Below are positions 1 through 54,817 of a stretch of DNA of 54,817 nucleotides, piece after piece. Source of the stretch: Candidatus Saccharicenans sp. (lineage in GTDB: Bacteria > Acidobacteriota > Aminicenantia > Aminicenantales > Saccharicenantaceae). The notes under the pieces were generated by a model. The model was not told the DNA's origin. It did no database searches and saw only the letters and a program-made list of their open reading frames with translations. The translations under genes and the position numbers were made by a program. Location: contig JASEFX010000010.1 of NCBI GenBank assembly GCA_030018265.1, positions 1 through 54,817 on the forward strand. The letters are read 5' to 3'. The number at the start of each line of letters is the position of its first letter. Within the stretch, counting starts at the first letter, position 1.

Positions 1-1
1 C

Positions 2-523
2 ACCGTCGGCTCGAAGGCGCCGTCGGTGGCCGAACTTCCCGACGGACGGTTGCTGATGCTCATCAGGACCGGCTTTGACCGGTTCTGGCAGGCCATCTCG
101 GATGACGGCAAGTACTGGCGGACGATTCAGCCTTCATCGATAGACGCGAGCAGTTCGCCCGGCTATCTTTTGAGGCTCAGAAGCGGGCGTCTGGTTCTCG
201 TCTGGAACAGGCTCAACCCGGAAGACCGACTCTGGCCAAAAACCCGTCCGACTCCGTTTCATTCTGAACTTCCAGCTTCCTGGCATCGCGAGGAGCTCAG
301 TATTTCTTTCTCCGACGATGGCTTTCACTGGGCCGAGCCGGTGGTCATAGCTAAACAGCCTGGCGGACAGCTGAGCTATCCTTACGTTTTTGAACCCGAA
401 CCCGGGGTTCTATGGGTGGTTGCGGGATTTGCCTTCAAGAAACCCTGGGAAGACCCCTGGCCGCTTCGCCTGGAGCTCCGGGAAAAAGATTTTATCGCCG
501 CTCCGAAAAGAAAAACAAAATGA
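2..523 (+). CDS. Sialidase-like (BNR repeat) protein, 3' part
   Basis: The reading frame is open to the left edge, so the true start is outside the window. The visible 173 residues contain two Asp-box/BNR-like blocks (around SDDGKYW and SDDGFHW), an ELPDGRLLMLIRT strand typical of six-bladed sialidase/exo-glycosidase propellers, and a C-terminal strand ending in basic residues. Family knowledge suggests a secreted or periplasmic glycosidase, or a carbohydrate-binding propeller, acting on sialic acid or related sugars. The catalytic arginines and acid cannot be checked because the N-terminal half is missing. It ends 18 nt before the M55 peptidase start and is probably cotranscribed with it. 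Substrate is unknown. Confidence 0.6.
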   Translation, partial: TVGSKAPSVAELPDGRLLMLIRTGFDRFWQAISDDGKYWRTIQPSSIDASSSPGYLLRLRSGRLVLVWNRLNPEDRLWPKTRPTPFHSELPASWHREELSISFSDDGFHWAEPVVIAKQPGGQLSYPYVFEPEPGVLWVVAGFAFKKPWEDPWPLRLELREKDFIAAPKRKTK

Positions 524-541
524 TAAAAGGAGGAGGTCAGT

Positions 542-1441
542 ATGAGGCAGAAATTATTCCTGATAATGGTTTCCCTGGCTCTGATTTTTCTTCTGGTCGG
601 GCCAGCGCCGGCCCAGGTGAAAAAACCGAAGATATATATATCGGTTGATATCGAAGGCATTGCTCATGTGGTTAACGCTCAGACCGCTGCTGGCCAGTTT
701 GATTACGAGCGCGGCCGCAGATTGATGACGGCCGAAGTCAACGCGGCCATCGAAGGTTGCCTGGCGGCCGGGGCCGGGGAGATTATAGTTTCGGATTCTC
801 ACGGGAATGCCCAGAATATCATTCCCGAAGACCTGAATGAGAAAGCCTTTCTCATCAGGTCATTTCCGCGTCCGCTTCTTCAGATGGAAGGAATCGATGC
901 CAGCTTTGACGGCGTGATATTTATCGGTTATCATCCGAAAGAAGGAACTCCTCAGGGGAACCTGGCTCATACCATCTGGGGGACAAAATTTGAGGAAATA
1001 AAAATTAACGGCCGAGTGGTGTCCGAGGCGCTGTTTAACGCGGCGGTGGCCGGTCATTTTGACGTTCCGGTTATTCTGGTGTGCGGCGACCAGAATGTGG
1101 TGGCGGAAGCTAAGGAGAATTTTCCCGGAGTGGAGACGGTGATGACAAAACAGTCGCTCGGGTTCCTTTCAGCCATGTCTCCTCATCCGAAAACGATTCA
1201 GGCGGAAATAAGAAAGAAAGCCGAACTGGCGGTGAGGAAAATCAAGGAGCTGAAACCTTATAAAGTGCAGACTCCGGTTCGCCTGGAAATCGCCTTCAAG
1301 AATATTTTTGATGCCGAAACAACCGCCTATCTCCCCTGGGTCAAGCGAACCGGCGGCAAAAAGGTTGAGGTGGAACTGGCTGATATGCTGGAGGTCAATC
1401 GTTTCATCACCGCGCTTTTTGCCATAAATAACCGCACCTGA
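542..1441 (+). CDS. M55 family D-aminopeptidase (DppA-like), exported
   Basis: A 299-aa protein with an N-terminal signal peptide (cleavage near PAPAQ, residue 25), followed by an M55 fold. The DppA metal ligands and active-site residues are visible: SVDIEG (Asp36, Glu38), SDSHG (His87), GYH (His131), AHT (His143) and SEA (Glu162), with spacings like those of Bacillus DppA. DppA is a self-compartmentalising zinc enzyme that removes D-amino acids from peptides. An exported copy suggests use of peptidoglycan-derived D-Ala peptides, which is an inference. A strong SD (AGGAGG) precedes the ATG. It follows the sialidase-like gene closely. Confidence 0.9.
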   Translation: MRQKLFLIMVSLALIFLLVGPAPAQVKKPKIYISVDIEGIAHVVNAQTAAGQFDYERGRRLMTAEVNAAIEGCLAAGAGEIIVSDSHGNAQNIIPEDLNEKAFLIRSFPRPLLQMEGIDASFDGVIFIGYHPKEGTPQGNLAHTIWGTKFEEIKINGRVVSEALFNAAVAGHFDVPVILVCGDQNVVAEAKENFPGVETVMTKQSLGFLSAMSPHPKTIQAEIRKKAELAVRKIKELKPYKVQTPVRLEIAFKNIFDAETTAYLPWVKRTGGKKVEVELADMLEVNRFITALFAINNRT

Positions 1442-1448
1442 TTCTTTG

Positions 1449-1476
1449 AACCGTTTGCTATCTGTACGGTTTTATT
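1449..1476 (+). terminator. Weak intrinsic terminator after the M55 gene
   Basis: AACCGT (1449-1454) can pair with ACGGTT (1466-1471) across an 11-nt loop, followed by a T-rich tail. It lies 8 nt after the M55 stop codon. The stem is only six base pairs, so termination is probably partial. Confidence 0.35.
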
Positions 1477-1519
1477 GTAATTATGAAAAGTTCGATTAGA
1501 CTTTTTCGACGGAATTAAC

Positions 1520-3532
1520 ATGAGCCTTTTCCTGCTGGCCGAGCTGCTGATTGTTCTGCTCGCTTCAATTTTAGTCATCGTTCTTTTCCATCGTCTCAGG
1601 ATTCCGGCGGTGGTCGGATTTTTGATTACCGGTATTCTGATCGGACCTGGCGGGCTCGGGCTGGTTAAAGATCTGCGGATGATAAGCGCTCTGGCTGAGG
1701 TCGGAGTGATGATGCTGCTTTTTGTCATCGGCATCGAGTTTTCGCTCGAGCGGCTGCAGAGAATCCAGCGATTTTTCTGGGTCGGCGGGAGTTTGCAGCT
1801 TTTGATGACCGTGATGGTTGTGGCTGCGATATCGAGATTGCTCGGGGCAGCGGCGGAGGAAGCGGTAGTTTTCGGATTTCTGGTGGCCTTGAGTTCGACC
1901 GCGGTGGCGATGAAACTGCTGGCTGACAGGAGACAGCTCGAGGCTCCGCACGGACAGATTTCTCTCGGTATTCTTATTTTTCAGGACATGGCACTCGTCC
2001 CGATGCTCGCCCTTATTCCACTCCTGGCCAATCTGGCAGCTGTCTCCTTCATCGACCTGGGAGGGCGCTTTCTGCTGAGCCTGGGAGCGGTGGTTCTGGT
2101 GTTTTTCATCGCCAGAAAAGTAATGCCGGCAGTCATCTCGATCATCGTCAGAACCAGGATAAAGGAAATATTTCTCCTGTCAGCTCTTTTTGCCTGTCTC
2201 GGAATGGCTTATCTCACCTCCTCGCTCGGGTTGTCCCTGGCGCTTGGAGCTTTTTTAGCCGGAGTGATCATTTCTGAATCGCCTTACAGCCATCAGATGG
2301 TCTCCGACATTCTGCCCTTCAAGGATGTTTTCAACAGTCTGTTTTTTGTTTCGATCGGGATGCTGCTCGACACCCGCCTTGCCTGGAAATTAAGATGGTC
2401 GGTCCTGGCAGTGGTGGCCGGTATCATCCTTATCAAACTGGCGGTAGTTTTCCTGACGGTAAGGTTGATGAAATTTAATTTCCGGGTGGCCCTTCTCACC
2501 GCTCTCGGACTGGCGCAGATAGGAGAATTCTCGTTTGTTCTGGCCGGTGTCAGCCGGGAAAACGGTCTTCTTGGAGGAAAAATCTTTCAGATTTTTGTGG
2601 CTTCATCGGTCCTGACCATTTTAGCCACCCCGCTGCTTCTCTCTTTCGGTCCCTGGCTGGTGGAAGCGGTAGAAAAAATTCAGCGGCGGGCATTTCGTCC
2701 GTTGTTGTCCGATTTTCCAGTTCCAGACGGTAAAAAACTTAAGGATCACGTGATAATCGCCGGATTCGGGCTGAACGGTCGGAACCTGGCCAGGGTTTTG
2801 AAGGAAACGGGAATTTCCTACGTGGTGATAGAGCTCAACCCGGAAACCTGCCGGGAAGCTCAGGGAGCCGGAGAGCCAATCATTTTTGGTGACGTCTCGA
2901 GCGAACTGATTCTGAAGGAAGCTGGCATAGCTTCCGCCAGAGCTCTGGTGGTGGCTGTCTCCGACCCGGCGGCCGCCAGACGGACGGTAAGCATTGCCAG
3001 AAAGTTGAATCCCGAGGCGTTCATAATAGTTCGCACGCGTTTTGCCTCGGAAATCGAAGAGCTCTATTCGCTCGGAGCCAGCGACGTCATTCCGGAAGAG
3101 TTTGAGACTTCGATAGAAATTTTTGTTCGGGTGCTGGAAAAATACCATTTGCCGAGGAATATCATCAACACCCAGGTTCAGATCATACGAAGCGAAAGAT
3201 ACGGCCTGCTCAGAGGAGCCCGGTCGTCGTCGCGGCGCCTTGCGGAGAAAATTTATGATTACCTGGAAGCCGGGGTGGTGGAGACGTTTCTGGTTCCGGC
3301 CGGTTCCTGGCTCGCGGGCAGAACCCTGGGAGAACTCGACCTTCGGGGGAAAACGGGAGTGACCGTGATCGCCGTGGTCAGGAACGAAAAGACCCACAGC
3401 GGTCCCGGCGCCGAATTCCGTTTGCTCGAACGTGATATTCTGGTGCTGGTTGGCGACCATCAGGCAATGGATGAGGCTTTTAACTATCTGGAGGGGAAAA
3501 GCGCCAGCGACGATTTTAAGGGCGAAAAATAA
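1520..3532 (+). CDS. CPA2 (KefB-type) cation:proton antiporter with TrkA-N and TrkA-C domains
   Basis: A 670-aa inner-membrane protein. Residues 1 to about 390 are hydrophobic with about 12-13 membrane segments and the Na+/H+ exchanger motif region (GVMMLLFVIGIEFS). Residues about 405-520 form a RCK/TrkA-N Rossmann domain with the nucleotide loop GFGLNGRN. Residues about 590-665 form a TrkA-C domain. The family exchanges K+ or Na+ for H+ and is gated by nucleotide or glutathione binding to the RCK domain. The length is normal for a KefB-like protein with both cytoplasmic domains. The ATG has only a weak upstream SD. No KefG/KefF-type ancillary gene is adjacent. Confidence 0.92.
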   Translation: MSLFLLAELLIVLLASILVIVLFHRLRIPAVVGFLITGILIGPGGLGLVKDLRMISALAEVGVMMLLFVIGIEFSLERLQRIQRFFWVGGSLQLLMTVMVVAAISRLLGAAAEEAVVFGFLVALSSTAVAMKLLADRRQLEAPHGQISLGILIFQDMALVPMLALIPLLANLAAVSFIDLGGRFLLSLGAVVLVFFIARKVMPAVISIIVRTRIKEIFLLSALFACLGMAYLTSSLGLSLALGAFLAGVIISESPYSHQMVSDILPFKDVFNSLFFVSIGMLLDTRLAWKLRWSVLAVVAGIILIKLAVVFLTVRLMKFNFRVALLTALGLAQIGEFSFVLAGVSRENGLLGGKIFQIFVASSVLTILATPLLLSFGPWLVEAVEKIQRRAFRPLLSDFPVPDGKKLKDHVIIAGFGLNGRNLARVLKETGISYVVIELNPETCREAQGAGEPIIFGDVSSELILKEAGIASARALVVAVSDPAAARRTVSIARKLNPEAFIIVRTRFASEIEELYSLGASDVIPEEFETSIEIFVRVLEKYHLPRNIINTQVQIIRSERYGLLRGARSSSRRLAEKIYDYLEAGVVETFLVPAGSWLAGRTLGELDLRGKTGVTVIAVVRNEKTHSGPGAEFRLLERDILVLVGDHQAMDEAFNYLEGKSASDDFKGEK

Positions 3533-4007
3533 TAAACTAAACAAGCGATTTTTTCCTGAAGTCAGACGCTTTTTTCGCTAATTTGCGTCATTAGACGGGC
3601 TAAAAATTTTCCGAAAAATTGAATTAATTTGTTCTGCGGCTCCCGCTCTTTGCCGCGCCACGGCTTAAAAGGGAAGTTGATCCGGGAGGAAAAAATTGAA
3701 AAAAAGAATGAGTTATGTTTGAGGGGAGACCTGTGATAATTCTGATTAATGCCGTTTTCATTAAGTTCTCAGCTTTGCCGCGAAACTGCATCGGCTTATA
3801 TTTTCTAACCATTTTCAGGGAGTTGAGCGGGCGAAATTCCTGGCGGTCCGGAGATATTTTCTGTTCTTACCACGGGGAGCAAGGGCGAAGTCAATGATTT
3901 GTCAGGCTTCATCCGGCCCCCACCCGTTTCTTTGAGTTAAAATTTGCCTGAAGCGGGATTTCTGTTTTATATTATAGCTGCTTATACAGGATGAAGGGGT
4001 TCGGCCG
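3533..4007 (+). other. 475-nt intergenic region with a candidate promoter at its end
   Basis: I find no convincing gene. Just after the antiporter stop, two short stems compete: AAGCG (3545-3549) with CGCTT near 3570, or GACGC near 3568 with GCGTC near 3588. The first is followed by a T-run and may act as a weak terminator. The middle part is unremarkable. The only ATG ORF (60 codons from 3715) has an ordinary, non-protein-like composition. A candidate promoter for the kinase lies near the right end. Confidence 0.5.
3944..3973 (+). promoter_or_regulatory. Putative sigma-70-type promoter for the GAF/PAS kinase
   Basis: TTGCCT (3944-3949) and TATATT (3968-3973) are separated by 18 bp. They lie 35 bp upstream of the kinase ATG, and AAGGGG (SD-like) is at 3995-4000. 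This is a match by eye only. Confidence 0.4.
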
Positions 4008-6683
4008 ATGCCAGGAAAATCCCGCAGCAGTAGTAAGCCAGAAGCCGGAGAATCGTGTGTAAGATTCAACCGCCGCCTTCTCCAGCTCTTCCGCGGGCTC
4101 CGGGAGGTGGCCGACAGGGAGAATCATTTAGAGAAATTTCTGGAAGAAACGGCCAGACTTCTTGGCCAGACTTTCGGTCACGGAAGGGTAACGATTTTTC
4201 TTTATGATGAAGAGACGCAGGAATTGTATTATCAGCGGGGATGGATTAACGACGGGGGAGAAATTCCGACCGGCTACAGACAGAAAATCACTCAGGGGCT
4301 TATGGGTAAGGCCATCAGAAACCACTCGCCGCTTGTCGTCCAGGATGTTTCCAGCCATAAGGATTTTATTCCTGTTCCCGGACTTAAAGCCGGTTCAGAA
4401 GCCTGCTTTCCGATAACCTTCCGGAATGATATTCTCGGTCTGCTGGATATTATCGACCGGAGAAAGGGGGCCTTCAAAAAAGAGGAGATAGATTTTCTGA
4501 GCTTTTTGGTCCGTTTTATCGGTTCGGCTCTGGCTGAGCGACAGAAGGCCAGAGCCCTGACCACTCAGGCCGAAAAGACCACGTTGATTCTTGACGGGAT
4601 GCGAGATGGTTATTATGAAGTGGATCTGAAAGGCCGATTCACTTTTGTGAATAAAGCTCTGGCCAGAGCCTGGGGCCGCAGCCGGGAAGAAATGCTCGGC
4701 CGGAGTTACCGGGATTTCCTTGTGCCGGAAAGCGTGGAAAAGGTGTTCAGCATTTTCAATGAGGTGTTCAGAACCGGGCAGGCCAGGCTCGGGGTTCAGG
4801 CTCAGGTCAGGGACATTAACGACCAGCTTCACGTCATAGAATTTTCAGTCGCTCTTTTCCGGAACGAAGCCGGAGAACCAACGGGATTTTACGGGATCAT
4901 TCATGACGTAACGGAAAGAGTCAGGATGGAGAAGGAGCTGAGGGAAGCCAACGCCCGGTTTGCCTCCCTGCTGGAAGCTCTGCCAGATGTAATTTATTTC
5001 AAGGATCAGGAGGGCAGAAACCTGATCGTCAACCGGGCGATGGAAGAGCTGACCGGGTTAACCCGGGAAAGAATAATCGGAAAAAGGGATGAAGAGATAT
5101 TCCCGCCCGAACTGGCTCTCCAGTGCCGGCAATCGGACGCGGAGGTTTTAAAACAGAAAAGATCTCTGCGATTTTATGAAAGCCTTAACGATAATAACGG
5201 CCGGAAAATATATTTTGAGACCATCAAATCTCCGGTTTTTGATAAGGACGGTAATCTCATCGGAATAGTAGGAATAAGCCGGAATATCACCGGTATGAAA
5301 GAAGCTGAAGAACGGCTGAAGGAAAGCGAGAGAAGCTTCAGAAGCCTTTTTGAAAATGCCACCGTGGGCATCTACCGCACTTCTCCTGATGGCCGTATTT
5401 TGCTGGCCAATCCAGCCCTGATCAGAATGCTCGGCTATGAAAGCTTTGAAGAACTGGCGACCAGAAGTCTGGAAAAAGAAAGCTTCGAGCCTTCCTATCC
5501 GCGTGAATTGTTTATAGAGCAGATAGAAAAATATGGAGAATTAAGGGGCCTGGAAGCTGCCTGGAAAAGAAAGGACGGCTCTTTCATCTATGTAAGAGAG
5601 AGCGCCAGAGCCATAAAGGATGAAAACGGGAAGACGCTCTATTATGAAGGGATTGTTGAAGACATTACGGAAAAGAAGGAAGCCGAATTGAGACTGACGG
5701 CCCAGCAGGAACTCCTGCAGACGGTTATCGACAGCGCCGAAGACATCATCTTCATTCTGGATAAAGATTACAGGATATTGCTATTCAACAGAGCCGCTCA
5801 AGAATACTTCGGGGTGTCCCCTGAAGAGGTGGCCGGAAAGAACATGGCGGCGTTGTATCCTGAAGAAAGCTGGCCTTCTGCCCGGGAAAGGTTTGACAGA
5901 GTACTCCGGGGAGAAGTTGTTCGTGAAGATGTCAGTTTTGATTACAGAGGCCGGAAGGTAATACTCAACGTGACTCAAGTTCCTCTGCGGAATAAAAAAG
6001 GAGAAATTTACGGACTGTGCGGCATTGCCAGAGATATATCGAACAGAGTGGCCATGGAACAGGCGCTGGAGTCCTCGGTGAAAGAGAAGGAAGCGCTGCT
6101 GAGGGAAATTCACCACCGGGTTAAAAATAACATGCAGGTCATCTGCAGCCTGCTCAACCTCCAGGCCTACCACTCGAAAAACTCTGAACTTACTTCCATT
6201 CTCAAAGACTGCCAGAGCAGAATCCGTTCGATGGCCATTGTGCATGAACAGCTTTACCGTTCCGCCAACCTGGCGAAAATTGATTTTGCCGGTTATCTGG
6301 AGAAATTGGTGGTCCACCTTTATAACGCTCACCGTCAGAGTCAGGAAAAAGTTGCCATTGAAACTCAACTGCAACCGGTAGAACTCGATATAGGTAAGGC
6401 TATACCCCTCGGATTGATGGCCAGCGAAATAATTTCGAATTGTTTCAAGCATGCCTTTCCCGGAGACCGGCGCGGTAGGCTTAAGGTTGTTCTGAGTAAA
6501 ATTGAACCTTCAGGTTTGAAGCTGGAAATAAGCGATGATGGAGTGGGACTTCCGGAAGATTATACCCCGGAAACGAGCAAGACTTTTGGCATGGAGCTGT
6601 TAGAACTTCTGCGGGATCAACTCGGCGCCCGGCTGGAAGTGGACAGAACCTCCGGAACCAGATATCTGATAACCATAACCTGA
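4008..6683 (+). CDS. Soluble sensor histidine kinase: GAF, four PAS domains, HisKA_2, HATPase
   Basis: An 891-aa protein with no membrane segment or signal peptide, so it should be cytoplasmic. Approximate order: GAF (40-180), PAS (190-305), PAS (315-425), PAS (435-560), PAS (565-685), HisKA_2 dimerisation/phosphoacceptor region (690-770) with the IHHRVKNNMQ motif (histidines 702-703), and HATPase_c (790-891) with an N-box (SEIISNCFKHAFP) and G-box (SDDGVGLP). HisKA_2 kinases often lack a linked response regulator and signal to stand-alone receivers or to output proteins. No receiver gene is adjacent here; the nearest is the single-domain receiver at 22269. The GAF and PAS ligands cannot be predicted. 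Confidence 0.93.
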   Translation: MPGKSRSSSKPEAGESCVRFNRRLLQLFRGLREVADRENHLEKFLEETARLLGQTFGHGRVTIFLYDEETQELYYQRGWINDGGEIPTGYRQKITQGLMGKAIRNHSPLVVQDVSSHKDFIPVPGLKAGSEACFPITFRNDILGLLDIIDRRKGAFKKEEIDFLSFLVRFIGSALAERQKARALTTQAEKTTLILDGMRDGYYEVDLKGRFTFVNKALARAWGRSREEMLGRSYRDFLVPESVEKVFSIFNEVFRTGQARLGVQAQVRDINDQLHVIEFSVALFRNEAGEPTGFYGIIHDVTERVRMEKELREANARFASLLEALPDVIYFKDQEGRNLIVNRAMEELTGLTRERIIGKRDEEIFPPELALQCRQSDAEVLKQKRSLRFYESLNDNNGRKIYFETIKSPVFDKDGNLIGIVGISRNITGMKEAEERLKESERSFRSLFENATVGIYRTSPDGRILLANPALIRMLGYESFEELATRSLEKESFEPSYPRELFIEQIEKYGELRGLEAAWKRKDGSFIYVRESARAIKDENGKTLYYEGIVEDITEKKEAELRLTAQQELLQTVIDSAEDIIFILDKDYRILLFNRAAQEYFGVSPEEVAGKNMAALYPEESWPSARERFDRVLRGEVVREDVSFDYRGRKVILNVTQVPLRNKKGEIYGLCGIARDISNRVAMEQALESSVKEKEALLREIHHRVKNNMQVICSLLNLQAYHSKNSELTSILKDCQSRIRSMAIVHEQLYRSANLAKIDFAGYLEKLVVHLYNAHRQSQEKVAIETQLQPVELDIGKAIPLGLMASEIISNCFKHAFPGDRRGRLKVVLSKIEPSGLKLEISDDGVGLPEDYTPETSKTFGMELLELLRDQLGARLEVDRTSGTRYLITIT

Positions 6684-6753
6684 AGTTTTCCATTGAGGTC
6701 GTAGTCTCGTTAACATTTTTAATTATCCCGAAAAAAGCCGGAGGAGAGGTTTT

Positions 6754-6834
6754 CTGCCTGAAACGCCATTTTTACCAGATGGTAGAAGGGCGACTGTAGA
6801 GTTACGGGGAAGTTAAAACCCGGTTATCAGGCAG
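6754..6834 (+). ncRNA. Possible structured RNA (three-way junction) in the kinase 3' UTR
   Basis: Three helices can form. P1 pairs CTGCCTGA (6754-6761) with TCAGGCAG (6827-6834). P2 pairs CGCC (6764-6767) with GGCG (6789-6792) and continues, past one bulged A, to TACC/GGTA closing an AGAT loop. P3 pairs CGGG (6805-6808) with CCCG (6819-6822). A second CTGCCTG at 6877-6883 could displace the 5' strand of P1, giving an alternative fold just before the terminator. It matches no riboswitch class I recognise. It could be chance folding. Confidence 0.3.
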
Positions 6835-6891
6835 GCGAGGGTTGATCGGCCGGTGGGTGGTTATGTGTAAAATTCTCTGCCTGTAAAATTA

Positions 6892-6925
6892 AAAAGCCCC
6901 TCTTTTTATAGAGGGGCTTTTAATT
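6892..6925. terminator. Strong bidirectional intrinsic terminator
   Basis: A perfect 11-bp stem pairs AAAAGCCCCTC (6892-6902) with GAGGGGCTTTT (6911-6921) across an 8-nt loop, with T-rich flanks on both strands. It lies between the convergent kinase gene and beta-barrel gene and should end both transcripts. Confidence 0.9.
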
Positions 6926-6956
6926 TCGAGTGTTTGCTTCTTGCTGCCGGCGAATC

Positions 6957-7574
6957 TTAAAAGGCTATGCCGATCGTGGCTGACCAGACGCCATTTTTAA
7001 CGTCAGGTTGTGTCCCTTCCTCGATGGCTGTGAGGACCTTTTTCAGACCGAGGCTGTATCTGATGTCGATCATGAAATGCCGTCCGAAATCCAGACCTGC
7101 TCCAAAAATCGCGCCATAGTCGTTGTTTTCCAGTAGCCTTTCTTCAAGTGGAATATCCTGTCCGTTGATCTGAAGTTTTTCCTTCAGCTTGAAACCCACA
7201 GACGGTCCGGCAAAGACGGCTGGCTGAATTCCAGGAGTCGGGATTCTTATTTTAAGGAGCAGAGGAATTTCGACATAATCTCCGTAAAGTTTGCCAGTGT
7301 ATTCACCCAGCGGATCTTCAATCTGAGAGCCTTTCATCGTGTAGAGAACTTCTGGTTGAATGGTAATTATTTTCCCGATGTTTATTGCCAGGAAGATGCC
7401 CGCAGTGAACCCGAGCTTATTCTTTATGGTTCCTTCCAGATCCTGAACGTCCGCTCCGGTCAATTTGGCGGCGCTGGCGCCCCCACGAATACCGAGCTGC
7501 ACTCCAGCCAGAGCGCTGGTCTGAAAAGCCAGCAGAAGCAGCACGACCGAAAGGATAGCCGTAAGTCTTTTCAT
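6957..7574 (-). CDS. Outer-membrane beta-barrel protein (porin-family, OMP_b-brl type)
   Basis: A 205-aa protein with a signal peptide ending at ...SALAG (about residue 24). Alternating hydrophobic strands follow, and the sequence ends in an aromatic residue (GIAF), as in small eight-stranded barrels of the OMP_b-brl_2 type. Repeating segments such as VQLGIRGGASAAKL, FTAGIFLAINIG and GAIFGAGLDFG fit membrane strands. SD AAGGAGG lies 6 nt upstream of the ATG. The function within the family is unknown (structural barrel or adhesin). It is monocistronic, bounded by the terminator downstream. Confidence 0.8.
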   Translation of the reverse strand: MKRLTAILSVVLLLLAFQTSALAGVQLGIRGGASAAKLTGADVQDLEGTIKNKLGFTAGIFLAINIGKIITIQPEVLYTMKGSQIEDPLGEYTGKLYGDYVEIPLLLKIRIPTPGIQPAVFAGPSVGFKLKEKLQINGQDIPLEERLLENNDYGAIFGAGLDFGRHFMIDIRYSLGLKKVLTAIEEGTQPDVKNGVWSATIGIAF

Positions 7575-7768
7575 GCGAACCTCCTTTCAAGGTTACTCTC
7601 CAATTATATTTCAACAGAGCGGTCAGGATATAGCCTCAGGGGGTGAAATTGAAGGTCATTTTGAAAGGATGTCAGAGGGGAGGGGCCGGAGGGGTTTTCT
7701 CCGGAGTACGGGTAGCCTGGCGGCAATTTCAGGAGTAAAATAGATGAAAATATTGACTGGAGGTTGGT

Positions 7769-8173
7769 ATGGACGACAGAAAAATAAAAGTTACCTTTGA
7801 AGGAAACCTGAAAGTTAAAGCCGAGTACAGGGGATACAGCATTCTTACCGATCAACCTGTCTATGCCGGAGGGGAAGGGGCAGCGCCCTCTCCGTTTGAC
7901 CTTTTTTTAGCCTCGATTGCCACCTGCGCCGGGTTTTACACTCTGGCTTTCTGCAGGCAGAGAGGTCTGTCCACTGAAGGAATCTATCTGACGATGTCGA
8001 TGGAAAAAGGTCAGGCTTCGAAAATGATTGAAAAAATCAGAATCGAGATACATCTGCCGCCCGATTTTCCGGAAAAATACCGCGAAGCCGTGGTCAAGGC
8101 AGCCGAGCAGTGCGCGGTGAAAGCCCATATAGAAAAACCTCCGGTGTTTGAGACGGTGACGGTTCAGGGTTGA
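7769..8173 (+). CDS. OsmC/Ohr family protein
   Basis: A 134-aa protein of normal OsmC length. It contains the family core GAAPSPFDLFLASIATCAGF with the first redox cysteine, and the second conserved cysteine in EQCAVKAHIEKPP. OsmC proteins reduce organic or fatty-acid peroxides through this cysteine pair. Proteins of this YhfA-like subgroup are less well characterised. SD GGAGGT precedes the ATG. The PAP2 phosphatase starts 7 nt downstream, so the two are probably cotranscribed. Confidence 0.88.
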   Translation: MDDRKIKVTFEGNLKVKAEYRGYSILTDQPVYAGGEGAAPSPFDLFLASIATCAGFYTLAFCRQRGLSTEGIYLTMSMEKGQASKMIEKIRIEIHLPPDFPEKYREAVVKAAEQCAVKAHIEKPPVFETVTVQG

Positions 8174-8179
8174 TGAAAG

Positions 8180-9082
8180 ATGGCCGGCGGTTCGGTGAGC
8201 ATGGAAGTATCAGCCGGCAGCTTGCCCGAAGACAGTCTTTTTCCGGCTGAAAAGCTGGTGATAGCTGCCATCGGTTTTTTTTCTCTCTTGATTGTCGTTG
8301 ATCATTTTCTTCACCGTAACCCGGAGGTCTACCTCGCGGCCTTGAGCCTGCCAGCGATTCTGTTGTTTTCATTTCTGCCGGCGCTGAGAAAGAAATACCA
8401 CCATAAGCCCGGAATCTTTTTTGTTCTTTCAGCTCTGTCTCTTGGCGGTTATGCTTATCTCTATAAACTGGCCGGAGCAGTTATCAATCTTCCCGGGATC
8501 GGGTGGAAGGATGAATTTCTGGCGCGGCTCGATCGGATTATTTTCGGTTTCAACCCGAACTTAATCATAACCTGGCGACCGGTCTGGTTGACCGAATTGA
8601 TGATGTTTGCTTATATGGCTTATCTGCCTCTGGTCGTCTGGCTGGCTTTGATGCTTTACCGCCAGCGTGGACAGCTCGAGCTTCAGAAATATATCTTTGC
8701 TCTTGGACTGGCCTACGTAACTTGTTTTCTGCTTTTCCTTCTGGTGCCGGCCTCAAGCCCGAGGTTTTATTTTGAAAATACGACGCCAGCAGAAGGTCTG
8801 TTTTTTCGCCGGTTGATGGAGCTGGTGGAGAGCTCCGCTCAGTACCGGGGAGGCTCCTTTCCTTCAGCTCACTGTGCCGCCGGCGCGGTGATGCTTTATT
8901 TCGCTCTGAAGACGGGGAGGAAAGTTTCGCCGGTGGTCGTTCCTCTTATCATTCTTTTCTTTATCAGCACGGTTTACGGAGATTACCATTACGGAGTTGA
9001 TGTCATCGCCGGCATTCTAACCGGATTTCTGGCGGTTCTGGCGGTCAGGGTCGCCTCCGCTCGCTGGTCTGAAGAAAATTAA
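8180..9082 (+). CDS. PAP2-family membrane phosphatase
   Basis: A 300-aa integral membrane protein with about seven hydrophobic segments. The phosphatase motifs are present: SFPSAH (residues about 229-234) and YGDYHYGVDVIAG near the C-terminus with the catalytic histidine and its partner Asp. The long spacing and the YGDYHYGVD form resemble the PAP2_3/inositol-phosphorylceramide synthase-like branch rather than short PgpB types. Likely reactions are dephosphorylation of undecaprenyl diphosphate or phosphatidic acid, or headgroup transfer; sequence alone does not decide. Seven nt separate it from the osmC-like gene. Confidence 0.85.
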   Translation: MAGGSVSMEVSAGSLPEDSLFPAEKLVIAAIGFFSLLIVVDHFLHRNPEVYLAALSLPAILLFSFLPALRKKYHHKPGIFFVLSALSLGGYAYLYKLAGAVINLPGIGWKDEFLARLDRIIFGFNPNLIITWRPVWLTELMMFAYMAYLPLVVWLALMLYRQRGQLELQKYIFALGLAYVTCFLLFLLVPASSPRFYFENTTPAEGLFFRRLMELVESSAQYRGGSFPSAHCAAGAVMLYFALKTGRKVSPVVVPLIILFFISTVYGDYHYGVDVIAGILTGFLAVLAVRVASARWSEEN

Positions 9083-9162
9083 ACAAGGAGCCGGTCAATC
9101 AGGACTGAAAACTGTCAGATCTGTCCAATGGACGCAGGGTCAGGGTTTTAAGAAAATCAATT

Positions 9163-10155
9163 CTATCTTCTGAGGCTGAAGCCAAGCCAGCGACAGGTAA
9201 GCATTAAACCTTCTTTCAGCGATCGAGGGGAATAGCCGAGTTCCCGGCGGGCTTTGTCGATAGAAACTGCCCAGTTGAGAAGAAAAGTTTTTACCCAGCC
9301 TTCTGTGATCAGCGGATAAATTCCGAAGAATCGGGCCTTCCAGCTCTCCAGTCTGGCCAGAGCAAAAGCTGCCGCCGGAGAAATTTTCAGACGGACCGCT
9401 TTCCGGCCGGTTGTTTCTTCCAGAAGGTCGTAGAAACCCGAAAGAGAAACATTCTCTCCGCCCAGAAAATAGGTTTCACCCGACTGACCGCGGGACATCA
9501 GAAGTTTTAATCCGTTGACCACATCATCAACGAAAACGTAATTTCCGAGCTGAGAGCCATCTCCGAGAACCGGGCACAGCCGGTACCGCAGATAATATTT
9601 GATCAGGCGGGTTACAGAGTTCGCTTCTGTTAGCAAGCCCGGGCCAAAAACTCTGGTCGGCCTGGCCACCACTATTTCCAGGCCGCGGTTTATGTATTCA
9701 GGCACGAGCTTTTCGGCCAGGGCTTTGCTGGCTTCGTAATCGGTGAGAAAGGGGAGATGCTCCCGTCTGGTTTCCTCCACAACCGGTTGATTTTCGGAAG
9801 GTCCGCTGACCACGGCTGAACTGACAAAAACCAGACGCTTTACTCCGGCGGCCAGGGAAACCTCAAGAATGTTCTTGAATCCCTCAACGTTTACCCGGTA
9901 AAAAGTCTGCGAGTCTGGCGCCCAGTTTCTGGCGTATGCCGCCAGATGGTAGAGTTTGTCACAACCTTCAAGAGCCGGGCGCAGCTCATCTCTTCGGAGA
10001 ATGTCCGCTTTAACCGGCTCCAGCGGAAAATCTTCCGCCTGCTTGCTGCTTTCAGGATTTCTCAGAAGCAGACGCACTTTTTCTCCGTCCCGGAGCAGAC
10101 TTTCAACCAGGCGCCGGCCGATAAATCCGCTTCCGCCGGTGATCGCCGTGATCAT
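9163..10155 (-). CDS. NAD(P)-dependent SDR epimerase/dehydratase
   Basis: A 330-aa extended short-chain dehydrogenase. The dinucleotide motif TGGSGFIG lies right at the N-terminus, VFVSSAVV supplies the catalytic Ser region, and YEASK is the YxxxK active site. I take the ATG at 10155 because the dinucleotide-binding strand starts there; the longer in-frame extension to 10266 is hydrophobic junk for this fold. AAGGAGG lies 12 nt upstream. The family acts on nucleotide sugars, dihydroflavonols or 3-beta-hydroxysteroids; the substrate is not evident. It is divergent from the GH172 gene and the 128-bp gap probably holds both promoters. Confidence 0.85.
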   Translation of the reverse strand: MITAITGGSGFIGRRLVESLLRDGEKVRLLLRNPESSKQAEDFPLEPVKADILRRDELRPALEGCDKLYHLAAYARNWAPDSQTFYRVNVEGFKNILEVSLAAGVKRLVFVSSAVVSGPSENQPVVEETRREHLPFLTDYEASKALAEKLVPEYINRGLEIVVARPTRVFGPGLLTEANSVTRLIKYYLRYRLCPVLGDGSQLGNYVFVDDVVNGLKLLMSRGQSGETYFLGGENVSLSGFYDLLEETTGRKAVRLKISPAAAFALARLESWKARFFGIYPLITEGWVKTFLLNWAVSIDKARRELGYSPRSLKEGLMLTCRWLGFSLRR

Positions 10156-10283
10156 CTTTTCCCCGTGCCTCCTTATTTCAGTGATTATAAGAATAATAAT
10201 TTCTGCGGGCAAATTAAAGTTTGGACTCGGGAAGAGAATTTGTTTAATAATCATATAGTCAAACATAAAGAGAGGAGGAAAAG

Positions 10284-11492
10284 ATGAAAATAAGAAGAAT
10301 TCTTGCCATCCTGTCGACCGCCATTCTGATCATGGCCGTTTCCGGGCTGGCCCAGGAAAATTTTTCCGGAAGTTCCCTTCTGAACGACCTGGCGAAACTG
10401 AAAAATTACAAGCGGATGAGAATTTCCAGTTATGATCGTTCTGGCAAAAACGCTGATTTTATAAGGATACAGCCAGGGGAAACTGCCGAACTGGCCAGGA
10501 TTGAGGGTGCCGGAATCATCACCCACATCTGGATAACGCTCTCCTCGCCCGACCCGATGATCAGGCGCAACGCTGTTCTCAGGATGTACTGGGATGGGGA
10601 GAAAAATCCGAGCGTCGAATGCCCGCTCGGGGATTTTTTTGGTCAGGGCTGGAGTGAGAAGTACAATTTCATCAGCCTGCCGCTGGCTGCGGCTCCGGGT
10701 GGCGGTAATGCGCTTAACTGCTATTTCCCGATGCCTTTCAGCAACGGAGCTCTGATCACTCTGGAGAATCAATCAGACCAGCCGATCAATGCTTTTTACT
10801 ATTACATCGATTACGAGAAGCATAAATCTATTCCCGCGGATCTTGGCCGTTTCCACGCCTTCTGGAACCGGGAATTGACAGAACCGGGAGAGGATGGTGA
10901 GAACGAATGGTCGGTCCTCGGACCTCAGGCTCCGAATCTCGACGGGTCGAGGAATTATCTGATTGCTGACATCGAAGGAAAAGGTCAGTTTGTCGGGATC
11001 AACTATTACGTGGATAATCCCTCGCCGATGTGGTACGGGGAAGGCGATGATATGTTTTTTATCGACGGCGAGAAATGGCCGCCGTCGCTTCACGGAACCG
11101 GCACCGAAGATTTCTTCAACAGTTCCTGGAGTCCAAAAGAGATTTATCAGCATCCGCTTTTCGGTTACGCCAGGGTTAATAATGAATCCGGCTGGCTCGG
11201 GCGAACCCACTGTTATCGTTTTTTCCTGGAGTCGCCGATCACTTTTGAAAAATCTTTAAGAGCTACCATCGAACACGGTCACAACAACTGTCTTGTTCTG
11301 GACCTGGTCACGGTGGCTTACTGGTATCAGAAGGAACCGCACAAACCCTTTCCCGCTCTGAGGCCGAAAGAAGCGAGGCAGAATATGCCGCCGGTCGGGG
11401 TGGTGGAAATTCATCGCTGGCGGGAAGCCTGGAGGCAATCCCAGGGCGGCGGAAAACTCTGGGGAAACGAGAAAAAGGAAGAGAAAAAATAA
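10284..11492 (+). CDS. GH172 (DUF2961) family glycoside hydrolase, exported
   Basis: A 402-aa protein with a signal peptide (cleavage near SGLAQ, residue 24). The DUF2961 core is clear: GIITHIWIT, VLRMYWDGE, PLGDFFGQG, LNCYFPMPF and GTGTEDFFNSSW, the last carrying a conserved acidic residue. Known GH172 enzymes act on difructose dianhydride, alpha-D-fructofuranosides or alpha-D-arabinofuranosides. The specificity here is unknown. SD GGAGGA precedes the ATG. With the sialidase-like protein at the left edge it hints at exported glycan degradation. A terminator follows directly. Confidence 0.9.
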   Translation: MKIRRILAILSTAILIMAVSGLAQENFSGSSLLNDLAKLKNYKRMRISSYDRSGKNADFIRIQPGETAELARIEGAGIITHIWITLSSPDPMIRRNAVLRMYWDGEKNPSVECPLGDFFGQGWSEKYNFISLPLAAAPGGGNALNCYFPMPFSNGALITLENQSDQPINAFYYYIDYEKHKSIPADLGRFHAFWNRELTEPGEDGENEWSVLGPQAPNLDGSRNYLIADIEGKGQFVGINYYVDNPSPMWYGEGDDMFFIDGEKWPPSLHGTGTEDFFNSSWSPKEIYQHPLFGYARVNNESGWLGRTHCYRFFLESPITFEKSLRATIEHGHNNCLVLDLVTVAYWYQKEPHKPFPALRPKEARQNMPPVGVVEIHRWREAWRQSQGGGKLWGNEKKEEKK

Positions 11493-11519
11493 CCCCTGAC
11501 CGTAGTTAGAGGGGTTTTT
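11491..11519 (+). terminator. Intrinsic terminator after the GH172 gene
   Basis: AACCCCT (11491-11497) pairs with AGGGGTT (11510-11516) across a 12-nt loop, followed by TTT. It overlaps the stop codon. Confidence 0.75.
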
Positions 11520-11546
11520 GAAATAAGCGCTTAAAAAAGAGCTGGA

Positions 11547-12512
11547 CTAAACTTGCGGCGGGTCTTCTTTCTTTGAAAGAAATCGGGCAGCTTTTTTCCT
11601 GTTGCCGGCGACTTTAATGGCGCCAGGGAGAACTTTTATTCTAACCTCCTCAAGAGCCCCGAGATATTCCCCGTTGTACTGTACCTCGAGGTTCTCACCT
11701 CTGATGGTCACCGCCCGCGCCCTGAAATGCCGGAGTTTTTTCTGAAGCAGGCCAAAATAAATCAGAGGGAAAAGCAGGATGTAAAGAAGAGGCGACATTT
11801 CGAAAAGGATGATATCTAGATAGCCATCGTCGAGTCTGGCCTGAGGGGCAACCAGCCAGCTGTAGCCGAAATAATTGCTGTTGCCGATGACACAGTCGAG
11901 AAACCGGCTGGTGATGGTTAAATGTTCATATTCTCGACCTTTTCTGTCGACTGCCTCAAACACCTCCAGAACGCTTTCCTTCCTTCTGTAAAAAAGCAAT
12001 TTGCGAGCAGCCAGCAAATGGCCGATCAGTCCGGGCACTGAGTGCCTGGTTTTTTCCCCGGTGACCGCCGCAGTGGCGCCAACGCTGGCGAAAGCGGCGA
12101 TGCGGTCTTCGAGCTGGATGAGGTCGATAGGGAAAACGTCGCCATCAAAAAGATAGTCGATGGCCTTGAACGGATTCCTGGGGATACCAAGCGATTTACG
12201 GAAAGCATTGCCGCTGCCAAAAGGAATTACCCCGAAAACCACCCGGTCCTGGCGGCCGGCTTCAAATATACCCTGGAGCACGTCGGCTATGGTCCCATCT
12301 CCCCCGACAGCCACCACCATCTCGGCCGAAGAGCATATTTCCCGGGTCATTTTCACGGTTTCTTCTTTTGTCCGGGGAGTGTCGAGACAGCTTCCGGGCA
12401 GTCTTCTTATAAGCTCGGCCCGCAGTTTTCTTCTTCTTTTCCAGCGCTTGTTGGCAGCCAGCGGGTTGATCAGGCATACAATTCTTCTATTTTGATTGTT
12501 TTTTTCGGTCAT
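11547..12512 (-). CDS. Diacylglycerol/sphingosine kinase-family lipid kinase
   Basis: A 321-aa protein of the DagK/YegS family. It has an INPLAANKR strand near the N-terminus, the nucleotide motif VAVGGDGTIADV (about residues 86-97) and PFGSGNAFRKSLGI, all diagnostic of the DAGK catalytic domain. It should phosphorylate a lipid such as diacylglycerol with ATP at the inner membrane, aiding phospholipid recycling. It follows the PHP metallohydrolase gene on the same strand with a 67-nt gap, so they may share an operon, although no functional link is obvious. Confidence 0.88.
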   Translation of the reverse strand: MTEKNNQNRRIVCLINPLAANKRWKRRRKLRAELIRRLPGSCLDTPRTKEETVKMTREICSSAEMVVAVGGDGTIADVLQGIFEAGRQDRVVFGVIPFGSGNAFRKSLGIPRNPFKAIDYLFDGDVFPIDLIQLEDRIAAFASVGATAAVTGEKTRHSVPGLIGHLLAARKLLFYRRKESVLEVFEAVDRKGREYEHLTITSRFLDCVIGNSNYFGYSWLVAPQARLDDGYLDIILFEMSPLLYILLFPLIYFGLLQKKLRHFRARAVTIRGENLEVQYNGEYLGALEEVRIKVLPGAIKVAGNRKKAARFLSKKEDPPQV

Positions 12513-12579
12513 GGCTGTGCGTGTTTTTTTCCTGGTAAAATCCCTGTATTTATATCACGACCGCTGCCTGGTGTCAAAA

Positions 12580-15057
12580 TCAGTCGCCGTAAGATCCTGC
12601 AGTCTTTATTTTTGCCGGTCGCGGCGCGTCAAAACGGCCGTTTCCGTCGACGTCGACAAAAACCGGGTTGGTCAGGGCATAGGGAAGCGCGGCCTCCTCA
12701 AGTTTGTTGTTTCTAGCCGGTTGCTGGACCACAGGATAGAGGGACTTAAACCCGATAGCTTCAACCGCCAGATAGGAATCAACCGGGAGCTCGACCTCAA
12801 ATTTTCTGTCGAATTTTTCCGCGGTCGTTGCTGTGGCCGTAACCGGGAAAATGATTTTCCTCTCACCGTTGACGATGAGCCGGACTTCGTCAATGGCCAC
12901 CCAGGGAGCGGATAGAACTCTGACTCTGACTTTAACCCGACCCTTTCGGGCAGTCAGCAGGTCGCCAGGACGGTAAAGGTTGTCCACCACGAAATCGACC
13001 ACCGGGCCGTTGGTCACGAACGATTGTCCCTTTTTCAAGGCTGAGGCCAGTTCTTCCCAGCTGAGTTCGCTCAACTTGCCCGGATAGCGGACAACCACCC
13101 GGGAATATCCAGGTTCGCTGCCGGCGGCACCGTGGGAATCAGAAGAGCCCACGGCCGCGAAGAAGTAGCCTTTGTTGAGGAGGTTAAGCCAGTCCTTGAT
13201 TGCCTGGTCGTTTCCGCCGTAATACACCGCTCCGTTCATAACTTCTATCAGGTCAAAAGAAAGGTCCAGGTCGCCCTCAGCTGAATCAGCTCTATCCGGG
13301 TCGAGTTTTATGTTTTCAAAATAGCCGAGCCTGCCGGCTCGCGGATGGTTCAATTGAAGCAGGGATGCGGGATTTTTCTTTATGCAGGCGCGGAAGAGGT
13401 CCTCAACTCGCTCAAAAGCCGGGATTATCGAACCGGCAGTTTTCTCCTCAGGTCTGATCCTTACCGGAAAATTGTTAAAATGGAGGTAGGAGTTCAACGG
13501 AGTGACTTCCACACCCGGAAACACCTTCAGGCGGGAGTCCAGACGAAGCCGGTTGAGTTCCTGCTGGTAATCGGTGACATAATTGTGGTCGGTGGAAATG
13601 GCCACGTCGATATTCTCGGCGGCGATCGATTTAAGCCTTTCTCTGATGCTCAGACTGCCGTCGGAATTTATCGTATGGAGATGAGGGTCGACCGAAAGGT
13701 ATCCTTTCAGCTCGACCGCCTTTTCCAGCCGGAAAGAAATTTCCTGTTTCTGACCGTCCAGGATTTCAACCACTCGCTCGGAGGTGGTGTAGAACGGCCC
13801 GTAGGAAGCGATTGCCAGATACTGCCCGGCAGCCAGCTCGACTTCCAGCGGTTGCGGATGGGCGTAAACGACGTTCTTGAACCTTTCCCAGCTGCGACCG
13901 CTGGCAACAGGGTTTTCGGGTTGAAAATAGGGAGTTCTGGTATTTCCGAGACCGAAGAAGGTGATTTTTCCCGGAAGGGGCTCGCCTTTTATGTCAAGCA
14001 GGCGGATTTTTAACTGTCCGGTGGCCGGTCGGGAAATTTCAAAGCGGTTTTCTCCGGTGCCGGTTATTCTGATTGTTTTTTCCACCACGGCCGGGAAAAG
14101 CGAGGCCCGCAGGCGATAGATGCCTTCAGGCAGCCAGAGGTTCAGACGTATTTCTCCCCGGCAGTAATGCCGGAAGAAAACAGAAGAGGACAGAATTTCC
14201 TCAACGACAATTTCTGCTTCATTTTCCCCGGGGTTTCCAACGATAATTTCTGCCGGCCTGACCTCCCTCTTCAACAGAGAGTAAATTTCCGCCAGCAGTT
14301 CGGACACCTCACGGCGAACGATCAGCGCATAGTTGAATTCAACCTGCTGTCCGGGGAGAAGCCGGTCAGGCAGGGCTGGCGGCTGGCTTCCGAGGTTCAC
14401 CCAGGCGAGATAAAGGTCTTTTTTCTGGTAAACGCGGAAATTCAGGTCGGGAAAATATTTTTGATGGTAGGGATTGAAATGGTAAGAATGAAGCGCGTTA
14501 AAATAGACCGAGAGGGTCAGATTGTCGATCGCCTTCTGACCGCTGTTGCGGAAAACACTTTTTATCCTCAGCTGTCCTTTTTCCGGGTAAATGGAGTAGG
14601 TCGTTCTGACCTCTCCGGTTTCCTGGTGACGTCCGGTGAAATCCGCTTTGAATTCGAGAACAAGCGGGGCGGTTCTGGTCTTCGGAAGTATAGTTTTCAG
14701 GAGCTGGTAACCTGGATAATAATAATCAAAACCGGTCCTTATCTGGAGCTGCCCGGCATTCAGTCTGTTGCCTGAGGGGAAATCCGCTGGCACCAGGGCC
14801 AGAATGGCTCCCTGACCCTCGGGGAATGGGAGATAGGTTATTTCCCTGAAATCCCGGGGGCTTTGTCCGATGAGATAAAGATAGCGGCCGTCGTTAATCA
14901 GATAATCGCCTGCTCTGGCGACGGAATTCAACTCGCCCGGCAGGTCCTCCGGCCGGTTAACCTTCTTCAGGTCGATGACCGCTTCAACCGGAGTCAACAA
15001 AATCCAGAAAAGCAGGCTCGCCAGTAAGATTTTTTTTGCCTTCTTCCAGCTGAGCAT
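12580..15057 (-). CDS. Large exported PHP-domain metallohydrolase (CehA/McbA-like)
   Basis: An 825-aa protein with a signal peptide (cleavage near PVEA, residue 26). The N-terminal half is beta-rich and includes an approximately 80-residue carboxypeptidase-regulatory-like segment (LLDIKGEPLPGKITFFG). From about residue 455 comes a PHP domain with metal ligands in VDPHLHTINSDGS, ISTDHNYV, PGVEVTP and GSSDSHGAAGS. A beta domain follows (about 690-800), ending at a DVDGNGRFDAP motif. CehA/McbA relatives hydrolyse phosphoesters or carbamates; the substrate here is unknown. SD GGAGG lies just upstream of the ATG. The length and multidomain shape are typical of exported PHP proteins. Confidence 0.85.
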   Translation of the reverse strand: MLSWKKAKKILLASLLFWILLTPVEAVIDLKKVNRPEDLPGELNSVARAGDYLINDGRYLYLIGQSPRDFREITYLPFPEGQGAILALVPADFPSGNRLNAGQLQIRTGFDYYYPGYQLLKTILPKTRTAPLVLEFKADFTGRHQETGEVRTTYSIYPEKGQLRIKSVFRNSGQKAIDNLTLSVYFNALHSYHFNPYHQKYFPDLNFRVYQKKDLYLAWVNLGSQPPALPDRLLPGQQVEFNYALIVRREVSELLAEIYSLLKREVRPAEIIVGNPGENEAEIVVEEILSSSVFFRHYCRGEIRLNLWLPEGIYRLRASLFPAVVEKTIRITGTGENRFEISRPATGQLKIRLLDIKGEPLPGKITFFGLGNTRTPYFQPENPVASGRSWERFKNVVYAHPQPLEVELAAGQYLAIASYGPFYTTSERVVEILDGQKQEISFRLEKAVELKGYLSVDPHLHTINSDGSLSIRERLKSIAAENIDVAISTDHNYVTDYQQELNRLRLDSRLKVFPGVEVTPLNSYLHFNNFPVRIRPEEKTAGSIIPAFERVEDLFRACIKKNPASLLQLNHPRAGRLGYFENIKLDPDRADSAEGDLDLSFDLIEVMNGAVYYGGNDQAIKDWLNLLNKGYFFAAVGSSDSHGAAGSEPGYSRVVVRYPGKLSELSWEELASALKKGQSFVTNGPVVDFVVDNLYRPGDLLTARKGRVKVRVRVLSAPWVAIDEVRLIVNGERKIIFPVTATATTAEKFDRKFEVELPVDSYLAVEAIGFKSLYPVVQQPARNNKLEEAALPYALTNPVFVDVDGNGRFDAPRPAKIKTAGSYGD

Positions 15058-15159
15058 GACCTCCTCCCTGTGTTCGTTTACATATTAACAAAAAATGATG
15101 TCCGGAATAAGAATTTTTTCAATTTATTTTTCCCTCTTAAATGCTAAAATATTCTGGCG

Positions 15160-16134
15160 ATGATTAGCCTGCCGAAAAGAATCGTGACTGTCATGGACCG
15201 GAGATTTCTTTTCCGGGTGGAAGATAGCGATCGTCCTTCCGATTACAAAAAATATGAGGACCTGCGGCAGACCGTCTGGCAGTTTGCCGAGGATCACCTG
15301 GCCGGCACCAGGAACCTTCTGTGCGAAAATTTCCTGCATGAGGGCAGCAGTCTGTTCATCGGAGTTTTTGAAGAGGATGAAAACGGCGATTTTACGCTGG
15401 ATGACCGGCATCTGGTTGGCTTCAGCTACGGTTTTGTCGGGTTGAAGGACAAATCTCTCGGTTTCAGCCGTCCGGAAAACCTCTGGTTTTACTCTCAGTT
15501 TCTCGGAGTCAGACCTGATCGTTTGAATTACGGCCTGGGGATTATGATTAAAGAATTTCAGAAAGAAATCCTGCTGGGTGTTTTTCAAATTGACACCGTG
15601 GTCTGCACCTACGACCCGCTAACAGCTGTTAACGCTTACCGTAACATCCGTCATTTCGGAATGGAAGTCGTTGAATACCGCGTGGCTCCATACGGAGAGT
15701 ATGGAGGTCGTCTGAATCGTCCGGATGTGCCTTCAGACCGTTTTTTTATGTCCTGGAATCTCCGGAAGGAACACCGTCCTTTTGTCCCGCGGGAAAAAGT
15801 TGAGAGTTTTTTGAGAAGCTATCCCCGGGTGCTTGAGGTCAGCTATCAGCAGGTGACGACAGAAAAAGGACAGGCTGTTCTGGAGGTGCCGGAGGAAGTG
15901 GTTCTTAATCTAGAATCTGAATTTCTGCTGGTTCCGGTTCCCTCCGATTTTTACCTGATGCTCAACCTCACCGATGTTGAGAAGCCTGAAATAAGGCAGC
16001 TGCCGGTAGACTGGCGAATGAAAACAAGAGAAGTTTTTCTTCATTATTTTCAGCGCGGTTTCCGGGTGGTTGACTTCGTCAAGACTGACGGCGAACCCCG
16101 TCGGTGTTGCTATCTGCTGATGAGGTCAGGATGA
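15160..16134 (+). CDS. COG3375-like predicted GNAT acyltransferase
   Basis: A 324-aa cytoplasmic protein. The central block LWFYSQFLGVRPDRLNYGLGIMIKEFQ looks like the acetyl-CoA-binding strand-turn-helix of GNAT enzymes. The following segments (VVCTYDPLTAVNAYRNIRHFG, and PSDRFFMSWNL) match the COG3375 pattern as I remember it. The C-terminal third adds a substrate-domain-like beta/alpha segment. It presumably transfers an acyl group, but the acceptor is unknown. The start at 15160 has a poor SD; a downstream ATG (codon 12) is an alternative. A palindrome directly follows the stop codon. Confidence 0.65.
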   Translation: MISLPKRIVTVMDRRFLFRVEDSDRPSDYKKYEDLRQTVWQFAEDHLAGTRNLLCENFLHEGSSLFIGVFEEDENGDFTLDDRHLVGFSYGFVGLKDKSLGFSRPENLWFYSQFLGVRPDRLNYGLGIMIKEFQKEILLGVFQIDTVVCTYDPLTAVNAYRNIRHFGMEVVEYRVAPYGEYGGRLNRPDVPSDRFFMSWNLRKEHRPFVPREKVESFLRSYPRVLEVSYQQVTTEKGQAVLEVPEEVVLNLESEFLLVPVPSDFYLMLNLTDVEKPEIRQLPVDWRMKTREVFLHYFQRGFRVVDFVKTDGEPRRCCYLLMRSG

Positions 16135-16136
16135 TG

Positions 16137-16159
16137 GTTTGAAAAAAGTGTTTTCAAAC
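16137..16159. repeat. Perfect 9-bp inverted repeat, possible operator
   Basis: GTTTGAAAA (16137-16145) and TTTTCAAAC (16151-16159) are perfect inverted copies with a 5-nt spacer. The right arm overlaps the -35 position of a TATAAT promoter for the M19 gene, which is a classic repressor placement. It could alternatively end the upstream transcript, but it lacks a 3' T-tract. Confidence 0.45.
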
Positions 16160-16180
16160 TCTGCCGCCCGGAATTATAAT
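16152..16180 (+). promoter_or_regulatory. Putative promoter of the M19 dipeptidase gene
   Basis: A perfect TATAAT (16175-16180) has a poor -35 (TTTCAA, 16152-16157) at 17 bp. A weak -35 overlapping an inverted repeat fits a regulated promoter. Confidence 0.45.
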
Positions 16181-16189
16181 CTGAATTTT

Positions 16190-16221
16190 TAATCCTTCAG
16201 GCTGAAGCCGCGAAAGGATTA
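16190..16221 (+). other. Leader hairpin upstream of the M19 gene
   Basis: TAATCCTT (16190-16197) pairs with AAGGATTA (16214-16221), and inside it GGC/GCC closes a TGAA tetraloop (16200-16209). It starts about 10 nt after the TATAAT box, at or near the 5' end of the mRNA. It may stabilise the transcript; no ligand motif is evident. Confidence 0.4.
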
Positions 16222-16281
16222 GGCCGGAGAGTCAACGAAAATGAAAAAATTTTTATATTCCGGGAATATCGGGAGGTTATG

Positions 16282-17568
16282 ATGCGCTTCAGGAAGAACA
16301 GATTTTTAAGGAACAGCCTGATTCTTTCGGTCGGGTTGATTTTAATCTTTTTCTTGTCGAGCGGTTGCAAAAAATCAGAGGTAAAAATGACTCCGGAATC
16401 TCTGGAAGCCAGCGCCCGGGAAATACACAGAAAGATACTCACGCTTGATACTCATTGCGACACGGCCATGATGCTTCTCCGGGGAAACTGGAATCCTGCG
16501 GAAAGGCACGACCCGAGCCTGCCGGGCAGCGGGAAAATAGACCTCCCGCGGATGAAGGAAGGCGGACTCGACGCAGAATTTTTTGCTGCCTTTGTGGCTC
16601 AGGGGCCACGGACAGAAGAAGGTTACGCTCAGGCCAGAAAGAGGGTTGAAGAGTTGATTCAAGCTGTGAAGAAGATGGTCGATGACAACCGTTCGCTGAT
16701 CGGGCTGGCTCTTTCGCCTGAAGACGCTTACCGGCTGAAGAAGGAAGGAAAACTGGCGGCTTTCCTGGGCATTGAGAATGGCTATGCCATTGGCCGCAAC
16801 CTCAGCCTCATCAAATATTTTTATGATCTGGGAGTTCGCTACATAACCCTCTGCCATTCTTCCGACAATGATATCTGTGATTCTTCCACCGACCGCAGCG
16901 ACCCGGAGGACCGGGGGTTGAGCGAATTCGGACGTGAGGTGGTGCGTGAATGCAACCGGGTCGGGATGATCATCGATATTTCTCATGCATCCGATAAGAG
17001 CTTCTATGATGTGCTTCAGGTAAGTCAGGCGCCGATCATCGCTTCCCATTCCTGCGCCCGGGCAGTTTGTGATAATCCCCGTAATCTGACGGATGAGATG
17101 ATAAAAGCTCTGGCCGCGCGTGGAGGGGTTGTCCAGATTTGCTTCCTTTCGGCCTATGTTAAAACTCCTCGACCCAATCCGGAAAGAGATAAAGCTCTGG
17201 CCGAATTCCGGGCTAAGTTTGGCAGTTGGAGAAATATTCAGGATGAGGAAAAGCGCCGGAAAATCATGGAAGAATGGGAAGAGTTGAACCGACGCTTTCC
17301 GCAGGACCTGGCGACGGTGCAGGACCTGGTGGACCACATCGACCACGTGGTGAAGCTGGTGGGCGTTGATTATGTCGGCATCGGAACCGATTTTGACGGC
17401 GGAGGCGGTGTCATTGGCTGCAACGATGTCAGTCAGATGGTCAACGTCACGGTTGAACTGCTGCGGCGTGGCTACAGCGAGAAGGATATAGAGAAAATCT
17501 GGGGCAAAAATTTCTTCCGTGTGTTCAACCGCGTGCAGGAGGTGGCCAGAAACCTCAGCCGCTCCTGA
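16282..17568 (+). CDS. M19 membrane dipeptidase, lipoprotein
   Basis: A 428-aa renal-dipeptidase-type enzyme. The N-terminus has a lipoprotein signal (hydrophobic core, then SSGC near residue 29). The two-zinc site is visible: LDTHCD, the glutamate in GIENGYAIG, LCHSSDND and ISHAS, with the downstream Asp in GIGTDFDGGG. It hydrolyses dipeptides, including those with a C-terminal D-residue, at the membrane surface. Two ATGs lie in tandem (16279, 16282); SD GGGAGG (16271-16276) fits the second better with 5-nt spacing. It stands alone, with its own promoter. Confidence 0.92.
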   Translation: MRFRKNRFLRNSLILSVGLILIFFLSSGCKKSEVKMTPESLEASAREIHRKILTLDTHCDTAMMLLRGNWNPAERHDPSLPGSGKIDLPRMKEGGLDAEFFAAFVAQGPRTEEGYAQARKRVEELIQAVKKMVDDNRSLIGLALSPEDAYRLKKEGKLAAFLGIENGYAIGRNLSLIKYFYDLGVRYITLCHSSDNDICDSSTDRSDPEDRGLSEFGREVVRECNRVGMIIDISHASDKSFYDVLQVSQAPIIASHSCARAVCDNPRNLTDEMIKALAARGGVVQICFLSAYVKTPRPNPERDKALAEFRAKFGSWRNIQDEEKRRKIMEEWEELNRRFPQDLATVQDLVDHIDHVVKLVGVDYVGIGTDFDGGGGVIGCNDVSQMVNVTVELLRRGYSEKDIEKIWGKNFFRVFNRVQEVARNLSRS

Positions 17569-17674
17569 ATCGGTCAGAAGTATTAAGCCCGTAAAGCCCG
17601 GTTCTGGCAGCTGATGAATGCCCCGGTTAAGAAAAGGTGATTTTAGCCGGTTAATAAGCTATTATTTATATGTG

Positions 17675-19288
17675 ATGATAGCCCATCGGCGAAAGTTCAA
17701 AGGCTGTATGATCCCGGTTTTATTGCTGATCTTTACGGTTTCGTCTCTTTTCCCGTATCCCTTGAAAACGAAACCGGAAGAAACAGTTGTTCCCAGACCT
17801 GGCGGGGAACTGAGGGTGCGCGCTCCCGGCCAGAGGCTTAATATTGACCTGGATCCGGCCGGTGAGGGGTATCCGCTGGTCATAGAAAATCTGTATGAAG
17901 GACTGATTCGGCTGGACCAGAATTTCAATCTGCTTCCCGGGCTGGCCAATTACTGGTCAGTTTCTGAAAACGGAAAGAAGGTTATTTTTTATCTGAGACA
18001 GAACGCCCAATTTCATAACGGTCAGGAAGTAACGGCCGAAGATGTCAAATTTTCGCTGGAGAGGCTATTTCAGCTTAAGAAGCAGCCGATTTTTTACGAG
18101 CTGGCCAGCCGGATTGAAGGCGGAGAAGAATACTGGAAGGGAGCGGCTCAGGAAGTGAGCGGGCTCCGGGTGGTTGATAAAAAGGTGCTGGAGATAAGCT
18201 GGAAGCGGCCGGGGATCAGCAATTTTTATTTTCTGGCCGCCGGCTTTACCCGGGTTCTGCCAGCCAGCCTTCTGCGCTCGCAGAAAAAGAGGTTTTTTGA
18301 AAAACCGGTCGGGGCAGGACCTTTCAAGTTTGATTACTGGCTCAGAAACAGGCGTCTGGAAGTTATCGGCATCAGGCTGGTGCGGAATGAGAATTATTTT
18401 GACCGGAAACCCCTGCTGGAAGCGGTGGAAATAAGTCCTTACTTTACTCTGGAAGATTTTTTCCAGGATGAAATTCAGGTGATTCCTTATCTGACCTATA
18501 AAATTTCGAGAGAAAAATACCATATCCTTGAAAGCCATCTGATGCAGCTCAGCTATCTTTTCTTCAGCTGTCATATTCCGCCTTTTGACCGGCCGTCGGT
18601 GCGCCGGGCTATTCAGTCCTTTATTGAGAAAAGACAGCTGGCTGGACTGGCTTCAACCACCTCTAATTTTTGCCAGGTTATGAATTGCTTTATTCCGCCC
18701 TTTCTGCCGGGTTTCTTGCCCGAGAGCGGGAGGGCAGAGGAGAATTTCAGCCAGGTTCTGCAGGCGCTGGAAGAAGCCGGTCTCGGGCGTTCGGATAAGC
18801 CCCTGGTGGTCAATCTATATCTGGAGGTCGGAAATCGCGACCTTATCAACAATATTTATCAATTCCTCAGGTATGAATTGAAGCCGGCGGGAATCCAGCT
18901 GGAATTGAAGATAAATTATTCGGCTGAGGATTTAAGCCGGGAAAAAACTCCCTATCTCTTTTACCTTGACTGGTGGCCGGCGCTGCCCGACCCGGAGTTT
19001 GTCCTCTGGCCGCTGTTTCACTCTGAGGGTTCAGTCAACCGGGAGAGGTTTCATTACCGGAATGCCCGGGTTGATCAACTTCTAGAGGCCCAGAGGAATG
19101 GAATTAATTTTCAACGACGGGTCAGCCTTTTCAAGGAAATTGAAAAAATACTGGAAAACGACCTGCCGGCGATACCTCTTTTCTACCATAAACAGAGGCT
19201 GGCTTTTCAACCTTACCTGAGGAACTTGAAGACTTTGCCTTTCGGTTATTTTTGCCTGAATCTGCGCGAGGTATGGATGGTCAGATGA
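17675..19288 (+). CDS. Family 5 (peptide/nickel-type) solute-binding protein, part of a signalling operon
   Basis: A periplasmic SBP_bac_5 protein of about 537 residues. After a signal peptide come the family landmarks NLYEGLIRLD, WSVSENGKKVIFYLRQNAQF, HNGQEVTAEDVKFSLERL and PVGAGPFKF, and near the C-terminus FKEIEKILENDLPAIPLF. Such proteins bind peptides, sugars or metals for ABC import, but no ABC permease or ATPase gene is nearby. Instead its stop codon overlaps the start of a histidine kinase (ATGA), so it probably presents ligand to that sensor. The start is uncertain: the frame is open from 17618, and ATGs at 17675 or 17708 give better signal peptides. No strong SD is present. Confidence 0.85.
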   Translation: MIAHRRKFKGCMIPVLLLIFTVSSLFPYPLKTKPEETVVPRPGGELRVRAPGQRLNIDLDPAGEGYPLVIENLYEGLIRLDQNFNLLPGLANYWSVSENGKKVIFYLRQNAQFHNGQEVTAEDVKFSLERLFQLKKQPIFYELASRIEGGEEYWKGAAQEVSGLRVVDKKVLEISWKRPGISNFYFLAAGFTRVLPASLLRSQKKRFFEKPVGAGPFKFDYWLRNRRLEVIGIRLVRNENYFDRKPLLEAVEISPYFTLEDFFQDEIQVIPYLTYKISREKYHILESHLMQLSYLFFSCHIPPFDRPSVRRAIQSFIEKRQLAGLASTTSNFCQVMNCFIPPFLPGFLPESGRAEENFSQVLQALEEAGLGRSDKPLVVNLYLEVGNRDLINNIYQFLRYELKPAGIQLELKINYSAEDLSREKTPYLFYLDWWPALPDPEFVLWPLFHSEGSVNRERFHYRNARVDQLLEAQRNGINFQRRVSLFKEIEKILENDLPAIPLFYHKQRLAFQPYLRNLKTLPFGYFCLNLREVWMVR

Positions 19289-20769
19289 TAAGGGTGCCGC
19301 GGCCCAGATTTTCTATCTACGGACAGCTGGTTTTCTGGACCTCTCTGATCATTCTGCTGATAATGTCCGGCGTTCTTTACATCATTCAGGAGCGCGAAAT
19401 AAACGCTATCTATCAGGAAAAGAAGGATCGCGGGCTGCTGATGGCCAGATACATCTCCGAAATGAACCTCCGACGGTTGATTCTCTGGGACCTGGAGTCG
19501 ATCGACGAAAATATATCCGGTTTGATAAGGGATGAACTGGCTTATGTCATTTTCTACGATGCCGACGGCCGACCGGTCGTGGTCAGTGAAAGCATCGCCG
19601 ACAATCCTGAAGTCATTAACCGCACCAGCTGCGCCGGTGATGTCTCTCCCGGCGAGGTGTTCATAAAAAACTTCAAAGTGGCGCTGAGAGGAATTTCTCT
19701 GGAAGTTATGGAGATAGAGGTCCCGGTATTTGTCCCCGGCTCCGATAAAAAATGGGGCTCGGTGAAGATCGGGCTGAAGCTGGAGGATGTTTATCGAAGA
19801 ATTCAGCGGACCAGAATGCTGCTTCTGGGGTTCGGACTCGGAGCTTTTCTGCTGACTCTTCTGGCTACCAACATAATGGCCCGGAAGCTCACCCGGCCGA
19901 TAAAGAATCTGGTTGAAGGCACCAGACGTCTTTCCCGCGGAGATTTCAGCTATCGCATCCCGGTGGTCTCGTCCAATGAAGTAGGCGACCTCACCAGTAG
20001 TTTCAACGAAATGGCCGAAGAACTGGCCCGGGCGCGGGAGAAGATGGAGGAAGCCAACCGCCGGCTGGTTCAGGCTGAAAAGCTGGCTTCGATCGGCCGG
20101 CTTTCGGCGACCATCGCCCATGAAATCCGGAACCCTCTGACTTCAGTAAAACTGAACATTCAGAAGCTGGCCGAACTTTCAAACCTGGGAGAAACTGAAA
20201 AAGAACATCTGGAGATTGCCCGGGCGGGCATTGAACAGATTGAAAAATTTATCAAGGATTTGCTGAGCTATACCAGGGCTTCCACCCTGCAGAAGGATTA
20301 CTTTTCGCTTGAAGAGATTATGGAAGAATCGATAAAGATGCTTCAGGGGAGCCTTAAAGAAAAAGAGATAAGAGTGAAAAAGTTTTATCAGGCCGGTCTG
20401 CCCCCCGCTTATGTCGACGCTGACCGCCTGCGGCAGGTTTTTCTTAACGTTCTGCGCAATGCCTATGAGGCGGTCGACCATGGGGGTGAGATCGAAGTGT
20501 CGATAGAATTGAATCGTCAGTACGACCGTTGCTGTTTTGAAATCAGAATCAGCGACGATGGCTGCGGCATTCCGGAAAAGGATTGGGAAAATATTTTTGA
20601 ACCGTTTTTTACCACCAAAAGCTCGGGGGCCGGGCTCGGTCTGGCCAACGCCCGGAGGATAATCGAGCAGCATGGGGGAAGCATCAGGGTGATTCCCAGG
20701 GAAGTACCCGGGAGCTGCTTTTTAATCACCCTGCCTCTGGAGGAAATCGGCCAGGAGGATTTAACATGA
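19285..20769 (+). CDS. Membrane sensor histidine kinase (HAMP, HisKA, HATPase)
   Basis: A kinase of about 494 residues. TM1 (about 12-32) and TM2 (about 175-195) enclose a periplasmic sensor domain of about 140 residues. A HAMP domain follows (ARKLTRPIKNLVEGTRRLSRGDFSYRIP), then a HisKA region with the phosphoacceptor in IAHEIRNPLTSVKLNIQ, and a HATPase with N-box VFLNVLRNAYEAV and the G-boxes SDDGCGIP and SGAGLGLANARRI. This is NtrB/ZraS-like in layout. The start is set at the ATGA overlap with the binding-protein gene; the frame also contains an earlier ATG at 19273. Its stop overlaps the next start (ATGA), so it is coupled to the activator gene. Confidence 0.93.
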   Translation: MIRVPRPRFSIYGQLVFWTSLIILLIMSGVLYIIQEREINAIYQEKKDRGLLMARYISEMNLRRLILWDLESIDENISGLIRDELAYVIFYDADGRPVVVSESIADNPEVINRTSCAGDVSPGEVFIKNFKVALRGISLEVMEIEVPVFVPGSDKKWGSVKIGLKLEDVYRRIQRTRMLLLGFGLGAFLLTLLATNIMARKLTRPIKNLVEGTRRLSRGDFSYRIPVVSSNEVGDLTSSFNEMAEELARAREKMEEANRRLVQAEKLASIGRLSATIAHEIRNPLTSVKLNIQKLAELSNLGETEKEHLEIARAGIEQIEKFIKDLLSYTRASTLQKDYFSLEEIMEESIKMLQGSLKEKEIRVKKFYQAGLPPAYVDADRLRQVFLNVLRNAYEAVDHGGEIEVSIELNRQYDRCCFEIRISDDGCGIPEKDWENIFEPFFTTKSSGAGLGLANARRIIEQHGGSIRVIPREVPGSCFLITLPLEEIGQEDLT

Positions 20770-22130
20770 CACGCATACTGGTGATTGAAGACGATTCTCT
20801 TGTCAGCCGGACGATAGCCGCTCATCTGAAAAAGAAAGGTTATGAAGTAAAGCTGGCTGAGAGCGGTGAAGAAGGACTCGAGCTGTACAGGGAATTCAGA
20901 CCTGAGCTGACGCTCCTGGATATAAAATTGCCTGATATCAACGGGCTGGAAGTTTTAAGACAGCTCAAACAGCTGGACAAAAACGCGGCCGTGGTGGTGA
21001 TGACGGCTTTTGACGATATGAAGACCACGGTGGAAGCGATCAAGTCCGGAGCTTTTGAATATCTGGTGAAACCGCTGGATTATCTCGAGCTTGACCTGAC
21101 GATGGAGAAAGCTTTCCAGCTCAAAGCTCTTGAGGAAAAGGTAAGCTACCTGATCGAAGAAAAGCAGAAGGAATACCAGATTGATAACATCATCGGTCGC
21201 TCGCCCCAGATGAGGGAAGTTTTCAAGATCATAGGTTCGGTGGCCAACACCAGAGCTAACGTTCTGGTCCAGGGAGAGAGCGGCACTGGAAAGGAGCTGG
21301 TGGCCAAAGCCATTCACTACAGCAGCCCCTGGCGCGACGAGCCTTTCATCGTCATCAACTGTTCCGCTCTTCCTGATACCATCCTCGAATCAGAGCTTTT
21401 CGGACACGTGAAGGGAGCCTTTACCGATGCTGTCACCGAAACCAGAGGAAAGTTTGAAATTGCCGGCAAGGGGACGCTGTTTCTCGATGAGATCGGAGAT
21501 ATTTCTCCGAACCTGCAGTCGAAACTTCTGCGGGTAATCGAGACCAGGGATTTTATGAAAGTGGGCGGAGAAAAGATTCTGAAGACCGAAGCCAGGATTA
21601 TTGCCGCCACCAACCAGAATCTGAAGGAGCTGGTCAATCAGGGAAAGTTCAGGGAAGACCTTTACTACCGCCTTAAAGTGGTGGAAATCTGGCTTCCGCC
21701 TTTGAGGGAAAGAAAAGAGGATATTCCTGATCTGGTGGCTTATCTGCTGGAAAAGATTAACCGGGATCTCAAGAAGAACGTGAAGAAGGTTCCGCCTGAA
21801 GTGATGGAGTACCTGATTAACAGGCCGTGGCGCGGCAATGTGCGGGAGCTGGAGAACGCCCTGACCAGGGCCGTGATCCTGGCGAAGGGAGATGTAATCC
21901 TTAAGGAAAATCTTCCTTTCGAACCTGAAGAAAAATCTGCAGGCGAACCCGGCTTTCAGATGCCGAAGGAGCTGGTGCCGCTCTGGGAGGTGGAAAAGCG
22001 GTACATTCAGTACGTTCTGGAAGCGACGAAAGGGAGCAAAACGAAAGCCTGCCAGATTCTCGGGATCAGCCGGCCAACGCTCGATAAAAAGATCAAAGAT
22101 TATAATCTGCGGGTGGAAACCACCGACTGA
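20766..22130 (+). CDS. NtrC-type sigma-54 activating response regulator
   Basis: A 454-aa three-domain protein. Receiver (1-120): acidic pocket Glu8-Asp9-Asp10, phosphoacceptor Asp52, Thr80, Lys102. AAA+ activator domain (about 140-380): Walker A GESGTGKE (170-177), the sigma-54-contacting loop GAFTDA (217-222) and Walker B LFLDE (238-242). C-terminal Fis-type helix-turn-helix (about 415-450, KGSKTKACQILGISRPTLDKKI). It should drive sigma-54 promoters when phosphorylated by the coupled kinase. Two such promoters with matching upstream palindromes lie within 1.7 kb downstream, so they are its likely targets. Confidence 0.96.
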   Translation: MTRILVIEDDSLVSRTIAAHLKKKGYEVKLAESGEEGLELYREFRPELTLLDIKLPDINGLEVLRQLKQLDKNAAVVVMTAFDDMKTTVEAIKSGAFEYLVKPLDYLELDLTMEKAFQLKALEEKVSYLIEEKQKEYQIDNIIGRSPQMREVFKIIGSVANTRANVLVQGESGTGKELVAKAIHYSSPWRDEPFIVINCSALPDTILESELFGHVKGAFTDAVTETRGKFEIAGKGTLFLDEIGDISPNLQSKLLRVIETRDFMKVGGEKILKTEARIIAATNQNLKELVNQGKFREDLYYRLKVVEIWLPPLRERKEDIPDLVAYLLEKINRDLKKNVKKVPPEVMEYLINRPWRGNVRELENALTRAVILAKGDVILKENLPFEPEEKSAGEPGFQMPKELVPLWEVEKRYIQYVLEATKGSKTKACQILGISRPTLDKKIKDYNLRVETTD

Positions 22131-22144
22131 GAGAGTTTTTTCTA

Positions 22145-22163
22145 CTGTAAATTAATTTAACAC
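22145..22163. promoter_or_regulatory. Putative enhancer site (UAS) 1 for the NtrC-type regulator
   Basis: CTGTAAATTAATTTAACAC is a near-palindrome starting 86 bp upstream of the first sigma-54 promoter. It matches the second site (23722-23740) at 14 of 19 positions by my count, and both keep the CTGTAAA and ACA ends. This distance is normal for an enhancer-binding protein. Confidence 0.6.
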
Positions 22164-22179
22164 CCGGGCAAATTTTATT

Positions 22180-22208
22180 AACCCGGCGGCTGTACGGCGC
22201 GGGTTTTT
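22180..22208 (+). terminator. Intrinsic terminator after the NtrC-type gene
   Basis: AACCCG (22180-22185) pairs with CGGGTT (22200-22205), followed by a run of T to 22208. It separates the three-gene signalling operon from the sigma-54-driven gene downstream. Confidence 0.6.
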
Positions 22209-22230
22209 CCCCTGAAATTCAACCTTTTTC

Positions 22231-22246
22231 TGGCACAAAACCTGCT
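22231..22246 (+). promoter_or_regulatory. Sigma-54 (-24/-12) promoter of the receiver gene
   Basis: TGGCACAAAACCTGCT matches the TGGCACR-N4-TTGCW consensus with one mismatch in the -12 element, with correct GG-GC spacing. Transcription would begin near 22256, leaving about 12 nt before the receiver ATG with GAGAGGG as the SD. Confidence 0.8.
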
Positions 22247-22268
22247 TATCAATGGAGAGGGTTATTCT

Positions 22269-22634
22269 ATGATGCCAGAAAAGAGGATCGTTATTGTCGA
22301 CGATGATGAATTTATAAGGAAGACCTTTTTCCTTTTGCTTTCAAAAAAATACAACGTGTATTTAGCCAGCGACGCCCGGGAAGCTATGGCTCGGTTTGAG
22401 AAGTCTCCGATTGACCTGATCATTGCCGACCTGCGTCTTCCAAGGAAAAGCGGCCTGCAGATGGTGGCCGATTTCCGCAGGTCCGGTTATAAGGGAAAAA
22501 TTATTTTAATTTCCGCCTGGGCTGAACAGGTTTCCAGTGAAGAGCTGGAAAGGCTCGGAGTCGACCGGATTTTTTTAAAACCGCTCGACCTGAACTCTCT
22601 TAATGAGACGATAGACGCGCTTCTCGGAGATTGA
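22269..22634 (+). CDS. Single-domain response regulator (receiver only)
   Basis: A 121-aa CheY-like receiver with Asp11-Asp12-Asp13 pocket, phosphoacceptor Asp54 (IIADLRLPR), Ser82 in the Thr/Ser position and Lys104 (FLKPLD). No output domain follows. It is driven by a sigma-54 promoter, so its level should follow the upstream kinase/activator pair. It may feed back on a kinase as a phosphate sink or act by protein contact. A second in-frame ATG at 22272 is possible. Confidence 0.92.
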   Translation: MMPEKRIVIVDDDEFIRKTFFLLLSKKYNVYLASDAREAMARFEKSPIDLIIADLRLPRKSGLQMVADFRRSGYKGKIILISAWAEQVSSEELERLGVDRIFLKPLDLNSLNETIDALLGD

Positions 22635-22686
22635 GAGAAGACTGAGAACCTGACGCACCCGTTAAAGGATAAGTAAAGAGTCAAAG

Positions 22687-22704
22687 CCGGGCACAGGAGC
22701 CCGG
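22687..22704 (+). other. GC-rich hairpin between the receiver and DUF89 genes
   Basis: CCGGGC (22687-22692) pairs with GCCCGG (22699-22704) around a 6-nt loop. No clear T-tract follows, so it is at best a weak terminator or an mRNA-stabilising element. Confidence 0.4.
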
Positions 22705-22770
22705 TCTTCAGAAACTGAAAACCGCAGTCGGCTGGTTAATTTTTTCTCCTGAAAATGATAAACTTCAGGC

Positions 22771-23646
22771 ATGAAAGCGGCATCAGAATGCTATCTCTGC
22801 CTGTTAAGTCAGGTTCTCCGGACAGCCGGGGTTTGCAGCCTGGAGGAGTCGAAGGCGGCCGAACTTATGAGGACAGCCTGCGGCTTTCTGGCTCAGACTG
22901 ATTTTGACCGTACTCCACCCGAAATTTCTGAAGACCTTTACCGGCTGATAGCCAGTTTGACCGGTTACTCTGACCCCTATGAGAAGCTAAAAATAACTCA
23001 TATTGAGCGAGCGCTGGAGCTTTATCCCCGCCTGAAAACCCGGGTTGAATCGGCTGCTGACCCCATCCGGCTGGCGCTGGAATTGTCGCTGGCCGGAAAT
23101 GTCATCGATTTCGGGGCAAATTCCTGTGAAGACTGCTTTGGGGAAGAAGATTTTCTCAAGGCTTCCTCCCTGGCTATAGACCACTATGATCTCCTGCGAA
23201 AGGACCTGAATAAAGCTGAGAAGATCTTAATACTTGGAGATAATGCCGGGGAAACCGTTTTTGATCGTCTGTTTATCGAAGCGATCGGAAAGCCTGTTGT
23301 CTATGCCGTAAGGGAAAAGCCGATAATCAACGATGCCACCCTTAAGGAAGCCAGGCTCTCCGGGCTCGGCGATGTGGCTGAAATCATTTCCAGCGGGTCC
23401 ACCGCACCCGGAACCGTGCCAGAAAAATCTTCTCCGGAGTTTCAAAAGCTGTTGAAACAGGCGGACCTTATCATCAGCAAGGGGCAGGGGAATTTCGAAT
23501 GTCTCGAGCAGGTTCCCGGTCCGTTTTACTTTCTGCTGAAGGCAAAATGCCGGGTGGTTTCCCGGTATCTTCAGGTCCCTCAGGGAAGCCTGATTCTTAT
23601 GAGGTCGAGAAACTACCGGGAAAAGTTTTCCTTTAAGGCGGTTTGA
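22771..23646 (+). CDS. DUF89/ARMT1-like family protein (putative damage-control phosphatase)
   Basis: A 291-aa protein of the COG1578 type. The N-terminal CYLC motif (residues 7-10) is usual for prokaryotic DUF89. The metal-binding core is visible as LGDNAGETVFDRLF, with later acidic/Asn residues in INDATLKEARLSGL and SKGQGNFE. Characterised relatives are metal-dependent phosphatases acting on damaged or phosphorylated metabolites. The substrate of this subgroup is not settled. It may be read through from the receiver gene, 136 nt upstream. Confidence 0.85.
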   Translation: MKAASECYLCLLSQVLRTAGVCSLEESKAAELMRTACGFLAQTDFDRTPPEISEDLYRLIASLTGYSDPYEKLKITHIERALELYPRLKTRVESAADPIRLALELSLAGNVIDFGANSCEDCFGEEDFLKASSLAIDHYDLLRKDLNKAEKILILGDNAGETVFDRLFIEAIGKPVVYAVREKPIINDATLKEARLSGLGDVAEIISSGSTAPGTVPEKSSPEFQKLLKQADLIISKGQGNFECLEQVPGPFYFLLKAKCRVVSRYLQVPQGSLILMRSRNYREKFSFKAV

Positions 23647-23721
23647 GGAATAAATTTTCCTGTCTGCCGATTACCACAAACTGAGTTACAGCTGGAATTT
23701 CTGTGGCCGGGAAAAGGGCCT

Positions 23722-23740
23722 CTGTAAAAGATTTTTACAG
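23722..23740. promoter_or_regulatory. Putative enhancer site (UAS) 2 for the NtrC-type regulator
   Basis: CTGTAAAAGATTTTTACAG is a perfect 8-bp inverted repeat with a 3-bp spacer. It starts 79 bp upstream of the consensus sigma-54 promoter and resembles UAS 1. A further half-site TGTAAAA lies at 23756-23762. Confidence 0.65.
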
Positions 23741-23800
23741 ATATATTAAATTTTTTGTAAAAATTCACTCGCTCCGGGCATCTTTTCCCCTGAAACGATC

Positions 23801-23816
23801 TGGCACGAAATTTGCT
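23801..23816 (+). promoter_or_regulatory. Perfect-consensus sigma-54 promoter
   Basis: TGGCACGAAATTTGCT matches TGGCACG-N4-TTGCW at every fixed position. The expected start is at about 23827. Confidence 0.88.
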
Positions 23817-24014
23817 GTTTAAAAAGATGGTGGATGAAATGGAGAGCAGAGTCAGGAACGCAGAAATTAAGCAGGAACACATCCCTTATATATATGCTGG
23901 TCCGGGGAGGGAGACATTGAGATTTAATAAGAGAGAATTTAAGCCGGTTTCTCCCTCCCTCTTTGCTTCCAGGATGGGCGATGAGCGCACCCATCACTTA
24001 ATAAATGCCTCCTT

Positions 24015-24034
24015 TTTGCCCTTCTTTGCCCTTC
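24015..24034 (+). repeat. Two tandem copies of a 10-nt pyrimidine-rich unit
   Basis: TTTGCCCTTC occurs twice head to tail (24015-24024 and 24025-24034) inside the candidate small RNA. It is flanked by further C/T runs, and may offer repeated mRNA-pairing sites. Confidence 0.7.
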
Positions 24035-24063
24035 TTTCCATTCCCCCTTCCTTCAATTGACTT

Positions 24064-24097
24064 AGAGGGGTGCACGGCGGCACCCCTCTTTTTTTTT
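24064..24097 (+). terminator. Very strong intrinsic terminator
   Basis: AGAGGGGTGC (24064-24073) pairs perfectly with GCACCCCTCT (24080-24089) over a 6-nt loop, followed by nine T and another T-rich stretch. It ends the sigma-54 transcript; the downstream gene is on the opposite strand. Confidence 0.92.
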
Positions 24098-24157
24098 ATT
24101 TTTTTTAACAGGGCTGGGATAATTTTCCCTGTCCGTATCGAAGGGAAGAGAAACCCC

Positions 24158-24691
24158 TCATAGTTTCTTTTTCAATAATTCCATAATCCCGTCTGCCAGC
24201 TGATTCCTGTTTAGCGAGTTAATTTCAAAAAGCTTGATTCCTGATGAAATTTTTACCCGCTCGATGAAGGGAGTTCCATGAAGGGCCACAGTGGCCAGAA
24301 AAAGCCGGGAATCGCTAAGAAGAGTCAACACTGTTTCCCTGAATTTTGCTGAGAGGCATTCCATTTTGCCGATTTCATCCACTATCACCAGCCGGATGGA
24401 TGGAGAGAGCAGGTTCAACCTTTCCAGGAAATTCTCGAAGGCGGCCAGGTCCACCCGGTATTTGCCCACACGATGGGGTGTCTTCAGGTTTACGTGACTT
24501 AAAATCGCCTGCTGCCCGTCCAGACTTAACAACTGAAAACCCTGTCTTATTCCTTTTTCTCTTATTTCTCTGGTAATGAACCCGCCGATATCCTCTCTGG
24601 GGCCCAGCTGTTTGATTATTTTTTCCACCAGAGTGGTCTTGCCAGAGCCGGGAAAACCGGTAATGAGTATTTTCAGGTTTTCCGCCACCAT
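24158..24691 (-). CDS. THEP1-type nucleoside-triphosphatase
   Basis: A 177-aa P-loop protein of the NTPase_1/THEP1 family. Walker A is GFPGSGKTT (residues about 12-20). GGFITREIRE follows at the usual place, and Walker B is VIVDEIGKMEC with the catalytic glutamate. The family hydrolyses ATP and GTP slowly in vitro and its cell role is unclear. The length is normal for the family. It is transcribed toward the candidate small RNA, with the terminator between them. Confidence 0.9.
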   Translation of the reverse strand: MVAENLKILITGFPGSGKTTLVEKIIKQLGPREDIGGFITREIREKGIRQGFQLLSLDGQQAILSHVNLKTPHRVGKYRVDLAAFENFLERLNLLSPSIRLVIVDEIGKMECLSAKFRETVLTLLSDSRLFLATVALHGTPFIERVKISSGIKLFEINSLNRNQLADGIMELLKKKL

Positions 24692-24815
24692 TTCCTCTTA
24701 AAAATTCTCCACTATGTGGATATTTAAGAATATCCGGCAATCGCTGTCAAAACAAAAGTCAGCTGCCAGGTCTTTCATGTTTTTTTCCGGGTTCAACTCT
24801 GGCCTGTTTATTTTG

Positions 24816-24844
24816 TTGTCACCAGCAGGCATTTTTATTAAACT
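24816..24844 (+). promoter_or_regulatory. Putative promoter of the M24 peptidase gene
   Basis: TTGTCA (24816-24821) and TAAACT (24839-24844) are separated by 17 bp, 33 bp before the likely start codon. Confidence 0.4.
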
Positions 24845-24877
24845 CATAAAGTTGAAAATTTTCTCAGGGAGATGGTC

Positions 24878-26218
24878 GTGAGAAAAAAACTCGTATTTAC
24901 GTTATTGCTGGCTCTGTTTCTTTTGAATATTCCGCTTCGCTCCGCGGCCTTTCCGGGCTATTCTCCAGCCGAGTTTGAATGGCGCCGACTGGCCCTGATG
25001 GAGGCTGTTGGTCAGGGGATAATCGTTCTTTTTGCCGCCCCCGGAAACAGCGGGGCGGGCCATTTCCGTCAGGACAACGATTTCTTCTATTTCACCGGCT
25101 GTGAGGACGCCGGCGCCATTTTGGTGATGATTCCCGAAAGCCGGAGCAGTTTTCTTTTCGTCCCGCAGAAAACCGAAGGGGAAAAGAGAATGGAAGGCGG
25201 AAACAGTCTGGACGACCCGAAAGCCGGAGAAAAGCTCGGGATGAGGGCGGTCTATCCGGTAAGCTATTTTGATGAATTCCTTTCCAGAATTTCGGCCCGC
25301 CAGAAACCGGTACTCTATCTCCGGCTGTCTCCGGAAGACACTGTCTCGGAAGCGCGCTCGGAAAGAGCTCTGTTTCTGGCGCGCCAGCACCGAAATCCCT
25401 ACAACGCGCTGATAAGTCTCAATCAATTCCGGGCAGAAAAGTTCCGTCTGATGTACCCGGCGCTCGAACTTAAAGATGTAACTCCATACATAGATGTTCT
25501 CCGGATGATCAAGTCTCCGGAGGAAATAGCCATGTTGAGGTTGAACGCCAGGATATCGGCGGAAGCGGTGAAAAAGGCGATGCTGACCTCCAGGCCCGGC
25601 GCGATGGAGTACGAGCTTGAAGCGGCGGCGGTTGAAGTTCTGCTAAAAAACGGTTGCCGCGGTCCAGCCTATCCGCCTATAGTCGGCTCCGGTCCGAATA
25701 CCTGCATTCTTCATTACGATAAAAATAACCGTCAGATGCAGGCTGGCGAGCTCGTGCTGATGGATTTTGGCGGAGACCTTAATTATCTGACGATAGACAT
25801 CACCAGGACCTGGCCGGTAAGCGGCAAATTCACCGAGGAGCAGAAAAAAATTTACCGGGTAGTGCTGGAGGTGCAGAAAGCCTGCCTTGAGGCGCTTAGA
25901 CCCGGAGTTACCTCCCGTGAGGTTCAGGCCTATGTGGAGAAAAAGATGGAGGAGAAGGGGATAGACCCGCTCGGTCTCAGGGGCGGACTCGGTCATCTGG
26001 TCGGAATGTCGGTTCACGACGTTCAGAGTCCGGACCTGGTGCTGAAGGAAGGAATGGTCATGGCCATCGAACCCGGCCTGTATTATCCTGAAAAAAACCT
26101 GGGGATCCGGATTGAAGATACCGTGCTCATCACCAGGGACGGCTGCGAAATACTGACCTCAGGAGTCCCGAAAGAAATTGAGGAAATAGAAGCCCTTCTG
26201 GCCCGGAGGAAATTTTAG
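24878..26218 (+). CDS. Exported Xaa-Pro aminopeptidase (M24B)
   Basis: A protein of about 446 residues with a signal peptide (cleavage near LRSAA). The N-terminal domain (to about 190) has the aminopeptidase P features FRQDNDFFYFTG and FVP. The pita-bread catalytic domain shows the five metal ligands in MDFGGDLNYLTIDITRTWP (two Asp), GLGHLVGMSVHD (His), EPGLY (Glu) and GIRIEDTVLIT (Glu). It removes the first residue of peptides with proline in second place. A GTG at 24878 has an SD (AGGGAG) at 6-nt spacing; the ATG at 24872 touches that SD and is less likely. PgsB starts 44 nt downstream, so cotranscription is possible. Confidence 0.92.
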   Translation: MRKKLVFTLLLALFLLNIPLRSAAFPGYSPAEFEWRRLALMEAVGQGIIVLFAAPGNSGAGHFRQDNDFFYFTGCEDAGAILVMIPESRSSFLFVPQKTEGEKRMEGGNSLDDPKAGEKLGMRAVYPVSYFDEFLSRISARQKPVLYLRLSPEDTVSEARSERALFLARQHRNPYNALISLNQFRAEKFRLMYPALELKDVTPYIDVLRMIKSPEEIAMLRLNARISAEAVKKAMLTSRPGAMEYELEAAAVEVLLKNGCRGPAYPPIVGSGPNTCILHYDKNNRQMQAGELVLMDFGGDLNYLTIDITRTWPVSGKFTEEQKKIYRVVLEVQKACLEALRPGVTSREVQAYVEKKMEEKGIDPLGLRGGLGHLVGMSVHDVQSPDLVLKEGMVMAIEPGLYYPEKNLGIRIEDTVLITRDGCEILTSGVPKEIEEIEALLARRKF

Positions 26219-26262
26219 CTTCCGGTTAAAGCAAAGCAGTCGAAGAGGAGACCGTAGAGACG

Positions 26263-27486
26263 ATGGAATTGATTCCTGTCATTTCCGCCGTCGCTTATTT
26301 TCTTTATCTTGCGGCGGAAGCTGTGCCTTTCCGTCAAAAATTTAAAGTGGTGAACAGACGGATAGCAGTCAGCGGAATAAGGGGAAAATCGAGCGTTACC
26401 AGGTTGATTGCCGGCGGGTTGAAAGGCGCTGGCTTCAGAGTTCTGGCCAAGACCACCGGTTCGCGCCCGATGCTGATTTATCCGGATGGCCGGGAGGCGG
26501 TCATTCGCCGGCGCGGGCGGCCTGGCATTCTCGAGCAGAAAAAATTGATGGCTGAAGCCGCTCGGGAACAGGTTGATTTTTTAGTGAGCGAGATGATGAG
26601 CATTCAACCGGAATGTTTGCGCGCGGAGCTCCGGAATCTGGTAAAACCGGAAATCCTGGTTCTAACCAATTTTAGGGTTGATCATGTTGAATATCTAGGA
26701 GAAGACAGGGAAAGCGTCGCCCGGGCGATGCTCGGTGCTGTTCCCTCCGGGACCCTGGTGTTTCTGCCTGAGGAAGAATCGCAGCCCTGGATGACGGATT
26801 TTTCCCGGAAAAGAAGCTTCGAATTGAGAATCGTTTCCGGCAATCGAGAAACAGCCAGGTTGTGTGAGATGCTGAGTTATCCTGAATTTGAGCCTAACGC
26901 CAGACTCGCGCTATCAGTCCTGAGGCTTTTCGGGATATCTGAAGATCAGGTTATTTCCGGATGGTCCGCTCTGAATCCTGATTTCGGGAGGATGAGGGTC
27001 TGGAAAATAGAAAACCGGAATGGAAGCCATTTTTATTTTGTAAACCTGTTTGCTGTGAACGACCCTGAATCGAGCCGGCTGGCGATCGAATCGCTGACCG
27101 CCAGGGCAGGCTGGCCGAAAAAAAGAATGCTCGGGCTGATAAGTCTCCGGGGTGATCGGGGTGACAGAACCTGGCAGTGGGCTGAGTTTCTTAATTCAGG
27201 TCAGGCTGATTTCCTCGAGGGTCTGATGGTGACCGGCCCGGGCCCCCGCGCATTTCTCAGGAAATTGAAAGGACGCTTTTTGCGTTCTGACCGTCCCTGT
27301 TTTGTTTTGAAGGGAAAATCCCCGGAAGAAGATCTGGAGGAAATTAAAAGGATAGTTTCGGGATTTCAGGGAATCGGTAAAATCTCCGGTGAGAGCTGGC
27401 TGGTTTTTGCCCTGGGAAATATCGGCGGGTTCGGCCAGAGATTGATAGATTATCTGGAAAGGACTCACGATGACCTCAGAATATAG
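26263..27486 (+). CDS. pgsB: PgsB/CapB-type poly-gamma-glutamate ligase
   Basis: A 407-aa amide ligase related to Mur ligases. An N-terminal membrane segment (about 4-20) is followed by the ATP-binding P-loop VSGIRGKSSVTRLI (about 36-49). Conserved blocks include AKTTGSRPMLIYPDG, SEMMSIQPECLRAEL and LTNFRVDHVEYLG, all typical of PgsB/CapB (Bacillus PgsB is 393 aa). It should form gamma-linked glutamate, or another amide polymer, at the cytoplasmic membrane together with PgsC. It overlaps pgsC by 17 nt, indicating tight coupling. SD AGAGGAG lies upstream. Confidence 0.93.
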   Translation: MELIPVISAVAYFLYLAAEAVPFRQKFKVVNRRIAVSGIRGKSSVTRLIAGGLKGAGFRVLAKTTGSRPMLIYPDGREAVIRRRGRPGILEQKKLMAEAAREQVDFLVSEMMSIQPECLRAELRNLVKPEILVLTNFRVDHVEYLGEDRESVARAMLGAVPSGTLVFLPEEESQPWMTDFSRKRSFELRIVSGNRETARLCEMLSYPEFEPNARLALSVLRLFGISEDQVISGWSALNPDFGRMRVWKIENRNGSHFYFVNLFAVNDPESSRLAIESLTARAGWPKKRMLGLISLRGDRGDRTWQWAEFLNSGQADFLEGLMVTGPGPRAFLRKLKGRFLRSDRPCFVLKGKSPEEDLEEIKRIVSGFQGIGKISGESWLVFALGNIGGFGQRLIDYLERTHDDLRI

Positions 27487-27904
27487 TTCGTTGTTTTTCG
27501 GACTGGTGGCGGCGCTGATATTCGCCGAACTTACCGGCATCTCGCCCGGCGGGTTGATTGTTCCCGGATATTTTGCCATCTACCTTGACCAGCCCGGGCG
27601 TCCGCTGATTACCCTGGCCGCGGCTTTTCTGGCTCTTGGAGTTTATAAGCTGGCTTCGAATTATTTTATTCTTTTCGGCCGGCGCCGGTTTGTTTTTATG
27701 ATACTTACCGGCGTGCTTCTGGCTCAGGGCTGGAACTGGCTGCTGCCCGGGTTGATGGAGGAACCTCTCTCGCTCAAAGTGATCGGCTGGGTCGTGCCGG
27801 GACTTCTGGCTTCGAACCTGGAGCGGCAGAAAATCCTCCCGACGCTGGCGGCGCTGGTGTTTGTCTCGGTCTTAACCTTTCTGACAGTCAGGCTGGTTTT
27901 CTGA
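27470..27904 (+). CDS. pgsC: PgsC/CapC-type poly-gamma-glutamate synthesis membrane protein
   Basis: A 144-aa, strongly hydrophobic protein with about four or five membrane helices. The opening SSLFFGLVAALIFAELTGISPGGLIVPGYFAIYLDQPGR is characteristic of PgsC/CapC (149 aa in Bacillus). It partners PgsB in the membrane-bound polymerase/export complex. Its start overlaps pgsB by 17 nt and its stop overlaps the pgsW start (TGATG), so the three genes form one translational unit. Confidence 0.93.
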   Translation: MTSEYSSLFFGLVAALIFAELTGISPGGLIVPGYFAIYLDQPGRPLITLAAAFLALGVYKLASNYFILFGRRRFVFMILTGVLLAQGWNWLLPGLMEEPLSLKVIGWVVPGLLASNLERQKILPTLAALVFVSVLTFLTVRLVF

Positions 27905-29022
27905 TGAGCGGCGACTCGAATTTCAAGCTGATCGGACTGGCGATTATCAGCCTCATTTTTCTCGGCCTGTATGTCGCGTTTGAGCGGGATAACTGGAAAT
28001 CACTGCAGCCTGGAGCCACGGAAATCACGGCTGCCAGACTGATGGCTGAAGCTACAGAAGTTGTTAGCAGCTGTCAGAAAAGTAGCGGAATAGCTCCGGA
28101 AGACAACAAATTTGATATCAACCGGACCGGCCTGATCGGTCTGGAACACAGCCCGCTGACCACCACTCTTGGTAACCTCGAAGCGAAGAGAACGACCTGC
28201 AATCCGGCCATGGCTGCGCTGCTGGTTTACCTTTTGAAGGAAGCCGGTGTCAGGCGGGGAGAGGTGGTGGCTCTGGGCGCTTCGGCTTCTTTTCCGGCGC
28301 TCATCATTGCGGCCTATTCCGCTGCCCGGGCGCTCGACCTCGAGCTTCTGGCGATAATTTCTGTCGGGGCTTCGCAATGGGGGGCGAATAATCCGGAATT
28401 TTCCTGGCTCGATATGGAGGATTGTTTGCGCCGGGCCGGGTTTTCCCGGCAGAGACTTCTGGCTGTGGCCTGGGGAGGAGAGGACGATTCTGGCAGCGAA
28501 TATCCTGATGAATTAAAAGAGCGGTTGGTTAAAAAAGCTTCACAACTCGGACTTTCTTTTCTTCCCGGCGGAAGTCTGGAAGAAAGGGTGAGAGTTCATC
28601 TTGATTTATTTCAAAGAGCGGCCGGCCGGCGCAGGATAAAGGCTTTCATAAACATCGGAGGCAGTTCGGTTAATCTCGGGTCGGATTCTTCTATTTTGAA
28701 GCTCGAGCCGGGGCTCGCCCGGGTGAAACACATCCCGCCTGCCGGAAGGAGAGGGCTGATTCAGGAAATGGCCGCACGAAGTGTACCGGTTATTCATCTT
28801 TTGAACATTCGTCGCCTGGCGGAAACTTACGGGCTTCCCTGGGATCCCCGGCCTCTTCCTCCAGCCAGCATTCCGGCCTTAAAAGTGGCAGGTTCACCGC
28901 CCGGAAGCAAACGGTTGTTGATCCTGTACGCAGGTTACCTGACGGCGATTTTTATCTGGTTGATTCTTGCGGGGATTATTCGTAAAAAACGCGGTTGGCG
29001 GGCGCTTCGGACGGATTCTTAA
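27904..29022 (+). CDS. pgsW: PgsW-type poly-gamma-glutamate system protein
   Basis: A 372-aa protein with an N-terminal membrane segment (about 8-25), an extracytoplasmic domain and a C-terminal membrane segment (about 337-360) ending in basic residues. The NRTGLIGLEHSPLTTTLGNLEAKRTTCNP region and the ALGASASFPALIIAAY segment fit what I recall of PgsW. PgsW is reported in systems that lack PgsA/CapA, and none is visible here, so it may replace PgsA in transport or anchoring. The last 47 nt of the gene overlap the 3' end of the convergent deacylase gene. Confidence 0.82.
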   Translation: MSGDSNFKLIGLAIISLIFLGLYVAFERDNWKSLQPGATEITAARLMAEATEVVSSCQKSSGIAPEDNKFDINRTGLIGLEHSPLTTTLGNLEAKRTTCNPAMAALLVYLLKEAGVRRGEVVALGASASFPALIIAAYSAARALDLELLAIISVGASQWGANNPEFSWLDMEDCLRRAGFSRQRLLAVAWGGEDDSGSEYPDELKERLVKKASQLGLSFLPGGSLEERVRVHLDLFQRAAGRRRIKAFINIGGSSVNLGSDSSILKLEPGLARVKHIPPAGRRGLIQEMAARSVPVIHLLNIRRLAETYGLPWDPRPLPPASIPALKVAGSPPGSKRLLILYAGYLTAIFIWLILAGIIRKKRGWRALRTDS

Positions 29023-30145
29023 GGTAGAAGCCGGTGCCCTTTTCAATGACCTCGGTGTACCTCGGAACTCCGGTCATGACTATCGGTTTTTCCGGGTGGA
29101 GCTCGGTCCACACTCTCAGTATCTGAATTATAGAAGAAAGATGACGGCCGACCCTGACGTCAATCGGCCAGCCGTTCTCGTCTATTTTTTCGAACAGAAG
29201 GCCGTGTTTTCCGGCTTTCATCACAAATTCGTCCTTTCCGCTGAGAAGCAGTTCCCGGTCGGTTTTTCCCCTGGTGGCATCGAGAAACGGTTCCGGAGTT
29301 TCCAGAAGCAGAGGAATTGCCTGTGTATGATCTCCTATTTCCCGGTGGGAGAGTCCTCGAAGAGCAACCGGCGAATATTCAACACCGATCTGGAAGCCCT
29401 CTTCTGCGCTGATCATCATCGAAGCCAGAGCCGCTATGTCTTCCCCTTTCTGATGAGCCACTATCGTGGAGATCACCGGATATTGAAGTTCAGCCTCATG
29501 CAGGTCGATCACCAGGTCGATATTCTCTTCGATTATCATCCTGGTCATGGCGTGGCAGGTTCTCTCGGTCATCGTGCCTTTCGCCCGCCCCGGCCAGGTG
29601 CGGTTCTGATTGCGGATGTCCATGTAGGCCAGCTGCTGGCGTGAAGGGTAGTGGATGTAAACTTCGGGGTCAGGCCACTGGTCAAGCGGATTTGACCAGC
29701 GATCCCCCTGACGGAATTTTCTCTCTCCCCAGGGTGTTTTTATCGCATAATCAGGCGGGTAGGCGCCGCCGGGTCGGGTGGATGTGGAGGCGCTCGGATT
29801 GGCGGTGAGGATGACGAACACCCGGCCGGCGTTCACCACGGCGTTCTCGACGATAATCCAGGCAGCCAGACGGCCGGCTGGTTCTTCCGGATGCGAACCT
29901 CCGAGGATCAGGACAGAACCCTGACCTGCACCCCCATTTCCGAGCAGATAAACACTGGCATCATTTATGCTGCCTTTAATTCCGGGAAAGTAGTGGCTTA
30001 GTTTTCTTACTTCGAGGACACCCGGACCGGCCACCACCGGTTCTTTCAGGTGGCGGCTGCGGTAAAAACTGAGTCCGGAAAAGATAAACAGCGGCAGGAA
30101 AAGAGCTGTAAAAATAATTTTTCTCGACATATATCTTTCTGGCAT
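28976..30145 (-). CDS. Membrane-anchored aspartoacylase/succinylglutamate desuccinylase-like zinc enzyme (M14-type)
   Basis: A 389-aa protein with an N-terminal membrane anchor (about 9-27) and an extracytoplasmic catalytic domain. The zinc site is HPEE (His85, Glu88) plus DLHE (His216). The NRTWPG motif (about 181-186) resembles the substrate-binding Asn-Arg of AstE/aspartoacylase. That family cleaves amides of acidic amino acids, so a role in trimming or releasing a gamma-glutamyl polymer made by the facing PgsBCW genes is plausible but inferred. SD GAGG overlaps the stop of the 51-aa gene, 7 nt upstream of this start. Its 3' end overlaps pgsW by 47 nt. Confidence 0.82.
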   Translation of the reverse strand: MPERYMSRKIIFTALFLPLFIFSGLSFYRSRHLKEPVVAGPGVLEVRKLSHYFPGIKGSINDASVYLLGNGGAGQGSVLILGGSHPEEPAGRLAAWIIVENAVVNAGRVFVILTANPSASTSTRPGGAYPPDYAIKTPWGERKFRQGDRWSNPLDQWPDPEVYIHYPSRQQLAYMDIRNQNRTWPGRAKGTMTERTCHAMTRMIIEENIDLVIDLHEAELQYPVISTIVAHQKGEDIAALASMMISAEEGFQIGVEYSPVALRGLSHREIGDHTQAIPLLLETPEPFLDATRGKTDRELLLSGKDEFVMKAGKHGLLFEKIDENGWPIDVRVGRHLSSIIQILRVWTELHPEKPIVMTGVPRYTEVIEKGTGFYLKNPSEAPANRVFYE

Positions 30146-30152
30146 TTTTTCC

Positions 30153-30308
30153 TCACTTAAGACGAAACAATCTCAGCAGAAAAGGCAGAAGAGCCAGCAG
30201 ATAAAGAACCTCAGTCTGCCATTTTTTTGAACGGAGAAAATTCCAGATGAAGCATAGAGCGAAATATCCTACCATCAAATAATAGAGGACTGTAATTATC
30301 GTCGCCAT
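30153..30308 (-). CDS. Small two-helix membrane protein (51 aa)
   Basis: This short gene starts at ATG 30308, 9 nt after the permease stop, with GAGGG as SD, and ends 7 nt before the deacylase ATG. The 51 residues form a hydrophobic helix (about 4-25), a short basic turn (FLRSKKWQTE) and a second helix (about 34-46), ending in basic residues. The tight fit between two cotranscribed genes with its own SD is the main argument that it is real. By size and context it recalls the small PgsE/CapE subunits of Bacillus capsule systems (about 50 aa), but no sequence similarity is claimed. Confidence 0.75.
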   Translation of the reverse strand: MATIITVLYYLMVGYFALCFIWNFLRSKKWQTEVLYLLALLPFLLRLFRLK

Positions 30309-30317
30309 CGGGTCCCT

Positions 30318-31610
30318 CTAAAACACTGTAAGAAAAGAAAGTTTTTTACTGAAAATCACCATCAGGGTGCCGATGATGGCTATTATAATTGCCGGAACCA
30401 GACACATCTTCAGGAAGCGTGAATAGCGCTCGCGGACCCCGACCGTGGTCATGGTCAACCGCCCGATAATGGCTGTCGGCGGGAGAGCGTCGCCCAGCGG
30501 CCAGATTAGGCTCATCCCGGCCAGAACTATCACCGGGTCAAGCCCCCGGGTGTTAAATAGCAGAACCAGCGGGACTCCGAGTACTGGAGCCGCTCCCCAC
30601 ATCAAAACTGCTTCTGAAAGAGGAAGCGTAAGAAAAAGCGATGCAATAACCGCGGCTGCCGGAAGAGTGACCACCGAGACGGCGATCAAACCCCTTACCC
30701 CGGTCAGGGTCATAATCTGAACCAAAATTCCCACACAGGTCAGAGTCCCCATCAGCGGCAGCAGTTGTTCGACGGTTTCCAGAGAAGTTTTCCACAGGTT
30801 AATTTTCACCGGTGAACATAGAGTGGCCGTGGCGGCGCCCAGGGCGAAAATAAGCGGCAGTCCGAGTATCGGGAAGTGAAAGGGAAAAATCCTGCCCGCC
30901 AGCAAAAGAGCGAGAAAAACCAGGAACGGCAAACCCAGCCGCCACCAGTTCATCCGCTCCGGCGGGATCGGCAGCTCTCCCAGAGCCTTTTCCAGGTTTA
31001 CAGGTTGAGCTTTTCGCCCGAGGATGAAAATCGTGAGCAGAGCTCCAATCAGGCAGGGTATAAGAAGCGGCAGGAAGAAGCCGACATACGGCATGTTGAT
31101 TCCGGCGGCGGTCAGCATCGCCCAGAGACTTACCGGTGGAGCGGCCGCGCTGAGGCCGGCAATGATAAATATTATGGCTGCCACCCTGACCTCGTTCAAA
31201 CCCATGTATTTAAGCACAATCGCCACCAGAGAACCGGTAATCAGGACGGTAACGCTGCCGGCTCCGGTGAGGGCTCCAGGGATAAGAAGCAGAGCCGCCA
31301 GCAGAAGAAAAAGCAGCCCGCGGCGGCCATGAAAATTTTTCAGGATGGTCCTGACGGCAAAACTGACACCACCAGCTTCTTTAATAATGTTCATGAAGAG
31401 GGTAGCTGTCAGGAAGATAAGACAGATGTCGAGGTAGGTGATGGCGCCTTCAGCCAGATGCCTTACGGGGATTCCGTAACCTCCCGCGAGAGCTCCGCCC
31501 GCCGCAGCAAAGAAAAGCGATAGCTCGGTCGATACCCGCAGCAATTTCGCCGCCACATAGACGGCGATCATCGCAAAAAGTATAAGAAGAGCGCTTGAAG
31601 TGGCCGACAC
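30318..31610 (-). CDS. TRAP/DctM-like or related dicarboxylate permease
   Basis: A 430-aa integral membrane protein with about 11-12 helices and two re-entrant-type repeats (GALTGAGSVTVLITGSLVAI, and later WPLGDALPPTAIIGRLTMTT), as in the ion-transporter superfamily that holds DctM/TRAP large permeases. There is no DctQ or DctP gene beside it, so it may work alone or with the 202-aa and 51-aa proteins. A GTG start with AAGGAG at 10 nt is used. In this operon glutamate, an oligoglutamate or a related acid is a reasonable but untested substrate. Confidence 0.75.
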   Translation of the reverse strand: MSATSSALLILFAMIAVYVAAKLLRVSTELSLFFAAAGGALAGGYGIPVRHLAEGAITYLDICLIFLTATLFMNIIKEAGGVSFAVRTILKNFHGRRGLLFLLLAALLLIPGALTGAGSVTVLITGSLVAIVLKYMGLNEVRVAAIIFIIAGLSAAAPPVSLWAMLTAAGINMPYVGFFLPLLIPCLIGALLTIFILGRKAQPVNLEKALGELPIPPERMNWWRLGLPFLVFLALLLAGRIFPFHFPILGLPLIFALGAATATLCSPVKINLWKTSLETVEQLLPLMGTLTCVGILVQIMTLTGVRGLIAVSVVTLPAAAVIASLFLTLPLSEAVLMWGAAPVLGVPLVLLFNTRGLDPVIVLAGMSLIWPLGDALPPTAIIGRLTMTTVGVRERYSRFLKMCLVPAIIIAIIGTLMVIFSKKLSFLTVF

Positions 31611-31638
31611 CTGCTAATTTCTCCTTGCTGTTTCGATG

Positions 31639-32247
31639 TTATTTAGCCCGATCAACGATGATTCTGGAAATGGCATGATAGCTCTGCAGAGTGTTTTTGT
31701 TCTGGAAAACGGTTCTTTCGACAATCAGAGTGCCCAGCGCATAGTCGTCGAATCGGTAAACGCCGACATCGGTGGGATTGCCGGTAATGGTAACCAGTTC
31801 CCTGGCTCCATGCGTGACCCGGGGCAGGTTCAGCTGGTCGAGCACCAGGTTGAGAGATTCAGGGTCTTCTATGGTGAACGTCCGTCCGCTTGGATCCATG
31901 ACCACTTTAAGTTCGGGGGGTGGAGGCAGAGGAGATGTCCGGTCGAGCTGATCGCCGAGAATAAAATTGTAAATTATTCGGCGGGAATAAAGCCCCTCTG
32001 TTTCGGTAACTGTGTAATTAAACTGCGGTATTTTCGGCGGAAACAGGTCGTTCTTGATCGCTTTGAAGCTGAGCATGGTAAGTTTTGTGTTGTGGAGATA
32101 ACCGAGAATGATGCCTAAAATCACTATGGCCACGATTGTCCTGACAAGACTCTCGGTGTGCCCCCTGAACAGAATGTATATCAGCCAGATAACACAGATG
32201 GCCAGCAGGGCGGTCACGACGTTGATGGCAGTTGAGGTGGCGATCAT
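31639..32247 (-). CDS. Unknown membrane-anchored protein (202 aa), first gene of the permease operon
   Basis: I do not recognise a family. Two membrane helices (about 8-27 and 33-51) are followed by a soluble domain of about 150 residues that includes a PPPP stretch (about 109-112) and alternating strand/helix segments. An SD (AGAGGG) lies 6 nt before the ATG. The permease gene starts 28 nt downstream. By position it could be an accessory subunit of the permease or of the polymer system. It is divergent from the M28-like gene at 32386. Confidence 0.8.
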   Translation of the reverse strand: MIATSTAINVVTALLAICVIWLIYILFRGHTESLVRTIVAIVILGIILGYLHNTKLTMLSFKAIKNDLFPPKIPQFNYTVTETEGLYSRRIIYNFILGDQLDRTSPLPPPPELKVVMDPSGRTFTIEDPESLNLVLDQLNLPRVTHGARELVTITGNPTDVGVYRFDDYALGTLIVERTVFQNKNTLQSYHAISRIIVDRAK

Positions 32248-32385
32248 TTTTATCCCTCTTTTCAGTCTGATTTTATCAAATAGGAGAAAAAATTAACAGA
32301 TGGAATCTGACTGGCAAACTTTTTCTTTGCAAAATTGTTTTACAGGATGTAATATCGATATCTTATAAAATTCAAGGAGTGAGCG

Positions 32386-34470
32386 ATGATTAGAAGGTTA
32401 AAAGCCATCTGTTTGCTGGTTCTTGTGTTTCTGACCAGCATGGCGCTGGCTCAACCGCAGGAGAAACTCCCGCGTACTCTTCTGCCGCTTTCGCTTCTTC
32501 AGGAAATCATAAATGAAGCTAACGGCGAGCTGGCACTTCAGAATGAAATTTTTTTGACCGGAGTTAACCGCAATCGCCGGGCGGAAGAATATTCCAGCGG
32601 TTATTATGAAACCGCTTTCATTTTAGAAAGACTTAAAGAATACGACTTTGATGAAGCCGAGATTATCCAGCTGCCCGCCCGCAGCCAGACCACCTGGGAT
32701 GCTGAAGAGGCTGAGCTCTGGATGTTAGAACCGGTGAAGAAGAAAATCGCCGACCTTAAGGAAATACCTGCGGTTCTCACTTCTGGAAGCTCCTCCGCTG
32801 AAGTGACGGCAGAACTGGTTGATGTCGGTCCGGGCTATCTGGAAGAGTTCTATAAAAATAAAGACGTTAAGGGAAAAATCGTGCTGGTCTATGGCCCCCC
32901 TGAGAGAGCCAGAAGGCTGGCTGTGGAGAAATACGGAGCGGTTGGCCTCGTTGGCTGTTCTTCCAGCCATCCGGAGTTTGACCGCGACCAGATCGGCTGG
33001 AACTCGATCAGGCCGGGAACTGGCGAGAAACCCACTTTTGCCTTCATGGTATCAGAGAGAACTTATTTCGACCTTAAAATGGCGCTCGAAAGAAAAACAA
33101 AGATTGTCCTGAAGGCCATAGTCAAAACTCAACAGGTGCCTTACAGGGAAGAAATGGCCGTCGGGCTGATAAAGGGCGCGGAAAGGCCGGACGAGGAACT
33201 CGTCCTGACCGCCCATCTTTTCGAAGGCTTTGCCAAACAGGGCGCCAACGATGACGCTTCCGGCTGTGTGGCCATTCTCGAAGCCGGCCGGGTGATCAAA
33301 AAAATGATAGCCGGAGGGAAAATCCCGCCGCTCAAAAGGTCAATCCGTTTTCTCTTTGTGCCGGAAATTTCCGGGACCAGAGCTTATATCCAGAAATATC
33401 CGGAAATCGCCAGAAGGTTTTTTGCCAGCATCAATGAGGATATGGTCGGCGAAGCCCTGGTGAAAAACCTGAGCGCCTTTCGTCTTGAGACAACTCCTTA
33501 TTCGCTTCCAACCTATCTGAACGACGTCGTGGCCTCTTTTGTCGAATGGATGGGCGCCAGCCAGAGAATTTCCCAGGATTCCGGCTGGTCAGAATACGCG
33601 GTGCTGTCACCGGCGGGAAGCCGGGACCCGTTCTATTATTCGATAGACCGCTTTTCCGGCGGAAGCGACCATATTGTGTTTATCGACGGCTCGGTGAAGG
33701 TGCCGGCGGTGATGTTTATCTGCTGGCCGGATATGTGGTATCACACCAGCGGCGACCTGCCGGACAAATCGGATTCGACCCAGCTGAAGAGGGTGGTTAC
33801 CCTGACGGTCGCTTCGGCTCTGTTTTTAGCTAACGCCGGACCGGAGGAAGCCCGTGTCATCCTGAACGAGGTGAGTTCCAGAGCTTTCGGGCGTCTCGGG
33901 CAGGAAAAAGGCCGGGCGGCGGATATGATCCTGAAGGCAGGCCAGAACAGTCTGCACACGGCAAGGAAAGAAGCGGCCAACATTATCGAACAGGCCATTC
34001 TCAGAGAACAGGAAGCTCTGAAATCAGCCAGATTTTTTGCCGGAAATGACCGGGAGTTTTCAGAGATGCTTCAGGCCAAACTGAAGAATCTGGAAACGCT
34101 CGGAATTGCCTGGAAAAATGAACTGGAGGTTCTGTATCAGCAGGGATGCCGGCGTTACGGGGTGAAGCCGGAAAAACCGGGGCTGGCGCCTGATGAGGTG
34201 AGACTCAGCCGGGTGATCCCGGTGAGAAAATCAGCTGCTGAAGTGGACCTCTGGGCGGTATTGATCAAGCTGAGGGAAATGAACCTTCAGGTTTCCCCGC
34301 TGATTTTCCGGGCAGAGTTTGAGCTGCGCAATTTTATAGACGGGAAAAAATCCATACTCGATATTCGTAATGCCGCTTCGGCTGAATATGAGCCGCTTCC
34401 GTTGCTGGATGTGGAGAAGTATTTCCTGGCACTGGAAAAAGCCGGGCTGGTTGAACTGAAGAAAAAGTAG
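32386..34470 (+). CDS. Exported M28/DUF4910-like peptidase with altered active-site residues and C-terminal extension
   Basis: A 694-aa protein with a signal peptide (cleavage near MALA, residue 22). A PA-like insert lies around 140-240 (ELVDVGPGYLEEFY, GKIVLVYGPP). The M28 core follows: TAHLFEG (His277), GANDDASG (Asp), VPEISGTRAY (Glu) and GSDHIVF. The usual HxD is HLF here, and the usual Glu-Glu pair is Pro-Glu, so it may be a DUF4910-type branch or have changed activity. A C-terminal segment (about 620-694, FIDGKKSILDIRN to the end) resembles a PqqD-like winged-helix fold. SD AAGGAG. It stands alone between minus-strand genes. Confidence 0.82.
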   Translation: MIRRLKAICLLVLVFLTSMALAQPQEKLPRTLLPLSLLQEIINEANGELALQNEIFLTGVNRNRRAEEYSSGYYETAFILERLKEYDFDEAEIIQLPARSQTTWDAEEAELWMLEPVKKKIADLKEIPAVLTSGSSSAEVTAELVDVGPGYLEEFYKNKDVKGKIVLVYGPPERARRLAVEKYGAVGLVGCSSSHPEFDRDQIGWNSIRPGTGEKPTFAFMVSERTYFDLKMALERKTKIVLKAIVKTQQVPYREEMAVGLIKGAERPDEELVLTAHLFEGFAKQGANDDASGCVAILEAGRVIKKMIAGGKIPPLKRSIRFLFVPEISGTRAYIQKYPEIARRFFASINEDMVGEALVKNLSAFRLETTPYSLPTYLNDVVASFVEWMGASQRISQDSGWSEYAVLSPAGSRDPFYYSIDRFSGGSDHIVFIDGSVKVPAVMFICWPDMWYHTSGDLPDKSDSTQLKRVVTLTVASALFLANAGPEEARVILNEVSSRAFGRLGQEKGRAADMILKAGQNSLHTARKEAANIIEQAILREQEALKSARFFAGNDREFSEMLQAKLKNLETLGIAWKNELEVLYQQGCRRYGVKPEKPGLAPDEVRLSRVIPVRKSAAEVDLWAVLIKLREMNLQVSPLIFRAEFELRNFIDGKKSILDIRNAASAEYEPLPLLDVEKYFLALEKAGLVELKKK

Positions 34471-34488
34471 TTTCTGGGCTCCTGCTGT

Positions 34489-35079
34489 TTATTTTCCGAA
34501 AATTTTGCTCAGTTCATTCACCAGGTCGATATTTTTTTCGACCTCGATCAAAAGGATGTTCCGATTTCTGGAGATGGTGGTGAAACGGCCGTCGGCGTTG
34601 CCTTCTCTGTTAACAAGGAGAATGTCCGACTGAGGGGCCACCGCGTCGATGCTCTGCTCGTCAGTGGTGTCCCCGGCTGCCGCTCCCTGGGCTCTCCTTT
34701 TCATGCCCTCAACGTGAGCTCCGATGATCGTCAGTCCCTGTTTTCTGGCTTCCTGGATGAGCGCATTTATTCTTTTAATTTCATCATCGATCGAGATGCC
34801 GGCCGCGCCCATGCCTTTCAGGCTGGCTCCCATGACTATGATAACCGTTCCGTAAGGCTGTCCCGATTCCTTTTTCTTCTGCAGCATCGAGGCGGTGGCC
34901 AGGGGCTCCAGGTCAAACGGGATGTTCAACCGCTGGAGAACCACCTTGATGATGGCCGGTCCCGGGCTCTGACCGCAGGAAGTCAGAAGAACCGGCGGAC
35001 TGGCTGTGTTCGTCTGCGCCAGAAGGTTGAAGGAAATGAAGATGGTCAGCACAAACACTATCGCTTTGAATTTTTTCAT
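34489..35079 (-). CDS. DUF6305-like exported protein
   Basis: A 196-aa protein with a signal peptide (cleavage near NLLAQ). The mature part starts with VLLTSCGQSPGPAIIKVVLQ and continues with VIIVMGASLKGMGAAGISID, IIGAHVEGMKRRAQG and DEQSIDAVAPQSDILLV, the pattern I associate with DUF6305. The fold looks like a Rossmann-like alpha/beta domain placed outside the cytoplasm. The role is unknown. The ATG at 35079 has SD AAGGAG; a longer frame to 35109 is less likely. It is near, but not contiguous with, the Pgs/permease operons. Confidence 0.75.
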   Translation of the reverse strand: MKKFKAIVFVLTIFISFNLLAQTNTASPPVLLTSCGQSPGPAIIKVVLQRLNIPFDLEPLATASMLQKKKESGQPYGTVIIVMGASLKGMGAAGISIDDEIKRINALIQEARKQGLTIIGAHVEGMKRRAQGAAAGDTTDEQSIDAVAPQSDILLVNREGNADGRFTTISRNRNILLIEVEKNIDLVNELSKIFGK

Positions 35080-35237
35080 CAGCTCACTCCTTTCCTGTCC
35101 ATTTTTCAACCTGTTGAAAGTTTAAGGCTTCTGCCGGCTTAAATCAACCCGGCAGATGACCAGGATTTGGCCGGACTTAAAAAATGCGCTGAAGGTAAAA
35201 GTTATTTTTCTGCGGGATGAAGCATGCCGGTGGTATC

Positions 35238-35960
35238 TTATTCTTTTTCTTCCAGCAGCTGCCGGAGTTTCTGAGCGTTGAACACCGCGTGCGCCTGATA
35301 ATCGTTGTTAAAATAGACAAAAACTTCTTCCGCACCGCATTTCCTGATGATTTCAGCCCATTTTTTCAGTTCTTCATCTGAATATCGGTAACGGTAACCC
35401 CCGGTTAGACCATGGAATCGGAAATAGGCAGTTCTGGCTGTCACCACCGCATCCGGAGGGACCCGGCTGGAAGAAACCACGCAGAATATAACTCCTGAGC
35501 GCGACATTAATTCATGGACTTCAGGGGCATACCAGCCCGGATGCCTGAATTCGATCACATGTCTGAAGCCCGGCGGGAGATTCCTGATAAACGAGTCCAG
35601 GAGCGCGATGTCTTTCCCGAGGGATGGTGGAAGCTGGTAAAGAAGACAGCCTGTTTTTCCCCGGAGCTGGCGGGCCAGAAAGGCTAAATGTTCCAGGTCG
35701 TGTTCGACCTTCTGCAGTTTTTTCAGGTGGGTGATCTGCCGGCTGGCTTTAAGAGTAAAGATGAATTCTGCCGGCGTTCTGGCGGCCCAGCCATGCAGGG
35801 TTTCCGGCTTTGGCGAGCGGTAGAAGGTCATGTTGATTTCCACCGTGTTGAAATGACCGGCGTAAAATTCCAGCCACCCGGAGGGTTTGAGTTCCGGGGG
35901 ATAGAATCTGTTACGCCAGCCCGGGTAGCTCCAGCCTGAAGTTCCGATGTACAGTTTCAT
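35238..35960 (-). CDS. DUF72 (YecE-like) family protein
   Basis: A 240-aa TIM-barrel protein. It starts with YIGTSGWSYPGW and has the family segments FYAGHFNTVEINMTFYR, FTLKASRQITH, LLYQLPPS, EFRHPGW and YFNNDYQAHAV. DUF72 proteins are common and conserved but their biochemical role is unknown. A GTG one codon upstream is an alternative start. It is monocistronic and divergent from the pyrophosphatase gene. Confidence 0.92.
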   Translation of the reverse strand: MKLYIGTSGWSYPGWRNRFYPPELKPSGWLEFYAGHFNTVEINMTFYRSPKPETLHGWAARTPAEFIFTLKASRQITHLKKLQKVEHDLEHLAFLARQLRGKTGCLLYQLPPSLGKDIALLDSFIRNLPPGFRHVIEFRHPGWYAPEVHELMSRSGVIFCVVSSSRVPPDAVVTARTAYFRFHGLTGGYRYRYSDEELKKWAEIIRKCGAEEVFVYFNNDYQAHAVFNAQKLRQLLEEKE

Positions 35961-36042
35961 CACAGTATCATTTTATGGGGTTACATTTATTAGCTTATCC
36001 GGCTATGCATCAGAAATCAACTGAATTAGAGGCAGCCTGTTT

Positions 36043-36071
36043 TTGACACAGGGGCTGGTTTATGATAAATT
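36043..36071 (+). promoter_or_regulatory. Putative sigma-70-type promoter of the pyrophosphatase gene
   Basis: A perfect TTGACA (36043-36048) with TAAATT (36066-36071) at 17 bp. An alternative TATGAT at 36061 is too close to the -35. The leader would be about 75 nt. Confidence 0.55.
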
Positions 36072-36153
36072 TACGGCTTAAAATTTGTGGGGTGCGAAAT
36101 AAACAAAAAAATAAGAATATTATTCCACTCGTGTTTTATCCAGGAGGATGGTG

Positions 36154-38340
36154 ATGCTAAACAATGTTTTCTGGCTGGCGCCAGCAGCTTCAGTTCTAGC
36201 TCTGTTTTTTGCCTGGCTGTTTTACAGCCAGATGAAGAAAAAGAGCGAAGGCACAGAAGAGATGGCCAGAATTGCTTCCTATGTGAGGAAGGGCGCGATG
36301 GCCTATCTCAAGCAGCAGTACAAGGTGGTAGCCATCGTGTTTGTCTGCCTTATCGTGCTGCTGGCATTTATGGCCTTCGTGCTTAAGGTGCAGAACAGAT
36401 GGGTTCCGGTGGCCTTCCTGACCGGCGGATTTTTCTCAGGTCTCGCTGGCTTTTTTGGTATGAAGACAGCCACCTACGCTTCTTCCCGCACGGCCAACGC
36501 TGCCCGCAATTCTCTTGACAGCGCGCTTAAGGTGGCTTTTCGCAGCGGCGCAGTTATGGGATTGACCGTGGTCGGGCTGGCCCTGCTTGATATTTCGATC
36601 TGGTTTTTGATTTTGAAGCATTTCTATCCGCTATCGGATGAGCATAATCTGATCATCATCACCACCACCATGCTGACGTTTGGCATGGGAGCTTCCACCC
36701 AGGCACTTTTTGCCAGAGTGGGCGGCGGGATTTTTACCAAAGCAGCCGACGTCGGAGCCGACCTGGTGGGCAAAGTTGAATCGAACATTCCCGAAGACGA
36801 TCCGCGCAACCCTGCCGTTATCGCTGACAATGTCGGAGATAACGTTGGCGACGTCGCCGGCATGGGGGCTGACCTTTATGAATCCTACGCCGGGTCGATC
36901 CTGGCCACTGCGGCTCTGGGCGCTTCTGCTTTTATTGGTCAGGGGGCTCTTCAGCTGAATGCGGTGCTGGCTCCGATGGTTATAGCGGCCATCGGCACCC
37001 TGCTATCAATTCTTGGAATTTTCTTTGTAAAGACGAAAGAAGGAGCCACCCAGAAAGATTTAATCAACGCTCTCGGTCGCGGTATTAACGCCAGCTCCGT
37101 GTTGATCATAATTTTCTCCTATTTCGTCATTCGTTTCCTCGGTTTACCGCAGGGCATCTGGCTGTCGATGGTGGTTGGCCTGCTGGCTGGCATTGTCATA
37201 GGCAAATCAACAGAGTATTTTACCTCCCATTCCTTCAAGCCAACCAGAAGAATCGCGCACAGCGCCACGACCGGAGCGGCTACGGTTATAATTTCCGGCG
37301 TCGGAACAGGAATGCTGTCGACAGCCATTCCGGTTCTGGCGGTGGCAGCCGGCACGATTCTCGCCTATCTTTTTGCCTCTCATTTTGACCTGCTGAACAT
37401 CGGCCAGGGACTTTATGGAATAGGTATAGCGGCGGTCGGCATGCTTTCCACTCTTGGCATAACCCTGGCTACCGATGCTTACGGCCCGATTGCCGATAAC
37501 GCCGGCGGGAACGCCCAGATGTCCAGGCTTGAGCCCGAAGTAAGACGCCGCACAGACGCTCTCGACGCCCTTGGAAACACCACGGCGGCCACCGGTAAAG
37601 GTTTTGCCATAGGTTCGGCCGCGCTGACCGCTCTGGCCCTTCTGGCTTCATACGTGGAAGAGCTGAAGGTGGGTCTTCTGCGTATCGGTCAGACGACACT
37701 GAAGATGCTGGACGGCACCGTGGTAGAAACGGCCAGAGCCGGGTTTCTCGATTTCATGAATTACTTCCGGGTGAACCTGATGAACCCGGTAGTTCTGGTC
37801 GGGATGTTTATCGGGGCGATGATGGCTTTTGTCTTCTGCGGGTTGACTCTTCAGGCTGTAGGGAAAGCAGCCGGAAAGATGGTTGATGAAGTAAGACGTC
37901 AGTTCAAAGAAATTCCTGGGGTCTGGGAAGGAACAGCCGAGCCGGATTATGCTCGCTGCGTTGAAATTTCTACCAGGGGAGCTCAGAAAGCCATGATGGT
38001 TCCTTCACTGGCAGCCATCATCGTGCCGGTGGTCACCGGACTGGTGCTGGGTGTGGCCGGAGTTATGGGCCTGCTGATCGGCGCCACCTCTGCCGGGTTT
38101 GTCCTGGCGGTGTTCATGGCTAATGCCGGCGGAGCCTGGGATAACGCGAAAAAATTCATCGAGGAAGGTAATATCGGCGGTAAGGGTTCCGAGGCTCATA
38201 AGGCAGCGGTGGTGGGTGACACGGTTGGAGATCCTTTCAAAGATACTTCCGGACCGAGCCTGAACATCCTGATCAAATTGATGAGCATGGTGTCGATCGT
38301 GATGGCCGGCTTGATCGTGGCTTTCTCGCTCATTAAATGA
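36154..38340 (+). CDS. hppA: Membrane-bound ion-pumping pyrophosphatase, K+-dependent type
   Basis: A protein of about 728 residues with about 16 membrane helices. The hydrolytic signature [35 protein letters not shown] is intact. [14 protein letters not shown] carries alanine where K+-independent enzymes have lysine, so it should need K+. The semi-conserved glutamate in ADLYESYAG is present, so H+ or Na+ pumping cannot be told apart. It uses cytoplasmic pyrophosphate to energise the membrane. AGGAGG abuts the ATG at 36148, so the ATG at 36154 with 6-nt spacing is the likelier start. Confidence 0.96.
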
Positions 38341-38410
38341 ATGGCTGTTCATATATCAGGGAGATGATTCTGAACTGGAAGTAGATTTCTGCGGGGAAAA
38401 TTCGTAAATT

Positions 38411-38463
38411 AGGCTCTGCTTCTTCCTTCCCGGTGGCTGAGAAGAGGCAGAGCCTTTTATTTT
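38411..38463 (+). terminator. Intrinsic terminator after hppA
   Basis: AGGCTCTGCTTCTTC (38411-38425) pairs with GAAGAGGCAGAGCCT (38441-38455) with one mismatch, followed by TTTATTTT. Confidence 0.85.
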
Positions 38464-38485
38464 CAGCGAAGAGCAGGAGGAACGA

Positions 38486-40150
38486 ATGCCGGTCTGGAGC
38501 AAAAATAACCTCAGGGAAAAATTTTTATTTCTGGCGGCCGTGACCACTCTAATTTTTATCACAATCGTCTCCTGTCGATTTAAGAATCAACCCGCGGAAA
38601 TCACGACAGCAGAACTGATGGCGCATATCAGAATTCTCTCCGATGATATCTATGAAGGGCGAGGACTGGGAAGCCGTGGGATAGAACTGGCAGCTCTTTA
38701 CCAGGAAGATTTTTTCCGTCAGTTTCGACTGCAGCCTTTTTTTGGCGATAGCTACCGTCAGGTTTTTACCGTTATCGGCGTCCAGCCAGACCTCCAGGCG
38801 ACGATCGAAATGATTGTTCTCCGAGGGCGGCAAGAAACTGAAATCATAAAGCCGGCTCTTCTTGAAGATTTTGTCATCAGAAGCGAAAGGCAGGATTGTC
38901 CGGAAGAAGTAGCGGGAGAAATGATTTACTGCGGGTACCTGATTCAGGCTCCAGAGCGCCAGTGGGATGACCTCAAAGGTTATGATGTCCGCGGCAAAAT
39001 TCTCCTGGTGGAAATAAACGAGCCAGGAAATTATCCCGGAGGAATATTTGACGGCGAGGATATGACCTACTACGGACGATGGACTTATAAGTTCGAAAAG
39101 GCTTCTGAACTCGGAGCCGCCGGGATTCTGATCATTCATAACGATAAAGGCGCCACCTACGGCTGGAGTGTCGTCCGCAATTCCTGGGCGAAAGAAGCTT
39201 TCTTCCTGCCTGAAAAGAAAAGGACCCTCTATTTCCAGGGCTGGATAACGAGCGAGCTCGCCAGCAGAATCTTTTCTGCCTGCGGTCTCGACCGGCAGAA
39301 ACTTCTGGAGGAGGCGGAAAGCCCTGATTTTACCCCGAAACCTCTCAGCCTTCAGCTTAAAGTCAGACAGAGACCTAAGTTCAGAGAGGTGCAGGCGGAG
39401 AACGTTGTCGGCTGGCTTCCCAGCCATCGTCCGGAAGCGGCCGGCAGGTATGTGATCATCTCGGCCCATTATGATCATCTGGGAAAGGATACCAACCTGG
39501 AAGGGGATCAGATTTACAACGGAGCGGTGGATAATTGTTCGGCCACTGCCTGTCTGCTGGCTCTGGCCGGGTATTATTCGCAGTTCAGAGGAGACCTTCC
39601 GGTAAACCTGATTTTTGCTGCGGTGACGGCCGAAGAGCAAAATCTTCTCGGCTCGGAGTATCTGGCTGCCCATCTGCCGCTGCCAGATTCTTCCATTCTA
39701 GCTAACATTAACTTTGAGATGACCAACGTCTGGGGGGAAACAGAAGATGTTTATGCTATCGGAGCCAGGTTCTCGGAGCTTGATGATTACTGCCGCCGGG
39801 CGGCTGAAAAGCTTGGCCTTATCTATACTCCCGAGCGAGGCGGCAATTTCGGCTTTTTCTTCCGTTCGGACCAGTTAAGTTTCGCCCGCCACGGAATTCC
39901 GGCCGTCTGGTTGCATGAGGGAGTGGTGGCCAGAGGTCAGGACCCTGACCGTGTTCGCCGAATGTCTGAAGAATATTTGCGGAATCATTATCATCAGGTG
40001 ACAGACGAGTTCCAGGAGGACTGGGACCTGAGAGGAGCGCTGCAGCTTCTGCGCTGGGCCCGGGAGATTATCGAGCTTCTGGGAAAAGCTGAAAAACCGC
40101 CCTCTTTCCGGCCGGACAGCGCCTTCCAGAGACCGGCTGGCGGGCAATAA
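38486..40150 (+). CDS. M28 family peptidase, probable lipoprotein
   Basis: A 554-aa protein. A signal segment ends at IVSC (Cys30), a plausible lipobox. A PA domain lies around 130-270 (CGYLIQAPERQWDDLKGYDVRGKILLVE, GAAGILIIHND). The M28 catalytic core is canonical: SAHYDHLG (His328, Asp330), GAVDNCSA, TAEEQNLLGS with the Glu pair, NFEM, and a late HGIPAVWLHEG. It is an aminopeptidase-like zinc enzyme on the periplasmic side. SD GGAGGAA. In contrast to the protein at 32386, all catalytic residues are present. Confidence 0.9.
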   Translation: MPVWSKNNLREKFLFLAAVTTLIFITIVSCRFKNQPAEITTAELMAHIRILSDDIYEGRGLGSRGIELAALYQEDFFRQFRLQPFFGDSYRQVFTVIGVQPDLQATIEMIVLRGRQETEIIKPALLEDFVIRSERQDCPEEVAGEMIYCGYLIQAPERQWDDLKGYDVRGKILLVEINEPGNYPGGIFDGEDMTYYGRWTYKFEKASELGAAGILIIHNDKGATYGWSVVRNSWAKEAFFLPEKKRTLYFQGWITSELASRIFSACGLDRQKLLEEAESPDFTPKPLSLQLKVRQRPKFREVQAENVVGWLPSHRPEAAGRYVIISAHYDHLGKDTNLEGDQIYNGAVDNCSATACLLALAGYYSQFRGDLPVNLIFAAVTAEEQNLLGSEYLAAHLPLPDSSILANINFEMTNVWGETEDVYAIGARFSELDDYCRRAAEKLGLIYTPERGGNFGFFFRSDQLSFARHGIPAVWLHEGVVARGQDPDRVRRMSEEYLRNHYHQVTDEFQEDWDLRGALQLLRWAREIIELLGKAEKPPSFRPDSAFQRPAGGQ

Positions 40151-40167
40151 TAATTTTTTACTCAAGG

Positions 40168-40195
40168 TTGAAAAAAGAATTCTTTGTGATAGAAT
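40168..40195 (+). promoter_or_regulatory. Putative promoter giving a very short leader
   Basis: TTGAAA (40168-40173) and TAGAAT (40190-40195) at 16 bp. The predicted start (about 40202) lies only about 11 nt before the ATG at 40213, where no clear SD exists. Confidence 0.4.
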
Positions 40196-40212
40196 TTTAA
40201 TCGAATTTGAAA

Positions 40213-41127
40213 ATGGATCTTAGAGATACGAATTTCAGCGAATTCCTTAAGCCATCCCAGATAATCTTTGACCTGAAAAGCCGCGACCGGCTGGAAGCTA
40301 TCGAAGAGCTACTGGACAGTCTGGTCAGGTTGAAGCTGATAAACAACAAAAACCTGACGCTCACCCGGATCATCGACCGGGAAAACCTTGAATCAACCGC
40401 ACTCGGACACGGGATTGCTGTGCCTCATGCCCGGGTTGACACTGAAAGTCAGATTGCCGTGGCTGTTGGTCGGTCAGCCGAAGGAATAGATTTCGAAGCT
40501 CCGGACGGACAGCCGGTTCACCTGCTCATTCTGGTTGTCTGGAATCCGACCATACCCGGTCTTTTCAACCATCTTTTTGCCGGTCTCGCCCGTTTCCTGA
40601 TCAAGCCAGAAAACAGGGCCAGGCTGCTGAATGCCCGCGATAAGAATGAGCTTTATTCAGTCCTTTCAGAAATACATTTTTCATTCCCCAGAGAAGATAA
40701 AATCATCAACCGGGCCAGCCTGCTGAAGAAGCTTCAGGATATAGAAATAAAAATAAGAAAATCACCCAGAGAAAAACTGGAAGAGCTGGTCAAGCACCGG
40801 AACCTCATCAGGGAAGAACTCGACCAATCGCTTCTGGCGCGTTTTGACCTGCTGATGGAACGTTACGGGTACGCTGTGGCTGAAGTGGTGGAAGGGGTAT
40901 GTCAGAGCTGCAACATGAGTGTTTCTACCCAGATGGCTTCAGCCATAGAAGAGAGCAACGATATTTACGTCTGCGAAAACTGCGGTAAGTATCTGGTGGC
41001 GGCCAGAAAAGAAAAGGTTGCCAGAGAAAAGGCTGAAAAAGCCGAAAAAGAAAAACCTGCCGGAAAAAAGCCTGCGATTAAAAAGCAGAAAGAAACTGCT
41101 TCCAGGAAAAAGCCGGCGAAAAAATAG
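40213..41127 (+). CDS. PTS EIIA (PtsN-like) domain fused to a coiled coil and zinc ribbon with Lys-rich tail
   Basis: A protein of about 304 residues with three parts. Residues 1 to about 150 form a PTS EIIA type-2 domain with the phosphorylatable histidine in GHGIAVPHAR. Residues about 165-225 are a charged helical region. Residues about 230-265 form a zinc ribbon (CQSC...CENC), resembling the COG1579 C-terminus. The last about 40 residues are Lys/Glu/Ala-rich and basic. PtsN-like domains sense phosphotransferase state; the ribbon and tail suggest binding to nucleic acid or ribosome, an inference. No PTS transporter gene is adjacent. The in-frame TTG at 40207 is a poor alternative start. Confidence 0.85.
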   Translation: MDLRDTNFSEFLKPSQIIFDLKSRDRLEAIEELLDSLVRLKLINNKNLTLTRIIDRENLESTALGHGIAVPHARVDTESQIAVAVGRSAEGIDFEAPDGQPVHLLILVVWNPTIPGLFNHLFAGLARFLIKPENRARLLNARDKNELYSVLSEIHFSFPREDKIINRASLLKKLQDIEIKIRKSPREKLEELVKHRNLIREELDQSLLARFDLLMERYGYAVAEVVEGVCQSCNMSVSTQMASAIEESNDIYVCENCGKYLVAARKEKVAREKAEKAEKEKPAGKKPAIKKQKETASRKKPAKK

Positions 41128-41183
41128 CCCTCTTTATTTACCTAAGTAAAACCCTTTTTTATCGAGCGAGTTTACGTTTTTCT

Positions 41184-42953
41184 TTACCTGCTCAGACTGA
41201 CTGCCGGCAGCTTTACCGGCTGCAGCAGGCGGTAGACCGGCAATTCCGACAGTCCTCTCTGCCACTGCCCGACGTTATAGCGGTCAAAATAATTCCAGAC
41301 GACCAGGCCATCGTCACTTTCCGGTTCCAGCAGGTAAGCGGCCAGGTATCCCAGCGGCTGTGAGGTTCTTACCAGCAGGGTGCCGGCGGCAAATTTTCTG
41401 ATTTCTTTTCTGTATTCACCCTTTATATGATTCAGGCGGTGACCCTGAAACGGTCTTTCCGCTGCTTTTAATTCTTTCGGAATAAAGACTTCCACTTCCA
41501 GGCTGACTTCTTCCGTCAGACGTTCAACCAGCAATCCATGGGTGAGCAGCTTTTCTCTGACCTCGGGGTCGGGAACAGTGATCAAATAAGCAAAGGGGTA
41601 GGCTACGGTTCTCTTCGGCCCATAACTGGCAAAGTAGGGAACAGTCACCGGCTTCAGCCGGTCAGTCGGTTTAAGCTGGGGAAAACCTCCCTCCGGTCTT
41701 TCGATGACTTCGAGTTCGTAGGCATTTATGGTTATCGGCTGTGGCAGCGGCTGAAGGTCATACTCGACGGCGAAGGTTCGCCCTGAGGGATTGAGTCCAG
41801 CCTGAATCGTTCTGCGGTCAGCCTCTTCTATCATTTTCTGGATTTCTGCCGGGCGGCTGGAGGCGCAGTCCAGAATCGCTTTCAGGAAATGAAAACAGCT
41901 TTCAACCCTGACCCGATAGTCGGCGTGCACATAATTTTCATCCAGTATGGATATCCGGTTGCGCAGGCCGGTGTAATTGGTAAAGTATCGCGGTTGCGGT
42001 TCAAAGGTTATCCATCCTCTGGTCGGGTCGCGCCAGTCGCGGAACATGCCATAAGGAACAGCCAGCGTCCGGTATTTTTCTTTGAGTATTCTGACGATGG
42101 CCGGCAACAGACTGTCTCTTTGATATGCCAGCAGTTCTGGGTCGGAATTTGGATTGAGCGGCCAGGAGTAAGTTATTGTTTCCTGGTGATAGGCTCCGTC
42201 AGTGGTATGGCAATCCACTATTATCGCCGGGTCCCAGAGGTTAAGAACGTTCTGAACGACCGCCTTCATCTCAGGGCTTTCCAGCTTGATCGCGTCCCTG
42301 TTCAGGTCAAGATTGAGAGCGTTCTGCCGCGTGCCGACCCCCTGTTCCGGTCCTGGTTGCTGGCGCCGGTTTTCCGGGCTGATTCTCTCGTTGCCGTCGG
42401 CATTCAAATTGGGCACGACCAGCAGCACCAGATTGGTAAGGTAGGGATGGGACGGAGCTAACAATACTTCCCGGGCGAGCATCAGGGATGCTTCTTTGCC
42501 TTCGACTTCCCCGGCATGAATGTTAGCCTGGATGTAGACCACTATTTTTTTCAGGTTTCTGGCTGCCTGAGGCGTGTAAACCGGGGGGTCGCTTATGATG
42601 AGCATCGGGATCCTTCTTCCCTCGGCAGTTGTTCCTATGTCCTGGACGACCAGGTTATGGCTTATTTTCTGCAACTCGGAAATGAAAGCCAGCACTTCGT
42701 GGTAGCGGGAGGTGGCGGTGTAGTTACTTTTCTCGGCCACCGTCAGAAGGTTTTCAGGAATCACAGGAGCGGTGGACACGGTGGAAGCAGTTGACGGTTT
42801 TTTCCGGTTTTCCGGTCTGCTTTTCTGCTGGCCGGCCAGGGCGGTTTGAGTTTCCAGAAGCGCCGCGGTCAGCAAAAAAACCGAGAGAACAGCGATAAGC
42901 GGCAGGCTTTGAAAAATATACCTCTTTTTTGTTCTTGAGTAAGTTTGCCTCAT
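41184..42953 (-). CDS. Exported M14 zinc carboxypeptidase
   Basis: A 589-aa protein with a long basic n-region and a hydrophobic signal segment (about 15-40). The carboxypeptidase zinc site is NIHAGEVEG (His146, Glu149) with DCHTTDG (His249), and NLDLNRD supplies the Arg/Asn substrate site. The C-terminal 200 residues are beta-rich and lack a recognised domain. It should remove C-terminal residues from peptides in the periplasm. It is convergent with the EIIA-zinc ribbon gene and divergent from the release-factor-like gene across a 222-bp AT-rich gap. Confidence 0.9.
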   Translation of the reverse strand: MRQTYSRTKKRYIFQSLPLIAVLSVFLLTAALLETQTALAGQQKSRPENRKKPSTASTVSTAPVIPENLLTVAEKSNYTATSRYHEVLAFISELQKISHNLVVQDIGTTAEGRRIPMLIISDPPVYTPQAARNLKKIVVYIQANIHAGEVEGKEASLMLAREVLLAPSHPYLTNLVLLVVPNLNADGNERISPENRRQQPGPEQGVGTRQNALNLDLNRDAIKLESPEMKAVVQNVLNLWDPAIIVDCHTTDGAYHQETITYSWPLNPNSDPELLAYQRDSLLPAIVRILKEKYRTLAVPYGMFRDWRDPTRGWITFEPQPRYFTNYTGLRNRISILDENYVHADYRVRVESCFHFLKAILDCASSRPAEIQKMIEEADRRTIQAGLNPSGRTFAVEYDLQPLPQPITINAYELEVIERPEGGFPQLKPTDRLKPVTVPYFASYGPKRTVAYPFAYLITVPDPEVREKLLTHGLLVERLTEEVSLEVEVFIPKELKAAERPFQGHRLNHIKGEYRKEIRKFAAGTLLVRTSQPLGYLAAYLLEPESDDGLVVWNYFDRYNVGQWQRGLSELPVYRLLQPVKLPAVSLSR

Positions 42954-43175
42954 CCTTAAACCTCTATCCTGGAATTAAAAACAGTGTTTAAAACTTAAAT
43001 TGATTAACAATAACGGTTTTTCGCGACCTTAATAAATTTCAACAATCAGAATAAAAAGTTTATTATTATTGCCATTCACGGTCAACAAAAACTTCTGGTG
43101 GAATTTATTGCCCTGGAGATTTACGGGCTCTGCTGAAGTTCAGGGAATATAGTAAAATACTGAAGAGGAGTTAAC

Positions 43176-43601
43176 ATGGGACTTTTCCCGGTAAGACCCG
43201 AGAAAGAAAAAGACCTGCTGAAGAGAATGGCCAGACTGGGCATAAAGGATTCTGACCTTGAAGAAAAGTTCATCAGCTCGCAGGGCAAGGGCGGTCAGAA
43301 AGTAAACAAATCGGCCACCTGTGTTTACCTTAAACATCTGCCGACGGGAATTGTGGTTAAATGCCAGCGAGAGCGTTCGCAGGCGCTAAACCGTTTTCTG
43401 GCCAGAAGAATTCTGGTGGAAAAACTTGAAGCGAAAATTCTCGGTCAGGAAACCGAAGAGCGACAGAGAATAGAAAAAATCAGGCGTCAGAAACGAAAAA
43501 GGTCAAAAAGAGCCAGGGAAAAAATGCTGGCCGAGAAAAAACACCGCTCGCTGCTGAAGGAAATGAGAAAGGTTTTTATCGGCGGCGACGACCTGGAGTA
43601 G
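43176..43601 (+). CDS. Stand-alone RF-1 domain (GGQ) protein, ArfB/MTRFR-like
   Basis: A 141-aa protein with the peptidyl-tRNA hydrolysis motif GKGGQKVNKSAT (GGQ at about 39-41). A very basic C-terminal tail (RRQKRKRSKRAREK) is expected to sit in the ribosomal mRNA channel. It has no codon-recognition domain, so it is not RF1 or RF2. Relatives (ArfB, the mitochondrial C12orf65 protein) rescue stalled ribosomes. SD GAGGAG precedes the ATG by 6 nt. The 3' end is 1 nt from the end of the convergent M20 gene. Confidence 0.9.
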   Translation: MGLFPVRPEKEKDLLKRMARLGIKDSDLEEKFISSQGKGGQKVNKSATCVYLKHLPTGIVVKCQRERSQALNRFLARRILVEKLEAKILGQETEERQRIEKIRRQKRKRSKRAREKMLAEKKHRSLLKEMRKVFIGGDDLE

Positions 43602-43602
43602 A

Positions 43603-44838
43603 CTACTCCGAACCCAGAGCCACCAGCGCCTGAAGAAGCAGGTTGGCCGCTTTTTCCAGGTCCTCAGGGTTGATAGACTCTTCCGGGGAATGGCTCAGCC
43701 CGTCCGGTGAAGGTATAAAAATCATCGCTGTCGGGCAGAACGCCGACAATATTTGCGCATCGTGACCGGCTCCGCTTTGAATCAGACGGTATTCATAACC
43801 GAGTGCTGAGCATAACTCCGCCAGGCGGTTGATAAGCCTCCGGTCAAGATGCACCGCGTCGGTGCTGTCAACCAGCTGACGGTAAAAGGCCAGCCCACGG
43901 GTGGAAGCGATATCCGCAGCCAGAGCCAGCACTTCTTCCTCCATCGCTCTTAAAGAATCCGCATCAAGACTTCTCATATCCAGGGTGAAATCGGCTTCTC
44001 CGGGGATTATGGAAAAAGCCCCGGGTTTCAGGATGACCCGTCCGATGGTCAGTGTATTGCCGTAATACTTTCTGGCGACCAGCTGGGTGGCTTTCAGGGT
44101 GAAATCGGCCAGGCCGACAAAAGCATCCTGACGGAGTTCCAGCGGGGTGGTGCCGGCATGTCCCGGTTTTCCCACGAAAGTTGCCTGATAATAACGTTTT
44201 CCGGCGATCGAGGTTACCAGTCCGATAGGCACGCCTTCTTCTTCCAGGACCGGGCCCTGTTCTATATGCAGTTCAAGATAAGCCGAGATTTCGGGTCTTT
44301 CTGAAGCGGCTTTTAGCAGGGACTCTGTGGAGAGACCGGCCTTTTGCAGGATTTCCTCAAGCGAGTGACCGAACTGCGTCCTGGCGTTTTTCACCACGCG
44401 CTCTGCCAGCTGTCCGGTGAAAGCCCGGCTTCCAAGAAAATCGCCGACCAGATTTCCTTCTTCATCGGTGAACGAGACCACCTCCAGCGTCTTTTTAAGG
44501 CAGAGACGGTTTTCTTTAATAGTTCTCAGGCATTCCAGGGCGGCCAGAACTCCGACCGCGCCGTCATAACGACCGCCGTTTACCACAGTATCGAGGTGGG
44601 AACCGGCCAGAACCACCTGATCGGTATTGCCAGGAAGCCTTCCGAAAATATTCCCGGCTCCGTCCTGGCGAAATGTCAGCCCGGCCTCCTCAATCTTTTG
44701 CTTGAACCAGCGCCTGGCTTCGAGGTCAGGCAGGCTGAAAGATGGACGGGAAATTCCTCCTCTCGGGTCGCGGCCTATCTGAGCGAGTTCCTCCAGTTCC
44801 TGCATCAATCTGTTAAAGTTTATCTTCAGGGCGTTCAT
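43603..44838 (-). CDS. M20 family amidase (hydantoinase/carbamoylase type)
   Basis: A 411-aa two-zinc enzyme. Motifs: AGSHLDTVVNGGRYDGAVGVLAALE (zinc His/Asp), SFTDEEG (catalytic and ligand Glu), ELHIEQGPVLE, and GKPGHAGTTP in the dimerisation domain. The family includes N-carbamoyl-L-amino-acid hydrolase, beta-ureidopropionase and allantoate amidohydrolase. The exact substrate is unclear. It is cytoplasmic and has no signal peptide. SD GAGGAGGG. It follows pdxJ by 123 nt on the same strand and may be read with it. The NCS1 permease at the right edge could supply a pyrimidine or hydantoin substrate, which is speculative. Confidence 0.9.
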   Translation of the reverse strand: MNALKINFNRLMQELEELAQIGRDPRGGISRPSFSLPDLEARRWFKQKIEEAGLTFRQDGAGNIFGRLPGNTDQVVLAGSHLDTVVNGGRYDGAVGVLAALECLRTIKENRLCLKKTLEVVSFTDEEGNLVGDFLGSRAFTGQLAERVVKNARTQFGHSLEEILQKAGLSTESLLKAASERPEISAYLELHIEQGPVLEEEGVPIGLVTSIAGKRYYQATFVGKPGHAGTTPLELRQDAFVGLADFTLKATQLVARKYYGNTLTIGRVILKPGAFSIIPGEADFTLDMRSLDADSLRAMEEEVLALAADIASTRGLAFYRQLVDSTDAVHLDRRLINRLAELCSALGYEYRLIQSGAGHDAQILSAFCPTAMIFIPSPDGLSHSPEESINPEDLEKAANLLLQALVALGSE

Positions 44839-44961
44839 GCTTCCCTCCTCAAAATAAATTCCGGAACTTTTCCATTACCGTATCTTCGGGCGGATTCCCT
44901 TTTCCCTGTCAACCTGCATCGGATACCTGGAAGGCGAAGATCCCGTGCGCTGGAGTTTCCT

Positions 44962-45675
44962 TTATCTTTCGAGCAGAGCCAGCATTTCTCTGACTGCCTG
45001 AGATATGCCCACAATGGCAGCTCTGGCCACGATGGCAAACCCTATGCTCAGCTCGCTTATCTCCCTTATTTCGACAATCGGCTGCACATTGTGATAATCA
45101 AGCCCGTGCCCGGCATGGACTTCAAGCCCGAGCTTATGAGCAAAAGCTGCCGCTTGCCTGATTTCTTCCAGGTGCTTTTCTCTTTCCTTTTCTTTTATAG
45201 CTTCGGCATAGCGACCGGTATTGATTTCTATCAGGTCAACGCCGACCTGCCGGCAGGCGGCGATCTGGTGCTCATCCGGGTCGACAAAAATACTCACCCT
45301 GATGCCGGCTTTTTTAAGCTTCTGGATGAAATTGGCTAACTGTTTTTCCTGCCCGAGAACCTTCAAACCGCCCTGGGTGGTAACTTCATCCGGAGTTTCA
45401 GGCACCAGAGAAACCACATCAGGCCGAACTTTTCTGGCGATGTTGAACATTTCTTCGGTCGCGGCCATTTCTAAGTTGAGTTTAGTCTTTATGGTTTCCC
45501 GCAGGAGCTTCAGGTCTCTCTCCTGAATATGGCGCCGGTCTCCCCTCAGGTGGCAGACAATTCCGTGAGCGCCGGCCTGTTCGGCCAGAAGCGCGGCCAG
45601 AACCGGTTCTGGTTCGGATGCCTTTCTGGCCTGTCTGATCGTGGCGATATGATCGACATTAACGGCCAATCGCAT
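44962..45675 (-). CDS. pdxJ: Pyridoxine 5'-phosphate synthase
   Basis: A 237-aa TIM-barrel enzyme that condenses 1-deoxyxylulose 5-phosphate with aminoacetone 3-phosphate to make pyridoxine 5'-phosphate. Landmarks are VNVDHIATIRQARK at the N-terminus, GAHGIVCHLRGDRRHI, VSLVPETPDEVTTQGG, and HAGHGLDYHNV near the C-terminus. The length is standard. SD GGAGG at 5 nt. It follows glmM by 50 nt, within the conserved cell-envelope/cofactor series. Confidence 0.97.
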   Translation of the reverse strand: MRLAVNVDHIATIRQARKASEPEPVLAALLAEQAGAHGIVCHLRGDRRHIQERDLKLLRETIKTKLNLEMAATEEMFNIARKVRPDVVSLVPETPDEVTTQGGLKVLGQEKQLANFIQKLKKAGIRVSIFVDPDEHQIAACRQVGVDLIEINTGRYAEAIKEKEREKHLEEIRQAAAFAHKLGLEVHAGHGLDYHNVQPIVEIREISELSIGFAIVARAAIVGISQAVREMLALLER

Positions 45676-45725
45676 TATTGCCTCCGTTTGTTGAGATGTT
45701 TATAAAATAAGACCATTTTCCACAA

Positions 45726-47069
45726 TTATCCTTGCCCGCAATGTTTTTGGATGACCGAGGCGATATTTCTGGCTATCTCCGCGATCGTCCGTTCATCCGG
45801 ACCTTCGACCATGACCCTTGCCACCATTTCTGTGCCGGAATATCTGATTTCCAGGCGTCCGTCCTGACCGAGTCTGGCTTTCGCCCTGGCAACTTCCTCT
45901 TCATAGCCGGGGATTTCCGAAAGCGGGACCTTTTCCCTTACCGGGACGTTAACCAGGATCTGCGGAAACTCCCGAAAATCGCTGACAAGCTCAGAAAGAG
46001 GTTGTCGTTTCTCCAGCATCACTTCGAGCATCTTAAGACAGGTGAGGATGCCGTCTCCGGACACCGAATGGTCGAGAAAGATGGTATGTCCGGATTGCTC
46101 GCCGCCGAGGTTAAAACCTCCACGGAGCATTTCATCAAGAACATACTTATCGCCAACTTTTGTCCTGACCATCTTGAGACCATTCTTCTCCAGGGCTTTT
46201 TCCAGGCCCATGTTGCTCATGATCGTGGCTACCACTGTGTTCTTCTTAAGAGAGTTTTTTCCCTTGAGATAAAGAGCCTGAACAAAAAGAGTGTGGTCGC
46301 CGTTTAGAATTCTGCCCTGCTCGTCAGACCAGATCGCCCGGTCGGCGTCGCCGTCGAAAGCCACTCCCAGGTCAGCTCCGAGAGCTCTGACCGTTTCGGC
46401 CATCTTTTCCGGATGGAGCGAGCCGCAGTTAAGGTTGATGTTTTTACCGTCCGGTTGATTGTTGATCGCTGTAACCTGAAAACCCAGGCGCGAGAAAAGA
46501 AGTGGCGCCAGCTCAGAGCTGGCGCCGTGTGCGCAATCCACCACCAGCTTCAAGCTTCTGCCGGCCCTGATGGAGACAGTCCCGGTTAAAAATTCAAGAT
46601 ATTTATCTTTAAGCGATTCATCAACCTCTGGACGAATTTCTCTGGAAAGTCTTTGTTTTCCGCTATTGTTCAGCAGTTCCTTTTCCAGTTGTTCTTCCCA
46701 GTCTTCAGGTATCTTTATACCCGAGCGGGAAAAAATTTTTATACCGTTATCGTAATAAGGGTTGTGAGAGGCGGAAATAACCACCCCGGCGCCGAATTCT
46801 AAGGTTCTGGCAAGATAGGAAATGGCCGGCGTGGTTATTATTCCGGCTGAGACGGCTTCCCCACCTTCTTCCGTGAAACCTGAAACAAGCGCCTGTTCCA
46901 GCCAGATACCGGACTCTCTGGTGTCACGCCCGGTAACGATTCTGACCGGCAGGTGTTGCTGCTGGAGCAGTCTGGCCAGAGCTCTACCCAGGCGGGAAAC
47001 AGAATCCCTGTTCAGCGGGAATTGTCCCGCCCGACCTCTCAGACCGTCGGTGCCGAACAATTCGGGCAT
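45726..47069 (-). CDS. glmM: Phosphoglucosamine mutase
   Basis: A 447-aa alpha-D-phosphohexomutase that converts glucosamine 6-phosphate to glucosamine 1-phosphate for peptidoglycan and lipid A. It has the N-terminal FGTDGLRG motif, the phosphoserine loop VISASHNPYYDNG, the metal loop DGDADR and the C-terminal phosphate-binding RYSGTE. The length is standard. It lies directly after cdaR; in other bacteria GlmM binds and inhibits CdaA, so this linkage is functional as well as positional. Confidence 0.97.
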   Translation of the reverse strand: MPELFGTDGLRGRAGQFPLNRDSVSRLGRALARLLQQQHLPVRIVTGRDTRESGIWLEQALVSGFTEEGGEAVSAGIITTPAISYLARTLEFGAGVVISASHNPYYDNGIKIFSRSGIKIPEDWEEQLEKELLNNSGKQRLSREIRPEVDESLKDKYLEFLTGTVSIRAGRSLKLVVDCAHGASSELAPLLFSRLGFQVTAINNQPDGKNINLNCGSLHPEKMAETVRALGADLGVAFDGDADRAIWSDEQGRILNGDHTLFVQALYLKGKNSLKKNTVVATIMSNMGLEKALEKNGLKMVRTKVGDKYVLDEMLRGGFNLGGEQSGHTIFLDHSVSGDGILTCLKMLEVMLEKRQPLSELVSDFREFPQILVNVPVREKVPLSEIPGYEEEVARAKARLGQDGRLEIRYSGTEMVARVMVEGPDERTIAEIARNIASVIQKHCGQG

Positions 47070-47129
47070 TGGCTTGCTTCCTTTTCTCCGTAAAATCGGC
47101 CGGCTGGTGGATTTGCCGGCCCGGTTATG

Positions 47130-47858
47130 TTAAAAATGGCTCTGTTCCGGTCGCGCATTTCTTGCTGCTTGTTTGCTCCCGCTGCCAGAAGAAGATGCGC
47201 CCGCTGTTTTTTCTATGACCAGAGTGACTCTGGCTCTCGGGTAGGGCGTCAGCAATCTGAGTTCAGGACGCGGGAGAATCAGGTCCACCTCGAGGATCGT
47301 GCTGGCGGTGAGGGTGGAAACGTCAATCGGACTGGTTATAACCCTGTCCTTCGGGCGGATTTTGCTCTCGGGACCGGCCACCATCACCCATGCGGGGTTT
47401 ACCTCTGTTTTCACCAGCCGGTATCCTTCCGGGACCCGGCCGATGATGGTCGGCACAACCTCCATCTCGAGCTTCTTCGTCCGGTCAAGTTTAACATGAA
47501 CATAGACCGGACTGAAGCTGACAATTTCCACTCCTGCCGGCGCCTTGATCATGGTGGAATCTATCAGGTACTCCTGCTGGTAAATGCTGGCCCGGCTCAT
47601 ATCGAGACGGGCGGTAAAATTCTCCGGTTTTAATTCGTTGATCAATCGCTTTCTGGCCCGGATTTTCAGGTTCAGCGTGGTGTCCGGCTGTTCCAGCACC
47701 TCCACCTCGGGCGGAATGTTGACCAGCTCTAAGTTTATCGTCAGGTTCTTTTCAGCAAAAGTCTTTTCTTCCGGAATCAGAATGATCCAGAGAACGAGCG
47801 CCAGAAAAAGAGCCAGTAGTTTAAGCTGCCAGTTTCTCAGTAGCAATTCTTTGATCAT
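47130..47858 (-). CDS. cdaR: YbbR-domain protein (CdaR, regulator of CdaA)
   Basis: A 242-aa protein with one N-terminal membrane helix (about 12-29) followed by two YbbR repeats (about 38-115 and 120-205) outside the membrane, and a Ser/Gly-rich tail. CdaR proteins modulate the diadenylate cyclase CdaA. Bacillus CdaR has four repeats; two is a shorter form. Its ATG overlaps the cdaA stop by 4 nt (ATGA). Confidence 0.9.
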   Translation of the reverse strand: MIKELLLRNWQLKLLALFLALVLWIILIPEEKTFAEKNLTINLELVNIPPEVEVLEQPDTTLNLKIRARKRLINELKPENFTARLDMSRASIYQQEYLIDSTMIKAPAGVEIVSFSPVYVHVKLDRTKKLEMEVVPTIIGRVPEGYRLVKTEVNPAWVMVAGPESKIRPKDRVITSPIDVSTLTASTILEVDLILPRPELRLLTPYPRARVTLVIEKTAGASSSGSGSKQAARNARPEQSHF

Positions 47859-48637
47859 GATTTTTGTTTGATGTTAAGATGCTCTATCAATTTTTCCTTA
47901 AGCTCTTCTTTTCCGATAATTTTGTTTATCTGTCCGCGAGAGGCGAGTGAAATTTCACCGGTCTGCTCGGAGACCACGATAACCGCCGCGTCCGTTTGCT
48001 GGGCCAGTCCCAGAGCAGCCAGATGTCTCGTCCTGGTGGCAAAGTTTTCCCCGAGCGTATGGGTCTGGGGAAGCGGAAGGAGGCAGGCGGCAGCCACTAT
48101 CTTGTCTCCCCGGATGATAACCGCCCCGTCATGGAGCGGGGATTTAGGGAAGAAAATGCTGACCAGCAGGTCTCTTGATATCACCGCTTCCACCGGGGTG
48201 CCGCGCTCGGCGAATGGCGAGAGGTCAATCTCTTTTTCTATGGCGATCAGCGCGCCGATTTTTTTCCGGCCCATATAGTCAACCGCCAGGAGAATTTCAT
48301 CCAGTTTCTCCCGCAGGGAATATAACTTTAACGGCCGGCGGAAAGTTCTCGAACCGATGGCCGCAAAAAAACGTCTGAGTTCCGACTGGAAGAGAACAAT
48401 GATGGCAATGATCAAATAGTTGATGAAAGCTTTGATTATCCGGTTGGAAACATAAAGCCTGGCCCACTGGGTCAGCAGGAAGAAAAACAGGACGAGCAGG
48501 ATTCCCCATGTCACCTGGTAAGCCCTGGTGTCTTTTATCAGCAGGAAGATGGAATAAAGGATAAAGGCCAGCAGAAGGATGTCGAGAATGTCGGTGAATT
48601 GCATATGCTTCAGGATAACCAGCAAATTTTCCACCAT
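47855..48637 (-). CDS. cdaA: Diadenylate cyclase CdaA
   Basis: A 260-aa protein with three N-terminal membrane helices (to about 95) and a DAC domain. The DGAVIIRGD motif is canonical. The second nucleotide motif reads TRHLAALG, with leucine where RHR is usual. It makes cyclic di-AMP from two ATP at the membrane. The frame extends to a TTG at 48646; I prefer the ATG at 48637, one nt after the folP stop. With cdaR and glmM it forms the classic c-di-AMP module. Confidence 0.95.
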   Translation of the reverse strand: MVENLLVILKHMQFTDILDILLLAFILYSIFLLIKDTRAYQVTWGILLVLFFFLLTQWARLYVSNRIIKAFINYLIIAIIVLFQSELRRFFAAIGSRTFRRPLKLYSLREKLDEILLAVDYMGRKKIGALIAIEKEIDLSPFAERGTPVEAVISRDLLVSIFFPKSPLHDGAVIIRGDKIVAAACLLPLPQTHTLGENFATRTRHLAALGLAQQTDAAVIVVSEQTGEISLASRGQINKIIGKEELKEKLIEHLNIKQKS

Positions 48638-48638
48638 C

Positions 48639-49538
48639 TCAGCCAACCACCCTCTCTTCCTTTACTATAGATTGAGCCACGAGTAAAGCTTTTTTTGTTT
48701 CCAGCACATCGTGGACCCTGATGATCGAGGCTCCCCGGAGCCAGCTCAGAATGACAGCGGCCAGGGTTCCTTCGAGCCTCTGCTCGGGCGGCGCCTCGAG
48801 AATAAGACCGATGAACGATTTTCTTGAAGGTCCGATCAACACCGGCTTTCCCAGGTCGAGGAAATAATCGAGCCTGTTTATAAGTTTAAGATTGTGCTCG
48901 AGCGTTTTACCAAAACCAATGCCCGGGTCGAGGATCATCCGGTCTTCGGAAATGCCGGCTTCCCGGGCCACGTTCATTCTTTCTATAAAAAAATCCCTTA
49001 TTTCCTTCAGAACATCTTCATAACGCGGGTTAAGCTGCATCGTTTCCGGCGTGCCCAGCATGTGCATCAGAACGACCGGCACTTTCGCTTCAGCCACGAC
49101 TCTGGCCATTTCTGGATCGTGACGCAGAGCGCTGATGTCGTTAATCAGGTCGGCGCCTTCGTCCAGAGCGGCCCGGGCCACCTGACTTTTTCTGGTGTCC
49201 ACCGAGAGGAGCGCTTTTGTTTTTGGTCTCAACTTTTTTACCACGGGAATCACCCGGGTTAATTCCTCTTCCACCGGAACTTCCTTCGACCCCGGCCGGG
49301 TGCTCTCGCCCCCTATGTCGATAATCCTGGCTCCCTGTTCAACCATGGCCAGCGCTCTGTCGACCGCTATTTCCGGGTGAAGATATCTGCCGCCGTCGGA
49401 AAAAGAATCTGGAGTGACGTTCAGAATGCCGGCGATCCAGGGTTCCGGTCCGAGAGTTAATTTCTGGTTTCTGACGCTGAGAACGTATTTTGATGATTGA
49501 GGCTGGGCTTGATTATTTTTTTTCTCTATCAGTGACAT
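48639..49538 (-). CDS. folP: Dihydropteroate synthase
   Basis: A 299-aa TIM-barrel enzyme joining 6-hydroxymethyl-dihydropterin diphosphate with p-aminobenzoate in folate synthesis. Motifs: GILNVTPDSFSDGG, IDIGGESTRPG, VDTRK, DPGIGFGKTLEHN and GPSRKSFIG. The length is near normal, with a short polar N-terminal extension. It lies 22 nt after ftsH and abuts cdaA, so all are probably one operon. SD AGGAG is close to the ATG. Confidence 0.97.
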   Translation of the reverse strand: MSLIEKKNNQAQPQSSKYVLSVRNQKLTLGPEPWIAGILNVTPDSFSDGGRYLHPEIAVDRALAMVEQGARIIDIGGESTRPGSKEVPVEEELTRVIPVVKKLRPKTKALLSVDTRKSQVARAALDEGADLINDISALRHDPEMARVVAEAKVPVVLMHMLGTPETMQLNPRYEDVLKEIRDFFIERMNVAREAGISEDRMILDPGIGFGKTLEHNLKLINRLDYFLDLGKPVLIGPSRKSFIGLILEAPPEQRLEGTLAAVILSWLRGASIIRVHDVLETKKALLVAQSIVKEERVVG

Positions 49539-49560
49539 TTCTCCTGTGTTCGACTGACTG

Positions 49561-51420
49561 TCAATCGCCCGGTTTGTTTACTGCCAGTTCATCAGGGGTG
49601 AGTTCAACCCCGCCTTCCTTTTTTGTCTTTGGCACCCCATCTATTAACTGATTTATTTCATCCGAACTCAGGATTTCCTTTTCGAGCAGAGCTTCAGCGA
49701 TCTTCACCAGCTTCTCCCGGTTGTTTTCGATAAGATTTTTTGCTCTTTCGTAACAGCGAGTGATTATTTTTTTAACCTCAAGGTCGATCAACTCGGCTGT
49801 CCGCTCGCTAAAATTCTTGTGAGCAGCCAGCTCCCTTCCGAGAAAGATCAGGTCGTCGCGTTCACCGAAGGAAAGAGGACCCAGGTCTGACATACCCCAC
49901 TGGCAGACCATCTTGCGAGCGATTTCTGTCGCCCTTTCGAGGTCGTTGGCCGCGCCGGTGGTTACTTTTCCCAGAATGAGCTCTTCAGCCACCCGTCCGG
50001 CCATCAACACGGTCAGCTGGGCTTCGAGGTAATCTTTCGTGTAGGTATACCGGTCAGAAAGCGGCAGCTGCTGGGTGACCCCGAGGGCCAGTCCGCGGGG
50101 AATTATGGTCACCTTGTGAATCGGGTCGGCTTCGGGCAGAAGAGCGGCGATCAGCGCATGTCCGGCTTCGTGAAAGGCGGTATTTCTTTTGTCTTCTTCG
50201 CTGATGATCATGCTTTTGCGCTCAACTCCCATCAGCACCTTATCCTTGGCTTCTTCCAGGTCTTTCATCGTGACCTTATCCTGACCCTTGCGGGCAGCCA
50301 GAAGGGCAGCTTCGTTAATCAGGTTGGCTAAGTCCGCTCCCGAAAATCCAGGGGTCGAGCGAGCGATTACTTTCAGGTCGACATCCTCGGCCAGAGGTAC
50401 CCGGCGGATATGAACCTTCAGGATTTCTTCCCGTCCCTTGACGTCAGGCATAGGCACCACTATCCGTCGATCAAATCGACCCGGCCTGAGGAGAGCCGTA
50501 TCGAGAATGTCAGGTCGGTTGGTGGCGGCGATAACGATGATGCCTTCATTCGAGTCGAAGCCATCCATCTCCACCAGCAGCTGGTTGAGAGTCTGCTCTC
50601 TCTCGTCATGTCCGCCGCCAAGGCCGGCGCCTCTCTGCCGGCCGACAGCGTCAATTTCGTCTATGAAGATAAGACAGGGAGCATGCTTTTTGGCCTGCTC
50701 GAACAAATCTCTGACTCTTGAGGCTCCGACTCCGACAAACATTTCGACAAAGTCAGAGCCGCTGATCGAAAAGAAGGGAACGTTGGCTTCTCCAGCCACC
50801 GCTCTGGCCAGCAGGGTTTTGCCGGTCCCCGGAGCTCCTACCAGAAGGACTCCTTTCGGGATGCGTCCGCCGAGCCTTTGAAATTTTCTCGGATCTTTAA
50901 GGAATTCGATAATTTCTTGAAGCTCAACCTTTGCTTCATCCACTCCGGCCACGTCGTTGAAAGTTATCTTTTTCTGATGCGGGGTGAAGAGTTTTGCCCG
51001 GCTTTTGCCGAAGGATAGCGCCTTATTGCCGCCGGCCTGCATCTGCCGCATCATCATGAACCAGAAAAAGATCAGCAGCAATATAGGGAACCAGTTCAGG
51101 AGAATGGCCAGCCAGGGACTGCGGGAGGTGTCTTTCACCACTATGTTAACTTCATTTTCTCTCAGGATTTTGATCAGGTCGGCGTACTGGGCCGGGAGTG
51201 TGGTTTTGAAGGGTGTTCCGTCTTTCAATTTGCCTTCGGCCAGGTTTTCCTGAATGACCACTTCCCGGACGTTTTTCTGCTCGACCTGATCCATGAATTC
51301 GGAAAAAGTAAGCTGTCTGGCTTTCGGACCGGTCGGAAACAGCGTCCACAATAACACCAGGAGAGCAAGCGAGACCAGCCAGAAGATTAAACTTCTCGGG
51401 GATCTATTTTTTTTAACCAT
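49561..51420 (-). CDS. ftsH: ATP-dependent zinc metalloprotease FtsH
   Basis: A protein of about 619 residues. TM1 (about 10-28) and TM2 (about 102-122) flank a periplasmic domain. The AAA+ domain has Walker A GAPGTGKT (195-202), Walker [12 protein letters not shown] and the SRH region [18 protein letters not shown]. The M41 protease site is HEAGH (417-421). It degrades membrane and regulatory proteins as a hexamer. I choose the ATG at 51420, which has SD GAGGA; an upstream ATG at 51444 lacks one. It heads the minus-strand operon. Confidence 0.97.
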
Positions 51421-51665
51421 CTGTTTTCCTCTTTTATGTTGCAACTCATTTTAACATTTTTTGAATCTGTTGTTAATAAGAAAGCCGTCTGGGTGAGGCT
51501 TTTTAAGGGATGGTTGCAGTGTGGAAAGTCTAATCGCGAGGTAGAGGCGGCTGAAATACGATTAAAATTCTGGCTTAAGGCGGGAATTAAAGCAAAAACT
51601 CTTCCGGCCGGGAACTCCGGAGCGCGAAGCCAGTGATAAAGCCGGGGCGATTCTGGGATGAGTAA

Positions 51666-53411
51666 TCAAAGCCGGTATTTCACTCCGAGATACAACCTTT
51701 TTTCCAGAGATCTTTCTTCAAAATCATGAATCCGACCCCATCTTCTGACGGCTTCAAAAGAACCGGTGACGGAGAAAAGCGTTCCGGGGAGACGGTACTC
51801 TATCGATGTTCCGTAGTGCCATCTTGAATCAAAGAGAACCGAGTCGTCAGTTACCGGCATTATGTTTTCATCTCCGGTTTCATTCTGAAAACGGTCAAGG
51901 CCCTGGATCGAGCGATAATAAACGTAATTGGAGAAAGCCTGAAGGCGAAGCCTCCTGTACTGTATTTCGACCAGAGATTCGAAATCAGGACCGAAGGCGT
52001 AATAATACCCGTAAAATTTCAGAGTCGATTTCATCGAGCGGATCTCATTGTCGGCTGAGTATCCATTGAGTGGTAAAGAGTTGATCATGCCGAAACTGGG
52101 ATAAGCTTCCACTTTAAGCCTTAACTTCCAGCGTCCCGAGTACCAGGCGGCTTCTATTACCGGCCCGACGAAATGGACAGCTGCCAGTTTGTCGCGAAAG
52201 TCTCGTGGAAGTTCAAACCGGAAATCGTCAGGTTTGTTTACCGGTATTTTCCCGGCGTCATAATCAGTTATCGGTCTTTTGACATAAAGGAAGAAGGAGG
52301 AACCCAGTCCGTAATAGAGGCTGTATCCGTGTCCATCGCTCGAGATGTTCTGTTTGATTCGTCCCAGCGGAACGATTTTCGCCGTTGCGCCGATTTCTTC
52401 TCTGTTTTTTCCGTGATACATAAAATCAAAATCGAGCTGGCTGTAGAGGGGCTCGGTGAATTTTTCGTCAATGCGACCTGGAAGACCGTAGCCTGCATCG
52501 GTGTACAGGCGGGAGTGAAGACTGAAGGCCAGGTTGTTGGTGTTTACCGTCGGATTGGCGGAAACCGGCGAGCGGCGGTAGCCCAGGAACAGGTAAACGT
52601 CCTGGGCACTCAGGTTATAATTATGGTGGAAGGCTGAGAGCGGCTTTTTTCTGTCAAGCCAGTTATTGAATTTCAGGTAAGGGTTTAGCCAGGAGAGAAA
52701 ACGACTGACGGCGTGCGGGGAGTTGTAGAGGTAACGCCCGAGCTGATACCAGGCTTCTCCCAGCGAGATGCCGCCGATGGCGGTCATAATATTGTCGTTG
52801 ATCGAAATGACTTCCCGCCATTCCACGAAGTATTCCCAGTAGAGCGAACCGCCGATGGAGAAAATCGACGATTGCCATAAGCTCAGGTTGTTCGTCCGGG
52901 CAAATTCGTAATAGAGCATTCCGGCGAAGGCGTGAGTCCAGTTGAGGTAGAAAGCGTTCGAATCAAAACGAAGAGCTTCGGTGGTGAAAAACCGGCGTCT
53001 CTGGTCAGACCAGGTCAGACGAAACTGCCAGTCTTCGATAAATCTGGAATATCTTATCCAGTATCGTGCCTGAGAGTAGCTCATCAGCGCGGCCAGTTCC
53101 AGCCCGGCTCTTCCCAAGCGGGGACGGATATCTCTCATGCGGTTGAATTCTGTTACCGGCAGAAGCGGTGAGATCGAGTCATCGTGGTTATCCCTTGAGA
53201 GGGAGAAAAAAACCGGTGTTGCCTCCTGGCAACCGGGCTCAAGGAGAGAATTCATCCTCTTGAAGGAAGTCAGCGAAAGAGAAAAATCGTTCAAAAATTT
53301 TTCCGCCACCCGGTGATCATTCTTTTTACCTTCAGGAGAAGCAAAGGCCGGTAGAAAGGTGTAAGCTATAAGCAGCAGCCCGCAAGCAGCTTTCTTGAAA
53401 ACAGGTTTCAT
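51666..53411 (-). CDS. DUF3943-like outer-membrane protein
   Basis: A 581-aa protein with a signal peptide (cleavage near FASPE, residue 25). The segment from about 145 to 225 (FDSNAFYLNWTHAFAGMLYYEFARTNN, LYWEYFVEWREVISINDNIMTAIGGISLGE) follows the DUF3943 pattern as I know it. The rest is rich in Tyr/Trp and alternating strands, ending at GVKYRL, so a beta-barrel in the outer membrane is likely. The function is unknown. It is single, with the ftsH operon on the same strand downstream after a 245-nt gap. Confidence 0.72.
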   Translation of the reverse strand: MKPVFKKAACGLLLIAYTFLPAFASPEGKKNDHRVAEKFLNDFSLSLTSFKRMNSLLEPGCQEATPVFFSLSRDNHDDSISPLLPVTEFNRMRDIRPRLGRAGLELAALMSYSQARYWIRYSRFIEDWQFRLTWSDQRRRFFTTEALRFDSNAFYLNWTHAFAGMLYYEFARTNNLSLWQSSIFSIGGSLYWEYFVEWREVISINDNIMTAIGGISLGEAWYQLGRYLYNSPHAVSRFLSWLNPYLKFNNWLDRKKPLSAFHHNYNLSAQDVYLFLGYRRSPVSANPTVNTNNLAFSLHSRLYTDAGYGLPGRIDEKFTEPLYSQLDFDFMYHGKNREEIGATAKIVPLGRIKQNISSDGHGYSLYYGLGSSFFLYVKRPITDYDAGKIPVNKPDDFRFELPRDFRDKLAAVHFVGPVIEAAWYSGRWKLRLKVEAYPSFGMINSLPLNGYSADNEIRSMKSTLKFYGYYYAFGPDFESLVEIQYRRLRLQAFSNYVYYRSIQGLDRFQNETGDENIMPVTDDSVLFDSRWHYGTSIEYRLPGTLFSVTGSFEAVRRWGRIHDFEERSLEKRLYLGVKYRL

Positions 53412-53515
53412 GGTTTTTTCTCAGAGTTTTTTAATTGCTTATTTTCCAGAAGGTTAAGAATAAACCCATTGCTCAGATGTGTCAACAGCCCGGCCTGTAA
53501 ATCCGGGAGTAAATT

Positions 53516-53875
53516 TTACTTTGCGGATGCTCCGGTCTTTTCTTTCAATTCATCCAGAAAGGCCACAGCTCTTCTCAGATGAGGAATGACTATAGAGCCT
53601 CCGACAATCAAAGCTATGGTGAAAGTCTCGAAGATTTCTTCGCGGCTGGCGCCTTTATCCAGCGCCTGAATAATGTGGTAGGAGACGCAATCGTCGCAAC
53701 GGAGGACCATCGAGGCGGCCAGACCGATCAGCTCTTTGGTCTTTTCGTCAAGAGCGCCGGCCCTGTAAGTCTGTTCATCCAGCCCGAAAAATCTTTTAAT
53801 TTCCAGGGTGCCCTCTTCCAGAATTTTTTTGTTCATTTCCTGACGGAAGCGGACAAAATCTTCGTATCTGCCCAT
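53516..53875 (-). CDS. Carboxymuconolactone decarboxylase-like (AhpD-type) protein
   Basis: A 119-aa all-helical protein with the redox CxxC motif in LRCDDCVSYHI (about 56-66), followed by the helix pair GASREEIFETFTIALIVGG. CMD proteins of this kind act as small thiol peroxidase partners or of unknown function; a true decarboxylase is unlikely with an intact CxxC. It stands alone. Confidence 0.85.
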   Translation of the reverse strand: MGRYEDFVRFRQEMNKKILEEGTLEIKRFFGLDEQTYRAGALDEKTKELIGLAASMVLRCDDCVSYHIIQALDKGASREEIFETFTIALIVGGSIVIPHLRRAVAFLDELKEKTGASAK

Positions 53876-54241
53876 CTTAACCTCCAGCTCAAAAATGCTG
53901 GCAGTGTTTTTACAGCCAGTTCCTGAATGCGCTCATTATTATATACCTGAAATTTTACAGAAATTGTATAGCCTGGATTTTTTATGCCTTTAGCTGAAAG
54001 CCGGCAATTCTTCAGGTTGAAAATTCCTGCGCTCGGTCAGCCGGCGGATCAGCCAGAAAACGGTCAGGACCGGGTTGAATTTGACTCACAGGCAGGGGAT
54101 GAGAATAATAAGGGCTATGGCTCTGCTTTTTAGCAGGAAAGGCTGTTTTCAGGAAGTTTTCTGACCGGGCGATTGAAGACAATTTTTCTTCCGGAGCCTG
54201 TTTGTCGCCCGGTTGAGTATTCTGGTAATGAGGAGTTAGGT
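53876..54241. other. 366-nt intergenic region without a recognisable gene
   Basis: It lies between divergent genes. The only ORF (minus strand, 54012-54272) runs into the permease start region and has no SD or family likeness. The sequence near 53940-53970 is AT-rich and could hold promoters. No riboswitch motif is recognised upstream of the permease. Confidence 0.5.
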
Positions 54242-54817
54242 ATGGCCTTAAAGCTGGCAGATATAACCTCACGTCTGGACAGGCTTTATGAGTTTGACCG
54301 GCAGCCGGTTACTCCTGATAAGTTCAAGAAAGGCGCGCTGTTTGCCGGCGTTTTCGCCGGTGAACACGTGGCCGCCACCGAGTTTGTCATCGGGGCATTT
54401 TTCGTCCTGCACGGAATCAAAGCCTCTGACCTGATTTTCGGCCTGCTGGTTGGAAATCTTCTGGCAGTGCTCAGCTGGACTTTTGTCTGTGCCCCGATCG
54501 CCGTCGATACCAGGCTGACTCTTTACTGGTATCTAAGAAAGATCGCCGGACCCGGCGTGATGGTCATCTATAACCTGGCCAATGCGTTTCTCTACTGCAT
54601 TCTGGCCGGCGCGATGATTTCAGTTTCAGCTACAGCCGTCGGGCTTGCTTTCGGGTTGAAGGTCCCGGGCCTGAATGATATCTGGCCGACCGGCGCGCTC
54701 TGGGTGGCCGTCTGTCTGGGGCTCGGACTGCTTTTTACTCTGCTGGCGATTCTAGGTTTTGAAAAGCTCAGCCGGTTTGCCGAAGTGGCTTCACCCTGGA
54801 TTTTTATGGTTTTTATC
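54242..54817 (+). CDS. NCS1-type (cytosine/purine/hydantoin) permease, 5' part
   Basis: Open to the right edge, 192 codons are visible. The N-terminus reads YEFDRQPVTPDKFKKG and is followed by at least five membrane segments, including GVFAGEHVAATEFVIGAFF, LIFGLLVGNLLAVLSWTFVCAPIAV and a helix ending in GAMISVSATAVGLA. The layout resembles the start of NCS1 nucleobase transporters, with the GNLLA helix at the usual place. SD GAGGAG lies just upstream of the ATG. The substrate cannot be told from this part. Confidence 0.65.
   Translation, partial: MALKLADITSRLDRLYEFDRQPVTPDKFKKGALFAGVFAGEHVAATEFVIGAFFVLHGIKASDLIFGLLVGNLLAVLSWTFVCAPIAVDTRLTLYWYLRKIAGPGVMVIYNLANAFLYCILAGAMISVSATAVGLAFGLKVPGLNDIWPTGALWVAVCLGLGLLFTLLAILGFEKLSRFAEVASPWIFMVFI

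Follow-up and report, generated by a model that had tools for sequence, protein, structure and literature searches.

A predicted sigma-54-dependent small RNA with an invariant pyrimidine core and a selected open frame, linked to a two-component cassette of Candidatus Saccharicenans

Results

The locus and its transcription signals

The window analyzed here, a stretch of 54,817 nucleotides from Candidatus Saccharicenans sp. (contig JASEFX010000010.1), encodes a histidine kinase, an NtrC-type activator and a CheY-like response regulator on its forward strand, followed by a short predicted transcription unit (Table 1). Farther on, at 26263-29022, lie CapB/CapC-like genes and a third conserved gene, a poly-gamma-glutamate-like set that is present at most congeneric loci reaching that far.

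Table 1. Features of the cassette and of the predicted RNA (coordinates refer to the window).
Feature	Coordinates	Strand	Basis or remark
HAMP histidine kinase of the cassette	19252-20769	+	Pfam HAMP/HisKA/HATPase_c
NtrC-type sigma-54 activator (receiver, AAA+, Fis HTH)	20766-22130	+	Pfam; presumed switch of the RNA
Second sigma-54 promoter, TGGCACAAAACCTGCT	22231-22246	+	Before the CheY-like gene; near-match activator site upstream
CheY-like single-domain response regulator	22269-22634	+	Pfam Response_reg
Presumed activator site CTGTAAAAGATTTTTACAG, inverted repeat	23722-23740	+	GTAAA-N5-TTTAC at 23724-23738
-24/-12 promoter TGGCACGAAATTTGCT	23801-23816	+	Strict consensus match; conserved in congeners
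Predicted transcript	23827-24097	+	Promoter spacing and terminator
Open frame	23839-24060	+	Orthologous start ATG 23839; stop TGA 24058-24060
Hairpin 1, GGGGAGGGAGA 23904-23914 / TCTCCCTCCC 23950-23959	23904-23959	+	Alignment prediction; compensatory changes
Small stem GAG.GCA / TGCCTC, partly covering CCTCC	23983-24011	+	RNAalifold; arms 23983-23989 / 24006-24011
Invariant pyrimidine core	24006-24058	+	53 consecutive invariant columns
Intrinsic terminator	24064-24097	+	10-bp stem 24064-24089, then T9

The strict promoter consensus TGGCAC-N5-TTGCW has a single match in the window, TGGCACgaaatTTGCT at 23801-23816, with 0.056 matches expected on both strands from independent bases. The predicted transcription start, twelve bases past the -12 GC, coincides with an ATG at 23827. 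Terminator-like sites are not in themselves unusual here, with 7 present in the region and 5.1 expected by chance; the terminator of the unit is the strongest of the 7. A sequence-only reading of this region had described a perfect -24/-12 promoter, a 10-bp/T9 terminator, a 10-bp hairpin with a second one, and a pyrimidine tract with CCTCC and two TTTGCCCTTC copies; all were found where it had placed them, the tract falling within 24006-24058 and being invariant in 18 loci, and promoter and terminator are conserved in congeners. It had overlooked the inverted repeat at 23722-23740 and the second sigma-54 promoter at 22231-22246, the latter of which is missed by the strict scan and detected by a looser one.

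Among the predicted structures, hairpin 1 has 3 pairs that are changed on both sides in some species of the genus alignment, while the small stem is nearly invariant and therefore carries no covariation test. The terminator loop is altered in 5 loci (L012 and L014-L017) with the stem kept. In one congener (L014), hairpin 1 is missing together with about 110 nt of the body, yet the locus retains promoter, start codon, frame, core and terminator.

The RNA is conserved within the genus

When 60 genomes were searched at the DNA level, 18 gave a match: the own genome and all but one of its 18 congeners. The 41 genomes outside the genus gave none, and in the congener without a match (G016) the cassette contig breaks off within the ARMT1-like gene. 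The congeners show conservation of promoter, activator site, core and terminator alike. The 53 columns of the core (24006-24058) are invariant in the 17 aligned loci (own genome and 16 congeners) and also in all 18 once locus L018 is included. In the activator gene, by comparison, 18 sequences agree at only 1 of 102 fourfold sites and the longest invariant run is 5 nt, which argues that the constraint on the core acts on nucleotides. A 22-base piece of the core occurs in 17 public contigs, all of them records of metagenome-assembled genomes.

A covariance search of relatives had been proposed by the sequence-only reading as a check. Model R1 matched 18 of the 94 genomes of the order, all of them in this genus, but missed the RNAs of sister genera that are described below. 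In a phylum sample, 7 of 297 genomes were matched, and the single match outside the genus (L053 in genome G308) was rejected as only a terminator-like hairpin beside another gene, with no core. The Rfam search of the RNA gave nothing at gathering level; the best score (E 0.045, 21.6 bits vs a cut-off of 41) was for suhB/mmgR, which we take to be linked to the alpha-r14/NfeR1/cuckoo group. From these genome comparisons, we conclude that the transcription unit is real and conserved.

Linkage to the two-component cassette and sigma-54 control

The order kinase, activator, CheY-like gene and RNA is found on one contig in the own genome and in 16 of the 17 congeners carrying the RNA, and in the 17th (G010) cassette and RNA are split over two contigs. 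An SBP5 gene stands in front of the cassette in 15 of the 16 congeneric one-contig loci, the remaining one (L028) beginning after that gene, and neighboring ARMT1-like, NTPase and M24 genes are absent at some congeneric loci with the cassette-RNA order kept. Across the family, the kinase orthologue is near full length in 32 of 34 genomes, in two pieces in G032 and represented only by a weaker match in G031, and of 20 genomes tested from the order's other families, 18 have an activator orthologue of 73-78% identity.

We used a strict pattern of GTAAA-N5-TTTAC, 45-75 bases and TGGCAY-N6-TGC, with the reversed pattern as control. Across the 19 genus genomes this pattern has 34 matches, all at two loci (reversed control, 0): in 18 of 19 genomes it lies at this RNA and in 16 of 19 at one other locus, where the same gene start, that of a secreted protein of about 350 residues, follows in 15 of 16 loci and L138 ends at the promoter. 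One such secreted-protein locus is L149 (from position 1500), with 15 further loci; one copy was tested and matched nothing in NCBIfam and nothing in Pfam below 0.07, and the gene before it resembles mltG by eye. A sigma-54 promoter just before the CheY-like gene occurs in the window and in 14 of 18 other-family loci. Upstream of this promoter, at about 22145, lies a near-match activator site whose repeat does not fit the strict pattern.

Linkage and co-occurrence suggest that the linked activator binds the inverted repeat and drives the RNA. With a conserved -24/-12 promoter and its activator site, a short unit closed by an intrinsic terminator, and related loci elsewhere, comparative genomics strongly supports the earlier proposal of a sigma-54-dependent small RNA.

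Related RNAs in sister genera and another family

A search of sister genera guided by the kinase gave 14 loci, of which L071 (= congener G016), L072 and L076 end before the place of the RNA and were excluded from the counts. All 11 loci with enough DNA have, after the same cassette, a sigma-54 promoter and a shorter RNA with a C-rich core; the strict activator site is present in 7 of them, and L091 likewise has a sigma-54 promoter and a C-rich core. This core is GATACCCTTCCATAACCCTCCTTCTTT, varied in genus g2 and slightly in L074 and L077, and the terminator of these RNAs shows compensatory changes. Model R2, built from 10 sister-genus loci (L080 was left out for masked bases), strongly recovers two held-out genomes of genus g4 (G032 and G033) and weakly recovers all 18 loci of Candidatus Saccharicenans (E 3e-5 to 3e-3), a level that promoterless background matches also reach. 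Of its weak matches outside the family, L104 and L115 were inspected and rejected because no promoter was found in either locus.

A third version of the RNA, whose core is ACTCTCTTCCTTTC, occurs in family f2. Six of its loci were used to build model R3, which matches all 12 f2 genomes and none of the other 82; in each of the 6 held-out loci, a sigma-54 promoter precedes the core motif by 43-68 nt. In 11 of 18 other-family loci (L116-L118, L120, L121, L126, L128 and L130-L133), no C-rich motif with a promoter was found; several of these loci stop shortly past the cassette, and L117 and L126 have their f2 RNA on another contig. The three cores (Candidatus Saccharicenans, g4/g2 and f2) share position, control and composition. 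Their homology is putative and is suggested by position and control rather more than by sequence, since R1 misses the sister-genus RNAs among the 94 order genomes, R2 is weak in Candidatus Saccharicenans, and R2 does not find the f2 RNAs.

Three loci have a second sigma-54 transcript of another kind and were not counted as members. In the f4 loci L116 and L118, a tiny hydrophobic frame (MSKLLMLPAAFIIFFFFFM and MSKLMFLLALLMFFFYFLA, respectively, each followed by a stop) comes after a sigma-54 promoter that lies downstream of the cassette (positions 7431 and 9709, both with the activator turned to the plus strand). In one f6 genome, a sigma-54 promoter (L120, position 5884) precedes about 100 nt that end in a strong terminator and contain no C-rich core. 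In f6 locus L119 (genome G044), a sigma-54 promoter at 5125 precedes CCCCTCCCTTCCCTCCTTCTTCCCC, which has a C-rich look and may be a further member; it was left uncounted.

Does the core act on mRNAs or on a protein?

The core had been proposed to pair with purine-rich Shine-Dalgarno (SD) regions, and its sequence makes such pairing plausible. Target prediction gave no enrichment over shuffled cores: across the start regions of 667 genes, obtained by simple gene calls in 0.8 Mb of the ~2.9-Mb genome of congener G009, mean pairing energy was -20.5 for the core and -20.4 (sd 0.53) for 25 shuffles. The longest perfect match of 13 nt was reached or exceeded by 11 of 40 shuffles, and matches of at least 10 nt numbered 19 vs a shuffle mean of 11.1 and maximum of 27. 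Of the marks expected of a trans-acting anti-SD RNA, the analysis thus found neither a covariance match to a known family nor, in this 0.8 Mb, pairing beyond composition. The start of the HU gene (GGCAAAAAGGAGG) has a 12-13-nt core match in 13 of the 16 genus genomes with a match; it is only a weak candidate target because CAAAAAGGAGG of this start overlaps a strong SD and also occurs in 6 of the 10 sister-genus loci that could be read (4 of 30 loci were unread, as the pattern did not recognize their start). In predicted folds, the core is largely paired in Candidatus Saccharicenans (mean unpaired probability 0.44 over 17 loci) and unpaired in the fold of a g4 member. Self-pairing of body and core as an evolved switch was no better than in shuffles (z -1.16 to 1.64).

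Alternatively, the repeated CCCUUC/UCCUUCUUU motifs might titrate a protein that binds single-stranded RNA (of the Hfq-like, cold-shock or KH kind), an account that we regard as unlikely. Its model is CrcZ, which titrates Hfq/Crc; as described in PMC8871633, CrcZ/CrcY of Pseudomonas resemble the RNA described here in their sigma-N promoter, in their position downstream of the genes for a kinase and an NtrC-type activator (CbrAB) and in conserved synteny, so that the order cbrA-cbrB-crcZ under sigma-54 has its counterpart here. Motif repeats, and a composition that is kept while the sequence shifts between genera and families, also speak for titration. An Hfq-family match (E <= 0.01) is present in 31 of the 34 family genomes and in 19 of 19 genus genomes; in 11 of these 19 it passes the curated cut-off. 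On the other side, titration would need motifs rather than 53 invariant nucleotides including spacers, and the g4 and f2 RNAs have only one or two motifs. Hfq/Crc binds CA-rich motifs, and CrcZ is longer than the RNA described here, which differs further in having no Rfam match, an open frame and a pyrimidine core.

An open frame under selection whose peptide is mostly free

The sequence-only reading had found no credible open reading frame in its candidate small RNA. This proved wrong, and a noncoding transcript is not supported in this genus. A frame from ATG 23827 or 23839 to the stop at 24058-24060 is open in all 17 complete loci (own genome and 16 congeners; L018, at a contig end in G010, was excluded from frame and codon counts), starting 0-14 nt after the predicted transcription start, crossing hairpin and core, and stopping just before the terminator with TGA, TAA or TAG in different species. 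In neutral simulations on a rough tree from the same region, none of 400 runs remained stop-free and on average 14.4 of 16 leaves were broken (minimum 9; L014 excluded, codon alignment made on proteins). Sister genus g4 has such a frame in 11 of 11 loci, vs 1 of 11 and 0 of 11 for the other frames, ending in TLP-stop in all 11 and in PDTLP in 10. It is not kept in g2, where L073 has a GTG-type frame leaving the RNA without a stop, like six f2 RNAs. In f2, 6 of 12 RNAs have no start codon in their first 25 nt and the other 6 (L234, L235, L239, L241, L123 and L124) only a GTG, located in the 5' hairpin. Since the frame from this GTG crosses the core and passes the terminator with no stop, these six RNAs are not shown to be noncoding.

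A codon-level substitution pattern, once named as what would speak against a small RNA, is present only in that stops are excluded. Substitutions in a clade of 9 are even over the codon positions (400/433/459), and by pairwise, hence not independent, counts, synonymous single changes are in no excess in this same close clade (120 of 490 vs 126.8 expected) or over all loci (364 vs 391.3 expected), with a mild excess in a clade of 4 (33 of 101 vs 24.1 expected). The C-terminus of the frame is invariant, as are its synonymous sites, and the N-terminal part is nearly unconstrained. The frame thus appears to be under selection and the upstream peptide hardly, because stops are excluded with no synonymous excess overall. 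We conclude, from these alignments, that translation is probably selected in Candidatus Saccharicenans and g4, and most of the peptide is not. A protein-coding gene with a conserved upstream peptide is unsupported by the codon test, the mild excess in one small clade apart. A minus-strand antisense gene was rejected, its reading frames not seeming to agree among relatives when the alignment was inspected by eye.

Arrest peptides combine a conserved C-terminus with a free N-terminus, and the unit might accordingly be an mRNA whose conserved C-terminus (ASFLPFFALLSIPPSFN before the stop; TLP in g4) is a product or stalls the ribosome before the terminator. Three observations fit this account: the frame stays open in all 17 loci of Candidatus Saccharicenans and all 11 of g4 and starts near the transcription start, the stop has a fixed place in Candidatus Saccharicenans with all three stop codons in use, and the clade of 4 shows the mild excess. 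We nonetheless hold it to be improbable: the 17 core codons show no synonymous change across 18 loci, against the single invariant fourfold site of the activator gene, and in L003 and L007 the stem has changed in ways that preserve its pairing but replace E by K and P by S. The peptides of Candidatus Saccharicenans, g4 and g2 are moreover unrelated, and half of the f2 RNAs have no start codon. Against attenuation stands the position of the next recognized gene, which is on the opposite strand in 12 of 18 loci and 217-782 nt on along the same strand in 6 (only genes of the query set were sought in congeners). That the RNA is plainly noncoding and its frame a by-product of composition and recent ancestry is very improbable: a purine-rich body and pyrimidine core make stops rarer and there is little amino-acid constraint upstream, but the other two frames have 2-8 stops per locus, no simulation stayed open, and frame retention is repeated in g4.

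Discussion

Several known systems resemble parts of this arrangement. By analogy, the RNA is like CrcZ, GlmY and Qrr in its arrangement, like alpha-r14 in its motif and like dual-function RNAs in its frame. GlmY (under QseEF, with glmY beside qseEGF) and Qrr (under LuxO) are likewise sigma-54 RNAs under NtrC-type activators; their targets are known, and the RNA here has no Rfam match. Both are known from proteobacteria. Dual-function RNAs such as VcdRP and SgrS also combine a small RNA with an open frame, which is here under selection. VcdRP and SgrS encode a conserved peptide and pair through a separate region, whereas in our case the upstream peptide is nearly unconstrained and, in Candidatus Saccharicenans, the frame crosses the core. 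The alpha-r14/NfeR1/cuckoo RNAs carry the same kind of motif, an ultraconserved anti-SD CCUCCUCCC in three copies in unpaired regions, borne by three hairpins in the alpha-r14 family, and NfeR1 has an RpoD promoter, according to PMC10746234; the RNA described here differs in its sigma-54 control and its one long core. Within a limited literature collection, a search for small RNAs or sigma-54 in Aminicenantes gave no paper.

The explanation that we favor, and to which we give about an even chance, is that this is a sigma-54 small regulatory RNA of the linked kinase/activator pair whose core acts as RNA and which, in Candidatus Saccharicenans and g4, bears a translated overlay. Once the pair is switched on, the activator of the cassette would drive the RNA promoter, and sigma-54 RNA polymerase would make the RNA. 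The core would then act at the RNA level, most likely by pairing with the purine-rich leaders (SD regions) of several target mRNAs, and the cassette would thereby repress these targets while activating its own genes. In Candidatus Saccharicenans and g4, both of family f1, translation of the RNA would begin at or close to its 5' end and continue as far as the core or across it, and in the former a frame over the whole core would compete with pairing in trans. Because translation to or through the core appears selected and the N-terminal peptide does not, the ribosome probably serves the RNA rather than a conserved protein, be it by clearing structure, by protecting from Rho or RNase, or by gating the core.

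The last of these options can be put more specifically, and we offer it tentatively as a possible but doubtful extension: (near-)leaderless translation of a content-free frame might let the passing or terminating ribosome decide whether the core can act. Such gating would be an overlay in one family, given that at least half of the genomes of another family have no start codon in the RNA.

If the favored explanation, a small regulatory RNA of the kinase/activator pair, is correct, it would add a group of sigma-54 regulatory RNAs that are linked to a single conserved two-component cassette, in a lineage of metagenome-assembled genomes (17 public records). The case also implies that calls of "no credible ORF" or "noncoding" need a frame test across relatives, and a frame that is kept while its peptide is free may offer a testable case of selection for translation itself.
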